Shown in pieces: positions 1 through 64,000 of a stretch of DNA of 64,000 bases (its first letter is position 1; every line of letters starts with the position of its first letter). The notes beneath the pieces are model-generated. The model saw only the letters and a list, made by a program, of their open reading frames with translations, was not told the origin of the DNA and did no database searches. This stretch comes from Cryomorphaceae bacterium 1068. GTDB lineage: Bacteria; Bacteroidota; Bacteroidia; Flavobacteriales_D; Cryomorphaceae. The stretch spans positions 1-64,000 of the forward strand of contig JAPVXR010000017.1 of assembly GCA_027214385.1 (NCBI GenBank), written 5' to 3'. The position numbers were made by a program, and so were the translations under genes.

Positions 1-3000
1 ACATCAATGATTGCATCAGCAGGGCAGTCCGCTCCGTCTGAAGTAAAGAATGTCATCGGTGGTTCTTCGCAGTTAGGATCTTTTACAGGCGCTTCATCAT
101 CAGCAATTGTGATCTGTTGATCACAGCTAGATGTGTTGCCGCATGCATCAGTCGCTGTCCAGGTTCTGGTGAATACTTCCGGACAACTGCCCGTAATTGC
201 ACCATCTTCGAATGAAATGTCAATTACATCATTGCAGTCATCTTCTGCAGTCGCCATACCCAATGCTGCAGGACTTGTATCGTCGTTGCAACTTACCACA
301 GCATCTGCCGGGCAGGTGATATCAGGACCTGTTGTGTCTGTAATCGTTGTTGTTTGTGTTGCTACTGTGAAATTACCGCAATCATCTGTCGCGATACATG
401 TACTAACTGAGGTACTTTCACATTGTGTAATCAATGAAGGACCACAATTCAAATTGAAATTAAGGTCACAGCTCTGATTAGTCCTTACGTATGATTCCCC
501 ATCATATTGGATAGAACCAGTGTACTTCATCCATCCGGAAATACCGAAAGTTTCAGTAAACACATTGGCACTTTGCCCTACCTGGAAACCATAATTGTAA
601 TTCGGAGGATCATGAGTCAAAGTCAGGTAGCTTCCTGCATAGTCTCGGATACCGGCCATCACGTTTGACTTAGTATCGTCCATCTCGTAGTACAACCAAT
701 CCAAATAATTAGTGCCGGCAATACCTTCATCTTTGTAATCTCTGCCGAGGCCTGACCATTCTGTCCAGTCGTATCCTCCTCTGAGCCAAATGCTGAACTG
801 CCATGCCAATTGATCATTGCCAACTGAAGCGAGTGTTCCGTAGAAGTGAACCGTCCCATCATCGAAACGAGTGTAAGTTCCCTCTTCTAGGGTGAAGAGT
901 TTACTTCCCGAACCTGAAGTACCCGGCATATTAGGGAACCATCCTGAACGAGGAGAAGATTCCTGCGGACGGTCCATATCAAAAGGAGTGCATGGCCCAC
1001 TCACTTCCAATGACTGTGTGCCTTCAAAGCACTCAACGGTAGGCATAGAACAATTGTCTGTAGCCGTAAGTGTTGCTCCTGAAACATCGTCAGAACAATC
1101 TGCCGTTAATTCTTCCTCATAAGGATCAAATACTGGCGAATCAGTGTCTGTGACAGTTATTACTTGATCACAGCTTGATGAATTGCCACATGCATCGGTA
1201 GCTGTCCATGTTCTTGTAATTACTTCAGGACAAGTACCTGAAGCTACATCTGATGAACTTACCACTACTTCCTGACCACAGTCATCGGTAGCTGTGGCTG
1301 TGCCAGTCGCAGTGGGACTTGTATCGCCTCCGCAATCTACAACCACATCAGCAGGACAAGCAATAGCAGGTGCTGTGTTGTCTGTAATATTTAGGATGGT
1401 TGCTACCGCTTCTGATGCATTGCCACAATCATCCTCTGCCACAAACGTGCAGATTAATGTTGCTAGGGCATCGCAAGAGTCGCTCAACATTACTTCAATA
1501 TCTACTTCTACCCAGTCGCTGCCGCTGCAGTCATCATCTGTTCCCAATGGAACCAATCCATTGCTCACAAACAACGCGCGCGCTGATTGCAGGAACGCCT
1601 GACGCTCATCCTGTGTTAATGTATTATTCGCAAAGCCTGTCGCGTCATCTAAACTGATGTCGCTGCAAGTGATGTCGCCTTCCAGATCTGCTGGCATTAA
1701 TAATGTAGGAGCGGTTGTGTCAACTACGGTTATTAATTGGTCGCAAGAGACAACATTATCGTATTCATCAAGTACAGTCCACGTTCTTGTGATGACTGTT
1801 TCACATCCGTTCACGCTAATGTCATCTTCGAAGAAAATGGCAACATCTAATGGACATTCTGTTGTTGGTCTATCCGCAGTAGCCTCTCCCAAAAAGTCAG
1901 GTGAAGTATCAGCAGAACAATCAACGGTTGTATCGGAAGGGCAAGTAATGACAGGCGGATTTTCAAAGCAAACAATGTTTGGCGGAGGAGGACATAAATT
2001 GATTGAGTTCACGTCGCCATGACCATCAACTGCATTCCCTTGGAAAACACCGTCAGTAAAAAACCAAGTAGAAAGTCCGAACTGTGCATTTTTGTCGTTT
2101 GCACCTAAACCGACTTGTAGACCAAAATTGTAATCTGCAGGTTTGTGCTCAACCGTCACATAAGAACCTATAGTAGAAGGTGAGCAACCGGAAAGGCTAC
2201 TAACTCTATTGGGGTTAAAAATGTAGAAGTCCCAATTTACTTCATTACCGTTGATATTCGAAGGATTTCCCTTTATACCTCTTCCCAAACCAGACCAAGT
2301 TGCAAAGTCTGCTTTGTCCGAAAACCAAAAATCAACGCAAAGAACCAATGACGGATCATTTTGATTTTGAATCTCTCCATAAAGTCGGGCTTCTCCTCCT
2401 GCGAGTTCCGCAAAGTAAACACCAAAAGGTGCAGGCACCCAATTACTCCCAGCTGCAACACCAGGAAGCCATAGTACATGACTGCCTGCGGCGTACTGCT
2501 CTAATGGACAATTTGTAAGAATCTCGCTACAACCTGTATTCAGGTTTAGATCTCCGTGTCCACTAACCGGGTTACCAAGAACGGTTCCGTTAGTGAAGAA
2601 CCAAACAGAAGCACCATCTTCAGCATTTTTGCTATTCGCGGCTGTTCCTATTTGAAGTCCAAATTCGAAATCGGCTGGCATGTGCGTAACTGTCAAAGAC
2701 GAACCAGCTAAACCATCTACACCAGTTAGAGTATTGGACTCGCTAGCATCAAAAATGAAATAGTCCCAATCAAGATAATTGGAACCCGCGAGACTTGCTT
2801 CATCTTTATAATTTCCTCCACCTGCACTCCAGGTGGTCCAATCAGAACCACCCGTGTAGTGGAAGTCGATATCCCACACTAAGGTTTCATCAGTTTTGTT
2901 CCGAACTCGACCTTTTATTCTAGCGGTTCCGTCTGAAAACAATTCCAGCGTACCCGGGGCATCTGGAAAGAATTCATATTTATTGTCAGAAATACCGGGA

Positions 3001-3203
3001 ACATTCGCCAAATGCAATGCATGGCCGTTGCTTGCATCTGAAAATTCGGTGATGCTGCAAACTTTGACTAATTCCGGTTCAACGGATTGCGCCTGAATAT
3101 TTGCCGACAAGAATACAGCAGCAATCAGGGGTAAGAAAAATACAGAAAGGTAGCTACAGCAACGCGTAGCGACCCTAAACAAATTGGGTAGAGAAGTTCT
3201 CAT
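1..3203 (-). CDS. Large Cys-rich secreted protein with HYR-like repeats, partial (C-terminus outside window)
   Basis: The frame is open from an ATG at 3203 to the left edge (1067 codons visible), so the C-terminus, where a T9SS sorting domain would be expected, is missing. Residues 1-39 look like a signal peptide ending in a QAQ-type site. Three copies of an unnamed domain of about 155-165 residues follow, at roughly nucleotides 3060-2545, 2515-1990 and 1010-485. Each contains a TW(S/T) motif, a D/N-W-DYF-like stretch, an LT(V/L)-H-P motif and a FG-LQ/FQVG stretch. Copies 1-2 are adjacent. Between copies 2 and 3, and after copy 3, lie Cys-rich hyalin-like (HYR) units with ITCPAD...DC, TRTWTATDACGN and SSCDQ-ITV motifs. 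HYR units are Ig-like adhesion modules in other proteins. I infer an exported adhesive or matrix protein; I do not recognise the 155-residue domain and no enzymatic domain is visible. Confidence 0.85.
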   Translation of the reverse strand, partial: MRTSLPNLFRVATRCCSYLSVFFLPLIAAVFLSANIQAQSVEPELVKVCSITEFSDASNGHALHLANVPGISDNKYEFFPDAPGTLELFSDGTARIKGRVRNKTDETLVWDIDFHYTGGSDWTTWSAGGGNYKDEASLAGSNYLDWDYFIFDASESNTLTGVDGLAGSSLTVTHMPADFEFGLQIGTAANSKNAEDGASVWFFTNGTVLGNPVSGHGDLNLNTGCSEILTNCPLEQYAAGSHVLWLPGVAAGSNWVPAPFGVYFAELAGGEARLYGEIQNQNDPSLVLCVDFWFSDKADFATWSGLGRGIKGNPSNINGNEVNWDFYIFNPNRVSSLSGCSPSTIGSYVTVEHKPADYNFGLQVGLGANDKNAQFGLSTWFFTDGVFQGNAVDGHGDVNSINLCPPPPNIVCFENPPVITCPSDTTVDCSADTSPDFLGEATADRPTTECPLDVAIFFEDDISVNGCETVITRTWTVLDEYDNVVSCDQLITVVDTTAPTLLMPADLEGDITCSDISLDDATGFANNTLTQDERQAFLQSARALFVSNGLVPLGTDDDCSGSDWVEVDIEVMLSDSCDALATLICTFVAEDDCGNASEAVATILNITDNTAPAIACPADVVVDCGGDTSPTATGTATATDDCGQEVVVSSSDVASGTCPEVITRTWTATDACGNSSSCDQVITVTDTDSPVFDPYEEELTADCSDDVSGATLTATDNCSMPTVECFEGTQSLEVSGPCTPFDMDRPQESSPRSGWFPNMPGTSGSGSKLFTLEEGTYTRFDDGTVHFYGTLASVGNDQLAWQFSIWLRGGYDWTEWSGLGRDYKDEGIAGTNYLDWLYYEMDDTKSNVMAGIRDYAGSYLTLTHDPPNYNYGFQVGQSANVFTETFGISGWMKYTGSIQYDGESYVRTNQSCDLNFNLNCGPSLITQCESTSVSTCIATDDCGNFTVATQTTTITDTTGPDITCPADAVVSCNDDTSPAALGMATAEDDCNDVIDISFEDGAITGSCPEVFTRTWTATDACGNTSSCDQQITIADDEAPVKDPNCEEPPMTFFTSDGADCPADAIID

Positions 3204-3297
3204 ACGGTTAAAAGATTGGTTTTGGTAATTATTAAAGCACTTAGAATATTGACAGCCAACTTTCGATGAACTTAAATATTCAACAAACAAATGCCTC

Positions 3298-3330
3298 CAA
3301 ATATAGGACAAAATCATTTTCAATTCCAAA
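3298..3330 (-). promoter_or_regulatory. Bacteroidota-type promoter for the large surface protein
   Basis: On the minus strand a TTTG element (3330-3327) lies 21 bases before TATATTTG (3305-3298), matching the Bacteroidota -33 TTTG / -7 TAnnTTTG consensus. The start site would fall near 3291, giving a leader of about 88 bases before the ATG at 3203. Assigned by consensus and spacing only. Confidence 0.55.
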
Positions 3331-3379
3331 ATTGACTCTGATTTCACAGAAAAATATTTCTGGAATATCGCCACAGAAC

Positions 3380-3408
3380 AAAAAAAACCCGCATTCAACG
3401 AATGCGGG
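3380..3408 (-). terminator. Rho-independent terminator after the tRNA
   Basis: A perfect 9-bp stem (CCCGCATTC/GAATGCGGG) with a 3-base loop is followed on the minus strand by eight T residues. It starts 10 bases beyond the 3' end of the tRNA and so closes a single-gene tRNA transcript. Confidence 0.9.
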
Positions 3409-3417
3409 TAATTTATG

Positions 3418-3491
3418 TGGGCCCAGAAGGACTTGAACCTTCGACCTTCAGATTATGAGTCTGCTGCTCTAACCAGCTGAGCTATGGGCCC
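3418..3491 (-). tRNA. tRNA with anticodon CAU (Met elongator, or Ile2 if lysidinylated)
   Basis: A 74-base cloverleaf on the minus strand: 7-bp acceptor (GGGCCCA/TGGGCCC), D stem GCTC/GAGC, anticodon loop CTCATAA with a CAGA/TCTG stem whose outermost pair is a G-A mismatch, a 5-base variable loop, and T arm GAAGG-TTCAAGT-CCTTC. The discriminator base is A and no CCA is encoded, as is common in this phylum. CAU can be elongator Met or Ile2 (lysidine-modified); sequence reading alone does not settle which. It is not initiator Met, because the first acceptor pair is formed. Confidence 0.93.
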
Positions 3492-3502
3492 TGAAAAGAG
3501 GG

Positions 3503-3533
3503 CAAAACTAAGTGATCGAACTTTCTCTTGCAA
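3503..3533 (-). promoter_or_regulatory. Promoter of the tRNA gene
   Basis: Minus-strand TTG (3533-3531), a 20-base spacer and TAGTTTTG (3510-3503) fit the Bacteroidota promoter. Transcription would begin a few bases upstream of the mature tRNA end at 3491, implying a very short 5' leader for RNase P. Confidence 0.65.
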
Positions 3534-3558
3534 CCATGAAGTACGAATAAATATCTCA

Positions 3559-3566
3559 TACCTTTG
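3559..3566 (+). promoter_or_regulatory. Possible -7 element of the fructosamine-kinase gene
   Basis: TACCTTTG matches the TAnnTTTG element 45 bases before the start codon at 3612, but there is no well-placed TTTG upstream. Weak call. Confidence 0.3.
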
Positions 3567-3611
3567 AAAGTGATAGTAGAATTCAATCCCATTCAATCTT
3601 AAAGAATCATT

Positions 3612-4499
3612 TTGAGCGTACTAAATCAAAATCTTTCAGACGATTGGCAAAAAGCCATCGAAACTTCAAGAGGAAAACCAGCTGAAATTCTAAGGGTAAG
3701 TATTGTAGGTGGCGGAAGTATTAATGATGCTCGTCGGCTCGAAACTTCAGAAGGAGCCTATTTTGCAAAAATCAATAGCGCCGAGGAGTATCCCGGTATG
3801 TTCGAAGCAGAATCATCGGGACTGCGATTCTTGAAAGAACACTGCGCATTCAGAATTCCAATTCCTATTGCTACTGGAGTAACAGAAGATATCCAGTGGA
3901 TTCTGATGGAGAATATTAACAGCATCAATCGAAAGTCCGACTTTTGGGAAGAGTTTGGAAGAAAACTAGCTGATATGCACAAACACAGTGCTGATTATTT
4001 CGGTTTAAATCAGGACAATTATTTAGGGAGTCTAATCCAACGCAATGACAAGCGTGACAAATGGGAAGACTTCTTTAGTGACATGAGGATAAGACCTCAG
4101 CTTGAAATGGCTAAGGACAATAGACTGGCCACTTCAGAATTCTTAAGACTCTTTGACAAAATGCTAAGTCGGGTTGAAAGGTACTTCCCTAAAGAAGCTC
4201 CTGCTGCATTGCACGGAGACTTATGGACAGGAAATTTCATGACTGACTCAGAGGGGGAGGCGGTAATATTCGACCCGGCAGTTTACTACGGTCACAGAGA
4301 AATGGATTTAGGCATGAGTAAATTATTCGGCGGTTTTGATAAACGCTTTTATGACGCTTATAATGAGGTTTATCCTTTGGAGCCTGGTTGGGAAGAACGG
4401 ATTCATGTCGCCAATTTGTATCCTCTCTTGGCTCACGTAAATCTCTTTGGCGGAAGCTATACAGGACAAGTAATCCAAATTCTTAGAAAGCACATCTAG
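3612..4499 (+). CDS. Fructosamine kinase family protein (putative protein deglycation kinase)
   Basis: 295 residues, the usual length for the fructosamine-3-kinase / YniA family of aminoglycoside-kinase-like enzymes. These phosphorylate sugar adducts on glycated amines so that the adducts fall off. Visible signatures are an ATP-binding lysine context FAKI (Lys53), the catalytic loop HGDLWTGN at 201-208, and VIFDPAVYYGHREMDL, which carries the metal-binding Asp and the family-typical YYGHRE. Translation starts at a TTG (3612): a stop codon lies at 3600-3602 and no ATG comes between. The gene converges on the pdeM gene with no overlap. Substrate is inferred from the family only. Confidence 0.88.
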   Translation: MSVLNQNLSDDWQKAIETSRGKPAEILRVSIVGGGSINDARRLETSEGAYFAKINSAEEYPGMFEAESSGLRFLKEHCAFRIPIPIATGVTEDIQWILMENINSINRKSDFWEEFGRKLADMHKHSADYFGLNQDNYLGSLIQRNDKRDKWEDFFSDMRIRPQLEMAKDNRLATSEFLRLFDKMLSRVERYFPKEAPAALHGDLWTGNFMTDSEGEAVIFDPAVYYGHREMDLGMSKLFGGFDKRFYDAYNEVYPLEPGWEERIHVANLYPLLAHVNLFGGSYTGQVIQILRKHI

Positions 4500-5125
4500 A
4501 ATACGCGCATTGTTTCGTTTTCGGCAGGTACGAATACGGCATCGCCTTCCGCCGGCTTGAGTGTAAATGATCCTGTAAAGTCTCCAAACGAAGGCAGTAT
4601 TCCGTAGTCTTTTCCAAAAAAATAGCACGGGACTCTCAATGACTGCCTCCCCATACCCCTTAGTCTTATTGATGGATGAATGTGCCCATGAATATTATAA
4701 AAATCACTCTCTTCTCTATCGTGTGTAAATAAAAATGGTCCGGATGACATTCTGTCCACTAGTGATATATTGGCAGCTTCGAAAGCTTGATCCGAAAGTA
4801 TGTCGTGGTTTCCTTTAACTAAGGTCATCTTAATATTGGAGTAGGCATTTCTGAAATCCACAAACTGATCCCAGGCTTTATTGAGTTTGCTGTGAGACAA
4901 GTCGCCCAGGAAGATGATTTGCTTGGGTTGAGTTTTTAAAACCAAGCCTGAAAGGCGCCAAAGGTTATTTCGCTCGGCCATTCCCGGAACAGGAATTCCG
5001 TTTTTTCGAAAATGACTCACTTTGCCAATATGAGCATCAGCCACAATAAGCATTTTCTTCTCTTCCCAAAAAATTGCTCTTTCAGGAAGGAGGCTGAGTT
5101 TGGTTTTTTGAATTTCGTAGACCAT
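4496..5125 (-). CDS. pdeM: Ligase-associated DNA damage response endonuclease PdeM
   Basis: A 209-residue calcineurin-like metallophosphoesterase. Metal-binding motifs appear in order: ADAH (29-32), GDLSHSK (74-80), GNHD (105-108), THD (134-136) and GHIHP (147-151). It belongs to the small bacterial nuclease family found with an Lhr-type helicase, an MBL-fold exonuclease and an ATP-dependent ligase. The start at 5125 is chosen because its ATG overlaps the helicase stop codon by one base (TAATG), indicating translational coupling. An upstream in-frame start at 5221 would run through the helicase gene. The 3' end overlaps the convergent kinase gene by 4 bases. The exonuclease and ligase partners are at 16162-18776. 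Confidence 0.9.
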   Translation of the reverse strand: MVYEIQKTKLSLLPERAIFWEEKKMLIVADAHIGKVSHFRKNGIPVPGMAERNNLWRLSGLVLKTQPKQIIFLGDLSHSKLNKAWDQFVDFRNAYSNIKMTLVKGNHDILSDQAFEAANISLVDRMSSGPFLFTHDREESDFYNIHGHIHPSIRLRGMGRQSLRVPCYFFGKDYGILPSFGDFTGSFTLKPAEGDAVFVPAENETMRVF

Positions 5126-7569
5126 TATAACTCGAGTTGCAAGGTCATTTTTTTGATGCGATCTTCCAATTTCTCTGAAGACATACGCTCTCTTAATCGA
5201 TCTACTAAGATTGGAAAACAAAAAGGAGTCGGCTTTTTGGGATAGGTCACGCGAATTTCTTGTGTAGCAATTCGCTTTAAAGCGGATCGAAGACGGACTT
5301 CCTCAATTTGAAACTCCATCACTTCCGAGAACGCTTGCTTCAATAAAAGGTTATTAGGTTCGTAATCTCTGAACACGTCAAAAAACAGCTGCGACGACGA
5401 TTGAAGGTGTTTGTCCTTTTGATAATGCCCGGGAAACCCTTTGAACACCAAGCCCGAAATTCCCGCAATGTCGCGGAAGCGCCTTCGGGCCATTTCGCTT
5501 TGATTGAGGCTGGCTGTAATATCTTCACTCAGATGGTCCGGTGAGAAAATATTCGAATCGATTCCATCTTCAATCGGTATATCTTGATCCGACAAAAGCT
5601 CAAATCCATAATCGTTTAGCGCAATGCTGAAGCTAAATGGTTTGAACAGAGAAAGTCGATAAGCCAGTAGAGAGGCCAAACCCTCGTGAACGAATCTTCC
5701 CTCGAAAGGATAAACGAAAATGTGGTAACCTTCGCGGGAATGGAGTTTTTCGATCAGAAGTTGCTTTGCGTCGGGAACTATGGAGTGTGATTTTTGCGCT
5801 TCCACTATAGGGCGCACAGCCCTTAACTCTGCAGAATCAAATTGATCGTTGGCAATCTTACCTATCTGAATCCTAAGATTTTCAGAAAGCATGGAAGAGA
5901 GTGGCATTCGTCCACCCTGCCAACTGGGTACAGCTCCTTTCTTGTTCTTACTGAGTTTTACGTGCACCGTCATCTCTTTTACGCGAATGAGTTCCAAAGG
6001 CCTTCCGGCAAACCAAAACGTATCTCCTGGGCTAAGTCTTGAAATGAACCACTCCTCGATAGACCCGAGTCTGCCACCCGACTGAAACTTAACCATCAGC
6101 ATAGCATCGCTTACGATAGCCCCGATGGAAAGTCGGTGCCTCATAGACATACGTCGATTGTTGACCTTATGAAGTCCGTCCTCCATCACCTCAACTTTCG
6201 AAAACTCATCGTATGCCTCAAGCGAAGAACCTCCTTTGGTGATAAAATTCAATGCCCAAGACCACTCGTCGTCAGAGAGGCTTTCGTAAGAAAAAGTCGA
6301 CCTGATTTCATGCAGAATGTCTTTTGGCCTAAAGCCATCCGAAACAGCTAAAGTGATAAGATACTGAACCAAGACATCGAAACTTCGAATGTATGGCATC
6401 CGATCTTCCAAATCATCTTTTTCAATAGCCGACTTAAGCGCTTCGCACTCGATCAGCTGAAGCGCATTGGTAGGGAGGAAATAGATGACCGATCGCTCGC
6501 CGGGTGAGTGTCCGCTCCGACCAGCTCGCTGAACAAAACGGGATACTCCTTTTGGGCTACCAATTTGAATAATCGTTTCTACGGGACGAAAATCAACACC
6601 CAAGTCAAGGGAACTGGTGCAAACGACGCATTTTAATTTTCCTTCGTGCAGAGCATCTTCGACCCAATCACGTAACTCCCTGCTGATGGAGCCGTGGTGC
6701 ATGGCAATCAATCCAGCGAGCTCAGGCTTAATGCTGAGCAGGTGTTGATACCATATTTCAGCTTGAGCGCGTGTATTGGTAAAAATAAGTGTGGTTCTGC
6801 TCTTTTCGAGAATGGGGAGAACGCTCTCGGCCAGCTTCACTCCCAAATGACCTGCCCAGGGATACTTTTCTATCTCATCAGGGATAATGGGGATGATTTC
6901 GATTTTCTTCTTGATCTCCGATTTGATGAAGCGCAATTTCTTGGTGCCAAAATCAGTTCCAAACAGGACCTCCATGGCTTGCTCCATATTACCAATGGTA
7001 GCCGAAATACCCCATATACAAGGATCTGCGATGGTCTTTAATCTGGAAAGTGCCAGCTCCAAAAGCACCGCTCTTTTTGAACCCATTAATTCGTGCCACT
7101 CATCAGCCACGACAAAGCGCAACGAACCAAAGTAATCGGCATATCCCTTCGAAGCCATCAACAGATGCATACTCTCCGGGGTGGTGATCAGAACATCGGG
7201 AGGCGTGCGCTTTTGTTTTACCCGATCAGCAGTTGAAGTATCTCCTGTTCGAATGGCTATTTGCCAAGGAAGCTCGAGATCATCACAAAATGTTTGACAG
7301 GCATTCTTTATATCTTTGGTAAGTGCGCGTATGGGAGTAACCCAAATTAACTTGAGGCCTTTCTTTTTCTTGAGCTTCCCTTCTTTTTCGGCTTTTAGGT
7401 ATTCTAAAACCACTCCTGCAAAAAGTGCATAAGTCTTTCCGCTGCCAGTGGGAGCATTGAGCAGACCCGATTCTCGATTGAGGCAGGCTTGCCAAGAATC
7501 TTTTTGAAATTGAAAAGGCTTCCACCCTTTCGAGTCAAACCAGGCTTCGGCTACTTTGAGCTCGCTCAT
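5125..7569 (-). CDS. Ligase-associated DEXH-box DNA helicase (Lhr family)
   Basis: 814 residues, the typical length for the bacterial Lhr-type helicase that travels with PdeM, exonuclease and ligase genes. Superfamily 2 motifs are clear: Walker A GSGKT (42-46), motif Ia TPIRAL, DEWH Walker B (156-159), SATIGN (189-194), an FTNTRAQAE motif IV region (about 263-271) and QRAGRSGH motif VI (347-354). The C-terminal 400 residues form the Lhr winged-helix and beta-sheet region. It lies 6 bases from the aldo-keto reductase stop-to-start junction and is coupled to pdeM by a 1-base overlap. Expected to act as a 3'-5' translocase in DNA repair; the exact substrate is not deducible. Confidence 0.92.
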   Translation of the reverse strand: MSELKVAEAWFDSKGWKPFQFQKDSWQACLNRESGLLNAPTGSGKTYALFAGVVLEYLKAEKEGKLKKKKGLKLIWVTPIRALTKDIKNACQTFCDDLELPWQIAIRTGDTSTADRVKQKRTPPDVLITTPESMHLLMASKGYADYFGSLRFVVADEWHELMGSKRAVLLELALSRLKTIADPCIWGISATIGNMEQAMEVLFGTDFGTKKLRFIKSEIKKKIEIIPIIPDEIEKYPWAGHLGVKLAESVLPILEKSRTTLIFTNTRAQAEIWYQHLLSIKPELAGLIAMHHGSISRELRDWVEDALHEGKLKCVVCTSSLDLGVDFRPVETIIQIGSPKGVSRFVQRAGRSGHSPGERSVIYFLPTNALQLIECEALKSAIEKDDLEDRMPYIRSFDVLVQYLITLAVSDGFRPKDILHEIRSTFSYESLSDDEWSWALNFITKGGSSLEAYDEFSKVEVMEDGLHKVNNRRMSMRHRLSIGAIVSDAMLMVKFQSGGRLGSIEEWFISRLSPGDTFWFAGRPLELIRVKEMTVHVKLSKNKKGAVPSWQGGRMPLSSMLSENLRIQIGKIANDQFDSAELRAVRPIVEAQKSHSIVPDAKQLLIEKLHSREGYHIFVYPFEGRFVHEGLASLLAYRLSLFKPFSFSIALNDYGFELLSDQDIPIEDGIDSNIFSPDHLSEDITASLNQSEMARRRFRDIAGISGLVFKGFPGHYQKDKHLQSSSQLFFDVFRDYEPNNLLLKQAFSEVMEFQIEEVRLRSALKRIATQEIRVTYPKKPTPFCFPILVDRLRERMSSEKLEDRIKKMTLQLEL

Positions 7570-7575
7570 TAAAAT

Positions 7576-8559
7576 TTAGAACTGAGGGTGATTCGGCTTG
7601 TTATCCAGAATTGCTTCAATCCGTTCCATGACATCTTCCGTGAGCTTTGGTGTCACCTCAACAGCTTTTAGGTTTTCTTCTAGCTGTGAAGTTTTGCTCG
7701 CGCCAAGAATAACAGTACTAACGTTTTCATTCTTCAAGCACCAAGCCAAAGCAAGATGTGGCATTGCTACTCCAAGATCACCCGCCAGTAACGTGAGCTT
7801 CTGAACTTTACTCAATGTCTGCTCAATGAGTAATTTTTCATTCAGCCATGAAAGCTCCGCCCTTTTCAAACGAGTCTCTCCTTCCTTTCCGCTGTTGTAT
7901 TTCCCGGTAAGGACACCTGAGGCCAGCGGACTCCAAACCGTAGTACCCAGTCCAACCGTTTTGTAAATCTGAGAAAACTCCACTTCTACTTTTTCTCGAA
8001 CGAGCATATTGTACTGTGGTTGCTCCATGGTAGGGCCAATCAGGTTGTACTGCTTGGCCACCATATGGGCCTCCATGATTTCTTGAGCGCTCCACTCGCT
8101 GGTGCCCCAGTAGAGAATTTTTCCCTGATTAATCAGGTTGTGCATTGACCAAACGGTCTCTTCTATCGGAGTTTCTTTGTCGGGTCTATGGCAAAAAAAC
8201 AGATCTAAATAGTCCACATGAAGTCGTCTCAGTGCATCGTGGCAAGCTTCCGTAATGTGCTTCCTATTCAAGCCTTTTTGCGTGGGTAATTGACCGCCTG
8301 ATCCAAAAAAAACCTTACTCGAAACGCTGTAGGTATCTCGCGGCCACTGCATCTTCTTGAGAATATTTCCCATTACGATTTCTGACTTTCCTGCGGCATA
8401 TACCTCAGCATTGTCAAAGAAATTGACACCTGCATCATAAGCCATTTTCATGAGTTCTTCTGAGGTGTCATCTCCTATCTGATTTCCGAAAGTGACCCAC
8501 GAACCAAAGGAAAGTTCGCTTACTTTTAGACCCGATTTACCAAGTCGTCTATATTCCAT
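7576..8559 (-). CDS. Aldo/keto reductase, potassium-channel beta-subunit-like (AKR6 type)
   Basis: 327 residues, a full-length NADPH-dependent TIM-barrel reductase. The catalytic tetrad is visible as Asp49, Tyr54 (DNAEVY), Lys82 (SSKVF) and His124 (FFCHRP). The closest named groups are the voltage-gated potassium channel beta-subunit-like and YghZ-type reductases (an N-terminal RRLG-SGL motif and a C-terminal LGASK-SQLEENL cofactor motif). Substrate unknown. It is upstream of the helicase on the same strand with a 6-base gap, so it may share a transcript with the repair genes, and it is divergent from the sigma-factor gene. Confidence 0.9.
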
Positions 8560-8689
8560 TTTCTAAGAATTTGGTTTATTTGATAACGAGAACAGTGGCA
8601 CGGTGTTTAGGATACTCCGATATTGCTCTCTGAAAAACGCTTTTTAAGTAAGGTATTCATTTTATTGCAGTCTAAAGGAAGTTTCAATT

Positions 8690-9226
8690 TTGGGATTATT
8701 CAAAAAATCTGAATCAGAAAGTAAGAAGGAGATTCTGACTGCTCGGGAATTCGAGGAAGTGTTTGATTTGTATTACAAGCAGGTTCGGAATTTTCTATAT
8801 TACAAAACATCTCAGTCAGAACTATCTGAAGATGTGGCACAAGACGCGTTCGTAAAGCTATGGGAAACCCGCGAAAAGATTGACAAGTCTTCGCTCAAAG
8901 CCTATCTTTTTACAATAGCGAATAACCTCATGATCAATAAGCTCAAAAGAGAGCAATTGAAGTTCAAATTCTTGAATTATGTTGAAGAAAGAAACGATCA
9001 TGAGACGCCTCAGTACCTGATAGAAATGCAAGAGTTTGACAAAAAACTTCAGGTGGTTTTAGCCAAAATTCCTGATGGTGCTCGCGAGGTATTTTTAATG
9101 AATAGAATTGACGGTTTGAAATACCGCGAAATTGCCGAAATTCTCGGATTGAGCATGAAGGCGGTAGAAAAGAGGATGTCGAGAGCACTAGCCATTTTGA
9201 GGGATGAGCTCGACCGAAAAGTTTAG
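8690..9226 (+). CDS. ECF RNA polymerase sigma factor (FecI-like)
   Basis: 178 residues with sigma region 2 (DLYYKQVRNFLYYKT, then LSEDVAQDAFVKLWE) and region 4 (YREIAEILGLSMKAVEKRMSRAL helix-turn-helix), the standard two-domain ECF layout. The start is a TTG at 8690 preceded by AAAGGAAG. It begins an operon: the FecR-type regulator follows after 3 bases, then a TonB receptor. In such systems the receptor senses a ligand outside the cell, FecR relays the signal across the inner membrane, and the sigma factor drives receptor operon expression. No TAnnTTTG promoter is visible upstream, consistent with, but not proof of, autoregulation. Confidence 0.92.
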   Translation: MGLFKKSESESKKEILTAREFEEVFDLYYKQVRNFLYYKTSQSELSEDVAQDAFVKLWETREKIDKSSLKAYLFTIANNLMINKLKREQLKFKFLNYVEERNDHETPQYLIEMQEFDKKLQVVLAKIPDGAREVFLMNRIDGLKYREIAEILGLSMKAVEKRMSRALAILRDELDRKV

Positions 9227-9229
9227 AGT

Positions 9230-10048
9230 ATGAATGATTTGGAAAAAGCTGAAGATCGGCTAAAGGCATACAAGGCTCCGTTTTCGGATGAGAGCGTTTT
9301 ATCTGCCAGAGCGAAGGTGATGGCCCGTACGATTCATTTCGAGGAAGAGGTTGAGCATTCTCAAGGTTTTAATTTTGGACGGTTTTACGCTGCTGCCGCT
9401 GGTCTTGCGCTTATTCTTTCGATTCCATTTGCTATTCATTTTATAGGCACGACTACACTTACTGCTACCGAGATTTCTTCTGAGTTCACTTTGCCTGATG
9501 GCTCAAAAATGATGCTTGCAGAGGGCAGCTCAATTTCCTACAATTCTCTTCTATGGAACCTTAGTCGCAGAACTGATTTGGAAGGTGAGGGTTACTTTAC
9601 TGTGAAAAGTGGAGATGAATTTACAGTGGAAACAGAATTCGGAGATGTAACCGTTCTCGGGACTCGATTTTCAGTTTGGGAAAATGAAGATGCCCTAGTT
9701 GTCCAGTGCCAAGAAGGAAAAGTAGATGTAGAAGGCGAAATCCTCGAAGCAGACGATTACATCATTATGTCCTTGAAAAATTCGACTCAAGGTAAATGGA
9801 CCAATAACGAGCCGTTTATTTCTCAAACTGCCAACGACCTTTCTTTTGATAATGCGCCCATCCATATTGTCATAGAATCATTAGAGGAGAAATTCGGGAA
9901 GGACATTCAATTCAAGACGAACGCAGTTTACCGATTCTCAGGCAGTCTGAATGAAAGTGATCTCGATAGTTCGTTGAAAATTCTAACTAAGCCTTTCGGG
10001 CTTGAAATATCTTCAAACGAAGGCGGAGTGGTTATCTTAGAGCCTTAA
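9230..10048 (+). CDS. FecR-family sigma regulator (anti-sigma), first copy
   Basis: 272 residues. The short cytoplasmic N-terminus lacks a clear long helical DUF4880-type region. One membrane segment sits at about 52-70 (FYAAAAGLALILSIPFAIHF). It is followed by the periplasmic FecR domain (LPDGSKMMLAEGSS...DLEGEGYFTV...VTVLGTRFSV) and a C-terminal DUF4974-like domain (LSFDNAPIHIVIESLEEKF). It transduces receptor status to the sigma factor encoded 3 bases upstream. Its stop overlaps the TonB receptor start by one base (TAATG). A second FecR-type gene follows at 13531. Confidence 0.92.
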   Translation: MNDLEKAEDRLKAYKAPFSDESVLSARAKVMARTIHFEEEVEHSQGFNFGRFYAAAAGLALILSIPFAIHFIGTTTLTATEISSEFTLPDGSKMMLAEGSSISYNSLLWNLSRRTDLEGEGYFTVKSGDEFTVETEFGDVTVLGTRFSVWENEDALVVQCQEGKVDVEGEILEADDYIIMSLKNSTQGKWTNNEPFISQTANDLSFDNAPIHIVIESLEEKFGKDIQFKTNAVYRFSGSLNESDLDSSLKILTKPFGLEISSNEGGVVILEP

Positions 10049-12672
10049 TGCGTTTTGTCACTTTTCTATTTCTTTTTGTTTTCGGCTCTCTGAACGTCTT
10101 CGGACAGCCAGAGGATGGAATCAAATTTAAACAGTTTAGTGGTCAAAATTTAGAAGTCGCCTTAAAGCTGCTTAGGCAAAAAGAGGGAATAGCGATCTCA
10201 TACGACCCTGATGCGGTTTCTCTTATAACAGTACCTGAAATTGACTCCGATATAAAAACGATGTCGGCTTTTCTAGAGCAAGCTCTGCAGGGCTCTCCGT
10301 TGAGATTTGAACTAGTTGGGTATACCTATGTCATTGCACCCAAAGACTCTGTTCCAATCGAAACCTCATTCCCGCTTAGCGGAATTATCCGAGACGAACT
10401 TACCAGCGAATCGCTACCATTTGCATCGGTGAGAATTGCCAATACGAATCAAAGTACCACGGCTAATTCTGAAGGCCGTTACACACTTCTGGAGGTCCCT
10501 TCAGACACTTCAATCATTCTTGTGTCGTACATCGGATATGAAAAGCCAGCAGTCATGGTAGGCCGTTCTGCCGCTCTATCGGGAAAACTCAATTTTGACC
10601 TGAAGAGAAAACTGAAAAATTTGCCTTCTGTGCAAATAAGTGCCCGAGGAAAAAATTTACTGGAAATTGATGAAAATATCAGTCAGCTCACATTTGATCC
10701 GTCGGAAATTTCCACTTTGCCAAATCTGGGAGAGAACGATGTTTTCTCAGCACTAAGGCGATTGCCGGGAATCAGCGGGGGTCAAGATGCCGAAAGCGGT
10801 CTGCGCATACGCGGAGGGCAAACCGATCAAAACCTAGTCATGTTTGATGGTATTTCGGTTTACCATGTCGATCATCTTTTTGGCTTTTTAAGTGCCTTCA
10901 ATAGCAATGTGATTAAAAATGTGCGTGTCAATAAAGGGGGATTCGATGCCCGATTTGGGGGAAGATCTTCAGGAGTCGTAGACATTACCGGAATTGATGG
11001 AAACAAAGTAGACCCTTCCGTCCAAGCAGAGCTGACTATGCTTAGTGCCAATGTGCTTCTGGAATTACCGGTAGTTAAAAATAAGGCTTCACTGGTATTC
11101 GGTTACCGGAGGGCTTTTACCAATTTGATTCAAACCACGACCTACCAAAATATTTTCAATAATATTTTCAATTCGAGCTTACCCAATACTCCTGAGAACA
11201 ATACTGATATATTTCAGGGAAACGATGTACCCGATTACTTTTTCAGTGACTTGAATGCGAAATTCAACTTCACACCTTCAGAAAAAGACGCTATCTCGTT
11301 AAGCTACTACCAAGGGCAAGATGATTTGGACATTACGTTTGATGCAAGTCTGGACAACCTCACCAGAATTTCAGAAGATCAAACCAACTGGGGAAATCAG
11401 GGGGGAAGCGTAAAGTGGTCGCGAAAATGGAATCCTAAACTGTTTACTTATGCCAATTATGGAGTTTCTCAATACTCCAGTAATCTGGAAGCTCAAGAAA
11501 CATTCTTAGCCCAAGAAGATACCTTTAGCCTGCGCTTTTTTGAGCAGAAAGTAGAGGTGAATGACAACACATTCAGACTGGATAATAATTACAACATCAA
11601 CAAGACCTCTAGCCTGGAATTCGGCTGGTGGAACACGGTCAATCGAATCGTTTCTCAAGCACAAGATCAATCAGAAATACTTCAAGACTCGACCATTTCG
11701 GCCGTAAGTAATGCCTTTTATCTGCAACTTCAAAAAAGGTTTGGTAGACTCGACACCAAAGTTGGCTTAAGAGCCACCCACTATGATCGGGATGGAAATA
11801 TCTATCCCGAACCAAGACTTGCAGTGAGCTACGAGTTGACTCCTAAGCTGACACTTAAAGGGTCTTATGGAATCTTTCATCAAATGATCAGGCGATTGAA
11901 CGAGCGTAGCCTCTACTTCAGCATCCCCGAGACCTGGACCCTTTCGGGAGATAACACCATCCCTGTTCTACGGAGTGATCATTACATTTTAGGTGCTGTA
12001 TATCGGATGGATGATTGGGAAGCCTCTCTAGAAGGCTACCACAAGTATGAAAGGGGTGTAGTTGAATTTTTGTTCCCTGAGTTTGGGATTCCAACGGGAA
12101 GTCTTGATCAATTCGCAGTGAACGGAAACAGAAGGGTTTTTGGCGTAGATTTCTTACTCAAGAAGTCATTTAAAAATCAAAACATCATGCTGGGCTATAC
12201 CTTTATCAGCTCAGAGTCAAAGTATGACAATATCAATCGAGGAAACTATTTCGATAGTCCGGGAGTATCCAATCATGAATTGTCTTTGATTTATAATTTG
12301 GAATACAAGAGGTGGGATTTTTCCGCTGCGTTTGTATTAGCTAACGGCGTACCTTATACTCCTGTTTTGGGAACTTTTATAGTTACGACACCTAATGGAG
12401 ACCAGCAGCAATTTGTCACCATAGGTGGAATAAACTCCAGCAGGTTAGAATGGTACCACAGATTAGATGTTTCAGCAGGTTATACCTTACCCTTGAAAAA
12501 GGGCGTTTTACAAATGGGTATATCAGTGTTTAATGCATATGATAATTTGGCAGTTAAATATGTGGACTATTTTCGAATACCTAGAGAAGACAGCGATTTC
12601 TATGACCTCGGACAAAGAAATATTCTATCTCTTGGTATTACGCCGTCAGTTTTTTTGAAGTTGAAATTATGA
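10048..12672 (+). CDS. TonB-dependent outer-membrane transducer/receptor with STN domain
   Basis: 874 residues. A signal peptide ends near residue 20 (VFGQ). An STN (secretin/TonB short N-terminal) domain follows at about 25-108, the module by which FecA-type transducers contact FecR. Next come a carboxypeptidase-regulatory-like beta domain (about 115-195), a plug containing LPGISGGQD and LRIRGGQTDQNLVMFDG, and a beta-barrel to the C-terminus. It is shorter than SusC proteins and has no SusD partner. The gene downstream is a DUF4249 lipoprotein, a common partner of such receptors in this phylum. The transported ligand cannot be deduced. Confidence 0.92.
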   Translation: MRFVTFLFLFVFGSLNVFGQPEDGIKFKQFSGQNLEVALKLLRQKEGIAISYDPDAVSLITVPEIDSDIKTMSAFLEQALQGSPLRFELVGYTYVIAPKDSVPIETSFPLSGIIRDELTSESLPFASVRIANTNQSTTANSEGRYTLLEVPSDTSIILVSYIGYEKPAVMVGRSAALSGKLNFDLKRKLKNLPSVQISARGKNLLEIDENISQLTFDPSEISTLPNLGENDVFSALRRLPGISGGQDAESGLRIRGGQTDQNLVMFDGISVYHVDHLFGFLSAFNSNVIKNVRVNKGGFDARFGGRSSGVVDITGIDGNKVDPSVQAELTMLSANVLLELPVVKNKASLVFGYRRAFTNLIQTTTYQNIFNNIFNSSLPNTPENNTDIFQGNDVPDYFFSDLNAKFNFTPSEKDAISLSYYQGQDDLDITFDASLDNLTRISEDQTNWGNQGGSVKWSRKWNPKLFTYANYGVSQYSSNLEAQETFLAQEDTFSLRFFEQKVEVNDNTFRLDNNYNINKTSSLEFGWWNTVNRIVSQAQDQSEILQDSTISAVSNAFYLQLQKRFGRLDTKVGLRATHYDRDGNIYPEPRLAVSYELTPKLTLKGSYGIFHQMIRRLNERSLYFSIPETWTLSGDNTIPVLRSDHYILGAVYRMDDWEASLEGYHKYERGVVEFLFPEFGIPTGSLDQFAVNGNRRVFGVDFLLKKSFKNQNIMLGYTFISSESKYDNINRGNYFDSPGVSNHELSLIYNLEYKRWDFSAAFVLANGVPYTPVLGTFIVTTPNGDQQQFVTIGGINSSRLEWYHRLDVSAGYTLPLKKGVLQMGISVFNAYDNLAVKYVDYFRIPREDSDFYDLGQRNILSLGITPSVFLKLKL

Positions 12673-13454
12673 GAGGATTGATTAGATTTTTCGGAGTGCT
12701 GTTCTTAATCGTTTTTGTTATCGGATGTACATCCGATGACTCTTCAGACGATATCAGTTTGAAACAGCCTCTGATGGTAGAGGCCTATGTTTATGCAAAT
12801 GAGCATGTTGACCATGTAAAAGTGGCTCATATACATGAAGATGGTGAGGCAGAATTAGCCCCCGTAAACGATGCAAGTGTTAAACTCACTCAGGGAAATC
12901 TAAGCGTCAATCTTGTTCTGAAAGACGAAGCTGAGGGAATTTATGAAATCAGTGATCCGGAAACCGTTTTCTCGGGACCTGAGCCATTAACCCTCGAGAT
13001 TACCTACAATGGTAAAACCTATAGATCAACTACTACTTTCCCTCCAGCCATTGACAGCCTAAGCATTACCAACGATTATGTCAACATTAGCGAAGCCGTC
13101 AATGATCAAATTCCTCTGACCACTTTGAGTTGGAGTGAGGCCGGAGATGATGAAAGATATTGCGTCTTTGCCCGGGGAATAAACAATGATACTGCCGCTA
13201 CTTACGCTATTCAGCCCTCATATGACAGCCCTCTGCTTGGTTTGAACAATGGGCATTCAGTTGACCTCTACCCCGACCACTTCACATACATCGGGAGTTA
13301 CCAACTTTATGTAACAGCGGTTAATGAAGAATATATTCAGATGTATTCTGACAATTCTGCCCCTGATCTTCGCGGAGCTCCTTCGAATATTGAAGGAGCC
13401 TGGGGTGTCTTTACGGCCTTTAACGGTCTTTCTGTGGACATTACCGTAGAATAA
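12669..13454 (+). CDS. DUF4249-type lipoprotein
   Basis: 261 residues beginning with a lipoprotein signal (hydrophobic stretch, then VIGC with Cys20). The body reads as two beta-sandwich-like parts, with L-V-EAYV near the N-terminus and LEITYNGKTYRSTTTFP in the middle, as in DUF4249 proteins. These are usually encoded next to carboxypeptidase-regulatory TonB receptors. It overlaps the receptor stop by 4 bases (ATGA). I infer a surface or periplasmic lipoprotein accessory to the receptor, probably in ligand capture; the family's function is not established. Confidence 0.82.
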   Translation: MRGLIRFFGVLFLIVFVIGCTSDDSSDDISLKQPLMVEAYVYANEHVDHVKVAHIHEDGEAELAPVNDASVKLTQGNLSVNLVLKDEAEGIYEISDPETVFSGPEPLTLEITYNGKTYRSTTTFPPAIDSLSITNDYVNISEAVNDQIPLTTLSWSEAGDDERYCVFARGINNDTAATYAIQPSYDSPLLGLNNGHSVDLYPDHFTYIGSYQLYVTAVNEEYIQMYSDNSAPDLRGAPSNIEGAWGVFTAFNGLSVDITVE

Positions 13455-13530
13455 ATCTGTTTCTCAGAGTAGGGTAAAACTTTAAACGTGTGTATAACTG
13501 ACGCAAACATCAGGAAATACACCCAATCAA

Positions 13531-14370
13531 GTGGAACAAGATTTTAATTCTAAGTTAGATTTTCTTCTCGACGAGAATAGGCTTTCTTTCTCAACTTCTC
13601 AAGAAGAAGCGGGACGCCGAGTAATGGGAAGAATCGAAAAGACCGAAAAGGTGATTCCGCTGTATCGATCTAACAATATCTATTCGAAATTGGCAATAGC
13701 CGCTTCCATAGCGATCCTCTTTACTTTTTCAGTAGCATTTATAGGTTCAGAAACAGTTGAGAATTCAAGCGATTCCGTTTTGGCTCACACGTTACCTGAT
13801 GGCTCGATCATCTACATGAATGCTAGCGCTGAGTTGAGCTACAATGATTTGACATGGACACTGTTTCGAGACCTTGATTTTTCTGGTTCGGGATTTTTCG
13901 AAGTAGAGAAAGGAAGCAAATTCAACGTAAATACAGATGTTGGAGTGGTTAGTGTACTTGGAACTTCGTTTTCGGTAATCACAAACAATGATGTTCTCAA
14001 AGTTTCGTGCAAAACAGGTAAGGTTTTGGTCGAAAATGAGAACAACTTGTCCGCGACACTTACTCCTGGTCAAGGAGTGGAAATGTCTGAATCCAATGCT
14101 GAAGAGTTTTCATTAGAAACAGATTATGTCGACGCTTGGGTCGCCGGGACCTACCGATTTGACAACGTAAATATTGATCAAGTGCTCAACTCTCTTGAAG
14201 ATTTTACAAATTTTCAAGTCGAATACCCCGAAGGTTTAAGTCTAAACTATAGTGGAGAGTTTTCGACGAATCAATCGATTGAAGAGATTTTAGAAATCGT
14301 CTGCAAACCTATGGGTCTGACATACGAAATCATTGAAGAAAAAAGTCTTATTCGAATCACAAACAAATAA
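13531..14370 (+). CDS. Second FecR-family protein, without its own sigma factor
   Basis: 279 residues with the same architecture as the FecR gene at 9230: a cytoplasmic N-terminus, a membrane segment at about 52-70 (LAIAASIAILFTFSVAFIG), a FecR domain (LPDGSIIYMNASAELSYND, DLDFSGSGFFEV, VVSVLGTSFSV) and a C-terminal DUF4974-like region (YRFDNVNIDQVLNSLEDF). It begins with GTG at 13531; an in-frame stop lies at 13495-13497 and no ATG comes between. No second sigma gene is adjacent, so it either co-regulates the sigma factor at 8690 or an unlinked one. Its cytoplasmic N-terminus differs from the first copy. Confidence 0.88.
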   Translation: MEQDFNSKLDFLLDENRLSFSTSQEEAGRRVMGRIEKTEKVIPLYRSNNIYSKLAIAASIAILFTFSVAFIGSETVENSSDSVLAHTLPDGSIIYMNASAELSYNDLTWTLFRDLDFSGSGFFEVEKGSKFNVNTDVGVVSVLGTSFSVITNNDVLKVSCKTGKVLVENENNLSATLTPGQGVEMSESNAEEFSLETDYVDAWVAGTYRFDNVNIDQVLNSLEDFTNFQVEYPEGLSLNYSGEFSTNQSIEEILEIVCKPMGLTYEIIEEKSLIRITNK

Positions 14371-14374
14371 AGCC

Positions 14375-14524
14375 ATGCTTAAAGAACTCAACAAAATCAG
14401 AATGAATCTTAAGGCCAACAAGATTTACGGTGGCATGACTCCTCTTTGGGATGAGTATTATGTAGAAGCCCAAAACAAGAAATTCAAAAACAAATGGGAT
14501 AAGGTTCGATCAACGAGCAAATAA
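14375..14524 (+). CDS. Small basic protein of 49 residues, unknown
   Basis: The ATG at 14375 lies 4 bases after the stop of the second FecR gene. It encodes 49 residues, Lys-rich, with a helical N-terminal part (MLKELNKIRMNLKANK) and a central YGGMTPLWDEYYVEAQ stretch. I recognise no family. A longer reading from 14333 would overlap the FecR gene and is less likely. Position at the end of the operon and before a structured region and terminator supports co-transcription. Coding status is uncertain because of its length. Confidence 0.55.
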   Translation: MLKELNKIRMNLKANKIYGGMTPLWDEYYVEAQNKKFKNKWDKVRSTSK

Positions 14525-14532
14525 TCCCAAAT

Positions 14533-14640
14533 AAACGTTAAATGCTCCATCAGCATGGGGGTTAATTCCCCGACAGATGTATAAACAATGTATGGGAGTG
14601 GTTACCCATGCATCTTCATAGTAGTTTTATTGGTTAGTTG
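14533..14640 (+). other. Hairpin-rich 3' untranslated region or small RNA
   Basis: Between the 49-residue gene and the terminator are three small stem-loops in series: TGCT/AGCA (about 14543-14555), GGGG/CCCC around 14557-14571, and a 9-bp stem ATGTATGGG/CCCATGCAT with one G-T wobble and an 8-base loop (14588-14613). With the terminator hairpin at 14642 this makes four consecutive stem-loops and no good reading frame. It could be a 3'-UTR-derived small RNA. Confidence 0.4.
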
Positions 14641-14641
14641 A

Positions 14642-14672
14642 AAAGGGTGCTCATACGGGCACCCTTTTTTTT
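14642..14672 (+). terminator. Rho-independent terminator of the sigma/FecR operon
   Basis: AAGGGTGC and GGCACCCTT form a GC-rich stem around a short loop, followed by a run of eight or nine T residues. The last bases overlap the stop codon of the convergent reductase gene, and the A-run on the left could let it work weakly in the other direction. Confidence 0.9.
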
Positions 14673-15660
14673 ATCCTATTTGAGCCACTATTCTCCCGGA
14701 GGTCTCACCACCCAAGATTTCTTCCATATAGTCAGGAATGTCTTCAAGAGAAACTATTTTACACATTTCACTTAATCCGTCGGGGCGATAGGTAGTGGCA
14801 AGAAGGTGCCAAATCCTCTTTCTCAATTCGATCGGCGTTTCTGCGCTATCCACGCCAAGAATATTCACCCCGTTTAGAATGAAAGGGTATACGGTCGTTT
14901 GCAATTCATGAGAGCCTACTAAACCACATACTGCAATTGATCCTTCTTTTCCGCAGGATTTAATTAAAGTAGCCAGGGTGTTTCCACCAACGGTATCAAT
15001 CGCTCCTGCCCATTTTGCAGAAAGAAGTGGTTTTCCTGATTCATCACTTGCCTCTTCACGACTGATGCATCTTTTGGCTCCAACACTTTTTAACCAAGCA
15101 TAATGCTCTTGCTTTCCGCTAGAAGCGATCACCCTATATCCACGCTTTGCCAAAATGGCCACGGCCATGGACCCCACTCCGCCCGAAGCTCCGGTTACCA
15201 CTAGCTCTCCCATCTCGGGGTTTTGTCCAGACATCTCCATTTTGTGCAGCGCCAAGGCAGCGGTGAAAGCAGCCGTTCCCATGATCATTGCGTCTTTCAG
15301 GGATAAGCTTTCCGGCAATGGAACTACCCAGCCCGAAGGGACGGAAATGTACTCTGCGAATCCGCCTTTGGTATTCATTCCCAAATCAAATGAGGTAACG
15401 ATTACTTCTTGACCCACCGAGAAATCAGGAGAAGAACTCTTTTCAACTATACCCGAAGCATCTACTCCCGGAGTATGCGGAAACTTTCTTGTAATGCCCC
15501 TGTGACCTGAAGCTGAAAGGGCATCTTTGTAATTAAGTCCGGAATAAGAAACCTTGATCAGCACTTCGTTTTCAGGAAGAAAATCAAACGGAACTTCTTC
15601 TATTCTTCTTGAGAACTTCTCCCCTTCTTCCCTTATCACTAATGCTTTGTAAGTAGACAT
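14671..15660 (-). CDS. YhdH/YhfP-family quinone oxidoreductase (acryloyl-CoA reductase type, AcuI-like)
   Basis: 329 residues, a zinc-less medium-chain reductase. An N-terminal GroES-like half has YSGLNYKDALSASG and PHTPGVDASG motifs. It is followed by a Rossmann fold with VTGASGGVGSMAV and a basic NADPH-type loop (ASSGKQEHY). The YhdH/YhfP family includes AcuI, which reduces acryloyl-CoA to propionyl-CoA; the true substrate here is not shown. The start at 15660 (MSTYKALV) is preferred over an in-frame ATG ten codons upstream that lies inside the RidA gene. The gap to the upstream RidA gene is 2 bases, so the two form an operon. Confidence 0.88.
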   Translation of the reverse strand: MSTYKALVIREEGEKFSRRIEEVPFDFLPENEVLIKVSYSGLNYKDALSASGHRGITRKFPHTPGVDASGIVEKSSSPDFSVGQEVIVTSFDLGMNTKGGFAEYISVPSGWVVPLPESLSLKDAMIMGTAAFTAALALHKMEMSGQNPEMGELVVTGASGGVGSMAVAILAKRGYRVIASSGKQEHYAWLKSVGAKRCISREEASDESGKPLLSAKWAGAIDTVGGNTLATLIKSCGKEGSIAVCGLVGSHELQTTVYPFILNGVNILGVDSAETPIELRKRIWHLLATTYRPDGLSEMCKIVSLEDIPDYMEEILGGETSGRIVAQIG

Positions 15661-15662
15661 GG

Positions 15663-16088
15663 CTATTTGTCGTTTAATGTGGCAATGCATTTAAGCTCAA
15701 TCCCGATCGGTGTCGGTAGGCAGTTAATCTCGACAGTTGTTCTGCAGGGTTGATTGTCTTTGAAATATTCAGCGTAGATCCTATTGTAGGTCTTGAAGTC
15801 ATCTTTCATATTGGTGAGAAAAACAGTGACATCTACCAAATTGGCCCAAGAAGATCCCGAGGCTTCCAAAATGAGGCGTACATTTTTAAATACCGAGTGA
15901 CATTGTGCTTCGATGTCATAGCTTTGAATCGTTCCGTCCTCATTGAGTTCTACACCGGGAATTTTTTTTGTCCCTCTTTCCCTTGGGCCTACTCCACTAA
16001 GAAAAAGGAGATTTCCTACATTTCTTGCGTGCGGATATAGACCAACGGGTTCAGGTGCTTTTTCAGAATTGTACTTTTCGTTCATCAA
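15663..16088 (-). CDS. RidA/YjgF-family deaminase, possibly 2-aminomuconate deaminase
   Basis: 141 residues of the trimeric Rid family. The substrate-binding Arg is in CRTTVEI (near residue 115), and the FLSGVGP and LVDVTVFLTNM motifs are typical. The length and the RERGTKKIPG insert resemble Rid proteins found in kynurenine-degradation clusters of Bacteroidota, where the role is 2-aminomuconate hydrolysis. A 3-hydroxyanthranilate dioxygenase gene is in the same window at 44821, but not adjacent. A general enamine/imine deaminase role is the alternative. It is the first gene of a two-gene unit with the AcuI-like reductase. Confidence 0.82.
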   Translation of the reverse strand: MMNEKYNSEKAPEPVGLYPHARNVGNLLFLSGVGPRERGTKKIPGVELNEDGTIQSYDIEAQCHSVFKNVRLILEASGSSWANLVDVTVFLTNMKDDFKTYNRIYAEYFKDNQPCRTTVEINCLPTPIGIELKCIATLNDK

Positions 16089-16161
16089 TTTCTTTTTTTT
16101 CGAAACTACACAAAGGCATAAATATAAACCAACTAAACAGCCTTTGACCTGTTAACCACTT

Positions 16162-17187
16162 ATGCGTCTCATCGAATTTACCGACAAAGGACTTTACTGT
16201 CCGCAAGGAGACTTCTTCATCGATCCTTGGCGGCCCGTTGATAAGGCGGTAATTACTCATGCCCATGCTGATCATTCCAGGTGGGGGATGAAGAACTACC
16301 TGACCCACCATCAAAGTATTCCTGTAATGCGACATCGCCTAGGCGAGATAAACGTAGAGGGCATAGAATACGGGGAGGTTCGCAAAATGAATGGCGTTAG
16401 TGTTTCCCTTTTCCCGGCAGGCCATATTCCTGGATCAGCTCAAGTTAGGGTCGAATACAAAGGTGAAATTTGGGTCATCACAGGAGACTACAAATTGATT
16501 GACGATGGAATATCCACTCCTTTTGAATCTGTTAAATGCCACAGTCTGGTTACTGAATCCACCTTTGGTCTGCCCGTTTATAAATGGAAACCACAGGAAG
16601 AAGTTTTTAGCGAAATCAATGAGTGGTGGCGCACAAACCGAGAACAGGGATTGGCGTCGGTTCTCCTCGGATATTCCCTTGGAAAGGCGCAACGCATGCT
16701 GTGTTCAATCGACGCGTCAATCGGCCCTATACTCCTTCATGGCGCTATCCACAACAGCAACTTGGCACTGGAAAAAGCAGGGCTTATATTTCCCCACACT
16801 GAATTGATTACCAAGGAGACACCGAAAGAAAAATACCGTGGCGCATTGATCATCGCGCCCCCATCTGCCTTCGGATCGCCTTGGATGAAAAAACTCAAAC
16901 CCTACAAAGTCGGAACGGCTTCAGGATGGATGTCGCTGCGTGGAGCCCGTCGCCGTCGTAATGTAGATCGTGGCTTTGTTCTCTCCGATCACGCCGATTG
17001 GAACGAACTCAATCAGGCCGTAGAAGCTTCGGAAGCTGAAAAGGTCTATGTAACTCACGGCTACACCAATATCTTTTCCAATTGGCTCAATTCGCAAGGC
17101 ATAGACGCCGAGCCTGTAATTACAGAATACGAAGGCGAACTCTCAGAAATTGGAGAAGGGACAAACCAAGACAAGGAATCAGAATGA
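16162..17187 (+). CDS. Ligase-associated DNA damage response exonuclease (MBL fold)
   Basis: 341 residues. Metallo-beta-lactamase fold with HAHADH metal site at 33-38, GHIPGSAQV, VITGDYK and SDHADW, followed by a beta-CASP-like region. It is related to the CPSF/Artemis/SNM1 nucleases. This family accompanies ATP-dependent DNA ligases in bacterial repair loci together with PdeM and an Lhr-type helicase. Its stop overlaps the ligase start (ATGA), showing coupling. Predicted to process DNA ends before sealing. Confidence 0.92.
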   Translation: MRLIEFTDKGLYCPQGDFFIDPWRPVDKAVITHAHADHSRWGMKNYLTHHQSIPVMRHRLGEINVEGIEYGEVRKMNGVSVSLFPAGHIPGSAQVRVEYKGEIWVITGDYKLIDDGISTPFESVKCHSLVTESTFGLPVYKWKPQEEVFSEINEWWRTNREQGLASVLLGYSLGKAQRMLCSIDASIGPILLHGAIHNSNLALEKAGLIFPHTELITKETPKEKYRGALIIAPPSAFGSPWMKKLKPYKVGTASGWMSLRGARRRRNVDRGFVLSDHADWNELNQAVEASEAEKVYVTHGYTNIFSNWLNSQGIDAEPVITEYEGELSEIGEGTNQDKESE

Positions 17188-18776
17188 AGGATTTCGGAGA
17201 ACTGATTCTGGCACTAGATGCTACCACAAAGACCAATGACAAATTGGATTCAATGGTGGCTTTCTTGAATGCTGCTACCGATGCAGATAAACTTTGGTTC
17301 GTTGCTCTCCTTAGCGGAAAAAGACCCAAACGCCCCGTGAAAACCAGCTTTCTCAGAGAGTGGGCGGCAGAGGTATCGGGCGTGCCATTGTGGCTGCTCG
17401 AAGAGTCGTATCACGTGGTGGGCGACTTGGCTGAGACCGTTGCTCTCATTTTACCTGATGTAAAAGAGACGAGCGACAAATCTCTGGATGATCGGATGAT
17501 TGATCTTCTAAACCTGAAATCATTGGTAGAAGAGCAAGTGAAGGCTTATATCCTCTCTGCTTGGGCGGAAATGAACAAGACCGAGCGATTTGTCTTCAAC
17601 AAACTCATGACGGGAGGATTCCGAATTGGAGTCTCACAAAAGCTGATCGTACGTGCCTTGTCGAGACATCTTGAAGAAGAAGAAAACCTCATCGCACACC
17701 GTTTGATGGGTGATTGGAGTCCACAGAATACCACTTTCCAAAAGCTGCTGGTAGAACCCGATGAAAACGAGAATCTTTCTCGCCCCTACCCTTTTTATTT
17801 AGCCTACCCTTTGGAAGAAGTTCCAGAGAATTTGGGGGATGTGAATGATTGGCAAATCGAGTACAAATGGGATGGAATTCGCGGTCAGATGATTCTGCGC
17901 GAGGGAGAAATCTTCGTTTGGAGCCGCGGAGAGGAATTGGTCACAGAGCGTTTTCCCGAATTGGAAAAATTGAAAGACTTTCTTCCAACTGATTGTGTGA
18001 TTGACGGAGAAATTATGGGTTTTAAAGATGGCTTTCCTTTAACATTCAATCACCTACAAACAAGAATAGGGCGAAAGCAGGTTTCTAAAAAAATATTGGA
18101 AGACTCTCCCGTGGTGATGATCGCTTATGACGTTCTGGAAAAAGACGGGAAAGACTTGCGGGAATCCTCAATGGAAGAAAGGCGAGCGATACTGGAAGAA
18201 ATAGTCCAAAACAGTGCGGCTGATACTTTATTAATTAGTGAAAAAATCCAACCAAAGTCTTGGGAAGAAGCGGCTGAAATTCGAGAAAAAAGCAGAGAAG
18301 TGCTAAGTGAGGGACTGATGCTCAAGCGAAAAAATAGCAGTTATAAAGTCGGACGAAAACGAGGAGACTGGTACAAGTGGAAGGTAGACCCAATGAGCAT
18401 TGATGCAGTAATGATTTATGCGATGCGCGGTCATGGAAGGCGAGCCAATCTTTACTCAGATTATACGTTTGCCGTTTGGAAAGAAGGAGAACTCGTTCCT
18501 TTCGCGAAGGCTTATAGCGGCCTTACGGACAAGGAAATGCAGCTGGTGGACCAATTCGTCAAGAAGAATACAATTGAGCGATTTGGACCCGTTAGAAGCG
18601 TTAAACCGGAACTGGTTTTTGAAATAGGTTTTGAGGGAATCGCCCCTAGCACTCGACATAAATCAGGGATTGCATTGCGCTTTCCGCGAATACTGAGAAG
18701 GCGACTCGATAAAAAGCCGGAAGAGGCAAATACATTGGAAGATTTAAAGGGTATTTTGAAGATGTACGACGCTTAA
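17184..18776 (+). CDS. ATP-dependent DNA ligase
   Basis: 530 residues, with an N-terminal DNA-binding region (about 1-200), then the nucleotidyltransferase domain with the adenylated Lys228 in EYKWDGIRGQ (226-235). Further motifs are WSRGEE, VIDGEIMGF, EGLMLKRKNSSYKVGRKRGDWYKWK split over motifs IV-V, and an OB-fold C-terminus (about 410-530). The start at 17184 is inside the exonuclease stop (ATGA). An upstream in-frame ATG at 17082 would add 34 arginine-rich residues read from another gene's frame. It works with the adjacent exonuclease and presumably with the helicase/PdeM pair at 4496-7569. Its end overlaps the convergent membrane protein gene by 4 bases. Confidence 0.93.
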   Translation: MKDFGELILALDATTKTNDKLDSMVAFLNAATDADKLWFVALLSGKRPKRPVKTSFLREWAAEVSGVPLWLLEESYHVVGDLAETVALILPDVKETSDKSLDDRMIDLLNLKSLVEEQVKAYILSAWAEMNKTERFVFNKLMTGGFRIGVSQKLIVRALSRHLEEEENLIAHRLMGDWSPQNTTFQKLLVEPDENENLSRPYPFYLAYPLEEVPENLGDVNDWQIEYKWDGIRGQMILREGEIFVWSRGEELVTERFPELEKLKDFLPTDCVIDGEIMGFKDGFPLTFNHLQTRIGRKQVSKKILEDSPVVMIAYDVLEKDGKDLRESSMEERRAILEEIVQNSAADTLLISEKIQPKSWEEAAEIREKSREVLSEGLMLKRKNSSYKVGRKRGDWYKWKVDPMSIDAVMIYAMRGHGRRANLYSDYTFAVWKEGELVPFAKAYSGLTDKEMQLVDQFVKKNTIERFGPVRSVKPELVFEIGFEGIAPSTRHKSGIALRFPRILRRRLDKKPEEANTLEDLKGILKMYDA

Positions 18777-19141
18777 TTTCTATTGCCAACATAGAGCCCC
18801 AAAAGCCCCACTCCAAATAAGACAAATGAAGTCCACAAAAAATATTCAGCTTTGGGGTAGCCTACTATGTGCAAGAAAACCCCAACGATTAGAATCACTC
18901 TGCCCACAAAATAGGCATAGGCAGTAAGCCGCTTTTCTTCAGATCTCCTGAGCCTGATCACCGCGGCGATCAATAATAAGATCATACCACATAAAAGAGC
19001 GGGTTCGCCGAAAGGCCAGCGCAAGTAGTCAGAAAGGAACCAGTAAATGAAAAAAACCAGGGAGGCTCCATAAACCAAATAGACATTTAGTCCTTGACGT
19101 GGCTTTCTTTTAAGGTCGAGTATTTCGTCTTCTTCGCTCAT
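18773..19141 (-). CDS. Small four-helix membrane protein, unknown
   Basis: 122 residues. The charged N-terminus (MSEEDEILDLKRKPRQG) is followed by four predicted membrane segments at about 20-37, 47-64, 78-95 and 101-118. No motif or family is recognised. The start at 19141 is preferred over a longer reading from 19267 that would enter sdhB. Its 3' end overlaps the ligase stop in convergent orientation. The sdh terminator lies directly upstream, so this gene probably needs its own promoter or readthrough. Confidence 0.7.
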   Translation of the reverse strand: MSEEDEILDLKRKPRQGLNVYLVYGASLVFFIYWFLSDYLRWPFGEPALLCGMILLLIAAVIRLRRSEEKRLTAYAYFVGRVILIVGVFLHIVGYPKAEYFLWTSFVLFGVGLLGLYVGNRN

Positions 19142-19167
19142 AAAAAAAGGCGCCAGAAAGCGCCTTT
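19142..19167 (-). terminator. Terminator of the sdh operon
   Basis: A stem AAAGGCGC/GCGCCTTT with a 6-base loop is followed on the minus strand by T residues. It lies 18 bases past the sdhB stop and directly at the start codon of the small membrane protein gene, so transcription of that gene would have to begin inside it or read through. Confidence 0.8.
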
Positions 19168-19185
19168 GAATATCGTAATTTGGAT

Positions 19186-19938
19186 TTATTTCCCTGGAGA
19201 AACATTTGCTTTCAAATACTCGCGGTTCATCCGCGCAATGTTCTCCAAGCTGATGCCTTTCGGGCATTCTACTTCGCAGGCTCCTGTAACGGAACAGTTA
19301 CCAAATCCCTCCTTATCCATTTGGGCTACCATGTTTTTCACACGCTCATTGGCCTCTACTTCTCCTTGAGGAAGCAACGATAGCTGAGATACCTTGGCTG
19401 ATACAAAAAGCATCGCCGAGGCGTTCTTGCACGTAGCCACACATGCTCCACAACCGATGCATGTAGCAGCATCAAAAGCCATGTCCGCGTCTTCTTTCGG
19501 CACAGGGATAGCGTTTGCGTCAAGCGTATTTCCACTGGTATTTACAGAAACGTAACCCCCAGCTTGAATCACTCGGTCAAAAGCCGAACGGTCTACAACC
19601 AAGTCTTTGATCACCGGGAAGGCCTTTGCTCTCCATGGTTCGATGAACACGGTATCGCCGTCTTTGAAAGAACGCATATGCAATTGACAAGTTGTCGTTC
19701 CTTGCATAGGGCCATGTGCCTGTCCGTTGATGTAAAGGCTGCATGAACCACAGATGCCTTCGCGACAGTCGTGGTCGAACGCGATCGGCACGTCACCTTT
19801 TTCAACTAATTCTTCATTCAACACATCCAACATCTCTAAAAAGGACATGTCAGGACTCACATCAGAAACAGGGTATGTTTCCATGCTTCCCTTTGCTTCC
19901 GGCCCTTTTTGTCTCCAAACCTTTAGTGTTAAGTTCAT
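19186..19938 (-). CDS. sdhB: Succinate dehydrogenase/fumarate reductase iron-sulfur subunit
   Basis: 250 residues. The [2Fe-2S] ligands are Cys58, Cys63, Cys66 and Cys84 ([10 protein letters not shown]...TTTC). The [4Fe-4S]/[3Fe-4S] region has [11 protein letters not shown] at 160-170 and Cys215, Cys221 and Cys225 ending in ECPKGI. The start at 19938 (MNLTLKVW) is chosen over an in-frame start eight codons upstream. Transfers electrons from SdhA flavin to the heme/quinone site of SdhC. Last gene of sdhCAB; a terminator follows. Confidence 0.96.
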
Positions 19939-19967
19939 GCTTTTATCTTTTGACCTGACCAAACAGG

Positions 19968-21971
19968 TTATTTATAACTTCTTGTTTTTACTTCAACGGC
20001 TTCGAACTCGAGTTGTTCTTTGTGCAAAGTAGCTTTTCCGGGATCACCCGTGTATTCGTAGGCGCTCACAAATGTGAAATTCTCATCGTCTCGTAGAGCT
20101 TCTCCTTCGGGAGTTTGGTGCTCTTCACGAAAGTGACCTCCAGCCGACTCTTCTCTATCGAGGGCGTCTTGACACATCAATTCGCCCAGTTCAAGGAAGT
20201 CAGCAACACGAGATGCTTTTTCCAACTCCAAGTTCATGTCGTTAAGCTCTCCCGGTACTTTCACGTCACTCCAGAATTCATCCCTCAAGGCGCGAATGTC
20301 TTCCATCGCTCGTTTCAAATCTTTGCCGTTACGAGACATTCCGCAATCATTCCACATGATTTTACCTAAACGTCTGTGGAAGTAATCTACCGTTTTGTTT
20401 CCCTTGATATCAATCAGCTTTTGCAAGCTATCTTTCACTTCTTTTTCCGCTGCCGCGAATTCTGACGAATTGGTGTCAATTTCTCCTGTTCGAATATCGT
20501 CGGCTAAATAATCGCCAATCGTGTAAGGCAATACGAAGTATCCATCGGCCAATCCCTGCATCAAAGCAGATGCTCCAAGCCTATTTGCACCGTGATCGCT
20601 AAAGTTGGCTTCACCGCATGCATAACAACCGGGGATAGTCGTCATCAAATTATAATCTACCCAAATACCACCCATGGTGTAATGAACGGCTGGGTATATT
20701 TTCATTGGGGTTTCGTAAGGATTGTCGTCGGTAATCTTTTCGTACATCTCAAAGAGATTTCCGTATTTCGACTCAACTACTTTCCTACCCAATTTGATGA
20801 TTTCTTCTTTGGAAGCATTTTCCAAACCGTGCACTTTGGCTTCCGTTTTTCCGTAGCGCTCAAATGAAGCCGCGAAGTCGAGAAATACGGCTTCTCCCGT
20901 TTGGTTTACACCAAAACCGGCATCGCAACGCTCCTTGGCAGCTCTAGATGCAACGTCACGTGGCACCAAGTTTCCAAACGAGGGATACCTTCTTTCGAGG
21001 TAGTAATCGCGATCTTCTTCAGCCAATTGGACAGGCTTCATTTTGCCTTGGCGAATGGCCTCAGCATCTTCTTTTTTCTTGGGAACCCAGATTCTTCCAT
21101 CGTTTCTCAACGACTCAGACATCAAAGTCAATTTCGACTGATGGTCTCCCGAAACAGGAATGCATGTCGGGTGAATTTGTGTGTAAGAAGGGTTTCCAAA
21201 AAAGGCCCCTTTCTTATGAACTTTCCAAGAAGCAGAAGCATTGGATCCCATTGCGTTTGTAGAAAGGAAGAATACGTTTCCGTAACCACCCGAACAAATA
21301 ACTACTGCATGAGCACCGTGTCTTTCGATCTCGCCCGTCACCAAGTTGCGAGCAATAATTCCACGTGCCTTCCCATCTACTTTCACTACATCCATCATCT
21401 CATGACGGTTGTACATGGTGATTTTTCCTTTGGAAATTTGGCGAGACATCGCCGAGTAGGCTCCCAGCAACAGTTGCTGCCCCGTTTGCCCTTTAGCGTA
21501 AAATGTTCTTGATACTTGAACCCCTCCAAAAGATCGGTTGTCCAAAAGACCTCCATACTCACGTGCAAAAGGAACTCCTTGAGCAACGCACTGGTCAATA
21601 ATGCTGGTAGAAACCTCAGCCAATCGATAAACGTTTCCTTCGCGAGAACGATAATCGCCACCTTTGATCGTATCGTAGAACAGACGGTAAACACTGTCGC
21701 CGTCATTCTGGTAATTCTTTGCGGCATTGATCCCTCCTTGAGCGGCAATACTGTGCGCCCTTCTTGGAGAATCTTGGAAACAAAACGCTTTCACGTTGTA
21801 ACCCATCTCTGCGAGTGATGCGGCTGCGGCTCCTCCTGCCAATCCTGTTCCAACAACGATAACGTCGATTAGTCGTTTATTGGCTGGATTAACCAGTTTA
21901 ATATTGTTTTTGTGATTCGTCCACTTCTGATCAATCGGACCCTTAGGTATTTTAGCATCTAGCTTTGTCAT
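19968..21971 (-). CDS. sdhA: Succinate dehydrogenase/fumarate reductase flavoprotein subunit
   Basis: 667 residues. The FAD-binding GTGLAGG is at 41-47 and the covalent-FAD histidine ([10 protein letters not shown], His73) is present. Substrate and proton-shuttle regions include [15 protein letters not shown], and YGG...[10 protein letters not shown] is near the capping domain. The long form of SdhA is that found with single cytochrome b subunits (class B type) in Bacteroidota and Epsilonproteobacteria. It is separated from sdhC by 10 bases and from sdhB by 29. Oxidises succinate to fumarate in the TCA cycle. Confidence 0.96.
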
Positions 21972-21981
21972 GACGAAAAAC

Positions 21982-22761
21982 TTAAAAAATTAGATAAATG
22001 TAAATTGGGATGGCGGCAAAGGCCAGTGGAACCAGTATCGAAAAAGCGTATCCAGCCTTTTGAATGGCAGATTCAACCTTCGGCGTTTTAGCTCCGAGGG
22101 AGGTAAAAGCACTCTCGAAACCATGCCACAAGTGAAAGGCGATTGCTGCAACACCGATGACATAGAGCAATACAATCCACCACTCTTGAAACGCGACCAT
22201 TACTTCTTTGTGCAAATCCTTCATCACCGGGCCAAGTACTTTTCCACTCGATGAAACCACTTCGTAATTGGCATTCACAGTAGCTCCCACTATTTCCTCA
22301 CCAGATTTTAATAGCATAGCGCTTCCGTCTTCGCTAGTCATGTATGGCATTTCGCCAAACTTGTAGTCATACCAAAAGTCTTGCATGTGAAAAACGATAA
22401 AAGCGAGAATAATCGTTCCTAAGATTCCCATGTTTCTTGAGCTCCACATCGAATTGGCCGATGGCTTTGTTTTGGCATAGCCCTGCGGTCTTGCTTTTCT
22501 ATTGTTGATTGTAAGTACCAGTCCGTCAATTGCATGGAAAATGATACTCAAATAAACGACATAACTCAAAAGCTTCACAGCAGGATTGGTGGTCATAAAG
22601 ACGGCATACTGGTTAAACTGAAGCTTGGCGGCATAGCCGTCTACAAAAAGCTGGAGATTACCGGCTAAGTGACCTATTAAAAAAAGACATAAAAAGAGAC
22701 CTGTAAAGGCCATCCAATACTTTTTTGCCAGGCTGGATTTTATCAATGCAGAATTACTCAT
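21982..22761 (-). CDS. sdhC: Succinate dehydrogenase cytochrome b subunit
   Basis: 259 residues with five membrane segments and heme-ligating histidine candidates in the helices ([37 protein letters not shown]). The single large subunit with five helices is the class B (diheme) arrangement, in which sdhD is absent. It starts the operon; the gene order cytochrome, flavoprotein, iron-sulfur is the Bacteroidota norm. Loop 120-190 holds an extra segment (about 40 residues) rich in Glu and Val, a modest insertion relative to what I expect. Confidence 0.93.
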
Positions 22762-22790
22762 GGTAAAAGCAGTTGTTCAAAATTTAGGGA

Positions 22791-22798
22791 CAAATGTA
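22791..22798 (-). promoter_or_regulatory. Probable -7 element of sdhCAB
   Basis: TACATTTG on the minus strand matches TAnnTTTG, 30 bases upstream of the sdhC start codon. Upstream spacing reaches a TTTT rather than TTTG, so the -33 element is imperfect. Confidence 0.45.
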
Positions 22799-22925
22799 AG
22801 TGTACGAAAGGAATAATGTAAAACTTAGCACTATCTAAACTCATTCTACGCGGATACAATCTTCGCAACTACTAAACATCGATTAAATCGTAAAGTTTAC
22901 TTTTGGAAAAACTGAAGAAGACGTC

Positions 22926-24215
22926 ATGAGATACCAACCACTCTCTGGAAAAACATATATCAATCATCGAAGAAAGTTAACTGACCGAATGTCAGACGGT
23001 GAGATGGCCATCATCAACTCGAACGATATTCTCCCCACCAATGCTGACGGGAATATGCCCTTTCGCCAGAATAGCGATTTACTCTATTTAACGGGAGTAG
23101 ATCAAGAAGAATCAATTCTGGTGATTTTCCCTAGCGCTCATAATAAGGCGCATCGAGAGATTTTATTTCTGAAAGAAACCAGTCCTGAAATAGCCATTTG
23201 GGAAGGAGCAAAATTGAGCAAGCAGGAAGCTCAGGATCTCACGGGAATTGAAACCATCATGTGGGTCGACAACTTCGGAACGGTTTTAAAAACTCTTATG
23301 TCTGAAGCTGAAACGGTTTTGCTTCCATCCAATGAGCACACTCGCCGATCCATTGAAACAGTGACAAGAGAAGAGCGGTTCTCCAAATGGATCAGAGAAG
23401 AATACCCATTGCACCACTACGGTAGGCTTGCACCTCACATGCATAGAATTCGATCCATTAAAAGCGTAGAGGAAATTGAGCAAATGCAACGCGCTTGTAA
23501 TATAACCGAAGATGGCCTGAGAAGAGTTCTCAAATTTGTAAAGCCGGGAGTTAAAGAATACGAAATTCAAGCAGAATTTATGCATGAGTTTCTTCGTCAA
23601 CAATCAAGGGGTTTTGCCTATGAGCCCATTATTGCCTCAGGATTCAGCGCTTGCGTTTTGCATTATATCAGCAATGAAAATGAATGCAAAGACGGTGAGG
23701 TGATATTGATGGATGTGGGTTGTGAATACGGAAATTACGCCAGCGATATGACCCGGGCTATTCCTGTAAACGGAAAATTTACTCCACGGCAAAAAGACGT
23801 TTATAATGCGGTGCTACATGTAATGAAGGAAGCTAAAAAGCTTCTTAAACCAGGGGTTTTCCTCGCAGACTATCACAAGAAAGTCGGCGATTTGATGGAG
23901 ACACAATTAATCAAATTGGGGCTCATTACTCAAGAAGAGGTGGATAATCAGAATCCTGCAATGCCTGCCTATAAGAAGTACTTTATGCATGGCACTTCTC
24001 ACTTCATTGGTTTGGATGTACACGATGTTGGATTATGGACTGAGCCGATAGAAGCCGGCATGGCTTTTACCGTAGAACCCGGGATTTATATCAGAGAAGA
24101 AAATCTTGGTATCCGTCTGGAAAATGACATCATTATTACCGAGGATGGATATATCGATCTGATGAAAGATATTCCAATTGAGGCTGACGAAATTGAGTCG
24201 CTAATGAATGCCTAA
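22926..24215 (+). CDS. pepP: Xaa-Pro aminopeptidase (aminopeptidase P)
   Basis: 429 residues. An N-terminal AMP_N-type domain (about 1-150) is followed by a pita-bread catalytic domain. The dinuclear metal ligands are visible in order: Asp in LMDVGCEYGNYASDMTR, the second Asp in the same stretch, His in HGTSHFIGLDVHDVG, Glu in FTVEPGIY and Glu in IRLENDI. Removes N-terminal residues preceding proline, in the cytoplasm (no signal peptide). Divergent from sdhC with a 164-base gap, and its stop overlaps the small convergent gene by 4 bases. Confidence 0.93.
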   Translation: MRYQPLSGKTYINHRRKLTDRMSDGEMAIINSNDILPTNADGNMPFRQNSDLLYLTGVDQEESILVIFPSAHNKAHREILFLKETSPEIAIWEGAKLSKQEAQDLTGIETIMWVDNFGTVLKTLMSEAETVLLPSNEHTRRSIETVTREERFSKWIREEYPLHHYGRLAPHMHRIRSIKSVEEIEQMQRACNITEDGLRRVLKFVKPGVKEYEIQAEFMHEFLRQQSRGFAYEPIIASGFSACVLHYISNENECKDGEVILMDVGCEYGNYASDMTRAIPVNGKFTPRQKDVYNAVLHVMKEAKKLLKPGVFLADYHKKVGDLMETQLIKLGLITQEEVDNQNPAMPAYKKYFMHGTSHFIGLDVHDVGLWTEPIEAGMAFTVEPGIYIREENLGIRLENDIIITEDGYIDLMKDIPIEADEIESLMNA

Positions 24216-24469
24216 GAATTTGGAGTGAGCTGAATTTTTTCAGTGAAAGCTCTGTCACCATCTAAGATTAACAGAACATATTGGTTTTGATCAAGCCCTC
24301 TAAGATTAATGCTTGTTTGGGCTGAAGAAATTTCTCCGGTTTGTAGAATCCTTCCTTGTATATCGCAAACATCGTAAATCGCAGGAGAAGATACCGGTTG
24401 GTATTCAACCTTAAGGGTGGATGTTTCTTCGTCTACGTCTAATTTAATTCTGGTTTGAAAATCTAACAT
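24212..24469 (-). CDS. Stand-alone T9SS type A-like sorting domain fragment
   Basis: 85 residues that read like a type IX C-terminal sorting domain: AIYDVCDIQGRILQTGEISS, then SINLRGLDQNQYVLLILDGDRAFTEKIQL. The D-G-R, L-G-L-Y-like and final KIQL/KI elements are typical of Por_Secre_tail domains. It has no signal peptide and no passenger. An in-frame stop lies 27 bases upstream of the ATG (24469), so the frame cannot be a cut-off piece of a larger intact gene. It may be a decayed remnant or a real small protein. Convergent with pepP, overlapping by 4 bases. Confidence 0.6.
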   Translation of the reverse strand: MLDFQTRIKLDVDEETSTLKVEYQPVSSPAIYDVCDIQGRILQTGEISSAQTSINLRGLDQNQYVLLILDGDRAFTEKIQLTPNS

Positions 24470-24532
24470 ATTCCGATTAATTCCAATCGGAGGGTTCTAC
24501 GCAATTGACTTCAAATGAGTTACAAGGGATAT

Positions 24533-24562
24533 TTCAGAGAGCGCTTATCCGCTCTCTCTGAA
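24533..24562. other. Imperfect inverted repeat in a 288-base gap
   Basis: TTCAGAGAGCG (24533-24543) and CGCTCTCTCTGAA (24550-24562) form a stem with a 2-base bulge and 6-base loop. No T-run follows on either strand, so it is not a simple terminator. The rest of the 24470-24757 gap shows no promoter consensus and no convincing reading frame. Confidence 0.5.
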
Positions 24563-24757
24563 TGATTATCGATCAGAAAAAATCCATCTGGACTCAAAGT
24601 CTGTTGATTCTATTGAAATACTTGAGTTAGGTAAAGAAGAAATCATAAGCTTTAAGTTTTTGTTCATCTTAAATTTATGTCAACTTTAGGGATTCATTCA
24701 GGTCCAAAAAAGGAACGGGCCCTATGAGCCAATCATCGGAAAACAATCCGCAAAATC

Positions 24758-25534
24758 TTGGAAACCAAAGGAGATAAAATAAGAGCCTTAATCGTAGACG
24801 ATGAACTTCACGCCAGAGAGAATCTGAAGTTTTTGATTGAAGAAAGCTCGCCTGAAATTGATGTAGTTGGAACAGCAGATGGTGTTCCCACTGCCGAAAG
24901 GATCTTTCATGAATTAAAACCCGATTTGGTTTTTCTGGATATTAGGATGCCATCTGGAGCCGAAGGATTCGACCTATTAGAAAAGCTTGAGGGGGAATCA
25001 TTCCAAGTTGTATTTGTAACTGCATTTAAAGATTACGCCATCAGAGCTTTTGAGCGCCGCGCGTTGCACTACGTCTTAAAACCTATTGATGAAACTGACT
25101 TAAGAGAATCTGTAGAGCGAATAATGGTGGCTCGTGACAACTCCGAAAACCTCAATAGCCAAGAAAATCTCAAAAATCTAAAAGAAGAGATTGAGTACAA
25201 TAAGGAACCCGAACGAATAACGATTCATCACGCAAAGGGAATTCGGATCATAGAAATTTCAGACCTTGATTATTTAGAAAGTAGCGGAAATTGCACAATT
25301 CTTCATTTTAAGGATGGTGATCAGTATTTAGATACCCGCACTTTGAAAGTATATGAAGCTCTGCTTCCTGACTATTTCAATAGAACACACCGCTCATACA
25401 TGGTTAATCTAAAAGAAGTTCGCGAAATTCTTCACGGTGACGACCAATCGGTAATCCTCAAGTCCGGAAAAAGCATACCGGTATCTCGCGAGCGCAAAAA
25501 GGAATTGATTGAGGCCATTAAAGGTTTGGCTTAA
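24758..25534 (+). CDS. LytTR-family response regulator, first copy
   Basis: 258 residues. The receiver domain has acidic pair VDDE and phospho-acceptor Asp61 (LVFLDIRMP). A LytTR DNA-binding domain covers about 150-255 (RIIEISDLDYLESSGNCTIL, then FFNRTHRSYMVN-type motif and VSRERKKEL). It begins at TTG 24758; an ATG at 24724 is out of frame. The neighbouring genes are a second LytTR regulator and a LytS-type kinase, so the three probably form one signalling system. The gap to the next gene is 99 bases. Confidence 0.92.
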   Translation: METKGDKIRALIVDDELHARENLKFLIEESSPEIDVVGTADGVPTAERIFHELKPDLVFLDIRMPSGAEGFDLLEKLEGESFQVVFVTAFKDYAIRAFERRALHYVLKPIDETDLRESVERIMVARDNSENLNSQENLKNLKEEIEYNKEPERITIHHAKGIRIIEISDLDYLESSGNCTILHFKDGDQYLDTRTLKVYEALLPDYFNRTHRSYMVNLKEVREILHGDDQSVILKSGKSIPVSRERKKELIEAIKGLA

Positions 25535-25633
25535 ATCAACCAAAGCTACCATTGGCTCAATGAGAGGGTCATTCCATCAATTCCTAATCATAAAGCAAAA
25601 AGCTATTTCATAACTTCATGAAAAAGCAAGCCT

Positions 25634-26392
25634 ATGAAAGCCTTAATAGTAGATGACGAAAAATTCTGCCGGGACAATCTCCAAATTCTCCTTTCGGACT
25701 ACTGCCCTGAGATAGCTGAAATTGAACTCGCTTCCAACGCTATGGAGGCCCGTGAAAAGCTTTCTGATTACGATCCGGACATATTGTTTTTAGACATCAT
25801 GATGCCAAAAGAAAATGGTTTCGATTTGTTGGAAAGCATCTCTAGTAAACCCAAATCAATTGTTTTTACCACAGCTCATAATGAATATGCCTTGCAGGCA
25901 ATAAAAGCTGAGGCTCTTGACTACCTGGAGAAGCCCATTAATATTGACGACTTGCAAATTGCAGTATCAAAAGCTTCAAAAAGAATTAACACTTTATCTA
26001 ATCCCGACGACGTTGTAAGACAAGTTTTAAAGGAAATTTCTAAGAAGTCTGACAACGAAAAAATTGCTATCCCTATGCGGGAAGGGTTCGAGTTGATAGC
26101 GGTCAAAGACATTGTCCATTTAGAAGCAAGCGAGAGTTATACACTTATTTATTTGTCGAGTGGAAAGCGCATCGTTAGTAGCAAAAACATTAAGGTATAC
26201 GAAGAAAAACTAGACGAAAGTATCTTCTTCAGAACGCATAAATCGCACATTATAAATGTAAAGCACCACTTGATTCGCTTTAGCAGAATAGATGGAAATT
26301 CTGCCGTAATGAGCAACGATAAATATGTGCCGATTTCACGTCGAAAACTTCAATCATTCCTGGAAGAAATAGTAGGTTCGTCGGAAGAATGA
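25634..26392 (+). CDS. LytTR-family response regulator, second copy
   Basis: 252 residues with receiver (VDDEK, Asp54 in LFLDIMMP) and LytTR domain (LIAVKDIVHLEASESYTLIYL, IFFRTHKSHIIN, VPISRRKLQSFL). It is similar to the preceding gene but clearly diverged, so the duplication is old. It overlaps the kinase start by 4 bases (ATGA), which identifies this copy as the one translationally coupled to the kinase. It controls transcription of unknown targets. Confidence 0.93.
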   Translation: MKALIVDDEKFCRDNLQILLSDYCPEIAEIELASNAMEAREKLSDYDPDILFLDIMMPKENGFDLLESISSKPKSIVFTTAHNEYALQAIKAEALDYLEKPINIDDLQIAVSKASKRINTLSNPDDVVRQVLKEISKKSDNEKIAIPMREGFELIAVKDIVHLEASESYTLIYLSSGKRIVSSKNIKVYEEKLDESIFFRTHKSHIINVKHHLIRFSRIDGNSAVMSNDKYVPISRRKLQSFLEEIVGSSEE

Positions 26393-29300
26393 TCAAACGG
26401 AGTCTATTTCTTTCTTTTTTCTTCTGCTTTAGTATTGCTGTTTTCGGACAAAAATCGACATACATCAATTATGGATTAGAAGATGGCCTACCCCAATCTC
26501 AGGTACGAGCAATTGCCCAAGATTCATCAGGGCATTTGTGGATTGGGACAATGGCTGGCTTGAGCCGATTCGACGGGGCTGAGTTCAAAAATTTTAGCAA
26601 AGAAGATGGTCTGAATGACAATCAAATCAACTGCTTCTATCAGGGGTCTAGACTTTATGTGGGAACAACGGGAGCCTTGTGTTATGTAAAAGGTCAAAAG
26701 GTGACCAGCATCCCTTTCCCCGAAGAACTCGGGACGGCAAAAGTTCTCGATTTTGCCGAAAGTGCAAATGGCATCCTTTACATGGCTACTGCCGGCAGCG
26801 GCATTATCAGATGGGATGGGAAAGAGTTTAGTACCCTTTCTATCAATGATGGATTGCCGGATGATTATGTAAGAAGCGTTGCATATGACAAGAAGGACCA
26901 ATTGTGGATCGGAACCCGATCGGGAACCGTAATGCTGAAGTCTGCGAATGATACGATTACCCCTGCCGATACGGTCTTTTCCAATCTCAGCGTTAGTCAA
27001 ATCAAATTGGCGTCAGATGGGAAGATGGTCATCACGACTTTTGGAAACGGGGTATTCTTTGTCGAAGGGGATGAAATTGAAAATTTCACTATGGACGACG
27101 GCCTGAACACCGACTTCATCAGGTGTTTTGAGGAACTCCCTTCGGGCGAATACTGGTTTGCTTCCAGAGTAGGTTTAGCCAAACTTGAAAATGGCGGGAT
27201 AGAGACTTTCAATGAATCAAATGGTCTATCCTATGCAAACGTGAAGTCTCTCGGCGAAGACCGAGAAGGAAACTTATGGATTGGCACAGACGGTCAGGGG
27301 CTAGTGAGAAGTGCCGGTAAGGTATTTCAAACTTATTCCGTTTTGAACGGCCTCAATTCAGACCTAGTGATGTCTATAGCTGAAGGCGAAAATGGCTCCT
27401 TACTTCTTGGAACCTATGATGAAGGTATATCTATTCTCAAAGACGACACAGCGGTCAGCTATCCTTTTAACGAGCTTTTGCCATCATACACTGTCTGGTG
27501 CTTGAACAAGAGTCCTGAGGGTCTATTAGCCGGAACCTCTTCAGGGCTGTTCTTTGAAAAGAATGGCCAAGTTCAAATTTTTGATCGGCAAAATGGACTA
27601 CCGGGAAATCGAATCACATCGATTTATCGTAAAAGCGCTAAAGAGATTCTCGTGGGTACGGAAAATGGTCTCGTTTACTTGAATTCGGATTTTGAAGTAG
27701 AAGAAATTATTTCCAGCGCCGGGAAAAAGAATATGGGCGGTGTTCGAGCAATAGCCGAATACAATGGTGAGATAGTCTGTGGTACCGATATAGGCTTGGT
27801 GAGAGTGAATGGTAATAAAGCCACGATCGTTCCTGGTAGCATCCCAACAGAGGCATCTACCTATTGCATTAGTGAAGATGCTTACAGGAATTTATGGGTC
27901 GGAACTTCTGATGGTCTCTTTGTGATCACTGCTGAGGGAGATAGCCTTCGAGAGGTCAATTTCGCTAGTGGTTTCGGAGCTAAAAATGTAAACTTTCTGA
28001 CCGCTGTAACTGAGCGAAGGATGCTTATAGGAACAAATAACGGACTGTTCTCTATTGATCTTGAGAATTATCGAGAACTATCCAAAATTACAACCAAGCA
28101 CTATACTCGATTTGAAGGGCTTTCAGGATCTGAGACAAACCAAAATGCTGTTTTCAATGATGGGGCTTCGGTCTGGTTCGGAACGACTCAAGGAGTGGTT
28201 CGATTCGACATTGAAAAAGAACCAAAGCAATACGCTTCGCCTTCTGTAGAAATTTCAAATATTCAATTATTTCTGGAAGACGTTAAATGGGAAAATCTCG
28301 CCGATAGTTTTTCAACTGAGCTCGGCATACCCATTAACCCGGAACTCAAGCACAGTCAAAATTATTTGACTTTCAATTACAACGGAATCTATTTCACCAA
28401 TCCTGAGAAGATCCGCTACCGCTACATGGTAGAAGGCGTTGATGACAATTGGCTTGGCCCAACTCGAAGCCGATCAGCTACGTACGCCTACTTACCTCAC
28501 GGAGACTTTACATTCCGCGTGCAGTCATATCAAGTCGATAATCCTGAGCTGATCGCTGAAGCAGTATTTGCCCTTTCAGTAAAGCCCCCGTTTTATCTCA
28601 CACCGTGGTTTTTCCTCCTTGTGACATGCATTACCATTGGCGTTATCTACCTCATTTACTCATCTCGCCTCAAAAAAGAGAGGGAAAAACGAGAAAGGCT
28701 TCAATTGGCCTTACAAGCAAAACTGATGCAGCTAGAGTCACAATCGTTGAATTCAAGTATGAACAGACACTTCATTTTCAATGCACTTAATTCTATCCAG
28801 TATTATATCAATATGCAGGATAGAAAATCTGCTAATCGATATCTAACCAGTTTTGCCAAGCTCATTCGAAAAAATCTGGATAGTAGTCAACAAATGGACA
28901 CTAGTTTAGGAGAAGAGCTGGAACGTCTGAAACTCTATTTATCCTTAGAGCAAATGCGTTTTCAAGAGAAGTTTGATTACGAAATTGAAATTGATCCTGA
29001 GATTGATGTTGACGCGCTGACCCTTCCGGCAATGATGCTACAGCCTTTTCTGGAAAACAGTATTTGGCATGGGATCTTGCCGAGCGATACCCACGGAAAA
29101 GTTCTTATCCGAATCGTTTTAGGAGATGGCAACTATGAAATCATCATCGATGACAATGGAGTAGGAATAGATACCAGTTTGAAAAATAAATCAAGCCATC
29201 GTGAAGCTCACGTCTCTCACGGAATGGATATAACGTTAAATCGAGTAAGGCTATACCAAAACATGACAGGGCTAAGATATGAAGTTGACGGGCCTTTCGA

Positions 29301-29424
29301 GAGAAAGAATAAATCCGGAGATACAGAAGGAACCAGAGTAGTTATCCGAATACCCAAAAAATCGACCGTTCCTGAACTTAAGCAGGACCAAACTTGGAAA
29401 ATTAAAGCTGATGAAGTACTTTAG
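26389..29424 (+). CDS. Two-component sensor kinase: Reg_prop beta-propeller, Y_Y_Y and LytS-type His kinase
   Basis: 1011 residues. A signal peptide (residues 1-20) is followed by about 14 Reg_prop blades, repeated (L)WIGT-GL-R motifs (about 25-610), then a Y_Y_Y domain (about 640-735, ending at YAYLPHGDFTFRVQS). A single transmembrane segment follows at about 742-760 (LTPWFFLLVTCITIGVIYLIY), then a coiled linker and a His_kinase/HATPase core with phospho-acceptor His794 (NRHFIFNALNSIQYY) and a G-box DNGVGID. The receiver-containing regulators are separate proteins (24758, 25634), so this is not a hybrid. Senses a periplasmic ligand, unknown; related sensors in gut Bacteroides detect polysaccharides. 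Confidence 0.93.
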   Translation: MIKRSLFLSFFFCFSIAVFGQKSTYINYGLEDGLPQSQVRAIAQDSSGHLWIGTMAGLSRFDGAEFKNFSKEDGLNDNQINCFYQGSRLYVGTTGALCYVKGQKVTSIPFPEELGTAKVLDFAESANGILYMATAGSGIIRWDGKEFSTLSINDGLPDDYVRSVAYDKKDQLWIGTRSGTVMLKSANDTITPADTVFSNLSVSQIKLASDGKMVITTFGNGVFFVEGDEIENFTMDDGLNTDFIRCFEELPSGEYWFASRVGLAKLENGGIETFNESNGLSYANVKSLGEDREGNLWIGTDGQGLVRSAGKVFQTYSVLNGLNSDLVMSIAEGENGSLLLGTYDEGISILKDDTAVSYPFNELLPSYTVWCLNKSPEGLLAGTSSGLFFEKNGQVQIFDRQNGLPGNRITSIYRKSAKEILVGTENGLVYLNSDFEVEEIISSAGKKNMGGVRAIAEYNGEIVCGTDIGLVRVNGNKATIVPGSIPTEASTYCISEDAYRNLWVGTSDGLFVITAEGDSLREVNFASGFGAKNVNFLTAVTERRMLIGTNNGLFSIDLENYRELSKITTKHYTRFEGLSGSETNQNAVFNDGASVWFGTTQGVVRFDIEKEPKQYASPSVEISNIQLFLEDVKWENLADSFSTELGIPINPELKHSQNYLTFNYNGIYFTNPEKIRYRYMVEGVDDNWLGPTRSRSATYAYLPHGDFTFRVQSYQVDNPELIAEAVFALSVKPPFYLTPWFFLLVTCITIGVIYLIYSSRLKKEREKRERLQLALQAKLMQLESQSLNSSMNRHFIFNALNSIQYYINMQDRKSANRYLTSFAKLIRKNLDSSQQMDTSLGEELERLKLYLSLEQMRFQEKFDYEIEIDPEIDVDALTLPAMMLQPFLENSIWHGILPSDTHGKVLIRIVLGDGNYEIIIDDNGVGIDTSLKNKSSHREAHVSHGMDITLNRVRLYQNMTGLRYEVDGPFERKNKSGDTEGTRVVIRIPKKSTVPELKQDQTWKIKADEVL

Positions 29425-29434
29425 TTAATCAGAA

Positions 29435-29677
29435 ATGCGATTTTTCAAGTACATAACGCTTTTTTTCTGCCTCACTTTGGTCTTTAGTTGCACCAAACCT
29501 GAGGATGAATCTCCTCAGAGCATTGTTCCATCTTCAGTTACAGATGCGCCTTTCCGCGATTTTGAAAATGGAGCTCAAGATATTCTTTCTGAAGAAGATG
29601 AAGAGCCAACACCTCTTCTCATCAATGATGATGGAGATGATGAGTCAGGACCTTCGGACGGAAGAAATCCTAAATAA
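29435..29677 (+). CDS. Small acidic lipoprotein, unknown
   Basis: 80 residues: a lipoprotein signal with lipobox LVFSC (Cys19), then a Glu/Asp/Pro-rich, presumably disordered, tail ending in SGPSDGRNPK. It starts 10 bases after the kinase stop and is followed by a terminator, so it is the last gene of the LytTR/kinase unit. No family recognised. It could be a ligand-proximal accessory lipoprotein of the sensor; this is inference from position. Confidence 0.75.
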   Translation: MRFFKYITLFFCLTLVFSCTKPEDESPQSIVPSSVTDAPFRDFENGAQDILSEEDEEPTPLLINDDGDDESGPSDGRNPK

Positions 29678-29702
29678 ATTAGTTTCGACCGTTCATTGTT
29701 TG

Positions 29703-29730
29703 AGGTTCACTTTATCGGTGAGCCTTTTTT
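29703..29730 (+). terminator. Rho-independent terminator of the LytTR/kinase unit
   Basis: AGGTTCAC/GTGAGCCT forms an 8-bp stem with one G-T wobble and a 7-base loop, followed by a run of six T residues. It lies 25 bases past the lipoprotein stop. Confidence 0.85.
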
Positions 29731-29764
29731 ATTTTGATCTCAATCCACCACCTAGTGAATTGAT

Positions 29765-31309
29765 ATGTCAAATAAAGCCTCAAATCAAGTACACGAATTA
29801 ATCCATTCCATGGCTCCTGCCGAAAAGCGCTATTTCAAGCTTTACGCTGAGCGCCATTCCGGGAATTCGAAAAACAACTACCACATCCTCTTCCAAGCTA
29901 TCGAGAATCAAACAGAATATGATGAAACATTGATTCTCGAACAATTCAAAGGTAACCCCTTCGTAAAACACTTCTCAATTGCTAAGAATAGGCTGTATCA
30001 TCAAATTCTCAGATCTCTGGATGCCTATTATGCTGAAAGTTCTGTAGAGGCAGAGCTTCAACGATACCTGCACTATGTCGAAATTCTATTTCAAAAAACA
30101 CTCTACAACCAGTGCTCCCGCGTTTTAGCCACAGCGGAAAAAATCGCTGAGAAGTATGAAAAGCAAATTGTCCAGCTTCGCATTATCAAATGGAAAAAGA
30201 AACTGATAGAAGTTCGACACCACGAAGAAAAGTGTCCTGAATTGTACAATAACCAAAATAAATTATTGTCCGAATTGTCATTGGGAAATGAGCTTTGGAA
30301 AATAAAGGCGGCTGTTTTTGAAGAACTCTTCAGGATGGGGCAAGCAAGAAGTCCTGAAATGGCTGAAAGCAGTGCACCCGATCTTAAGACGTTGAGTAAA
30401 TTCAAGCGGAAATCAGAAGCGTTCGACACCAATCACCTCATCTACCACACAGAAAGTGCCATCTATTTCCGGACAGGCGATTATGAAAGATGTAAAAATG
30501 CGCTTCTGCATAATCTAGCACTGATTGAGGAACACCTTCACCTGATTGCGGAGGAGCCAATTCTGTATCACTCTGTGCTTACCAATCTAATCTATGTTTC
30601 AGCTAAGCTCAATCATTTCGATGATGTTAAACGATTTCTTGAAGAAAGCAGGGCGCTACCTGAAAAATTGAAAATCACTCCCACTGAACATATCGAATAC
30701 CGAATATTCTCAGATAGTTATGAATTGGAGTTGGCCATATGCAACCTATCAGGAAATACTTCAAGAGGAAAAGAATTGGTGGAAATAATTCCGCCGATGC
30801 TTGACAGGTGGCAGTACAAGCACGGTGATGTGAAGCGTGCATCTTTTTTGCACGGCCTCTCCGTCATGTTTTTTACTTTGGGATCGATCGCAGATGCGCT
30901 CAAATGGAACAATGAATTGCTAAATACAATCAGCATTAAAAAAGCCGAAGATTCCTTTTGCTTCGGGCAAATGTTTCATACTGTACTGCACTTCGAGCTA
31001 GGGAACAAGGATCTCTTATCCGGTATCATCAAAAGCCTCACGAGATATCTCGATACTCGAGAGCGGCGGTACAAATTTGAAGAGCACTTCCTCAAACTGG
31101 CTAAGAATCTCGAAAAGCATAATTCCGAATCAACCGAAGCAGAATGCTTTGAAACTTTTGTAGAGAGCATTAAGCCCCTTGAAAATGAAAATTATGAAAA
31201 GATCGCATTTGAATACTTTGACTTCATTGCCTGGGCGGAAAGTCATATTTCAAAAGTTCCCTTTCAAGAAACGGTTAGAGCAAGGGTGGAATTAAAGAAT
31301 GTTTTATGA
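29765..31309 (+). CDS. Helical-repeat (TPR-like) cytoplasmic protein, unknown
   Basis: 514 residues, nearly all alpha-helical by reading, with TPR-like segments (for example YFRTGDYERCKNALLHNLALIEEH and FTLGSIADALKWNNELLNTI). The N-terminal MAPAEKRYFKLYAERH signature is one I associate with a conserved Bacteroidota hypothetical family; no function is known. No signal peptide or transmembrane segment is visible. It follows the terminator of the signalling unit and converges on thiL with a 6-base overlap, so it needs its own promoter, which I do not see clearly. Confidence 0.8.
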   Translation: MSNKASNQVHELIHSMAPAEKRYFKLYAERHSGNSKNNYHILFQAIENQTEYDETLILEQFKGNPFVKHFSIAKNRLYHQILRSLDAYYAESSVEAELQRYLHYVEILFQKTLYNQCSRVLATAEKIAEKYEKQIVQLRIIKWKKKLIEVRHHEEKCPELYNNQNKLLSELSLGNELWKIKAAVFEELFRMGQARSPEMAESSAPDLKTLSKFKRKSEAFDTNHLIYHTESAIYFRTGDYERCKNALLHNLALIEEHLHLIAEEPILYHSVLTNLIYVSAKLNHFDDVKRFLEESRALPEKLKITPTEHIEYRIFSDSYELELAICNLSGNTSRGKELVEIIPPMLDRWQYKHGDVKRASFLHGLSVMFFTLGSIADALKWNNELLNTISIKKAEDSFCFGQMFHTVLHFELGNKDLLSGIIKSLTRYLDTRERRYKFEEHFLKLAKNLEKHNSESTEAECFETFVESIKPLENENYEKIAFEYFDFIAWAESHISKVPFQETVRARVELKNVL

Positions 31310-32338
31310 GTCTTTATTCAAAAAAGCATCCCACCCCTGAGCAGTTAGCTCAACAGCCTGTCCTTCTTTGGTCACGAGTTGGGCAGATCCACCTTCGGTC
31401 ATATGGCCAATGAACGTGAAATTCGGATTCCCTTTCAATTTGTCATAATCACCCTGCTTTATCGTAAAGAGAAGCTCGTAGTCCTCTCCTCCGTTCAGTG
31501 CACAAGTGGTGGGGTCTAGATTAAAATCTTCAGCAGCTGTCATAACGGTTGGGTCAATCGGAATCTTTTCACCAAAAAGTGAGCAGCCAACACTAGAACT
31601 CTTGCAAAGATGAAGAATCTCGGAGGCCAAGCCATCTGACACATCAATCATTGAAGTTGGCAAGACGTTCAATTTCTCCAAAAGTTCCACAATATCTTTC
31701 CGAGCTTCGGGCTTGAGCTGTCTCTCCAAAATGTAATCGTATCCACTCAAATCGGGCTGAATATTCGGATCGGACTTATAAACTGCTTTCTCTCGTTCCA
31801 AAACCTGCAAGCCCATATAGGCCGCGCCCAAATCGCCTGTAACAACGAGCAATTCCTTGTCCTTGGCGCCGTCGCGATACACTACGTTCTCCTTTTGAGC
31901 TCGACCAATTGCGGTGATGCTGATCATCAAGCCACCTTTCGAGCTGACCGTATCTCCTCCTACGAGGTCGACTCCATAAATATTGCAAGCAAGCAAGAAG
32001 CCCGAATAGAGCTCCTCGATGGCTTCTAACGAAAACCGATTGCTCAAAGCCAGGTTTACTGTCATCTGCTCCACTGTTCCATTCATAGCATAGACATCAG
32101 AAAAGTTGGCAACAGCCGCCTTATATCCCAAATGCTTTAAAGGAACATAGCTTAAGTCAAAGTGAATGCCCTCCACTAGCATATCGGTTGTGACCAACTT
32201 CACATGATCTCCCGCATCAATTACTGCGGCATCGTCCCCTATTCCCTTAAGTGTAGAGGGGTGAGAAACTTCAACGTGCTTAGATAAATGGTCGATTAAA
32301 CCAAATTCTCCCAAGTCTGCCAGTTCTGTTCTTTCCAT
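31304..32338 (-). CDS. thiL: Thiamine-monophosphate kinase
   Basis: 344 residues of the AIR-synthase-related ThiL family. Visible motifs are GIGDDAAVID near the N-terminus, TTDMLVEGIHFDL, VGGDTVSSKGGL, a VTGDLGAAYMGL-like segment and MIDVSDGLASEILHLCKSS and GGEDYELLFT. Catalyses ATP-dependent phosphorylation of thiamine phosphate to thiamine diphosphate. The start at 32338 (MERTELADLG) is chosen over an in-frame ATG eight codons upstream, since the N-terminal ERTEL-LG motif is conserved. The minus-strand sequence CAAAGATA at 32360-32367, read as TATCTTTG, is a possible -7 element. Confidence 0.95.
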   Translation of the reverse strand: MERTELADLGEFGLIDHLSKHVEVSHPSTLKGIGDDAAVIDAGDHVKLVTTDMLVEGIHFDLSYVPLKHLGYKAAVANFSDVYAMNGTVEQMTVNLALSNRFSLEAIEELYSGFLLACNIYGVDLVGGDTVSSKGGLMISITAIGRAQKENVVYRDGAKDKELLVVTGDLGAAYMGLQVLEREKAVYKSDPNIQPDLSGYDYILERQLKPEARKDIVELLEKLNVLPTSMIDVSDGLASEILHLCKSSSVGCSLFGEKIPIDPTVMTAAEDFNLDPTTCALNGGEDYELLFTIKQGDYDKLKGNPNFTFIGHMTEGGSAQLVTKEGQAVELTAQGWDAFLNKDS

Positions 32339-32429
32339 AATAATGCCATTTGAGGGCCGCAAAGATAGAGGTTCAAAATGTCTTGAAAGAATTTGTCAAT
32401 GACCATATCAAGAAACTGGTGATGATTCA

Positions 32430-32461
32430 TTTGTATACACGAGACTTGTTCGGTATTTTTG
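32430..32461 (+). promoter_or_regulatory. Promoter of the suf operon
   Basis: TTTG (32430-32433), a 20-base spacer and TATTTTTG (32454-32461) match the Bacteroidota -33/-7 consensus well. The start site would fall at about 32467, giving a leader of about 88 bases before the first suf gene at 32555, containing the inverted repeat at 32471-32499. Confidence 0.7.
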
Positions 32462-32470
32462 CAGAGTGAT

Positions 32471-32499
32471 TGGTTATTTATAATTGTTCTAAATAACCA
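32471..32499 (+). promoter_or_regulatory. Perfect 10-bp inverted repeat in the suf leader
   Basis: TGGTTATTTA (32471-32480) and TAAATAACCA (32490-32499) are exact reverse complements separated by 9 bases. It sits just downstream of the predicted start site. Candidate operator for a dimeric iron- or Fe-S-responsive repressor, or an RNA hairpin. It does not match a classical Fur box or the E. coli IscR site that I know. Confidence 0.6.
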
Positions 32500-32554
32500 T
32501 TCTGATTTATCAACATTTGGAAGCAGAAACTGTTAGACACTTGAATTTAAGCTT

Positions 32555-32881
32555 ATGATCAAAGTACGAGAAAGTGCTAAAGCTGAAGTACAAAGGCTCT
32601 TGTCCGAAAGCGGTGCAGGAGAGCAAGCTTTTATACGCGTCGGTGTAAAAGGAGGTGGATGCAGCGGATTAATGTATGACCTGGATTTCGACACAGAAAA
32701 GCAAGAGGGGGATAAAGAGTTTGAAGACAACGGTATTAAGATAGTAGTGGATAAGAAAAGCTACCTCTATTTGATAGGAACCGAATTGGATTACTCCGGA
32801 GGTCTGAATGGTAAGGGATTCTCCTTTGTCAATCCCAATGCAAATCGCACTTGTGGCTGCGGCGAAAGCTTTTCAATTTAA
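32555..32881 (+). CDS. sufA: A-type Fe-S carrier (SufA/IscA family)
   Basis: 108 residues, a HesB/IscA-type protein with the three conserved Fe-S-binding cysteines: Cys36 (GGCSG), Cys100 and Cys102 (TCGCGESF). Delivers or stores assembled clusters. First gene of the suf operon, 12 bases before sufB, downstream of a good promoter and an inverted repeat. Start is ATG at 32555. ErpA-like function is also possible for A-type proteins; operon position favours SufA. Confidence 0.94.
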   Translation: MIKVRESAKAEVQRLLSESGAGEQAFIRVGVKGGGCSGLMYDLDFDTEKQEGDKEFEDNGIKIVVDKKSYLYLIGTELDYSGGLNGKGFSFVNPNANRTCGCGESFSI

Positions 32882-32893
32882 GAAAAACATACC

Positions 32894-34339
32894 ATGGCAG
32901 TAGACGAAAATGAAATAATCGATGAGGTAACGAAAGCCCCTTACAAATATGGGTTTACGACCAACATCGCATCTGATAAAGCACCTCTGGGAATCAATGA
33001 AGATATCATTCGACTGATTTCCATGAAGAAGAAAGAGCCTCAATGGATGCTCGATTTCCGACTTGAGTCTTACCGAAAATGGACGGAAATGACAGAGCCC
33101 GAATGGGCCCATGTTCATTACGAAAAGCCGGACTTTCAAGCCATACATTATTATGCAGCTCCACAGCCGAAGAAAAAGCTGGACAGTTTAGACGAGGTTG
33201 ACCCTGAATTACTCGATACATTCAAGAAATTGGGCATCTCCGTTGACGAGCAAAAGAGGTTGACAGGGGTGGCGATCGACGTGGTTATGGACAGTGTTTC
33301 CGTTGCCACTACTTTTAAAGAAAAACTAGCTGAGTTGGGAATTATCTTCTGCTCATTCAGTGAGGCAGTACAAAATCACCCTGAGTTAGTAAAAAAGTAC
33401 GTCGGCTCGGTTGTACCCAAATCCGACAATTTTTACGCAGCTCTGAACAGCGCCGTTTTTACTGATGGTTCTTTCGCCTACATCCCTCCAGGGGTGCGAT
33501 GTCCGATGGAATTGTCCACTTATTTCCGAATCAATGAAGCAAACACTGGTCAGTTTGAGAGAACGCTGGTAATAGCCGACAAGGGAAGTTATGTAAGCTA
33601 CCTCGAAGGCTGCACGGCTCCGATGCGCGACGAAAACCAACTTCACGCTGCGGTAGTAGAATTAATTGCTCTAGACGATGCGGAAATCAAATACTCTACG
33701 GTCCAAAACTGGTATCCCGGTGATGACAAGGGAAAAGGTGGTATTTACAATTTCGTGACGAAAAGAGGCCTTTGCGAAACCAACGCTAAAATCTCTTGGA
33801 CGCAGGTTGAAACAGGATCTGCCGTTACTTGGAAATATCCTTCGTGTATTCTAAAAGGAGACAATGCAGTCGGAGAGTTTTATTCTGTTGCGGTTACGAA
33901 CAATTACCAGCAAGCCGATACGGGAACCAAGATGATCCACATCGGTAAAAACACTAAAAGCACGATTATCTCAAAGGGTATCTCGGCAGGGAAATCTCAA
34001 AACTCTTACCGAGGATTGGTGAAGATCAATAAGAGCGCAGAGAATGCGCGAAACTTTTCCCAATGCGACTCTCTTCTGATGGGCGACCGCTGTGGAGCGC
34101 ACACTTTCCCTTACATCGAAACATCGAATAGCTCGGCAAAAGTTGAGCATGAAGCTACGACTTCCAAAATCGGAGAAGATCAGATTTTTTATTGTCTGCA
34201 AAGAGGTATCAGTGAGGAGAAGGCGATCAGCCTGATCGTAAACGGATACGCCAAAGACGTTCTCAATAAACTTCCTATGGAATTCGCCGTGGAAGCCCAA
34301 AAATTACTCGCCATTTCGCTTGAAGGAAGCGTCGGATAA
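32894..34339 (+). CDS. sufB: Fe-S cluster assembly scaffold SufB
   Basis: 481 residues, the normal SufB length. It has the conserved beta-helix with repeated SufBD signatures ([29 protein letters not shown], split by domain, then [23 protein letters not shown]) and the Cys-rich [29 protein letters not shown] stretch in the core. Forms SufBC2D, on which the cluster is assembled from SufE/SufS persulfide. The gap to sufC is 18 bases. Confidence 0.97.
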
Positions 34340-34357
34340 AAAAAGAATCACAAGAAA

Positions 34358-35119
34358 ATGCTCAATATAAAAGACATACACGCCTCGATTGAAGGCAAAG
34401 AAATACTGAAAGGACTCAGCTTAGAAGTAAAGCCAGGAGAGGTACACGCCATCATGGGGCCAAACGGCTCGGGCAAAAGTACCTTAGCATCTGTCCTTGC
34501 AGGAAATGAAGACTTCGAAGTTACTTCAGGTTCGGTTGATTTCTTAGGTAATGACTTACTTGATATGGGTCCTGACGAACGCTCCCATGCGGGAGTGTTC
34601 TTAGCCTTTCAATATCCTGTAGAAATCCCCGGAGTTAGCAATATCAACTTTTTAAAGGCTGCTATCAATGAGCGCCAGGAAGCACTTGGTGAAGAACCTA
34701 TTTCAGCGAAGGACTTCCTCCAAAGAGTACGAGAAAAAGCAAAACTGGTAGAGTTGGACAACAAACTCACCAACCGATCAGTCAACGAAGGCTTTTCAGG
34801 AGGAGAGAAAAAACGAAACGAAATCTTTCAAATGGCGATGCTCGAACCCAAACTGGCTATCCTGGATGAGACAGACAGTGGACTTGATATCGATGCATTG
34901 AGAATCGTGGCTAATGGAGTAAATCAACTTCGCGCCAAAGATCGTTCGTTCGTGGTAGTAACCCATTACCAGCGTCTCTTGGATTATATCGTACCCGATT
35001 TTGTTCACGTGCTTTACAATGGAAAAATTGTAAAAACAGGAGGCAAAGAACTCGCGCTAGAACTTGAAGAAAAAGGTTACGATTGGATTAAAAAAGAAGC
35101 TGACGCAGTAACTGCTTAA
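34358..35119 (+). CDS. sufC: Fe-S assembly ATPase SufC
   Basis: 253 residues, an ABC-type ATPase. Walker [10 protein letters not shown] at 34-42, Q-loop FQYPVEIPG, signature [11 protein letters not shown] and Walker [17 protein letters not shown]. This is the typical SufC, with the short 'AFQYP-IPGV' segment that contacts SufB/SufD. Followed 2 bases later by sufD. Confidence 0.97.
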
Positions 35120-35121
35120 CT

Positions 35122-36378
35122 ATGGAATTAGCAAAAGAGATGACTAAAGAACAAGCAGTACTGGATTCCATGAAGAGTTCATACAAACATGCTGTTCCCG
35201 AATCTTTCGGCTCCTTAAGCAGCAATAGCGCACGAAACCTTGAATCTCTCCAATTTCCAACCACAAAGCTGGAATATTGGAAATACACAAGAACGGGACA
35301 GATCGCGAATAAGGAATGGAAATTCGGCGGACTCGAAAACGTCGACATCCCCGAAAACTTACCTGTATCAAAACACCGAATGGTTTTTGTAAACGGTCAA
35401 TTCGACGAAAAACGATCATCACTTCCTCAAGTGGAGGGCTTGACGATTTTACCTTTCTCCAAATCGAGTGTTGCTTCAACAATCGCTCAAGCAGAAGAGG
35501 ATATTTTCAGAGCTTGGAATACCGCTATGCCGCAAGATGGTTACCACATTACTGTATCTAAAAACAAGGCGATAGAGGATACTTTGCAGATTGTATTTCT
35601 CTACTCGGGTCAAAATACCATCTCGCAGCCGCGCTCATTTGTTGAGTTGGCGGAGAATTCGGAGTTAAAGATTTCCGAGTTTCACATTCACTCGGCAGGC
35701 AGTATGGCTTTCGCCAATGTGCACTCTGAAGCCGTTGTGGGCGATAATGCACACCTCAAGATTGACGTGGTGCAGCACGGTTCCGAAAAGGGATTTCATC
35801 TGCAAGAGACCTACGGCGAACAAGGGAAGAATTGCACTTACATGCAAAACACGTTTACCTTGAGTGGAAACTGGACGAGAAACAACTCGACCATTCGACT
35901 CACAGATGAACACAGCGAGTGCAATCTGAATGGATTCTACATTCCGAATTTGAAGGAGCACGTCGATAACCATACGATCATCGACCACGAGAAACCAAAC
36001 TGTGAGTCGCACGAGCTATACCGCGGAGTGCTATTGGACAAATCCACCGGCGTTTTCAACGGGAAGGTTTTCGTGAGGCAAGACGCCCAAAAAACCAACG
36101 CATTCCAAAGCAATGGAAACATCATTGTGTCAGATACGGCCACGATGAACTCGAAGCCCGAACTGGAAATCTATGCGGACGACGTGAAGTGCAGCCACGG
36201 TAGCACCACGGGTCAGCTAGACGAGGATGCGATGTTTTATCTGATGGCTCGCGGTTTGTCGAAAGAGAGTTCACGAAAACTTCTGATCAATGCCTTCGCC
36301 GAAGATGTTTTGGAGAAGCTTGTGAATGAAGACCTGAGAGAGATAATAGAAGATACGATACACACAAAACTGGCTTAA
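35122..36378 (+). CDS. sufD: Fe-S cluster assembly protein SufD
   Basis: 418 residues. SufD beta-helix fold with an N-terminal helical region and the C-terminal HGSTTGQLDEDAMFYLMARGL core that dimerises with SufB. The gaps to sufC and sufS are 2 bases each. It helps iron acquisition in SufBCD; it lacks the cysteine-rich core of SufB, as expected. Confidence 0.95.
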   Translation: MELAKEMTKEQAVLDSMKSSYKHAVPESFGSLSSNSARNLESLQFPTTKLEYWKYTRTGQIANKEWKFGGLENVDIPENLPVSKHRMVFVNGQFDEKRSSLPQVEGLTILPFSKSSVASTIAQAEEDIFRAWNTAMPQDGYHITVSKNKAIEDTLQIVFLYSGQNTISQPRSFVELAENSELKISEFHIHSAGSMAFANVHSEAVVGDNAHLKIDVVQHGSEKGFHLQETYGEQGKNCTYMQNTFTLSGNWTRNNSTIRLTDEHSECNLNGFYIPNLKEHVDNHTIIDHEKPNCESHELYRGVLLDKSTGVFNGKVFVRQDAQKTNAFQSNGNIIVSDTATMNSKPELEIYADDVKCSHGSTTGQLDEDAMFYLMARGLSKESSRKLLINAFAEDVLEKLVNEDLREIIEDTIHTKLA

Positions 36379-36380
36379 CT

Positions 36381-37628
36381 ATGGCCGAAAGCGCAATAAA
36401 ATCCATTACACTGCCTGACAATGCTTCCTTCATTGAGGATTTCCCCATTCTCAAAAGAGAGGTGAATGGGCACAAGCTTGTTTACCTGGATAATGCGGCA
36501 TCGGCTCAAAAACCTAAGCAAGTTGTGCAGGCTATTGAAGATTATTATTTCAATGAGCACAGCAACGTTCACCGAGGCATACACTACCTCAGCCAATTGG
36601 CAACGGATAAGTACGAAGGTGCCAGAGAGAGAATGCGCCGATTCATCAATGCTGCTTCCTCCAAGGAAATCATCTTTACAAAAGGATGTACCGACGGGAT
36701 TAACCTCGTAGCAGCCGCTTTTTCGAAAGCGCACCTGAAAGAGGGAGATGAAGTACTCATTACCGAAATGGAGCACCACTCCAATATTGTCCCTTGGCAA
36801 ATGGCTTGCGCCGATAAAGGTGCCAAATTGGTGGTCGCCAATGTGAAGGAAGATGGATCGATCGACATGGATGACTTGAAGTCGAAACTGTCTGATCGAA
36901 CAAAATTGGTTTCTGTCGTTCATGTTTCGAATGCATTGGGAACCATTAATCCCGTGAAGGAAATAGTAGCTGAAGCAAAAAAATTCGGAGCTTACACTCT
37001 GATTGACGGAGCCCAAGCTGCTCCGCACGGAGGAATTGACGTTCGGGATATGGATTGCGATTTCTATGTGTTCTCGGGGCACAAAATGTACGGGCCAACC
37101 GGTAGCGGTATCCTTTACGGAAAAGAGGCCGTGCTAGACAACATGCCTCCTTACCAAGGTGGCGGTGAGATGATCAAGACGGTGACTTTTGAAAAAACCA
37201 CTTACAATGAACTTCCCTTCAAGTTTGAGGCAGGGACGCCCAATATGGCAGCTGCCATTGGATTAGCCGCAGCGGCTGACTTTATGGAAGACTTCGGTAT
37301 TGACAAAATCTCTGAAATCGAAAATGGCCTGCTGGCATATGCCACAGAAAGACTTTCGGAAATAGATGGATTAAGAATCATCGGAACGGCCGCACAAAAG
37401 GCCAGCGTTGTTTCTTTCGTTGTCGACGGAACCCACCCTTCCGATATCGGAGCGATTATCGACAAGCTCGGCATAGCGGTAAGAACAGGACACCACTGTA
37501 CGCAGCCCTTGATGGACAAGTTTGGCTTGCCGGGAACCTGTCGTGCATCCTTTGCGGCCTACAACACAATTGAAGAAATTGACTTGCTCACCGAAGGCGT
37601 AAAACGCGCTGTAAACATGTTGAGGTAA
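36381..37628 (+). CDS. sufS: Cysteine desulfurase SufS
   Basis: 415 residues, a group II cysteine desulfurase. The PLP lysine is Lys235 (SGHKMYGPTG) and the catalytic Cys373 is in RTGHHCTQP. Supplies persulfide to SufE. The stop codon shares one base with the sufE start (TAATG). Confidence 0.96.
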   Translation: MAESAIKSITLPDNASFIEDFPILKREVNGHKLVYLDNAASAQKPKQVVQAIEDYYFNEHSNVHRGIHYLSQLATDKYEGARERMRRFINAASSKEIIFTKGCTDGINLVAAAFSKAHLKEGDEVLITEMEHHSNIVPWQMACADKGAKLVVANVKEDGSIDMDDLKSKLSDRTKLVSVVHVSNALGTINPVKEIVAEAKKFGAYTLIDGAQAAPHGGIDVRDMDCDFYVFSGHKMYGPTGSGILYGKEAVLDNMPPYQGGGEMIKTVTFEKTTYNELPFKFEAGTPNMAAAIGLAAAADFMEDFGIDKISEIENGLLAYATERLSEIDGLRIIGTAAQKASVVSFVVDGTHPSDIGAIIDKLGIAVRTGHHCTQPLMDKFGLPGTCRASFAAYNTIEEIDLLTEGVKRAVNMLR

Positions 37629-38050
37629 TGGCAGATTCGATTCAAGAACGCGAAGCAGAAATCATTGAAGAGTTCGAGTTTTTCCCCGAATGGATGGAGA
37701 AATACGAACACCTCATTGAGTTGGGAAAAAGCCTTCCATTGATCGATGAGCAATACAAAACAGAAGACAACCTGATCAAAGGGTGTCAATCTAGAGTCTG
37801 GCTTCACGCCGACCGCGAAGCTGACAAAATCAAGTATTCTGCCGACAGCGACGCCATCATCACGAAAGGAATAATTGCCTTGATGATCCGGGTGCTCAAC
37901 GAGCAAAAACCCGAAGACATTGTGAGTGCAGAATTAGGCTTCATCGACAAAATCGGTTTGAAAGAACACCTCTCCCCCACTCGCTCAAACGGACTCGTTT
38001 CGATGGTGAAACAAATGAAATTTTACGCTTTGGCCCATCAGGCTAAATAG
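37628..38050 (+). CDS. sufE: Sulfur acceptor protein SufE
   Basis: 140 residues. The persulfide-accepting Cys53 is in NLIKGCQSRVW, with the conserved C-terminal region around LSPTRSNGL. Relays sulfur from SufS to SufB. It is translationally coupled to sufS by a 1-base overlap and lies 8 bases ahead of the DUF59 gene. Confidence 0.95.
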   Translation: MADSIQEREAEIIEEFEFFPEWMEKYEHLIELGKSLPLIDEQYKTEDNLIKGCQSRVWLHADREADKIKYSADSDAIITKGIIALMIRVLNEQKPEDIVSAELGFIDKIGLKEHLSPTRSNGLVSMVKQMKFYALAHQAK

Positions 38051-38058
38051 AAAAAGCT

Positions 38059-38370
38059 ATGAACGACATTCAACTTGAAACTACGATTATCGAAGTGATC
38101 AAAACGATCTACGACCCTGAGATTCCCGTGGATATCTACGAGTTGGGTTTGATCTACGATATTGCCATCGATTCCGAGCGTAAGGTAAAAGTGAGCATGA
38201 CATTGACTTCTCCTTCTTGTCCTGTAGCCGAATCACTTCCCGTTGAGGTAGAAGATAAAATCAAAGGAATTGAAGGGGTGAACGACGCTAAGGTCGAAAT
38301 CACCTTTGAGCCACCTTGGGACAAAGAAATGATGAGTGAGGAAGCGCAGCTTGAATTGGGATTCTTGTAA
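38059..38370 (+). CDS. DUF59/MIP18-family protein (SufT-like)
   Basis: 103 residues, a small alpha/beta DUF59 domain with IKTIYDPEIPVDIYELGL and TLTSPSCP motifs; the Cys in SPSCP is the conserved family cysteine. DUF59 proteins in suf operons act as Fe-S maturation factors in several bacteria. The stop overlaps the DUF2480 start (TAATG). I label it SufT-like on context. Confidence 0.9.
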   Translation: MNDIQLETTIIEVIKTIYDPEIPVDIYELGLIYDIAIDSERKVKVSMTLTSPSCPVAESLPVEVEDKIKGIEGVNDAKVEITFEPPWDKEMMSEEAQLELGFL

Positions 38371-38885
38371 TGAGCGATTTTGAAATTGAAAATAAAGTAG
38401 CCAAAAGCGGGCTGATAGTGATCGAAATGGACGAATTTGTTTCAGACGATGAGCTGGTTCAAATCGATATAAAAGAGCGCCTTTGGGAAGGATTCGCGCT
38501 CAAAGAGAAAGACTTTCGCGAATACGTTTCAACTCATGACTGGAGTCAATACCAAGATAAGGCAGTAGCCGTTTTTTGCTCCGCAGATGCCATTATTCCC
38601 AACTGGGCTTTTATGCTTTTGGCTTCAAAGCTCGAGTCAGTGACTTCTGAACTTTACTTCGACACTGCTGCTGAATCCGAAAAAAGACGGATAGAAAAAG
38701 CCATTTCAGCTCTCGACGCATCGGAGTACCAAGATGCTCGAATCATCATCAAAGGCTGTGGGAAAAAGTCAGTGCACTTTAGCGCCTACGGAAAGCTTAC
38801 CGAAAAGCTGATGCCCGTAGCAAAGACCATCATGTTTGGCGAGCCTTGCAGCACGGTGCCGATTTACAAAAAGCCGAAAGCTTAG
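38370..38885 (+). CDS. DUF2480 family protein
   Basis: 171 residues. It contains an N-terminal LIVIEMDEFV, a WSQYQDKAVAVFCSADAIIPNWAFMLLASKLES stretch (conserved AIIPNWA) and a C-terminal IKGCGKKSVHFSAYGKL with a Cys. The family occurs at the end of suf operons in Bacteroidota, but its biochemical role is unknown. Its end overlaps purF by 4 bases in convergent orientation. Coupling to the DUF59 gene suggests a linked step in Fe-S delivery. Confidence 0.85.
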   Translation: MSDFEIENKVAKSGLIVIEMDEFVSDDELVQIDIKERLWEGFALKEKDFREYVSTHDWSQYQDKAVAVFCSADAIIPNWAFMLLASKLESVTSELYFDTAAESEKRRIEKAISALDASEYQDARIIIKGCGKKSVHFSAYGKLTEKLMPVAKTIMFGEPCSTVPIYKKPKA

Positions 38886-40783
38886 TAAGCGCGCTCGTTT
38901 TTCCCTTCGTAGTAATTGATAAATGCCCGATTGACCACTTTGTTTCCTCCGGGTGTAGGATAATCTCCTGAGAAATACCAGTCGCCTAAATGATCGGGAA
39001 CTGCTTTATGCAATCCGTCCAGCGTTTGGAAAATGATCTCCACCTCACATTCCACTTCAGGTGGAGTAAGTAGCTTAGAAATTTCGGCTGATACCTCCTC
39101 GTAAGCAAATGGCGTGAAGATCTCTTTCGCATAATTTCGAATCTCCGACTTGTCCAGGTTCTCTTGGTTCTTGCACTTTTGGTAAACATCAGAGATGATT
39201 TTCTCCTGACCCGTTTTCTTCAAAAGGCTGATCCCTGCTTGAAAAGCGATAAAGTCCCCAAGCTTCGCCATATCGATTCCGTAGCAATCAGGAAAGCGAA
39301 TCTGAGGTGCGCTGGAAACAACCACGATTTTCTTCGGCTCCAGCCTATTCAAAATTCGGATGATACTTTGACGCAAAGTCGTACCACGAACTATACTGTC
39401 ATCAATCACCACAAGATTGTCCACCTTTGGCCGCACCGCTCCGTAGGTGACATCGTAGACGTGAGCCACCATATCATCTCGCGACTCATCTTGGGTAATA
39501 AACGTTCGTAGCTTGGCATCCTTCACGGCAATTTTTTCCATTCGAGGGCGCAGAGAGAGAATCCTCTCCAATTCATCGGGATCGGGTTTATCTCCGAGAT
39601 TCAAGATCATATCCTTCTTCTGGATATTCAAATGGTCTTCCAACCCTTTCATCATGCCGTAGAAAGCTACTTCAGCTGTGTTGGGAATAAAACTGAAAAC
39701 GGAATTTTCAATATCTCCATCTATGGTTTCCAAGACGCGCGGAACAACTGTTTTTCCTAGAGCGATTCGCTCGCGATAAATATCTTGATCGCTTCCTCTT
39801 GAGAAATAGATCCGCTCGAAAGAGCACGCTTTTCGTTCGCCAGGCGTCCTTATTTCGCTAAGGCTGAAAGTCCCGTCGTGTCTGATGATCGCAGCATTAC
39901 CAGGAGGCAATTCATGCACATCTTCCACCTTCAAGTTAAAAGCAGTTTGAATAACCGGCCTTTCTGATGCAACCACTATGACCTCATCGTCCTCGTGGTA
40001 AAATGCCGGCCGAATGCCATTCGGATCACGCAACACGAAAGCATCTCCGTGCCCAAGAAGACCCGCCATGGCATATCCCCCATCCCAGTCTTCAGCCGAA
40101 CTGCGAAGAATTTCAGGGAGATTAATGTGCTCAATGATTTTTTCTGTGATGTCCTTTTTGCTGTATCCCAGCGCTTTCCAGTTGGCTACCAATCGATCAT
40201 TCTCTTCGTCGAGGTAATGACCGATTTTTTCCAAAACGGTAACTGTATCAGATTTTTCCTTAGGGTGCTGCCCGATGTCTACCAAGAGATCGAACAACTC
40301 GTCTACATTGGTCAAGTTGAAATTGCCTGCGACTACAAGATTTCTCGTCTTCCAATTGTTCTGACGCAAAAACGGGTGACAGCTCTCAATGCTGTTTTTC
40401 CCAAAAGTTCCGTATCGAACATGCCCGAGGAATAATTCTCCGGTAAATCCTTCGTTCTGCTTAAGCCAATCAACATCCGTTAATTTCTGTTCCTCTTTTT
40501 CCGCAAGCTCTTGAAAACGCTTGTTAATATGATCGAAACACTCTTGAATAGGACGTTGACTATTGGATCTAACTCGGCTAATAAATCGAGTGCCCGGAGG
40601 CATATCGAGTTTGACATTGGCCACACCAGCTCCGTCTTGTCCGCGGTTGTGCTGTTTCTCCATAAGGAGATACAGTTTGTTCAGGCCGTAGAATGACGTC
40701 CCGTATTTTTCACGGTAAAAAGAGAGTGGTTTCTTGAGCCGGAGAAGTGCAATACCGCACTCGTGTTTGATCGGGTCGCTCAT
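38882..40783 (-). CDS. purF: Amidophosphoribosyltransferase (PurF-like, long form)
   Basis: 633 residues, longer than the roughly 500 of E. coli PurF. An N-terminal class II glutamine amidotransferase domain has the candidate nucleophile Cys9 in HECGIAL, implying removal of an eight-residue propeptide. A C-terminal phosphoribosyltransferase domain has the PRPP signature LVVIDDSIVRGTTL. The extra length lies in insertions of the glutaminase domain (about 80-130) and in a C-terminal extension of about 100 residues. Catalyses the first committed step of purine synthesis. Start is ATG at 40783; the possible -7 element TAACTTTG lies at 40808-40801 on the minus strand. Confidence 0.92.
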   Translation of the reverse strand: MSDPIKHECGIALLRLKKPLSFYREKYGTSFYGLNKLYLLMEKQHNRGQDGAGVANVKLDMPPGTRFISRVRSNSQRPIQECFDHINKRFQELAEKEEQKLTDVDWLKQNEGFTGELFLGHVRYGTFGKNSIESCHPFLRQNNWKTRNLVVAGNFNLTNVDELFDLLVDIGQHPKEKSDTVTVLEKIGHYLDEENDRLVANWKALGYSKKDITEKIIEHINLPEILRSSAEDWDGGYAMAGLLGHGDAFVLRDPNGIRPAFYHEDDEVIVVASERPVIQTAFNLKVEDVHELPPGNAAIIRHDGTFSLSEIRTPGERKACSFERIYFSRGSDQDIYRERIALGKTVVPRVLETIDGDIENSVFSFIPNTAEVAFYGMMKGLEDHLNIQKKDMILNLGDKPDPDELERILSLRPRMEKIAVKDAKLRTFITQDESRDDMVAHVYDVTYGAVRPKVDNLVVIDDSIVRGTTLRQSIIRILNRLEPKKIVVVSSAPQIRFPDCYGIDMAKLGDFIAFQAGISLLKKTGQEKIISDVYQKCKNQENLDKSEIRNYAKEIFTPFAYEEVSAEISKLLTPPEVECEVEIIFQTLDGLHKAVPDHLGDWYFSGDYPTPGGNKVVNRAFINYYEGKNERAY

Positions 40784-40948
40784 GAATTTTTTAGAAAGCG
40801 CAAAGTTAGTTGAATAAATCAGAAAGTAAATAACTCAAAGAATGATCAAACGTCTAAAGAAAAGTAGAAAAGACGGAACTCACGGTGTCAACCATTTAGG
40901 TGAATTAGCGTCATAATTGTATATCTTTAAAGTTCCTCGATCGAGAAA

Positions 40949-43900
40949 ATGCTCCCATCACCAAAGCAGATAACATTCTTCGTTTTCTGGCTGATATTAT
41001 TTCAGTCAGTCATTGGTGGTATCGACCCTCGGTTGGTAGAGAACAAAGGTCAATGGCACGAAAATGTTCATTTCAAGGCCCTTACTGATGGCGGATACTT
41101 TTTCATAGGAGAAGATGGCATTACTGTTCAGCAATTGGAGCAAGGCTTTTTCGATCACTTTCACGGCTACATACAAGGAAGTTCAGAAGAACCGCTGGCA
41201 AAAACGCATACGTTAAAGATCAACTTTATCGGTGGAGATTTCAGCGACTTTAGTGGAGAGGAGAATTTAGGTAGGGCTGACAACTTTTTTATTGGAAACA
41301 ATACGGCCAAACATGCTAAGGCAGTTCAGTCTTTTCAAAGATCTTACTACAGCAATGTCTACTCAAACATCGACTTACGGTTCGACATAAAAAGCGATCG
41401 ACTGAAATATGAGTTTCTGGTTGCGCCAAATGCTGATCCGAATGAAATTCAGATCAGTGTGAATCATGCTGAATCGATTGAAATTCGCGATGATCGTTTG
41501 ATTTTTAAGACGAGCATTGGTGAGGTTTACGAAGAGCCTCCGTTCGTCTATCAACTTGATGAGTATGGGCGTATCGAACGAGTAGAATGCAATTATCATT
41601 TAGCCGGAAACCTTGTGACCTATGAATTCCCGGAAGGTTATGACACCGCCCGAGAGCTTATAATTGATCCTGAAATATCCTTCTCGACATACGTCGGCGC
41701 ATTTTCCGATAATTTTGGCTTCACAGCCAGCTATGATGCCGATGGAGATCTTTACGGAGGGGCTATCGTTTTTGGTAGTGAATATCCAACTGTAGGAGGC
41801 CCCTTCCAAATAAATTTTGCGGGGGGAGTAATCGATTGTGGGATCACAAAATTCAGTGCAGATGGAACGGAATTGTTGTACAGCACCTTTTTAGGAGGAC
41901 TGGATAATGAAGCCCCGCACTCGCTGGTGGTCAATGAGAACAATGAGCTCTTTGTCTACGGAAGTACGGGGTCATTTGACTTTCCAACAACTACAGGTGC
42001 TGCACAAGAAAACTTTTCGGGAGGCCCTTCTTTAACGGGGCTCGGAGCATCCTACCTTCAGGGCTCAGACATTTTTGTTGCCAAAATCAGCGCAGATGGA
42101 ACTGACTTAATAGCTGCAACTTATGTTGGCGGGACAGGCAATGATGGCCTTAATTTTTCTCCGGCTCTGGAATTCAATTTCGGTGATCGATTTAGGGGGG
42201 AAATTGTAGTAGGTAATGAAGGAGATGTGTACGTGGCTTCCTCCACGGCGTCTGCTGACTTCCCCGCGGTAAACGGCTTCTCAAATGCTTTTAATGGTTT
42301 TTCCAATGGAACCGTATTTCGTTTGAGTGAAGATTTATCGACCCTAGTCTGGTCTTCCTCGACAGGCGGGCAGCTCGCTGAGGCAGCGTATGGTGTGCAA
42401 ATTGGACCCGACGGAACTATCTATATTACAGGTGGGACCGCCAGTTCAAATCTACCCGGAACTGCGAACGGAGCAAATCCAGATGCCAGTGGTGGTGTAG
42501 ATGGCTACATCATGCGAATTAGTGCCAATGGTGCAGTACTTCTTAACACAACTTACACGGGGACGAACGACTTTGATCAAACGTATTTTGTGCAATTGGA
42601 CACGGACGGAGAAGTATACGTCATCGGGCAATCGTTAGGAGATATGGAAGTATCAACAGGTGTTTATTCCAATCCCGGAGGGAAGCAATTTGTGCAGAAA
42701 TACAACAATGAGCTCACGAACTTGGAGTGGAGCACCACGATTGGAAGCAACGACAACCAAATCAACTTTTCTCCTTCGGCCTTTTTGGTGACCAACTGCA
42801 ATGATATTTATGTTTCAGGGTGGGGCGGATCCACCAATAATTTTGGCCAAGCCGGTGGAACAACTTTTGGATTACCTACGACTCCTGATGCATTTCAATC
42901 ATCAACCGATGGAAGTGACTTCTATCTGATGGTGCTCAGTGAAGATGCCCAAGATCTTACGTATGCTACTTACTTCGGCGGAAGTGAAAGTTCCGAACAT
43001 GTAGATGGCGGGACAAGTCGATTTGACAAAAACGGAACGGTTTATCAAGCTGTGTGCGCGGGTTGCGGAGGCTTGAGTGATTTTCCTAGTCAGCCCGGAG
43101 TTTGGTCACAAACCAATCCATCTTCCAACTGCAATTTGGGCGTTTTTAAGTTTCGGCTTAACTCCGTATCAGCATTGGCTGAAGTAGACTTCGATGCGAC
43201 TCCCCTGTGTGAAAATCAACCTGCAGTTTTTACTAATCTCAGTGAAGACGCTGATCTTTTTTTGTGGGATTTTGGCGATGACAATACCAGCACTGAATTT
43301 GAGCCTACTCACATTTATACTGAGCCCGGGATCTATGAAGTCACTCTTTTAGCAGAGGATAGTGAAGGTTGTTTAGGTCCCGATTCAACTACCATTGAAC
43401 TCGAAGTTCTCCCCTCGCCTGAAATTGAATTTGACTTTGAAAACAACCCGATTTGTCCGGGAGAACAATTGACTCTAGGGGCAAGTGGTGCAGACTCTTA
43501 CTTGTGGACACCTGCCGAAGTCTTTAATAACAACACCTTGGCAAATCCCATTTTCTCGGGATCAGAATCGACGACGGTTACCCTTACCGGTACTACTACG
43601 TGTGGTAGCCAATCATTAGAAGTAACTATTGAAGTTGGTACTGTCGAAGTTGAGCTGGAAGAAGAGATACTCATTTGCCCGGGTGAATCCGCCCAATTAA
43701 ACGCCTCCGGTGGCGTAGCCTATTCTTGGTTTCCCGCTACGTTTTTAGATGATCCCGATATCCCCAACCCAACCGTTACACCTGACACTGATGTAACTTA
43801 TGAAGTTACGGTGAGCACAGAGCAAGGATGTGAAGGGACGGGAAGTATCGAAGTCATCGTGTTGGATCCTCCTCCTGTACTTTCCGGAGAGACTGACTAT

Positions 43901-44824
43901 GCCACATGCAATTCCATTCCAGTGCAGCTTAATGTGAGCGGTGGCGACAACTATTCTTGGTTTCCGGAAACGGGCTTGAGCAATCCATCCATTTCAAACC
44001 CTACCGCAAACCCCTCATCTCCTACTGTTTACACAGTTACGACTAGCAATTCATGCGGCTCTTCCAGTCTGGATATTTTGGTGAGAACTGAGGCTATCGA
44101 TATTTCGATGACTACGGACTCTATCGGCTGTTTTCTGACGCCAATCGGCGTGAGTGCTTCCGGCGGTTCATCCTACAGATGGCAGCCGGAAAGTCTCTTC
44201 GCAGACCCGAATGCCGCGAATACTTCGGTTGAAATTACATCGTCAACCGAAATATCCGTCATTGGATTCAATGAAGATGGTTGTTTTGATATAGAGACTC
44301 GCTTGATTAGAATTTATCCCAGACAACCCATTTATCTGGGTCTTGATGAAGTTATTCCCTTTGGCGGTGAAGCGACTATTGAGGCTTTTAGCAATTTTCC
44401 CATTACGTGGGTTGAGAGTCCTTACTTGAGCTGCTTGGACTGCAGTAACCCCGTTGCATCACCACCTGAGACTTCGACCTTCTACGCCACTATAGAAACA
44501 CCTGACGGATGTATTGAAAGAGATTCGATTTTGGTAACAGTGACGGGAAACATTTACGTACCCAATGCTTTTTCTCCTGATGGGGATGGAATAAATGACA
44601 TTTTCAAAGCTCAGGGTATTGACATCGTTGAATTCAAAATGGAAATATTCAACAGGTGGGGAGAACTAGTGTTTACATCAAATTCAATAGACGATGGCTG
44701 GAACGGGAGCTCTCCGAATAACGAATATTACGCCCCCACAGACGTTTACCCTTATCGAATAGTCGCAAGAGAGCACACAGGGGAAGTATTCGAATTGAAA
44801 GGAATGGTGACGCTTATCCGTTAG
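40949..44824 (+). CDS. T9SS type B cargo: DUF7948, SBBP propeller and PKD-type surface protein
   Basis: 1291 residues. A signal peptide (about 1-24) is followed by a DUF7948-like N-terminal domain (about 25-230; ENKGQWHENVHFKAL...). SBBP-type seven-bladed propeller repeats (STYVGG/STFLGG, VAKISADGTDL) cover about 240-740. Next come a PKD domain (WDFGDDNTSTEFEPTHIY) and several SprB-type Ig-like repeats with (Y)SWFP...NPT-YTVT motifs (about 830-1190). The C-terminus is a gliding-motility type B sorting domain (VPNAFSPDGDGINDIF...FNRWG..VF). Exported across the outer membrane by type IX secretion and displayed on the surface; ligand unknown. It may use the PorP/SprF gene at 51379, but that is 7 kb away in another operon. 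Confidence 0.93.
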   Translation: MLPSPKQITFFVFWLILFQSVIGGIDPRLVENKGQWHENVHFKALTDGGYFFIGEDGITVQQLEQGFFDHFHGYIQGSSEEPLAKTHTLKINFIGGDFSDFSGEENLGRADNFFIGNNTAKHAKAVQSFQRSYYSNVYSNIDLRFDIKSDRLKYEFLVAPNADPNEIQISVNHAESIEIRDDRLIFKTSIGEVYEEPPFVYQLDEYGRIERVECNYHLAGNLVTYEFPEGYDTARELIIDPEISFSTYVGAFSDNFGFTASYDADGDLYGGAIVFGSEYPTVGGPFQINFAGGVIDCGITKFSADGTELLYSTFLGGLDNEAPHSLVVNENNELFVYGSTGSFDFPTTTGAAQENFSGGPSLTGLGASYLQGSDIFVAKISADGTDLIAATYVGGTGNDGLNFSPALEFNFGDRFRGEIVVGNEGDVYVASSTASADFPAVNGFSNAFNGFSNGTVFRLSEDLSTLVWSSSTGGQLAEAAYGVQIGPDGTIYITGGTASSNLPGTANGANPDASGGVDGYIMRISANGAVLLNTTYTGTNDFDQTYFVQLDTDGEVYVIGQSLGDMEVSTGVYSNPGGKQFVQKYNNELTNLEWSTTIGSNDNQINFSPSAFLVTNCNDIYVSGWGGSTNNFGQAGGTTFGLPTTPDAFQSSTDGSDFYLMVLSEDAQDLTYATYFGGSESSEHVDGGTSRFDKNGTVYQAVCAGCGGLSDFPSQPGVWSQTNPSSNCNLGVFKFRLNSVSALAEVDFDATPLCENQPAVFTNLSEDADLFLWDFGDDNTSTEFEPTHIYTEPGIYEVTLLAEDSEGCLGPDSTTIELEVLPSPEIEFDFENNPICPGEQLTLGASGADSYLWTPAEVFNNNTLANPIFSGSESTTVTLTGTTTCGSQSLEVTIEVGTVEVELEEEILICPGESAQLNASGGVAYSWFPATFLDDPDIPNPTVTPDTDVTYEVTVSTEQGCEGTGSIEVIVLDPPPVLSGETDYATCNSIPVQLNVSGGDNYSWFPETGLSNPSISNPTANPSSPTVYTVTTSNSCGSSSLDILVRTEAIDISMTTDSIGCFLTPIGVSASGGSSYRWQPESLFADPNAANTSVEITSSTEISVIGFNEDGCFDIETRLIRIYPRQPIYLGLDEVIPFGGEATIEAFSNFPITWVESPYLSCLDCSNPVASPPETSTFYATIETPDGCIERDSILVTVTGNIYVPNAFSPDGDGINDIFKAQGIDIVEFKMEIFNRWGELVFTSNSIDDGWNGSSPNNEYYAPTDVYPYRIVAREHTGEVFELKGMVTLIR

Positions 44825-45351
44825 ACGAATCGCGGATCGGTTTCCATTTTATGTCCACAGTTATTGCAGGTTCTCAAATCTTCACTTTCATAAAATTCAC
44901 GAAATCTCGGTAGAAAGTCTTTCTCAATATTCTCAAGTTTGAAGTACGTTTCATGCAATTTGTTGTTGCAATTGTCGCAAAACCAAAGAAGACCATCGTT
45001 GAAGTCAGTTCCCTTTCTCACCCTTTCGATTACCAAACCGACAGAGCCTTCAGACCGCATTGGAGAGTGTGGTATACGAGGCGGAAGCAGATACATCTCC
45101 CCTGCTTTTATCGGCACATCTACTGCCTCTCCATCCAGCTGAATGCGAACGTTTATATCGCCTTCCAGCTGATAGAACAACTCTTCGGTTTCGTTGTAGT
45201 GGTAATCTTTTCGGGCATTTGGCCCACCCACAACCATAACGATATAGTCGGTACCCTCAGGATATAAATTCTTATTGCCAACAGGTGGCTTGAGAATATC
45301 TCGGTTATCGTCGATCCACTGCTGCAAGTTAAAGGGCTTCGGAATACTCAT
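44821..45351 (-). CDS. nbaC: 3-Hydroxyanthranilate 3,4-dioxygenase
   Basis: 176 residues, a bacterial-length cupin. The iron ligands are at the expected positions: His51, Glu57 and His95. The C-terminal rubredoxin-like site has Cys125, Cys128, Cys162 and Cys165. Substrate arginines Arg47 and Arg99 are also visible. Opens the ring of 3-hydroxyanthranilate to 2-amino-3-carboxymuconate semialdehyde in the kynurenine pathway. No other kynurenine enzyme is adjacent, although a RidA-type protein of the same pathway type is at 15663. It overlaps the T9SS gene by 4 bases in convergent orientation. Confidence 0.95.
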   Translation of the reverse strand: MSIPKPFNLQQWIDDNRDILKPPVGNKNLYPEGTDYIVMVVGGPNARKDYHYNETEELFYQLEGDINVRIQLDGEAVDVPIKAGEMYLLPPRIPHSPMRSEGSVGLVIERVRKGTDFNDGLLWFCDNCNNKLHETYFKLENIEKDFLPRFREFYESEDLRTCNNCGHKMETDPRFV

Positions 45352-45391
45352 AAACTAAATCATTGGTCAAGCCTAAAGTTAGGCAAAATCG

Positions 45392-48300
45392 CTACTTGAT
45401 TAATACAAATTCCGTGCGCCTGTTCTCAGCATGCTTCTCATTAGTGCAATAAACACCGTCTTTGCATTCATTGATCGGCTGGCTTTCTCCACGGCCTTCA
45501 TAGGTAAGTCTGTCAGCGTCTATCCCTCTTCTGATTAAGTATCTCACTACTTCTCTTGCTCTCAAGTTAGAGAGTTGCTCATTATAAGCTTTCGGACCCC
45601 TGCTGTCAGTATGTGAGAGAACTTTGATTTTCTGATTGGGGTTTTGGCGTAAGAAGCCATACAGGTTATCCAGAGATTCCGTTGACTCAGGACTCAAAGT
45701 ATAACTATCGAAAGAGTAATAGATGTTTGGAAGCGAAACAATTCTTTCGACCTCTTCTACTTCTGTAAAATCAAATTTCCAAAGGCCTTGAGATTCTAGC
45801 GTTCCGGACTTCTCAAATCCATGATAGGTTGATGTCAACTTCAAGGATTTCGTAACTTCTGCTTTAACAAAGTATATCGAATCCATCGGAACCTGACTAA
45901 AGCTAAACAGTCCATCTTCTATCGCATAAGATTTCGTTAAGAAGTTGTTTCTAGCCCCGAAAAGTAAAATTTCGTCATTGGCTTTTAGCTCATCAGACAT
46001 TCCCAATAGATTCACCAGAGTTTCATCTGCTTTCTCATTGATACTGTTTTCAGCGAGCTCGACTTCCTCTATTTCCGGCTTCATCGAAGGTGGCATCAGC
46101 TCGAATACAAATGCTGATGTGCCATCAGGCCGCACAGTTTGAGTAGTGTCACCCGATCCATCTATGATTACCAGTTTATCGCTAAAATTGAAATGGCTTT
46201 CTTTGAAAACTAACTCATATGCATTTCCCGTAGAAAGACTACCCATTTCCATAAAACCATCTTCATCCGGCACGCAGATTCTGATCAGTGAGTCACCCAA
46301 AGCTCTGAGTTCAGCCCTATCATTTAAAGCTAGGTCAGCGGTAGGCACAATGCCAAAAACAGCGGGAATTTCCTTATGCGTTGAAATCATCCAGTCTGCT
46401 TCTGGTCTGGCGCGGGTATAAGCAAAGCTGTTTCTGCCTTTCCCTTCTTCCATAGTGGTAATGGGTACTCCTGTCTGACCAATTACATCTATTTCAACAT
46501 CTCCTGTGGCACCTTTGGCAGTTAAGTTATATGGAGAATCCCAAGCTAAACCTTTGAGCAAAAACTGACCTGTACTATCAGTCGGAACCTCATCAATAGA
46601 AGTTCCTTCACTGTCTTGAAGAAGAACTGAAACATTTGCGAAATCTTCAGTTTCATCAGATACGACAGAACCGAGGAGGTCGAACATATCACTTTCATCT
46701 AAATTGTTTTCTTTCTTCAGGTCATACTCATCCGGCTCTAAAAACACAATCATGAAGGAAGAGGTATCTGAAGTAAACTCTTGGAATACATTTCCATTTT
46801 GGTCGTATGCGACTAGTTTAAGCGTAGTCTCAAATACTGAATCTGTTTCGATTGTATAAATCTCTCGCGTAACCACTCCTGAAATTTTCATTGACTTATC
46901 ACCGCCATTTATCCCAACCATCTCATTTCCTGACTTATCAAAAATTCGAATCGGTTTTTTAGCTCCACTCATATCTTCCAATGCGAGGGTCAGATTATCC
47001 AATTTCTTACCGGCTTCTGCAGGTACGGACTTATCAATAGCTGGTTGGATTGAATGAGAATTGAGTTCAAAAGCAAATGAAAAGGTTCCGTTGGGTCTAA
47101 TGGATTGGGTAGTATCTCCTGAATCATTTACGATTAGAAACATATCGTTCCATTCAAAATTACTGTCTTTGAAAACCAACTCATAGGCATGGCCCGTTGT
47201 AAGGCTTCCCATTTTAATATTACCATCATCGTCCACCTCACATATCCTAATCAAAGAATCTCCTTGTGCCCTCAGCTCGGGGCTATAGTCTGTATTGAGT
47301 TTTGATGTAGGTACAATTCCAAATACGGACGACAACACCATTTCAGTTGACATCATCCAATCCGCTTCCGGTCTGGTTCTCGTATATGCAAAACTGTCAT
47401 TGGCCTGTTTTTTCTGAAGTGTAGTAATGGGAGCTCCTGTTTGACCAAGAATATCAATTTCAACATCTTCCGGAGCATCCTTTGTCGTAAGGTTATAAGG
47501 TTGATCCCATGTCAATCCTTTGAATAAGAATTTCCCTGTACTGTCGGTTTTTACTTCACCTAAGGCATTGCCTGTTTTATCCTCCAGCACTACTGATACA
47601 TTGCTAAAATCTTGGGATTCGTTTGAGACCACAGTTCCAAACAGGTCATACAATTCGCTTTCATCCGTATTGTCTTCCTTGTTCATGTCGTACTCGTCCT
47701 GTTCCAAGAATTCGATATTGAACTCAGCCGTGTTAGAGTTGAATTCATGAACTATCTTGCCATCGCTGTTATAGGCCACCAATTTCAGCGATGAAGAAAA
47801 AACAGAGTCTGCCTTAACAGTATACAGCTCCCTGGTTAGCAAACCCGATACCGTCATGGTCATATCATCATTGTTGATCCCAACCATTTCGTTTCCAGAA
47901 CTGTCAAAAATGCGAAGCGACTTCTTAGCTCCACTTATGTCTTCCAAAGCAAAAGTGAGAGTATCCAAGACCGCGGATGCAGGCTGAAAATACATTTCGT
48001 AAATGTCATCCCCTCCAAAGCCTGTTATTCTATTGGACGAAAAATAGCCTGTTTTTTCGTCTACAAAATCTACCCCAAAATCATCATAAGCAGAATTTAT
48101 CGGGGCCCTCAAATTATAAGGAACATCATCGGCTGTAAGCAAACTCACATAGTACAAATCGAGTCCGCCGTATCCTTGATCTCTTCGGTCTGATGAGAAG
48201 AATAATCGATCATTACAGATTTTGGGATATAAATCGTTGCCAGGCGAGTTAATACCAGGCCCGGCGTTTTTGGGTAAGGTCCATTGACCTCCAACCCAAT

Positions 48301-49222
48301 CGGTATACCATAAATCCAGCTGTCCATAACCTCCGGGTCGATCACTGGCAAAGTACATTCTGTTTCCGTCATCAGAAAAAGTAGGATGTCCGGTGTTGTA
48401 ATTGCCGTTGTACTTGAAGGGTATAAGGTCCTCCTCATCTCCGGTTAACTTCGTAAAGAAAATATTCATTTTCAATTCGTAGAGTAGCCCTTCTATTTCT
48501 CGCAGTGTAACGGCATAAATTTCTTCATTGGGTCGTTTTTCAATCGGGCCATCGTGGTAGTAGTATTCTCTTCCTTTTAAAAGCATTTTGGACTTCCCAA
48601 ACTTGCCGTTCTCTCCTTTCGGACTCGTGAAAAAAAGATGCAAACTCTGGTTGGTAAATGCCGAAGGGTAAAGCACTTGCACCGTTAGGTGGTCAGCTAT
48701 ATATATCAACCCATCGTCAGTAACATAAGGGGCATATTCGTTATAAATGGTATTCAAACCCTGAATATCAGTAACGGAACTCTCTGTCGCTAAAGAATCC
48801 CATTCCAATAGATTCCCTGCTTTATTCAGCCATTTGTATCCTTGAACCATGGCCCCTCCTTCACTTAGCATTCTGGATAGGTTCACATATGCACGAGAAA
48901 AGTCATTGTTAGCAATCAGAACATCTGCATAGAGAATCATCTCTTTTTCATTGACAGATCTCTCAATATCCATCAATTCTGCAACGTCCAAGGCGTCTTG
49001 ATATCGCTGCAACTTATAATACGACTCTATCAAAAGATATCCTGCTTTTCTGTCTTCCATCTTCCCTTCAAAAGCTCTTCTAAGAGGTTTAATGGCATCT
49101 TCATATCTTCCTTCATCTACTAGTTTTTCTCCTTTTCTTGTTTGCGCCATTCCAACGGAAACAATCAAAATCAAAAGAAGCGGTAATCCTATCCTGAGGT
49201 ATTTAGATAACAACTGTATCAT
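45392..49222 (-). CDS. OmpA-family surface protein with TPR, PD40 propeller and a duplicated 322-residue unit
   Basis: 1276 residues. A signal peptide ends near residue 27 (GMAQ). TPR-like helices (about 28-150) are followed by a PD40/WD40-like propeller with repeated YFASDRPGGYGQLDLW-type motifs (about 150-410). Two tandem copies of a 322-residue beta-rich unit cover 420-741 and 742-1063. The C-terminus is an OmpA peptidoglycan-binding domain (HTDSRGPKAYNEQLSNLRA and NRRTEF). The tandem unit includes a carboxypeptidase-regulatory-like Ig section (TDSTGKFLFKGLTWDQPYNLT). It should sit in the periplasm and bind peptidoglycan. Last gene of the PorP/SprF operon, 27 bases after the previous OmpA gene. 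Confidence 0.92.
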   Translation of the reverse strand: MIQLLSKYLRIGLPLLLILIVSVGMAQTRKGEKLVDEGRYEDAIKPLRRAFEGKMEDRKAGYLLIESYYKLQRYQDALDVAELMDIERSVNEKEMILYADVLIANNDFSRAYVNLSRMLSEGGAMVQGYKWLNKAGNLLEWDSLATESSVTDIQGLNTIYNEYAPYVTDDGLIYIADHLTVQVLYPSAFTNQSLHLFFTSPKGENGKFGKSKMLLKGREYYYHDGPIEKRPNEEIYAVTLREIEGLLYELKMNIFFTKLTGDEEDLIPFKYNGNYNTGHPTFSDDGNRMYFASDRPGGYGQLDLWYTDWVGGQWTLPKNAGPGINSPGNDLYPKICNDRLFFSSDRRDQGYGGLDLYYVSLLTADDVPYNLRAPINSAYDDFGVDFVDEKTGYFSSNRITGFGGDDIYEMYFQPASAVLDTLTFALEDISGAKKSLRIFDSSGNEMVGINNDDMTMTVSGLLTRELYTVKADSVFSSSLKLVAYNSDGKIVHEFNSNTAEFNIEFLEQDEYDMNKEDNTDESELYDLFGTVVSNESQDFSNVSVVLEDKTGNALGEVKTDSTGKFLFKGLTWDQPYNLTTKDAPEDVEIDILGQTGAPITTLQKKQANDSFAYTRTRPEADWMMSTEMVLSSVFGIVPTSKLNTDYSPELRAQGDSLIRICEVDDDGNIKMGSLTTGHAYELVFKDSNFEWNDMFLIVNDSGDTTQSIRPNGTFSFAFELNSHSIQPAIDKSVPAEAGKKLDNLTLALEDMSGAKKPIRIFDKSGNEMVGINGGDKSMKISGVVTREIYTIETDSVFETTLKLVAYDQNGNVFQEFTSDTSSFMIVFLEPDEYDLKKENNLDESDMFDLLGSVVSDETEDFANVSVLLQDSEGTSIDEVPTDSTGQFLLKGLAWDSPYNLTAKGATGDVEIDVIGQTGVPITTMEEGKGRNSFAYTRARPEADWMISTHKEIPAVFGIVPTADLALNDRAELRALGDSLIRICVPDEDGFMEMGSLSTGNAYELVFKESHFNFSDKLVIIDGSGDTTQTVRPDGTSAFVFELMPPSMKPEIEEVELAENSINEKADETLVNLLGMSDELKANDEILLFGARNNFLTKSYAIEDGLFSFSQVPMDSIYFVKAEVTKSLKLTSTYHGFEKSGTLESQGLWKFDFTEVEEVERIVSLPNIYYSFDSYTLSPESTESLDNLYGFLRQNPNQKIKVLSHTDSRGPKAYNEQLSNLRAREVVRYLIRRGIDADRLTYEGRGESQPINECKDGVYCTNEKHAENRRTEFVLIK
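46034..47965 (-). repeat. 966-bp intragenic tandem duplication in the OmpA-family gene
   Basis: Two consecutive 322-codon units (47965-47000 and 46999-46034) align along their whole length: L-ALED-SGAKK-RIFD-SGNEMVGIN, TRE-YT, DSTG-FL-KGL-WD-PYNLT, G-T-AFVFEL. The copies differ at many positions, so the duplication is not recent. Codon phase is preserved. Confidence 0.88.
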
Positions 49223-49249
49223 AGTATTTTATATTTGGGGAGGTTATGG

Positions 49250-51373
49250 TTATTTCGTGCTGTAAAATTGTACTTCTATTCGTCTGTTCTCTGCATGTTC
49301 TTCATCCGTGCATTCAATTCCATCTGCGCACTTATTGACAAGTCGTGTTTCACCAAAACCCTCTCCTGAAATTCGGCTGGAATCAATCCCGCTTTGAACC
49401 AAATACTTCTTAACGCTTTCAATTCTCTGTTGAGAGAGTTTTAAATTGTACGCGGCCTCTCCTTTTGAATCAGTATGGCCTGCTAACTTTATTGCAACGT
49501 GAGGGTTGTCTTCCAATATTGAAATGAGTTTATTCAACACAACGTCTGCGCGTTGGCCAAGCATAGATTCATCCAGTTCAAAGTAGATAGAGGGAAGATT
49601 GAACTTTTCCTCCTCGGCTAGTTTGACCGTTACATTATCCTCATTGGTAATGGTGATTATTTTGTCAGATTCTTTCAATCGAACATAAACAAACTCTCCG
49701 CTCTCATCAGGCTTTATGCTTTCGATCACCTCTCCGTTTTGGTTGAAAATTCTAATCTCGGAATTCATATCTATCACAGCCGAGGTGAAAGAATAAGCCT
49801 CGTCGGGTCGAACCTGCTCAAAAGTAAATTCCCCTTTATCGTTGGTAAAAGCTCTGGCAATGGTAGTACCCTCCGAATCTTGTAAATAAATTTCAACCCC
49901 TTTTTGTGTCCCTTTAGAGGAACCGGAAAGAAAACCTGAAATATCAACAGACAGCATGCTCTCGTCTGTATTGACCACTTTGTCTAGGGAATAATCAGCA
50001 GGTGTGAGAAGTTCAAATTTGGCTTGACCTGATTCATCTAATTCCAGCTCTTCCATCAATCCAAAATTTTTGTCAAAAAGACGAACCTTATCGCCCTCAC
50101 TCAGCTTCCCTTCAGTAAATGAAATAGTATAGCCCTCAAGTCCCTTGATACTCGCGAAGGTGAATCGACCGTCTTTATTCACGTAAGTGTAATCAAGAAG
50201 ATTTCCGTCACTATCTAACAACTCTACTTTATCACCTGCGACTATTTCATCATTTTCCACTTCGCCATGGATGAGGTCAAATAGTAGTCTTGACTTGAAG
50301 GGTTTCACCTTCACAACCAAGTCAAGTGAATCAGGGAATAGCCTGTCGGTGCTAATAAAGGCTAACTCGCCTTTTACCGTGTATGGGTTAAAATCGTCGC
50401 TTACGCTATTCAAAGGCTCTCCGGGGTTTGCGATGCGCCCGTCGTGAAAAAGTAAAACGTCAAATCCCCCTATTGACCTCTCCGGGTTATTAGTCACGAA
50501 GTACAGGGAGTCACCTGCTTCTGAGGGATATAATTCATCAAACTCAGAGTTAACATCAGCACCCAAATTGATTGGTTCCCCTTCGTCAACATTGAGATTC
50601 ATCTTCCAAAGATCCATGCCTCCATAACCCCCTTCTCGATCGGAAGAAAATATGAGCCATCCGTCTTTGGTTACCGTTGGGTGAACGTATGCACTTTTTT
50701 TGTCAATCCATTTTAAAAGCTCGTGCTTCTTCCCATTCCAAGTATAAATGCCATAATTGTCATGAAATCCTGCAGAAGCCAGGGGTGCTTGGTGAAAGGC
50801 GCTATAGTAAAGTAGGGTGTCGTCGGTAATCCACCCTGTAGAAATTTTCAGCATATGCTTTTCCTGCACACGAGAAAACTCCTTGTTCAATTCTGCAAAG
50901 AATGTCGAATCTGCTCCTTCTAATTCGAAATACACCATTTCCTTAGAAGTCTTTCTGGGAAAATAGCTTGTTTGTACTTCTTCTCGTCGAATAAGGATTG
51001 GGCCATTCAATACGGCAAAAATCGTCTGAGAAACAGAGTCATTTTTTCCAAATGCTCTTACCGAATAAAGTTCATCCTTCTTTTTAATACCCAGAAACCC
51101 TTCCAACTCATGCCTCAATTCGACCGCCTCTTCACTTTGTTCTCCTTGAAGAATTTCCAGAGATTCTTCGTAACGGCCGTTCCATTTTAATACTTCGGCG
51201 TAGCGATAGCTTCCGCAGGAATACTCTCCGTTCATAACCAAATAGCGGTAAGCGCTCTTGAACTTGCCTTCCTCAATTAGATCGGTCAACTTTTCACAGT
51301 TGCGCGACTCATTTTGACTTTGAAGGCCAAAAGAGTAAAGAAACAATGCTATGATCAGGGGGAGACTGCGCAC
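49250..51373 (-). CDS. OmpA-family protein with PD40 propeller
   Basis: 707 residues. A signal peptide (about 1-18) precedes a short TPR-like region, then PD40 segments (FSSDREGGYGGMDLWKMNL and YFVTNNPERSIGGFDVLLF; about 130-330). Beta-rich carboxypeptidase-regulatory-like sections with FTNDKGEFTFEQVRPDEAYSF follow, and the C-terminal OmpA domain (HTDSKGEAAYNLKLSQQR, C-DGIECTDEEHAENRRIEV) covers about 595-707. It resembles the next gene but lacks the 322-residue duplication. Probably links the secreted complex to peptidoglycan. It lies 5 bases from the PorP/SprF gene. Confidence 0.92.
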   Translation of the reverse strand: MRSLPLIIALFLYSFGLQSQNESRNCEKLTDLIEEGKFKSAYRYLVMNGEYSCGSYRYAEVLKWNGRYEESLEILQGEQSEEAVELRHELEGFLGIKKKDELYSVRAFGKNDSVSQTIFAVLNGPILIRREEVQTSYFPRKTSKEMVYFELEGADSTFFAELNKEFSRVQEKHMLKISTGWITDDTLLYYSAFHQAPLASAGFHDNYGIYTWNGKKHELLKWIDKKSAYVHPTVTKDGWLIFSSDREGGYGGMDLWKMNLNVDEGEPINLGADVNSEFDELYPSEAGDSLYFVTNNPERSIGGFDVLLFHDGRIANPGEPLNSVSDDFNPYTVKGELAFISTDRLFPDSLDLVVKVKPFKSRLLFDLIHGEVENDEIVAGDKVELLDSDGNLLDYTYVNKDGRFTFASIKGLEGYTISFTEGKLSEGDKVRLFDKNFGLMEELELDESGQAKFELLTPADYSLDKVVNTDESMLSVDISGFLSGSSKGTQKGVEIYLQDSEGTTIARAFTNDKGEFTFEQVRPDEAYSFTSAVIDMNSEIRIFNQNGEVIESIKPDESGEFVYVRLKESDKIITITNEDNVTVKLAEEEKFNLPSIYFELDESMLGQRADVVLNKLISILEDNPHVAIKLAGHTDSKGEAAYNLKLSQQRIESVKKYLVQSGIDSSRISGEGFGETRLVNKCADGIECTDEEHAENRRIEVQFYSTK

Positions 51374-51378
51374 GCTTT

Positions 51379-52293
51379 TTAGAAGTTTCTTAACGAGGAC
51401 TGTTTTTCTTTGTAAAGATTGAAATCATAACCAATGAAAAGTTCGTGTGTGCCGCTTTGCTGTGACAGTATTGCGTTTGTGGTAAGATCATATGAATACC
51501 CAAAATGAAAATTATCGTTCAGGTAAAAATGACCACTGAAAACCATCCCAAATTGATAGCGATAAGTGGCTGTCAGCCAAAAAGCATTGTTGAATCTTGC
51601 GCTTAAATTGGCATCAAATTGCATGGTACCGTCAGTCTGCAATCGAATCAATGTACTTGGTTTCAGATCAACCTTATTCGAAACGGGAAAAATATAGCCT
51701 CCCACTACATTGAAGCTTGGTTCAAGTCTGGCATCGATCACATCGCTTGAAGTTAATTCGACCCCATTTAGGTTCATAACGCTTAAGCCAGCATACCCTC
51801 GAGTGGAAAGATACATGACCCCAAAATCAAAAACAGGCCTCCATTGATTGGCTTCATTTACAAATGCCACGGGATCTGATCCATCGGGAAAGTCGAGCTC
51901 ATTCCAATTGTACCGATGGTTCAAAGCGCCACCGCTCAGGGCAAATGAAATCTTACTGTTTCCTTCCAGTTGAAGCTTGTAAGAAACCGAGCCATGCATC
52001 GACGAGGTCTCTCTAGCGCCTACTTGATCGTTTTGAAACCAAAAGCCCACAGCCAAATTATTGTTGCGAACAGGAGAATGAGCCGAGAAATAGGCCGTTT
52101 TAGGCGCTCCATCAAATCCTACCCATTGGGTTCTATAGCTTAGCGCAGTCGCAACAGAATTGCGTTCACCGGCATAGGCAGGATTAATGGCGTACAGATT
52201 GAAAATGTATTGAGAATACAAAGAATGCTGCTGGCCAAATGACTCAGCCAATGCTGTGAACAGGAGAAATGATATGATTATGAATTTTCTCAT
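51379..52293 (-). CDS. Type IX secretion PorP/SprF-family outer-membrane protein
   Basis: 304 residues: signal peptide (ends at SFGQ, about 21), then the family signature HSLYSQYIFNLYAINPAYAGERNSVATALSYRTQWVGFDGAP, split over the first strand region. The rest is beta-barrel with a C-terminal FIGYDFNLYK-type strand. PorP/SprF proteins are needed for secretion or anchoring of type B cargo such as SprB. The overlap of 4 bases with the type B protein upstream fits that pairing; the OmpA genes follow. Confidence 0.94.
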   Translation of the reverse strand: MRKFIIISFLLFTALAESFGQQHSLYSQYIFNLYAINPAYAGERNSVATALSYRTQWVGFDGAPKTAYFSAHSPVRNNNLAVGFWFQNDQVGARETSSMHGSVSYKLQLEGNSKISFALSGGALNHRYNWNELDFPDGSDPVAFVNEANQWRPVFDFGVMYLSTRGYAGLSVMNLNGVELTSSDVIDARLEPSFNVVGGYIFPVSNKVDLKPSTLIRLQTDGTMQFDANLSARFNNAFWLTATYRYQFGMVFSGHFYLNDNFHFGYSYDLTTNAILSQQSGTHELFIGYDFNLYKEKQSSLRNF

Positions 52294-53048
52294 CTGATCA
52301 GTTCTATATAACCCTTATAAGTTATTCCGCCTGTTTCCAGAACATAGAAGTATGTTCCCGACAATAGTTCTTGGCCTGACTCAGACTCGCCGTTCCAGAC
52401 TACATCTTCATTGTTGTAGTTTCTCGCCGAATAGACTTGCTGACCCCATCGGTTAAAAATCTCCACTTTATTTTGTCTGAACTCATCCAAGGTTATGTTT
52501 TCAATAGTCCACGTATCACTCTTGCCGTCACCATCGGGTGTGAAGGCATTAAATATTCTGAGCGCACAATTGGTAGCAGGGCCGGGAACAATCTCAAACT
52601 CCACCGTTTCTTGACAAAAACTTGAAAACACGGTTACAGAATAGAACCCGGGCAACAACCTATCGAGACTATCTACTTCTATGACACCGTTGCTCCAAAC
52701 TATTTCATAAGGAGGAACACATCCGGTAAGATTGCTGATAAATGCACTACCATCAGAAGAGGTAGGGCACGAAGAAGCTGATGTAACGACATCGAAACTC
52801 AATAACCCTTCCGTCAGCGGCTGATGAAACCCCTGAGTTAGTGTAAAATCGTTGTTTCCAATTGTAGAGATGACAGATTCTCCAATGGTTTGCTCCAATA
52901 ATAGACCTCCGTTAAGCGAAAACGAACCTCCTGAAGAGCCGATTACCTGCCTGTCCAAAACCACTTGTGCTGAGCTTGATAAAGCCAGCAGCATAAGGAT
53001 GAAGGTTAGTATTTCGCGTTTTCTCAAGTTGAATCTAATTAGTCGCAT
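52290..53048 (-). CDS. Short T9SS type B cargo protein
   Basis: 252 residues. Signal peptide ends near 27 (SSAQ). The middle holds an unusual short region (about 30-85; QVIGSSGGSFSLNGGLLLEQTIGES) and an SprB-type repeat (about 90-160). The C-terminal type B sorting domain covers about 165-252 (IFNAFTPDGDGKSDTW...IFNRWGQQVYSA). The start at 53048 is ATG within the end of the upstream gene (14-base overlap); a TTG two codons earlier is also possible. It is an obvious client of the adjacent PorP/SprF gene. Confidence 0.9.
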   Translation of the reverse strand: MRLIRFNLRKREILTFILMLLALSSSAQVVLDRQVIGSSGGSFSLNGGLLLEQTIGESVISTIGNNDFTLTQGFHQPLTEGLLSFDVVTSASSCPTSSDGSAFISNLTGCVPPYEIVWSNGVIEVDSLDRLLPGFYSVTVFSSFCQETVEFEIVPGPATNCALRIFNAFTPDGDGKSDTWTIENITLDEFRQNKVEIFNRWGQQVYSARNYNNEDVVWNGESESGQELLSGTYFYVLETGGITYKGYIELIR

Positions 53049-55089
53049 ACTCAATTACAGCACCGTAAACTCCCTGTTCTACGCTATCTACATCAACCGC
53101 ATCGTCTCCTTCAAGAGCAGAAAAACGAACATAAAGTCGATATGAGTAAATGGAGTTGTCTATTTCGTTCAAATTGGTAATGTCAATGTCCAATTCTCTG
53201 TCTCCTGAAGGGCCGTTAGCTAAGACGGCTGTCAAAACCTCATTTCCCACACTAAAATTGGTCATGTTCTTTCTGTAAAGAGAAAATCGCATATTTCCAG
53301 GGCCAAAATCTCTATAGTATACTTTTAGATTATTTATGGTAGCACCATGAGGCAAATGAATTGGAGCCATTATTTCAATGATACCCGTGTTTCTCAACAT
53401 GGCAAATGGAGCATCATCATCAAAAAACTTCAACGCGTTGTGCTCTTCTAAATCCACCCCGATTTCATTGTCCGTCAATTCTCGAAAATCGAGAGGATCA
53501 ATACTATAAAATGAGGTAGTAGCAGAAGGAGTAACTGATGGGGAAGATTGCGGTTGCCACTCAGAATCCGTGGCGTTGTAAACAAGCACTTGTCCATCTG
53601 TTGGTGGAACAGCACTCACATCTGTCCCCATAATAGCGCTCACTTTTGTTTCCCCGGTATCATCTAAGATAAGGTCTCCAAAAACTTCCACTTGGCTCGC
53701 CTTATCTGATCCGTTTCCAATAAAAATAAAGCCCTGAGAAAGATCAGACTGATCATATGGACTTAAGTCAACAGTAGTGCCATCGCCTGAAAGGCTTAAG
53801 GTAGAACCTGACAAACTCAAATCTTGAATCTCATTGGATGGGTCGGCATCAGCATCATCACCCAAACCGGGAAGTGTGCTCAAGTCTACTGTCGTGCCAT
53901 CTCCTGAGAGACTTAAGGTAGAGCCCGAAATACTTAAATCTTGAATTTCGTTCGTTGGGTCAGCGTCGGCATCATCGCCTATTCCGGGTACATTACTCAA
54001 ATCTACGGTTGTCCCGTCACCCGTCAAACTCAAAGTAGAGCCCGAAAGTGTCAGGTCCTGGTTATCGGTATTATCCAAATATCCCGAAAGATCTACCGTA
54101 GTCCCGTCATCCGATAAGCTTAACGTATTTCCAGATAGACTCAAATCTTGAATCTCATTGGAAGGGTCGGCATCAGCATCATCGCCTATACCAGGTAAAG
54201 TGCTTAGGTCAACAGGAGTAACATCACCCGAAAGGGTCAAAGTTGTTCCTGATAGAGCTAAATCCTGATTGTCGGTATTGTCCAAATAAGACGAAAGATC
54301 GACTTGCGAATTACTCGGACTATTTGAAATGGATAGACTATTGTCTTCAAGTTCTAACTCCTGCAATTCGTTTGATGGGTCGGAATCTGAATCGAGTCCA
54401 AGACCGGGTAATTCACTTAAATCCACAGATGACTCATTTCCTGAAATACTCAAGGAAGTTCCGTTTAAACTGAGACTTTGAATTTCATTTAATGGATCGG
54501 CATCCTCATCCTGTCGCAGGGAGCTGAGCTCAACGGTATTGGTTTGATCTCCCTCAGTAATTAAAAGATTGGTTCCTTCCAATACTACAGCTTCAATGAG
54601 CTCGTTGGTGGAATCTCCATCTCCGTCAGGACTATTAGATCCGGAAGACTTCGCATAAAAGGCGTATGGCACCGTATTGAAAGGTGCCTCTTGAAGTATG
54701 TTCAATCCATTTCCAACATCGACCGAAAGTCGTAGCCAGATTTTTCCTGACTCCCAAGGAATCTCACTAAAACTATTTATTAGCGGATTCCCTTGACCAA
54801 GACTTAAATTAATGAGCCCTGCCTTCCCGGTTTGAATAGACGAAAACTCTTCTTGATAGATCAAGTCACCATTCGGACCATCTAGAAATTCTACAGAAAC
54901 ATAAGCTCCTTGATCTGAAATGGGTAGGAAAGTTGAGGCATCGCGAACTATTGCCTGGTAATTGATAGCCTCAGGAACGCTCTGACCATTGAGATTGGTT
55001 GCTGAAAAGCACACCATCCAAAGCGCCGACAGTAAAGCAATATGAAAACTGCTTACGTCTCTAAGTTTTAAGGGGGGAAACTTTGACAT
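53035..55089 (-). CDS. Surface repeat protein with eight Asp-rich beta-type repeats
   Basis: 684 residues. A signal peptide or membrane anchor covers about 1-37. A conserved N-terminal domain (INYQAIVRDASTFLPISDQ..., about 38-125) is shared with the next gene upstream. Eight repeats of about 32-40 residues follow, at about 161-448, of pattern (I)QDLSLSGSTLSLSGDGTTVDLS, many joined by DDADADPSNE-type linkers. The C-terminal domain (about 500-684) is beta-rich. The Asp-rich linkers look like calcium-binding DxDxD loops. It overlaps the type B gene downstream and lies 2 bases from the gene upstream. No T9SS sorting domain is recognised. Function unknown. Confidence 0.85.
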   Translation of the reverse strand: MSKFPPLKLRDVSSFHIALLSALWMVCFSATNLNGQSVPEAINYQAIVRDASTFLPISDQGAYVSVEFLDGPNGDLIYQEEFSSIQTGKAGLINLSLGQGNPLINSFSEIPWESGKIWLRLSVDVGNGLNILQEAPFNTVPYAFYAKSSGSNSPDGDGDSTNELIEAVVLEGTNLLITEGDQTNTVELSSLRQDEDADPLNEIQSLSLNGTSLSISGNESSVDLSELPGLGLDSDSDPSNELQELELEDNSLSISNSPSNSQVDLSSYLDNTDNQDLALSGTTLTLSGDVTPVDLSTLPGIGDDADADPSNEIQDLSLSGNTLSLSDDGTTVDLSGYLDNTDNQDLTLSGSTLSLTGDGTTVDLSNVPGIGDDADADPTNEIQDLSISGSTLSLSGDGTTVDLSTLPGLGDDADADPSNEIQDLSLSGSTLSLSGDGTTVDLSPYDQSDLSQGFIFIGNGSDKASQVEVFGDLILDDTGETKVSAIMGTDVSAVPPTDGQVLVYNATDSEWQPQSSPSVTPSATTSFYSIDPLDFRELTDNEIGVDLEEHNALKFFDDDAPFAMLRNTGIIEIMAPIHLPHGATINNLKVYYRDFGPGNMRFSLYRKNMTNFSVGNEVLTAVLANGPSGDRELDIDITNLNEIDNSIYSYRLYVRFSALEGDDAVDVDSVEQGVYGAVIEYATN
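53745..54610 (-). repeat. Eight tandem repeats within the surface repeat gene
   Basis: Successive units of about 96-120 bases encode (QD)LSLSG-TLSLSGDGTTVDLS with either LPGIGDDADADPSNE or YLDNTDN linkers. The later units are most alike at the DNA level, which suggests recent expansion or gene conversion in that part. Confidence 0.85.
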
Positions 55090-55091
55090 AT

Positions 55092-56453
55092 CTAATTTTC
55101 TCTAAGTATTCTGGTCCAACCATCAACTCCGAGAGAGAGCAAAACCGCCGTTTCTGCGCCAAACTCGTCCAAAACAAGATTTGGTGTGAAGAAATCAACG
55201 GGAAAAACTCCCGTATCTATCGTGACTTCGCCAAAGGCAGCAAAGGCTCCAGTCTTCCTGATGGTATAGACTCGTCCTTCGCATACGGAAGCCGGAGGCA
55301 AAAAGATACCAAAATCAAGATTTCCTAAAGGCTGAAAGTTGATCACAATCATGTGATCGTCAGCATTTGCAGTATAATTATCAGTGTCGCCAGACTCCAA
55401 CAAGGTCACATCATAGCCTACGGAGCCACCAAATTGCACCGTGCTAAGAGGCGATGAAGTTCCAATTCCAACCCGCTGATCTTCATTGTATACCGTGTTT
55501 TGGTCTTCGTCAATAATCCAATCCCCATCTTCTCTAAGCGGTGCAAGGTTTACCGAGTGCTCAATCCCTGCCTCACTCAAGGTTAAGATGGTATCGTTGG
55601 TCAAAGTGAAAGCTTCATCGTCGATGAGTTCGTTTGTTGGATCAGCATCTTCATCTTCGACCAAAATGTCCAGATTCACACTGTAAGAAATCCCAGCCTC
55701 AGATATAACCAAGTTCGTTCCTATGAGTTGTAGGCCTGAGTCTGAATCAATAAGTTCATTGGTCGGATCAGCATCAGCATCGGCAATGTTCAATTCGGCA
55801 AGTGAAATAATTACTTCACTGCCATCGGCTTGGGTCAGGGTAATAGTATTGTTCTCAGGATTAAACAGGGCCGAGGAAATTAATTCGTTGGTAGCATCTG
55901 CATCTGCATCATCCACGTTCAACCCTTCCAGTGGAATATTCACTACGTTTCCCGGCTCTTGGATATCAATGGATTGAGTTTCCTCATCAAATTGCGCTGA
56001 CGTGATCAGTTCATTTGTCGGATCATTGTCCAAAGATTCTTCTGCATTTCCTGCAAAGAGAGCATAAGGAACTGAAAGAAACCGGGATGATCCAAGACTT
56101 TCTAATCCCGAACCACTATCCACTTCAATTTCATACCAAATGTTTCCCGAAGCCCATGGTATGGCCTCAAAGCTCCCATCTGTGGCATCGCCTCCACCGA
56201 TAATGAGGTTGATCAACCCGAAGTCATTGGTTTGAATTCCCGAGTGAGATTCAGAGTAAACTATAGTTCCGTTAGGGCCCCCATCTCGAATAGTAACGAC
56301 TATAAATACCATCTCGTTTTTGAGTGCTTCACCAGATTCACTATCTCTAAGCGCCGCCTGGTAGTTGATCCCTTCAGGCGACTGAGCTGATGAAATCAAG
56401 CAGGAAAAAAAGAGGAGAAAAAAGGAGAAATACTTCGCGTGTTGGAATTTCAT
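55092..56453 (-). CDS. Surface repeat protein, paralogue of the 684-residue protein
   Basis: 453 residues. A signal peptide (MKFQHAKYFSFFLLFFSCLISSAQ-type, about 1-24) precedes the INYQAALRDSESGEAL N-terminal domain (about 25-125), the same as in the next gene. Four or so longer Asp-rich repeats (about 143-308; DADADPTNELI linkers) follow, then a C-terminal domain starting with VGIGTSSPLSTVQFGG. The start at 56453 is preferred, as it gives a normal signal peptide; an in-frame ATG at 56498 would add 15 residues. It is the first gene of the six-gene PorP/SprF operon. Function unknown. Confidence 0.83.
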   Translation of the reverse strand: MKFQHAKYFSFFLLFFSCLISSAQSPEGINYQAALRDSESGEALKNEMVFIVVTIRDGGPNGTIVYSESHSGIQTNDFGLINLIIGGGDATDGSFEAIPWASGNIWYEIEVDSGSGLESLGSSRFLSVPYALFAGNAEESLDNDPTNELITSAQFDEETQSIDIQEPGNVVNIPLEGLNVDDADADATNELISSALFNPENNTITLTQADGSEVIISLAELNIADADADPTNELIDSDSGLQLIGTNLVISEAGISYSVNLDILVEDEDADPTNELIDDEAFTLTNDTILTLSEAGIEHSVNLAPLREDGDWIIDEDQNTVYNEDQRVGIGTSSPLSTVQFGGSVGYDVTLLESGDTDNYTANADDHMIVINFQPLGNLDFGIFLPPASVCEGRVYTIRKTGAFAAFGEVTIDTGVFPVDFFTPNLVLDEFGAETAVLLSLGVDGWTRILREN

Positions 56454-56455
56454 AT

Positions 56456-56485
56456 TGGAGCAGGACAAAAGATTCGAACCTTTTG
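56456..56485 (-). other. tRNA 3'-end-like sequence in the operon leader
   Basis: On the minus strand this 30-base stretch has a T-arm-like hairpin (AAAGG-TTCGAAT-CTTTT) followed by GTCCTGCTCCA, closely resembling the T arm, acceptor and CCA end of a tRNA-Gly. No 5' half is present, so it is not a functional tRNA. It lies directly upstream of the start at 56453 and is in frame with the possible longer start at 56498. Confidence 0.35.
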
Positions 56486-56553
56486 TAAAATACTTCAATT
56501 CAATGGCGGGAAAACAGGGGGTTCCGGTTTAAATGCTAACAGTGCGAAGTGAG

Positions 56554-57636
56554 TTATGGATAAGGGTAATTAATGGTAGGGTTTTTTTCACCCCAATGCT
56601 TTTCAAAACGCTCAATATTTATTTCGGAAGACAAGGTGACATCACCAAAAAGGAAATCAACAAAATGTGCTGAGAGAAAAGGTGCAAGCATGACTCCTTT
56701 AGTACCTAATCCATTAAATAGATAAAGGTTTTCTTCTTTTGGGTGTTCGCCTATGAGAGGCCTTCTATCCTGAACAGTAGGCCTGATTCCTGCTTTGTGA
56801 TCAATGATTTCGTATGCGCAAGTAAAATATGTTTCAAACTTGTCAAGCAACTCCTTTTTGCCTGCTTCAGTGGGGTCAGGGGTTTTATCCTTCCAGCTAA
56901 AAGTGGCGCCAACTCTGTAAAGCTCATTGCCCAAAGGCAAAACAAAAAATCCTGCATTAAAGGTCTGCTCTAGCTTAAGCCCCGGGCATTTCAGTGTCAG
57001 CACTTCACCTTTTGTTAAGCCAAAAGGTAGGTAGGACCACCAATCACTCATCGATGATCGATTTCCTCGACAATCAATGACTTTGGTAAAGTCAACGGGG
57101 CGATCAAGGGCATCCTTCAGCTCTTTAATAGAAGGACTTATACTAAGACTAACATCTTGAAAACATCCTTTTTCGGCAATGTATCGCCTGGAGGCGGTTA
57201 AGAAAACAGGAATGTCCAAATATCCTGCATGTCTCACTTCGCCTTCTCCAAATTCGGGAATTCGACCAAATAATTCCTCCAATTTCGGAGGAGGGTTGAA
57301 TAGGTATGGGATAAAACCAGGTAGATCATTTTTTTCAAACCACTTGTCTCTTTCCTGTTTGGAGCCATGAATTCGCCATACCGGACGAGGTTTATAAAAA
57401 TTGACTTCAAGAAGAGATTCCATTCGGGGATAAAACGATTCCAATTCGCTGATGAATTCATCAGCCATCCAACTCTTATTTATTCTTCTGAAAACAATGG
57501 GGTTCCAAAGTCCTGCCGCCACCATGGAGCTCGATGATTTGTAGCCGTCATCAAAAACAACAAAATCAATTCCTTTTTCCAATAATCTCAACGCAAGTGC
57601 AGTTCCCGCAATGCCCTGACCTAAAATAGCTATCAC
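56554..57636 (-). CDS. FAD-dependent oxidoreductase (DAO family)
   Basis: 360 residues. The N-terminal Rossmann motif ILGQGIAGTALALRLLEKG with Asp at the end of strand 2 (VVFDDG) binds FAD. The DAO-family features are SMVAAGLWNPI and the C-terminal FNGLGTKGVMLAPFLS. The fold and size fit the glycine oxidase/ThiO and MnmC C-terminal group; substrate is not deducible. Tandem to the DUF3667 gene, with 14 bases between. Confidence 0.85.
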   Translation of the reverse strand: MIAILGQGIAGTALALRLLEKGIDFVVFDDGYKSSSSMVAAGLWNPIVFRRINKSWMADEFISELESFYPRMESLLEVNFYKPRPVWRIHGSKQERDKWFEKNDLPGFIPYLFNPPPKLEELFGRIPEFGEGEVRHAGYLDIPVFLTASRRYIAEKGCFQDVSLSISPSIKELKDALDRPVDFTKVIDCRGNRSSMSDWWSYLPFGLTKGEVLTLKCPGLKLEQTFNAGFFVLPLGNELYRVGATFSWKDKTPDPTEAGKKELLDKFETYFTCAYEIIDHKAGIRPTVQDRRPLIGEHPKEENLYLFNGLGTKGVMLAPFLSAHFVDFLFGDVTLSSEINIERFEKHWGEKNPTINYPYP

Positions 57637-57650
57637 CCCACAAAGCTAGT

Positions 57651-58592
57651 CTATACGGTAACAATAGCCAGCATTATTGCGGGCACTATGGCGATAAGCA
57701 CAATCACAAAATAGACTATAAGTATTGCGAGAGCTTTTAAAAAAGAGGGTAGCAGTTTCTGACCGTAAACCACTTTTAGAGACCAAATGAAATATATCAA
57801 TAGAAGGAGTGGAATAATAGAAAAGGTCTCAACCTCTATCCAAAAGCTGATCAGCAAATAAATACTCAAAATTGCAAATACGAAAGTATGAATGTGAAGG
57901 GCTTGAACGAGGTGTTGGACATAAAACGAGTTCCTTCTAAAATGAAAAAGCCACAGCACCAAACCGAAAATAGGCACCAAGAAAAAGAGGGAGATCGATG
58001 CAACGCGGAATAGAGATCGCACGAAAGACTTTGGGTCATTGTTAGCCTTCTCTACCTGCTCATACATGTATTCTTCTACACCTCCTTTATCAAATTCATC
58101 CTCTTCGATACTAATGAAGCTTTCTACTTGATCATCAGTCTGCAACGAATCGACAACTATTTGCACATCAGAAACCAGTATGGTATCATTTTCTGCAGCG
58201 AGCAGACTGTCTAGGATCAAAGCCTTTTGATTTTCCACGTTTCTCGTGGTAAATCCCATATTTTCGGCATCATTGTTTACCGAAATTGACAAGAGAAAAA
58301 AGTAGATGAAACTGGTGAAAAGGTACATTCTTAATGGAGCGATGTACGATTTCCGCTTTCCTTCGTTAAACTCTTTTGTGAGTCTTCCGGGTCTCACCAT
58401 AAGCAACAAAATGCTTTTGAAAAACTTAGAATCTACCGTGAAGTAATCTTGGAAAAAGTCGCCTATAAAATCCCCCAAAGGCACTTTAGCGCCCTTGGTG
58501 CGTTGACCACATTGAGCGCAGAACTGATCTGTGGCCTTTAGGTCATTGCCACAGTTTAAGCATTGCGGTAAGTATTTTTTGATTTCGCCCAT
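57651..58592 (-). CDS. DUF3667 membrane protein with zinc ribbon
   Basis: 313 residues. A CxxC zinc ribbon at 11-28 (Cys11, Cys14, Cys25, Cys28) precedes the DUF3667 signature (FFQDYFTVDSKFFKSILLLMVRPGRLTKEF), followed by about five membrane segments (about 88-105, 200-220, 232-265 and 275-310). A soluble acidic insert (about 110-190) separates the first and second segments. The family is found in Bacteroidota and has no known function. Confidence 0.85.
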   Translation of the reverse strand: MGEIKKYLPQCLNCGNDLKATDQFCAQCGQRTKGAKVPLGDFIGDFFQDYFTVDSKFFKSILLLMVRPGRLTKEFNEGKRKSYIAPLRMYLFTSFIYFFLLSISVNNDAENMGFTTRNVENQKALILDSLLAAENDTILVSDVQIVVDSLQTDDQVESFISIEEDEFDKGGVEEYMYEQVEKANNDPKSFVRSLFRVASISLFFLVPIFGLVLWLFHFRRNSFYVQHLVQALHIHTFVFAILSIYLLISFWIEVETFSIIPLLLLIYFIWSLKVVYGQKLLPSFLKALAILIVYFVIVLIAIVPAIMLAIVTV

Positions 58593-58628
58593 TTAACCGG
58601 GGCTGAATTTAAGAAACCTATGCGGGAC

Positions 58629-59015
58629 TTAATCCTCGGCCAGAACCTCTTTCACAATAGAAGGGAGATAATTAAATTCTTTCTCTTTGCTAACGAAGCG
58701 CTTGGCACCGATTTTACCGGCTTCTTCAATGGTCCAATCGTTGTCATTATTGCTTAAGAATATCACAGGAACGTTGTAATCGAAACTCTGCATGAGTTGG
58801 ATAAGGTCAAACCCACTGATAGATGGCATCGTAATATCTACGATTACCAAATGGTATGAATTAGACCCCAAGAGCTTCATTGCATCGGTCGAACTAGGGG
58901 CAATATCAACATCAAAACCATTTTCAGTAAGTAGCTTTCGCGTGATCTTAAGAGTGATCAACTCATCGTCTACAAGAAGGATTCTTTGTCTGCTATTTGA
59001 AGGCACTAGTTTCAA
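58629..59015 (-). CDS. Single-domain response regulator (REC)
   Basis: 128 residues, a stand-alone receiver. Acidic pair Asp16/Asp17, phospho-acceptor Asp60 (LVIVDITMP) and conserved Lys (RFVSKEKEF). It has no output domain. The neighbouring HPt protein gene 23 bases upstream suggests the two form a phosphorelay segment. Cognate kinase not in the window. Confidence 0.9.
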   Translation of the reverse strand: MKLVPSNSRQRILLVDDELITLKITRKLLTENGFDVDIAPSSTDAMKLLGSNSYHLVIVDITMPSISGFDLIQLMQSFDYNVPVIFLSNNDNDWTIEEAGKIGAKRFVSKEKEFNYLPSIVKEVLAED

Positions 59016-59038
59016 AGTTAGTCGGGCTATAAAAAATC

Positions 59039-59389
59039 TTAGGCTGTTTCCAATTGGCGCTTGGCGTCTTGCAAAGCCTCTTCTGAATGTTTCGTGATTT
59101 GGTCGAGTTCCGAAGATACACCGTCCAACTCATTCGCTTTAAGCTTATTCTCTACTTTACGAAGCAATACTACCAATTCTTTTAGACCTAACGGCACGGC
59201 AGCAGATCGCATACGATGAATGACGAAACGCACCTTACTCCAATTGCTCTCATTTCGAGCATCTGTCAACTCATTAAGATCTATAAAAGTACGCTCAGCA
59301 TAAAGCTTGAGAATATCATTTACAAAGTCTTCATCGTTTCCGGAAAGTTGCTTCAAACCATTCACATCAATAGTGCTCATATCAGACAT
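59039..59389 (-). CDS. Histidine phosphotransfer (HPt) protein
   Basis: 116 residues, an all-helical HPt domain with His58 in FVIHRMRSAAVPLG, matching the HPt active-site helix (H-(M/L)-(K/R)-x-(S/A)). Start at 59389; Met4 is an alternative. Relays phosphate between a hybrid kinase elsewhere and the REC protein downstream. Confidence 0.87.
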   Translation of the reverse strand: MSDMSTIDVNGLKQLSGNDEDFVNDILKLYAERTFIDLNELTDARNESNWSKVRFVIHRMRSAAVPLGLKELVVLLRKVENKLKANELDGVSSELDQITKHSEEALQDAKRQLETA

Positions 59390-59452
59390 AGTTTAGGGTG
59401 ACTTGTTATATAAGTACGCTTCACTTGTCTAAACAGTTTCATCTACAGGAAA

Positions 59453-60769
59453 TTAATTGAACAGCCTGAAAATATCCATTCCATTGGCATAGATCAGAAG
59501 GGTAAGAAGTATTGCTATACCGGCTAGCTGAGCGTATTCCATCACTTTTTGATTCGGCTGACGGCCAGACACCATTTCATACAGCAGAAACATCACATGA
59601 CCTCCGTCCAATGCAGGGATCGGTAAAATGTTCATGACCGCTAATATGATGGACAAGAATGCGGTCATATTCCAGAATCGCTGCCAATTCCAAGTGTCAT
59701 CAAATAGTTTTCCGATGGTGATGAATCCGCCCACTTGCTTTACTCCTTCGCTGCTAAACAGCAACTTGAGCGATCGCACATAATCTGTCAAACGTGACCA
59801 ACCATATGCGATTCCCGCAGGAAAACTTTCCAAAAAGCCGTACTCCTGACTCACTGTATCAAAAAACTCCAGCGGAGTTTTGTATCCAAATCCGAGAGTG
59901 CCATCCTCACTTACTGTCATAGCTAAGTTTTCAATGTTGCCACCTCGGTTTACGGCCACATTAATTGTATCTCCTTTTCGGCTAACCAATGCACTCAATA
60001 AAGCAGGAACATATTTGGCATCCTGCCCATCAACTGAAACAAACTCGTCTCCCTTTTTCAATCCTCCTTTTTCCGCATTGGATCCTTCCATTACCGTATC
60101 TACTACTGACGGAAATTGCTCCAGAAACAATGATTGCCTTCCTGACTTTAAAACGGCTTGATCAATATCCTCAGGGAGAGTTATCGATTCACTGTTTCCG
60201 TTTCTTTCTATGTCAATCTTTCGCGCTCCTCCAAAAAGAACGGCAGCATTCACATCATTCAATACCTGAATGTCTGAGCCTTCAACCCCAACGATTTTAT
60301 CACCATGTTCAAACCCAATATCCAGCATCAAGCTGTCTGCATAGACTCCGTATGAAAGATTCTCAATAGGAATGTATTGTTTGCCCCAAGCAAACAACAT
60401 CATTGAGTAGATAAAGAATGCCAGAATAACATTTACCGTTACTCCACCAACCATAATGATGAGTCTTTGCCATGCAGGCTTCGATCTGAATTCCCAAGGC
60501 TTTGGGGGCTCGGCCATCTGCTCGCGATCCATCGATTCATCGATCATTCCCGATATTTTCACATATCCACCCAGCGGCAGCCATCCGATACCATATTCAG
60601 TATCTCCTACCTTTTTCTTAAATAAAGAAAAGTATGGATCAAAAAACAGATAAAACTTTTCGACTCTGGTCTTGAAAAGCTTTGCCGGTATAAAGTGTCC
60701 CATTTCATGAAGGACGATCAATATGGATAGGCTTAATAAAAACTGACTTACTTTAATGAGTATCTCCAT
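59453..60769 (-). CDS. rseP: Site-2 protease RseP (RIP metalloprotease)
   Basis: 438 residues. Zinc motif HEMGH at 21-25 in the first membrane helix, a PDZ pair in the periplasmic part (about 120-300; GLKKGDEFVSVDGQ), and the C-terminal LPIPALDGGH that completes the active site. Four membrane segments. Cleaves anti-sigma factors in the membrane (FecR-type regulators like those at 9230 and 13531 are plausible clients). 6 bases downstream of dxr. Confidence 0.95.
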   Translation of the reverse strand: MEILIKVSQFLLSLSILIVLHEMGHFIPAKLFKTRVEKFYLFFDPYFSLFKKKVGDTEYGIGWLPLGGYVKISGMIDESMDREQMAEPPKPWEFRSKPAWQRLIIMVGGVTVNVILAFFIYSMMLFAWGKQYIPIENLSYGVYADSLMLDIGFEHGDKIVGVEGSDIQVLNDVNAAVLFGGARKIDIERNGNSESITLPEDIDQAVLKSGRQSLFLEQFPSVVDTVMEGSNAEKGGLKKGDEFVSVDGQDAKYVPALLSALVSRKGDTINVAVNRGGNIENLAMTVSEDGTLGFGYKTPLEFFDTVSQEYGFLESFPAGIAYGWSRLTDYVRSLKLLFSSEGVKQVGGFITIGKLFDDTWNWQRFWNMTAFLSIILAVMNILPIPALDGGHVMFLLYEMVSGRQPNQKVMEYAQLAGIAILLTLLIYANGMDIFRLFN

Positions 60770-60775
60770 TCCGTA

Positions 60776-61951
60776 TCAGGCAACTTTGGTCTTAATAAAC
60801 TCTTTTGCTTTCGCTCTTGTTTCGGCATCAGTGCCAAAATAATCTTCTAGTGTAGGTTTTTTGATGAGTGAAACCCCATTCAGGCAGTTCTCTACCAAAT
60901 TCGACATTTCCAAAAAGCCGATTTCTTCTTTTAAAAATGCTTCAACCGCAATTTCATTTGCCGCGTTCAAAATACACGGTGCAGTTCCACCCATCTTCAT
61001 GCTTTCAAAAGCCAAAGACAAGTTCCTAAACGTTTCCATATCGGGCTTCTCAAAAGTAAGGGACGGATAATCGGCAAAATTGAAACGAGGGAAATCTGAC
61101 TTCAAGCGATCGGGAAAGCTCAACGCAAATTGAATAGGCAATTTCATATCGGGATATCCCATTTGGGCCTTTATGCTGCCATCCTCAAACTGAGCCATAC
61201 TGTGAATCACCGACTGTGGGTGGACCACCACATCAATTTCCTCGGGCTTTAAGCCAAAAAGCCATTTTGCTTCGATCACCTCAAGCCCTTTGTTCATCAA
61301 GCTGGCTGAGTCTATGGTCACTTTGGCACCCATATCCCAATTGGGATGTTTGAGTGCTTGTTGAGGCGTTACCTTAGAAAGATCTTGAATGGTTTTTCCA
61401 CGAAAAGGACCTCCCGAAGCTGTGAGGATCACGCGCTCCAACTTGTTGTGGAATTCCCCTACGATGCATTGAAAAATGGCTGAATGTTCCGAATCAACCG
61501 GATAGATATTCACTCCTTTTTCTCTTGCGGCAACTGTTACTAATTCACCTGCTACGACGAGAGTTTCTTTGTTTGCCAAGGCAATGTGCTTGCCGGCATC
61601 AATCGCATTCAAGGTGGGTTGCAAACCCGAAAACCCAACCAATGCGGTAAGGACGATGTCGATCTCCTCCATTTGAACCACATCGGCAATCGCCTCAGCG
61701 CCGCAATACACTTTGATGCCTTTGTCAAAAAGCAAATCCTTCAACCACTCATAACGTGATTCGTCGTTGATCACCACGGCATTCGGCGAAAACTTTAAAG
61801 CTTGCTCTGCCAGAAGATCTGCGTTTCTGTTTGCGGTAAGCACCTCTACCACAAACTCATCAGGATGTGCTTCAATCACTTCGAGGGCCTGAGTTCCGAT
61901 AGAACCGGTAGAGCCAAGAATAGCAATGTGTTTTGATTTTTTCTCTTGCAT
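60776..61951 (-). CDS. dxr: 1-Deoxy-D-xylulose-5-phosphate reductoisomerase
   Basis: 391 residues. NADPH-binding GSTGSIG at 13-19, metal and substrate regions with ALANKETLVVAGE, PVDSEHSAIFQ and LTASGGPFR; MNKGLEVIEAKWLFG in the catalytic domain. Second step of the non-mevalonate (MEP) isoprenoid pathway, converting DXP to MEP. The pairing with rseP is common in this phylum. Confidence 0.97.
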   Translation of the reverse strand: MQEKKSKHIAILGSTGSIGTQALEVIEAHPDEFVVEVLTANRNADLLAEQALKFSPNAVVINDESRYEWLKDLLFDKGIKVYCGAEAIADVVQMEEIDIVLTALVGFSGLQPTLNAIDAGKHIALANKETLVVAGELVTVAAREKGVNIYPVDSEHSAIFQCIVGEFHNKLERVILTASGGPFRGKTIQDLSKVTPQQALKHPNWDMGAKVTIDSASLMNKGLEVIEAKWLFGLKPEEIDVVVHPQSVIHSMAQFEDGSIKAQMGYPDMKLPIQFALSFPDRLKSDFPRFNFADYPSLTFEKPDMETFRNLSLAFESMKMGGTAPCILNAANEIAVEAFLKEEIGFLEMSNLVENCLNGVSLIKKPTLEDYFGTDAETRAKAKEFIKTKVA

Positions 61952-61990
61952 AAAGGCGCAAAGATAACATATAGTAAACCACGGAAGTGG

Positions 61991-63328
61991 CTATTTGGCG
62001 GAACGTAATTTCACCTCATCCAGTAATTTCTCATCGGCATCTTCAATCCCGTCCAGCGCGACGAAATTACCTCCTGCTTTATCGGCGAGTTCTTTCATTT
62101 CTTTGGTAGTGTACTTTCCACATTTGATTCCCAATACCGAGGTTACTACCCCTTTTCTCTTGTACTTGGCTGAAAGCTTCTGAGCTTTATCCGCACCCTC
62201 ATTAAAAGCTCCGTCAGTAGCCAAAATGATCTGGTTGTTTCCGCCATCAATAAAGAAGTCCATCGCGGCTTGACCTGCTCGGTTGATTGCTTTTGTTCCT
62301 TCGGTTTTTCCTCCCGCCGTCAATCCTTTTATGGCCAACTTGCATGCCTCTTTATCCAGATTGCTTTCTGTCTTTATAATTACCCCCGCATCTGTAGCAT
62401 AAGAAATTAGAGTAAAGCGATCCACATCCCTAAGGACATCGACTAGATTAATCATCGCTACTTTCAATAAGTCCAGTTTTCCATTGTGCTTCATAGAAGT
62501 TGACACATCAACTAAAAAGACGAGATTATTTGGTTTGAACTTTGATAGTGGCAACACAAGGTCTTCTTCTACAGGAATATTATCCAAACCGGGTTGAGAA
62601 GAAACAACCTCAGGAGTGGCAGGGGTTTCAGGGGTGTCGGAGGTGGCAACAGTTCGGGGAGCTATCGGTGTAGGACGAACTTCCTCTTTCTGATCAATGT
62701 CTAAAAAAGCGACAAGATGATCATTGGTAGCATTGACAAAAATGGATGTGTCCAATCCTGAAAGGGCGAAATAATATCTACCAAGGGGAAGGTTTAAATC
62801 GAGCTCACCGTTGATGTCTGTGAAATATTTACCCACGGGTTCTCCATCTTTAAATACCTGCACTTGCGTTTCAACCAATGGAATATTTCGCATCGTTCTG
62901 GCCGTAACGCTAAAAGGCCTCAATGACCCTACGGGATTATCTGAGAAGTCGGGGCAGGGAACAAAGCGATCTGCGGCATAAGTCGATTCTCCTTTCAGCG
63001 TGATCTGCTGTGGCACAACCCATGCGCTCGTGAAAACGTCAAACTCCTCCTTGAAAGCTCCTTCTTTATTAGGGTTGTAACGAAGACGCACATATTCCGT
63101 TTTACCTGGCTCTATTGTTTTTGCACTAAAAGTGACATCGACGTTCTTAGGCACCTCGACTCGAAAAATAATAACCGGTTTCTCCGAATTATTCTGAATT
63201 CCGAAATCGGCAAAGTTTTCGTCAGCTCTGGTCAGTAATCCGAAATCCATTTGGGAAGTGACCAAGTTTACTTGACCAAAGCCAGTCAGAAATATGAGAG
63301 AAAAGAATAAGGTTAAGATTTTTTCCAT
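61991..63328 (-). CDS. Secreted VWA-domain protein
   Basis: 445 residues. Signal peptide (ends near 18, GFGQ), then a beta-sandwich (about 20-120) resembling DUF1573/ASPM-SPD-2-type Ig domains (EPGKTEYVRLRYNPN). A carboxypeptidase-regulatory-like segment (about 140-200) is followed by a proline-rich linker (about 220-250). A VWA domain covers about 265-445 with MIDAS motif DVSTS, T in LTAGGKTEGT and D in ATDGAFNEGAD. Probably periplasmic or surface, binding a divalent cation for protein contacts. It starts inside the end of the GH3 gene (16-base overlap). Confidence 0.88.
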   Translation of the reverse strand: MEKILTLFFSLIFLTGFGQVNLVTSQMDFGLLTRADENFADFGIQNNSEKPVIIFRVEVPKNVDVTFSAKTIEPGKTEYVRLRYNPNKEGAFKEEFDVFTSAWVVPQQITLKGESTYAADRFVPCPDFSDNPVGSLRPFSVTARTMRNIPLVETQVQVFKDGEPVGKYFTDINGELDLNLPLGRYYFALSGLDTSIFVNATNDHLVAFLDIDQKEEVRPTPIAPRTVATSDTPETPATPEVVSSQPGLDNIPVEEDLVLPLSKFKPNNLVFLVDVSTSMKHNGKLDLLKVAMINLVDVLRDVDRFTLISYATDAGVIIKTESNLDKEACKLAIKGLTAGGKTEGTKAINRAGQAAMDFFIDGGNNQIILATDGAFNEGADKAQKLSAKYKRKGVVTSVLGIKCGKYTTKEMKELADKAGGNFVALDGIEDADEKLLDEVKLRSAK

Positions 63329-64000
63329 TGAAGGAGGAGGTCTGCGTTATCTCGGTTATCGCTCAGGCGAGGCACTTTGTTTTGGCCGCCAAGCTTACCC
63401 TTAGACTTCATGAACTCATTAAACGCATCCTTCTGCAAAGATGTTATTTCAAGCGGTCTCAATATTTTGCCCTTGATCAAATCCGCATAGTAGATATTCT
63501 TCTTCTGCATCGCCAGGTCCAGCTCAGCCGAAAAGGAATCGATATCTTCCGGCTCTTTAGCGAATGATACCAACCACTCGTGGTGAGGAAGACCTTCTTT
63601 TGGATTGAGTTGAGGGGCGACATGAAACTCAATCACCTCTGCAGGATACTTTGCTACCACGTCATTTAGGGCTCCTTCTACTTCTTCAGCAATAACATGC
63701 TCGCCAAAGGCAGAAGTAAAATGCTTTATCCTCCCTGTCACTAATATCTTATACGGATCGAGCGAAGTAAACTTCACCGTATCGCCAATGCTGTATGCCC
63801 ATAGACCTGCATCGGTCGAAAGAACCAAGGCATAATTTTTTCCGAGCTCCACCTCGGCCAAACTCAGTCTCGTCGGATTTTCATCAAAATAGGTTTCAAC
63901 GGGGATAAACTCAAAAAAGATTCCTCCATCTATATTGATTAGAAGCGATTTGTCATCCTGCTCATTTTGAAAAGCGATGAAACCTTCACTTGCCGGATAA
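63313..64000 (-). CDS. GH3-family protein, partial (N-terminus outside window)
   Basis: The frame is open to the right edge at 64000, with 228 residues visible. The C-terminal GH3 region is clear: YPASEGFIAFQ at the edge, then ENPTRLSLAEVELGKNYALV, GLWAYSIGDTVKF, TGRIKHFTSAFGEHV and LLQWKKS. GH3 proteins are acyl-adenylate-forming enzymes that conjugate amino acids to small acids in plants; bacterial function is unknown. An internal TTG at 63861 is not the true start. Confidence 0.88.
   Translation of the reverse strand, partial: YPASEGFIAFQNEQDDKSLLINIDGGIFFEFIPVETYFDENPTRLSLAEVELGKNYALVLSTDAGLWAYSIGDTVKFTSLDPYKILVTGRIKHFTSAFGEHVIAEEVEGALNDVVAKYPAEVIEFHVAPQLNPKEGLPHHEWLVSFAKEPEDIDSFSAELDLAMQKKNIYYADLIKGKILRPLEITSLQKDAFNEFMKSKGKLGGQNKVPRLSDNRDNADLLLQWKKS

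Follow-up and report, generated by a model that had tools for sequence, protein, structure and literature searches.

A candidate T9SS-sorted adaptor for fibre proteins related to mosaic adhesive trimers in an operon of a Cryomorphaceae bacterium

The six-gene operon described here probably encodes one peptidoglycan-anchored fibre organelle, in which a small T9SS-sorted adaptor holds fibres. It lies on the minus strand of the window, i.e. the whole analysed stretch of 64,000 nucleotides of contig JAPVXR010000017.1 from Cryomorphaceae bacterium 1068, whose genome has 4.3 Mb, with Flavobacteriales/Cryomorphaceae metagenome genomes as the closest named relatives. T9SS, PorP/PorE and MAT fibres are already known, and what is new is their combination and the N-terminal module of the adaptor: in the main texts of the open-access literature we found neither the module nor T9SS adaptors of MATs described, nor Bacteroidota MAT fibres or a dedicated PorP clade. 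The genes are the following:

55092-56453, minus strand: putative MAT-type fibre protein 1, 453 aa, with a Bdello_MAT_N match and no T9SS CTD
53035-55089, minus strand: putative MAT-type fibre protein 2, 684 aa, with an N-domain match, a tandem repeat and a tip shared elsewhere
52290-53048, minus strand: candidate T9SS adaptor with signal peptide, module, SprB-like Ig domain and type B CTD (TIGR04131; alignment of 18 such adaptors); the start taken is the ATG at 53048, the ORF list having an upstream TTG at 53054
51379-52293, minus strand: PorP/SprF-family outer-membrane protein of the cassette clade (TIGR03519, 243 bits, cut-off 90.55)
49250-51373, minus strand: PorE-like OmpA/PD40 protein 1, 707 aa, GTG start (PF00691, PF13620, PF07676)
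45392-49222, minus strand: PorE-like OmpA/PD40 protein 2, 1276 aa, with TPR, PD40, regulatory-like and OmpA domains (PF12895/TPR, PF07676, PF13620, PF00691)

All six open reading frames of an earlier note were found with the coordinates, gaps and overlaps given there (spacings of +2, -14, -4, +5 and +27 bases between consecutive genes), and its assignments of a PorP/SprF protein, a type B cargo and two OmpA/PD40 proteins agree with TIGR03519, TIGR04131 and the Pfam domains. The order MAT, short type B protein, PorP, OmpA/PD40 was found again in 18 loci, which represent four families of the order, so the linkage exceeds chance. This gene order in relatives bears out the conserved unit that had been proposed, and the type B protein and the PorP, recurrent neighbours in these 18 loci, indeed belong together. 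Promoter and terminator scans of the operon region stayed at shuffle level and gave no signal either way. In several genera of the family, the gene for an FAD-dependent oxidoreductase (window 56554-57636) and the genes preceding it occupy the same place beside the cassette.

Mechanistically, we propose that the two MAT-type proteins, which have Sec signals and no T9SS signal, would form phage-tail-like fibres, by homology presumably trimeric, in which the N-domain makes up the base and an adhesive tip points outward. The module at the mature N-terminus of the adaptor would bind the fibre N-domain, while the type B CTD would route the adaptor through the T9SS and dock it on its dedicated PorP. 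The adaptor on the PorP would then bring the fibre out by its base, or catch it there later, and the PorE-like OmpA/PD40 proteins would tie the PorP to the peptidoglycan. Where relatives have a type A adaptor, such a fibre would instead be attached through the general type A route. T9SS substrates have been reported to exit the translocon CTD-first and carrier-bound (PMC10994853), and type B substrates require cognate PorP/SprF shuttles (PMC12618676).

The earlier reading had overlooked two elements, the MAT-type N-domain of the repeat proteins and the N-terminal module of the short cargo. Its Asp-rich repeats are present, but the proteins that carry them are not generic repeat proteins, as they have a MAT-type N-domain and the parts of a fibre. 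The two are paralogous, as had been claimed (39%, E=8.6e-30, across the N-domain and the initial repeats), and their parts can be listed as follows:

56043-56384, minus strand: MAT-type N-domain of fibre 1, immediately behind the signal peptide (profile A1, E=4.3e-42; AlphaFold pLDDT about 93-98)
55524-56036, minus strand: shaft of fibre 1, DADADPTNEL repeats with the capping-loop motif at the end (alignment A6)
55095-55418, minus strand: fibre 1 tip domain, which is conserved among 16 type B cassettes, with Foldseek matches to phage tailspikes and fibres
54646-54978, minus strand: MAT-type N-domain of fibre 2 (profile A1, E=5.7e-34)
53761-54047, minus strand: tandem repeat of fibre 2, 117 bp (repeat scan)
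53038-53529, minus strand: tip of fibre 2, common to loci L045, L050, L052 and L061

That both proteins are relatives of the Bdellovibrio MAT fibres is highly probable from the N-domain matches together with independent matches of a fibre 1 profile to PDB entries. NF053851 (Bdello_MAT_N), the N-domain model of the Bdellovibrio mosaic adhesive trimer fibres, scores 38.0 bits with fibre 1 and 24.4 bits with fibre 2; it was matched by 34/34 diverse Bacteroidota N-domains (best 7.4e-13), and another plausible family by none of them. As none of the tested Bacteroidota N-domains reaches the curated cut-off of 60 bits, the window proteins are filed as MAT relatives and not as members of the curated subfamily, and neither has a Pfam match above cut-off. 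When a profile of 16 fibre 1 relatives was compared with the PDB (177,635 sequences), four entries were found at E<1, all of them Bdellovibrio MAT fibres (8OND, Bd2133, 3e-5; 8OJN, Bd3182, 6e-5; 8OML; 8ON4), with E-values that are whole-sequence sums of several weak stretches, through the capping-loop region. The capping-loop motif VGIGTxxPxSxL described for MAT fibres (PMC10769870) occurs in 24/91 MATs as compared to 3/581 other ORFs; it is present in fibre 1, and none was seen in fibre 2. In the AlphaFold model of fibre 1 (pLDDT 79.5, pTM 0.35), the tip and the nearly all-beta N-domain of about 130 aa are confident and the shaft is poorly placed, and in Foldseek this model is best matched by phage tailspikes and tail fibres, though the whole-chain TM-scores are low. 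Like the MATs of the predator Bdellovibrio bacteriovorus (PMC10769870; NF053851), fibres with which it binds its prey, the window proteins combine a signal peptide, a beta-rich N-domain, a shaft, a capping-loop motif (in fibre 1) and phage-like mosaic tips; they differ by the other phylum, the unreached N-domain cut-off, the Asp-rich shaft repeats and the T9SS adaptor partner.

Relatives of fibre 1 were found in 112/150 genomes of the order, nearly always matching through the N-domain. The idea that the repeat proteins are simply the variable outer part did not hold: fibre 1 relatives of the 16 type B cassettes keep the tip and vary mainly in the number of shaft repeats, and the tip of fibre 2, which differs from that of fibre 1, is also found on MATs outside this cassette, a sharing that is the mosaic pattern to be expected for MATs. 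Very long N-domain ORFs, of 4741 residues (G283:C96:16282) and 4163 residues (G260:C3:14240), also exist, each with a module gene beside it.

The second overlooked element is the N-terminal module of the adaptor, which has the following domains in the window:

52818-52970, minus strand: adaptor module, SxxG..T.GE..LTQGFxQ (profile A2, E=1.2e-19)
52293-52568, minus strand: type B C-terminal sorting domain (CTD) of the adaptor (PF13585, 88 bits; TIGR04131, 53.5 bits, cut-off 35)

The module comprises about 50 residues (29-79 in the window's short type B protein, numbered from the upstream TTG) and belongs to no Pfam or NCBIfam family. In the 80 loci that were read, the MAT gene is often adjoined by that of a small secreted protein ending in a T9SS CTD, and this protein carries either a type A or a type B CTD behind the module. 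The modules of the two forms are homologous (hhalign E=4e-17), and profiles made from one CTD kind found 12/12 and 28/31 of the other. Type A adaptors have about 155 aa, consisting of module and CTD, with no recognizable catalytic or adhesive domain. No fused adaptor-MAT protein was found. At one locus (L150:4023-4481), the module is fused to dockerin-like repeats instead of a T9SS CTD, beside a MAT gene.

The genes of module and MAT are paired. Because the module profile had been derived from MAT neighbors, the pairing was examined genome-wide, and in 20 mostly contiguous genomes 42/44 modules lie less than 3 kb from a same-strand MAT N-domain, where 0.1 would be expected. In a phylum sample of 148 genomes, 33/34 modules are within 3 kb of a same-strand MAT gene (two genomes used in training being left out of this count), and a MAT gene is present in 27/27 module-bearing genomes, with 105 genomes having neither (Fisher p=9e-19). 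Of the same-strand MAT neighbors, 45/91 carry a T9SS CTD as compared to 28/505 other genes, a comparison based on 78 named loci found by the N-domain alone and two viral-contig loci. One of these two viral contigs, L273 from IMG/VR, has a type A adaptor in addition to its MAT N-domain and may therefore be host DNA. The reverse pairing is weaker, as a module is undetected beside about a quarter to half of the MAT genes (37/134 in the loci retrieved, some of which lie at the end of a contig), owing in part to contig ends and divergence. In some Chitinophaga and Bacteroidales loci, the module is a few genes away from the MAT, apparently in the same operon. Three genomes of one genus (G103, G106, G127) have about 11 MATs each, and no adaptor was detected beside those read; either these MATs are displayed in another way or their module has diverged. 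In four Chitinophaga loci, a Lys/Pro-rich small secreted protein of 139-163 aa is encoded immediately before the MAT; the adaptor follows two genes beyond it on the upstream side in L239 and L245, and a module gene is located downstream in L207 and L210.

Do adaptor and fibre touch each other? The evolutionary distances between modules correlate with those between N-domains (rho 0.45), and when partners were swapped within genomes, the mean rho was 0.24 and the observed value was never reached in 2000 trials, but tight linkage and joint inheritance can also yield such co-evolution. An AlphaFold model of a joined adaptor-N-domain chain, obtained by reading through the adaptor stop codon, gave domains that are separately confident and no confident interface (pTM 0.58, module pLDDT about 53-79); Foldseek matches of this model are mostly Ig-like, and its CTD part matches T9SS CTDs (8glk, 8qb1). 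For these two reasons, linked inheritance and the lack of a confident interface, the physical contact stays an inference. The position of the domains suits it, as the N-domain (91 MATs) and the module both begin right after the signal peptide, at median residue 21 in either case, which fits an arrangement in which the adaptor holds the fibre base and turns its own C-terminus to the membrane. Binding of the fibre by the adaptor is thus a good deal more likely than its absence, whereas the co-export of both is tentatively suggested and could well turn out otherwise; the least certain point is the way out of the fibre, which may leave together with the adaptor or be exported on its own and caught afterwards. 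The fibres would be located at the surface.

The export question had already been raised in the earlier note, which saw no sorting domain on the repeat proteins, and this observation extends to the whole family: a T9SS CTD was found on 0/91 MATs and a lipobox-like motif on 1/91. A hidden CTD and a lipoprotein-type surface export of the fibres were rejected on these grounds, and the T9SS-sorted adaptor, which accompanies the majority of these fibre genes, is a candidate answer. To our knowledge, Bdellovibrio has no T9SS. As MATs are on the surface in that lineage (PMC10769870), this adaptor cannot be a general requirement of the N-domain across lineages, and some Bacteroidota MATs also have no adaptor nearby. 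Both facts agree with an alternative in which the adaptor acts solely as an anchor or receptor and the MAT crosses the outer membrane by other means, docking on the displayed module afterwards. The cassettes, however, contain no other recurrent export gene, and the MATs themselves lack the CTD and, with the one exception, the lipobox, and we therefore regard this alternative as unlikely, if worth keeping in mind. More doubtful is the view that the adaptor is an independent small surface protein or an assembly cap that makes no contact with the fibre, the genes being merely co-regulated. PG1035, a type B protein of P. gingivalis, has been proposed to cap PorP (PMC9143113), and the absence of an interface in the AlphaFold prediction would agree with this view, but throughout the phylum modules hardly ever occur apart from a MAT gene, which holds for both gene orders and both CTD types, and the partners match each other within genomes.

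The adaptor occurs in two forms. A type A CTD is present in 72/73 upstream adaptors (a set that includes a few downstream of their MAT) and a type B CTD in 18/18 downstream adaptors (TIGR04131 at E<0.001), and eight genomes have both forms. The type B pairs are accompanied by an OmpA/PD40 gene in 18/18 cases and by a PorP gene in 18/18 cases (one seen only by six-frame search), whereas the corresponding numbers for type A pairs are 0/73 and 3/73. Type A substrates of the T9SS use the PorV carrier and are then linked to lipopolysaccharide or released. Most relatives' adaptors share the CTD of such PorV-carried substrates (TIGR04183), differing in that they are tiny and contain the module only. 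The combination of a module with a type A CTD and no PorP or PorE gene suggests that in most relatives the fibre is fixed by the general type A route.

In case of the type B form, the 17 cassette PorPs, which come from four families of the order, constitute one clade among 56 PorPs, apart from the 39 others (support 100/98, recovered in all bootstrap trees), although the genomes examined have about 14-16 PorP paralogues each; the cassette PorP is an old, dedicated carrier. The PorE domain order of TPR, beta-propeller, regulatory-like and OmpA domains is found in the 45392-49222 protein, and no TPR was detected in that of 49250-51373. With NF052230 (T9SS_PorE), the two score 232 and 157 bits at a cut-off of 600, the CHU_0125 model also remains below its cut-off, and no lipobox cysteine was seen in their signal peptides. 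The closest precedent is the Porphyromonas gingivalis PorE-PorP-PG1035 complex (PMC9143113), which anchors a type B protein via PorP and PorE to the membrane and the peptidoglycan. It has in common with the window a type B CTD protein, a PorP and a TPR/propeller/regulatory/OmpA protein, and in view of this precedent the PorE-like proteins point to peptidoglycan anchoring, as had been supposed; differences are that the window has two PorE-like proteins without lipobox and a module on its type B protein, while a fibre partner of PG1035 is unreported. A second client of the cassette PorP may be a 1291-aa type B CTD protein (DUF7948, PKD) encoded convergently with the operon on the plus strand (window 40949-44824), since it has no PorP of its own and a type B gene is located at the matching position in another genus (L046).

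SprB/SprF, which had been named as the closest parallel, fits less well. Like the Flavobacterium johnsoniae SprB-SprF system (PMC12635249), the operon combines a type B protein with a dedicated PorP/SprF, and it could on this basis encode a gliding adhesin that moves on the GldK track. SprF is linked to this track by a Cys-X-Cys site in its periplasmic C-tail (PMC12635249), but no cysteine occurs among the final 40 residues of any of the 17 cassette PorPs, which makes a static PorE-type anchor more likely than gliding, and a gliding-type PorP was rejected for this reason. Moreover, 18/18 cassettes encode PorE-like anchors, while no porE-like gene adjoins sprF (PMC9143113), and the type B protein is small and not itself the adhesin, so that gliding is a very improbable function of this operon. 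That the fibres are prophage or phage-tail parts and no cell-surface organelle, as the resemblance of the fibre model to phage tailspikes and fibres might suggest, can practically be dismissed and was rejected, given the Sec signal peptides, the lack of recognized phage genes in the cassettes, the chromosomal position conserved in the family and the mere 2 N-domain relatives in 2.9 million viral contigs.

What would a fibre-holding adaptor mean? The surface element that is bound by the Bdellovibrio MAT N-domain was reported as unidentified (PMC10769870), and the module of about 50 residues is a concrete candidate for such an element. Many tiny T9SS proteins have little beyond a sorting domain, and holding a partner may be their function; the module-bearing adaptors in this way suggest how proteins that have no signal of their own might use the T9SS. 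We consider it possible, though the balance is slightly against it, that CTD-less trimeric fibres are a new class of T9SS clients, exported by an adaptor that grips their base, with type A and type B forms being interchangeable. If so, the same kind of fibre could be given different anchors, and the natural exchange between the two CTD types on a single module offers a ready test of the role of the CTD in anchoring. Should fibres indeed be carried by adaptors, MATs would be a phylum-wide surface system of the Bacteroidota with a known base receptor.
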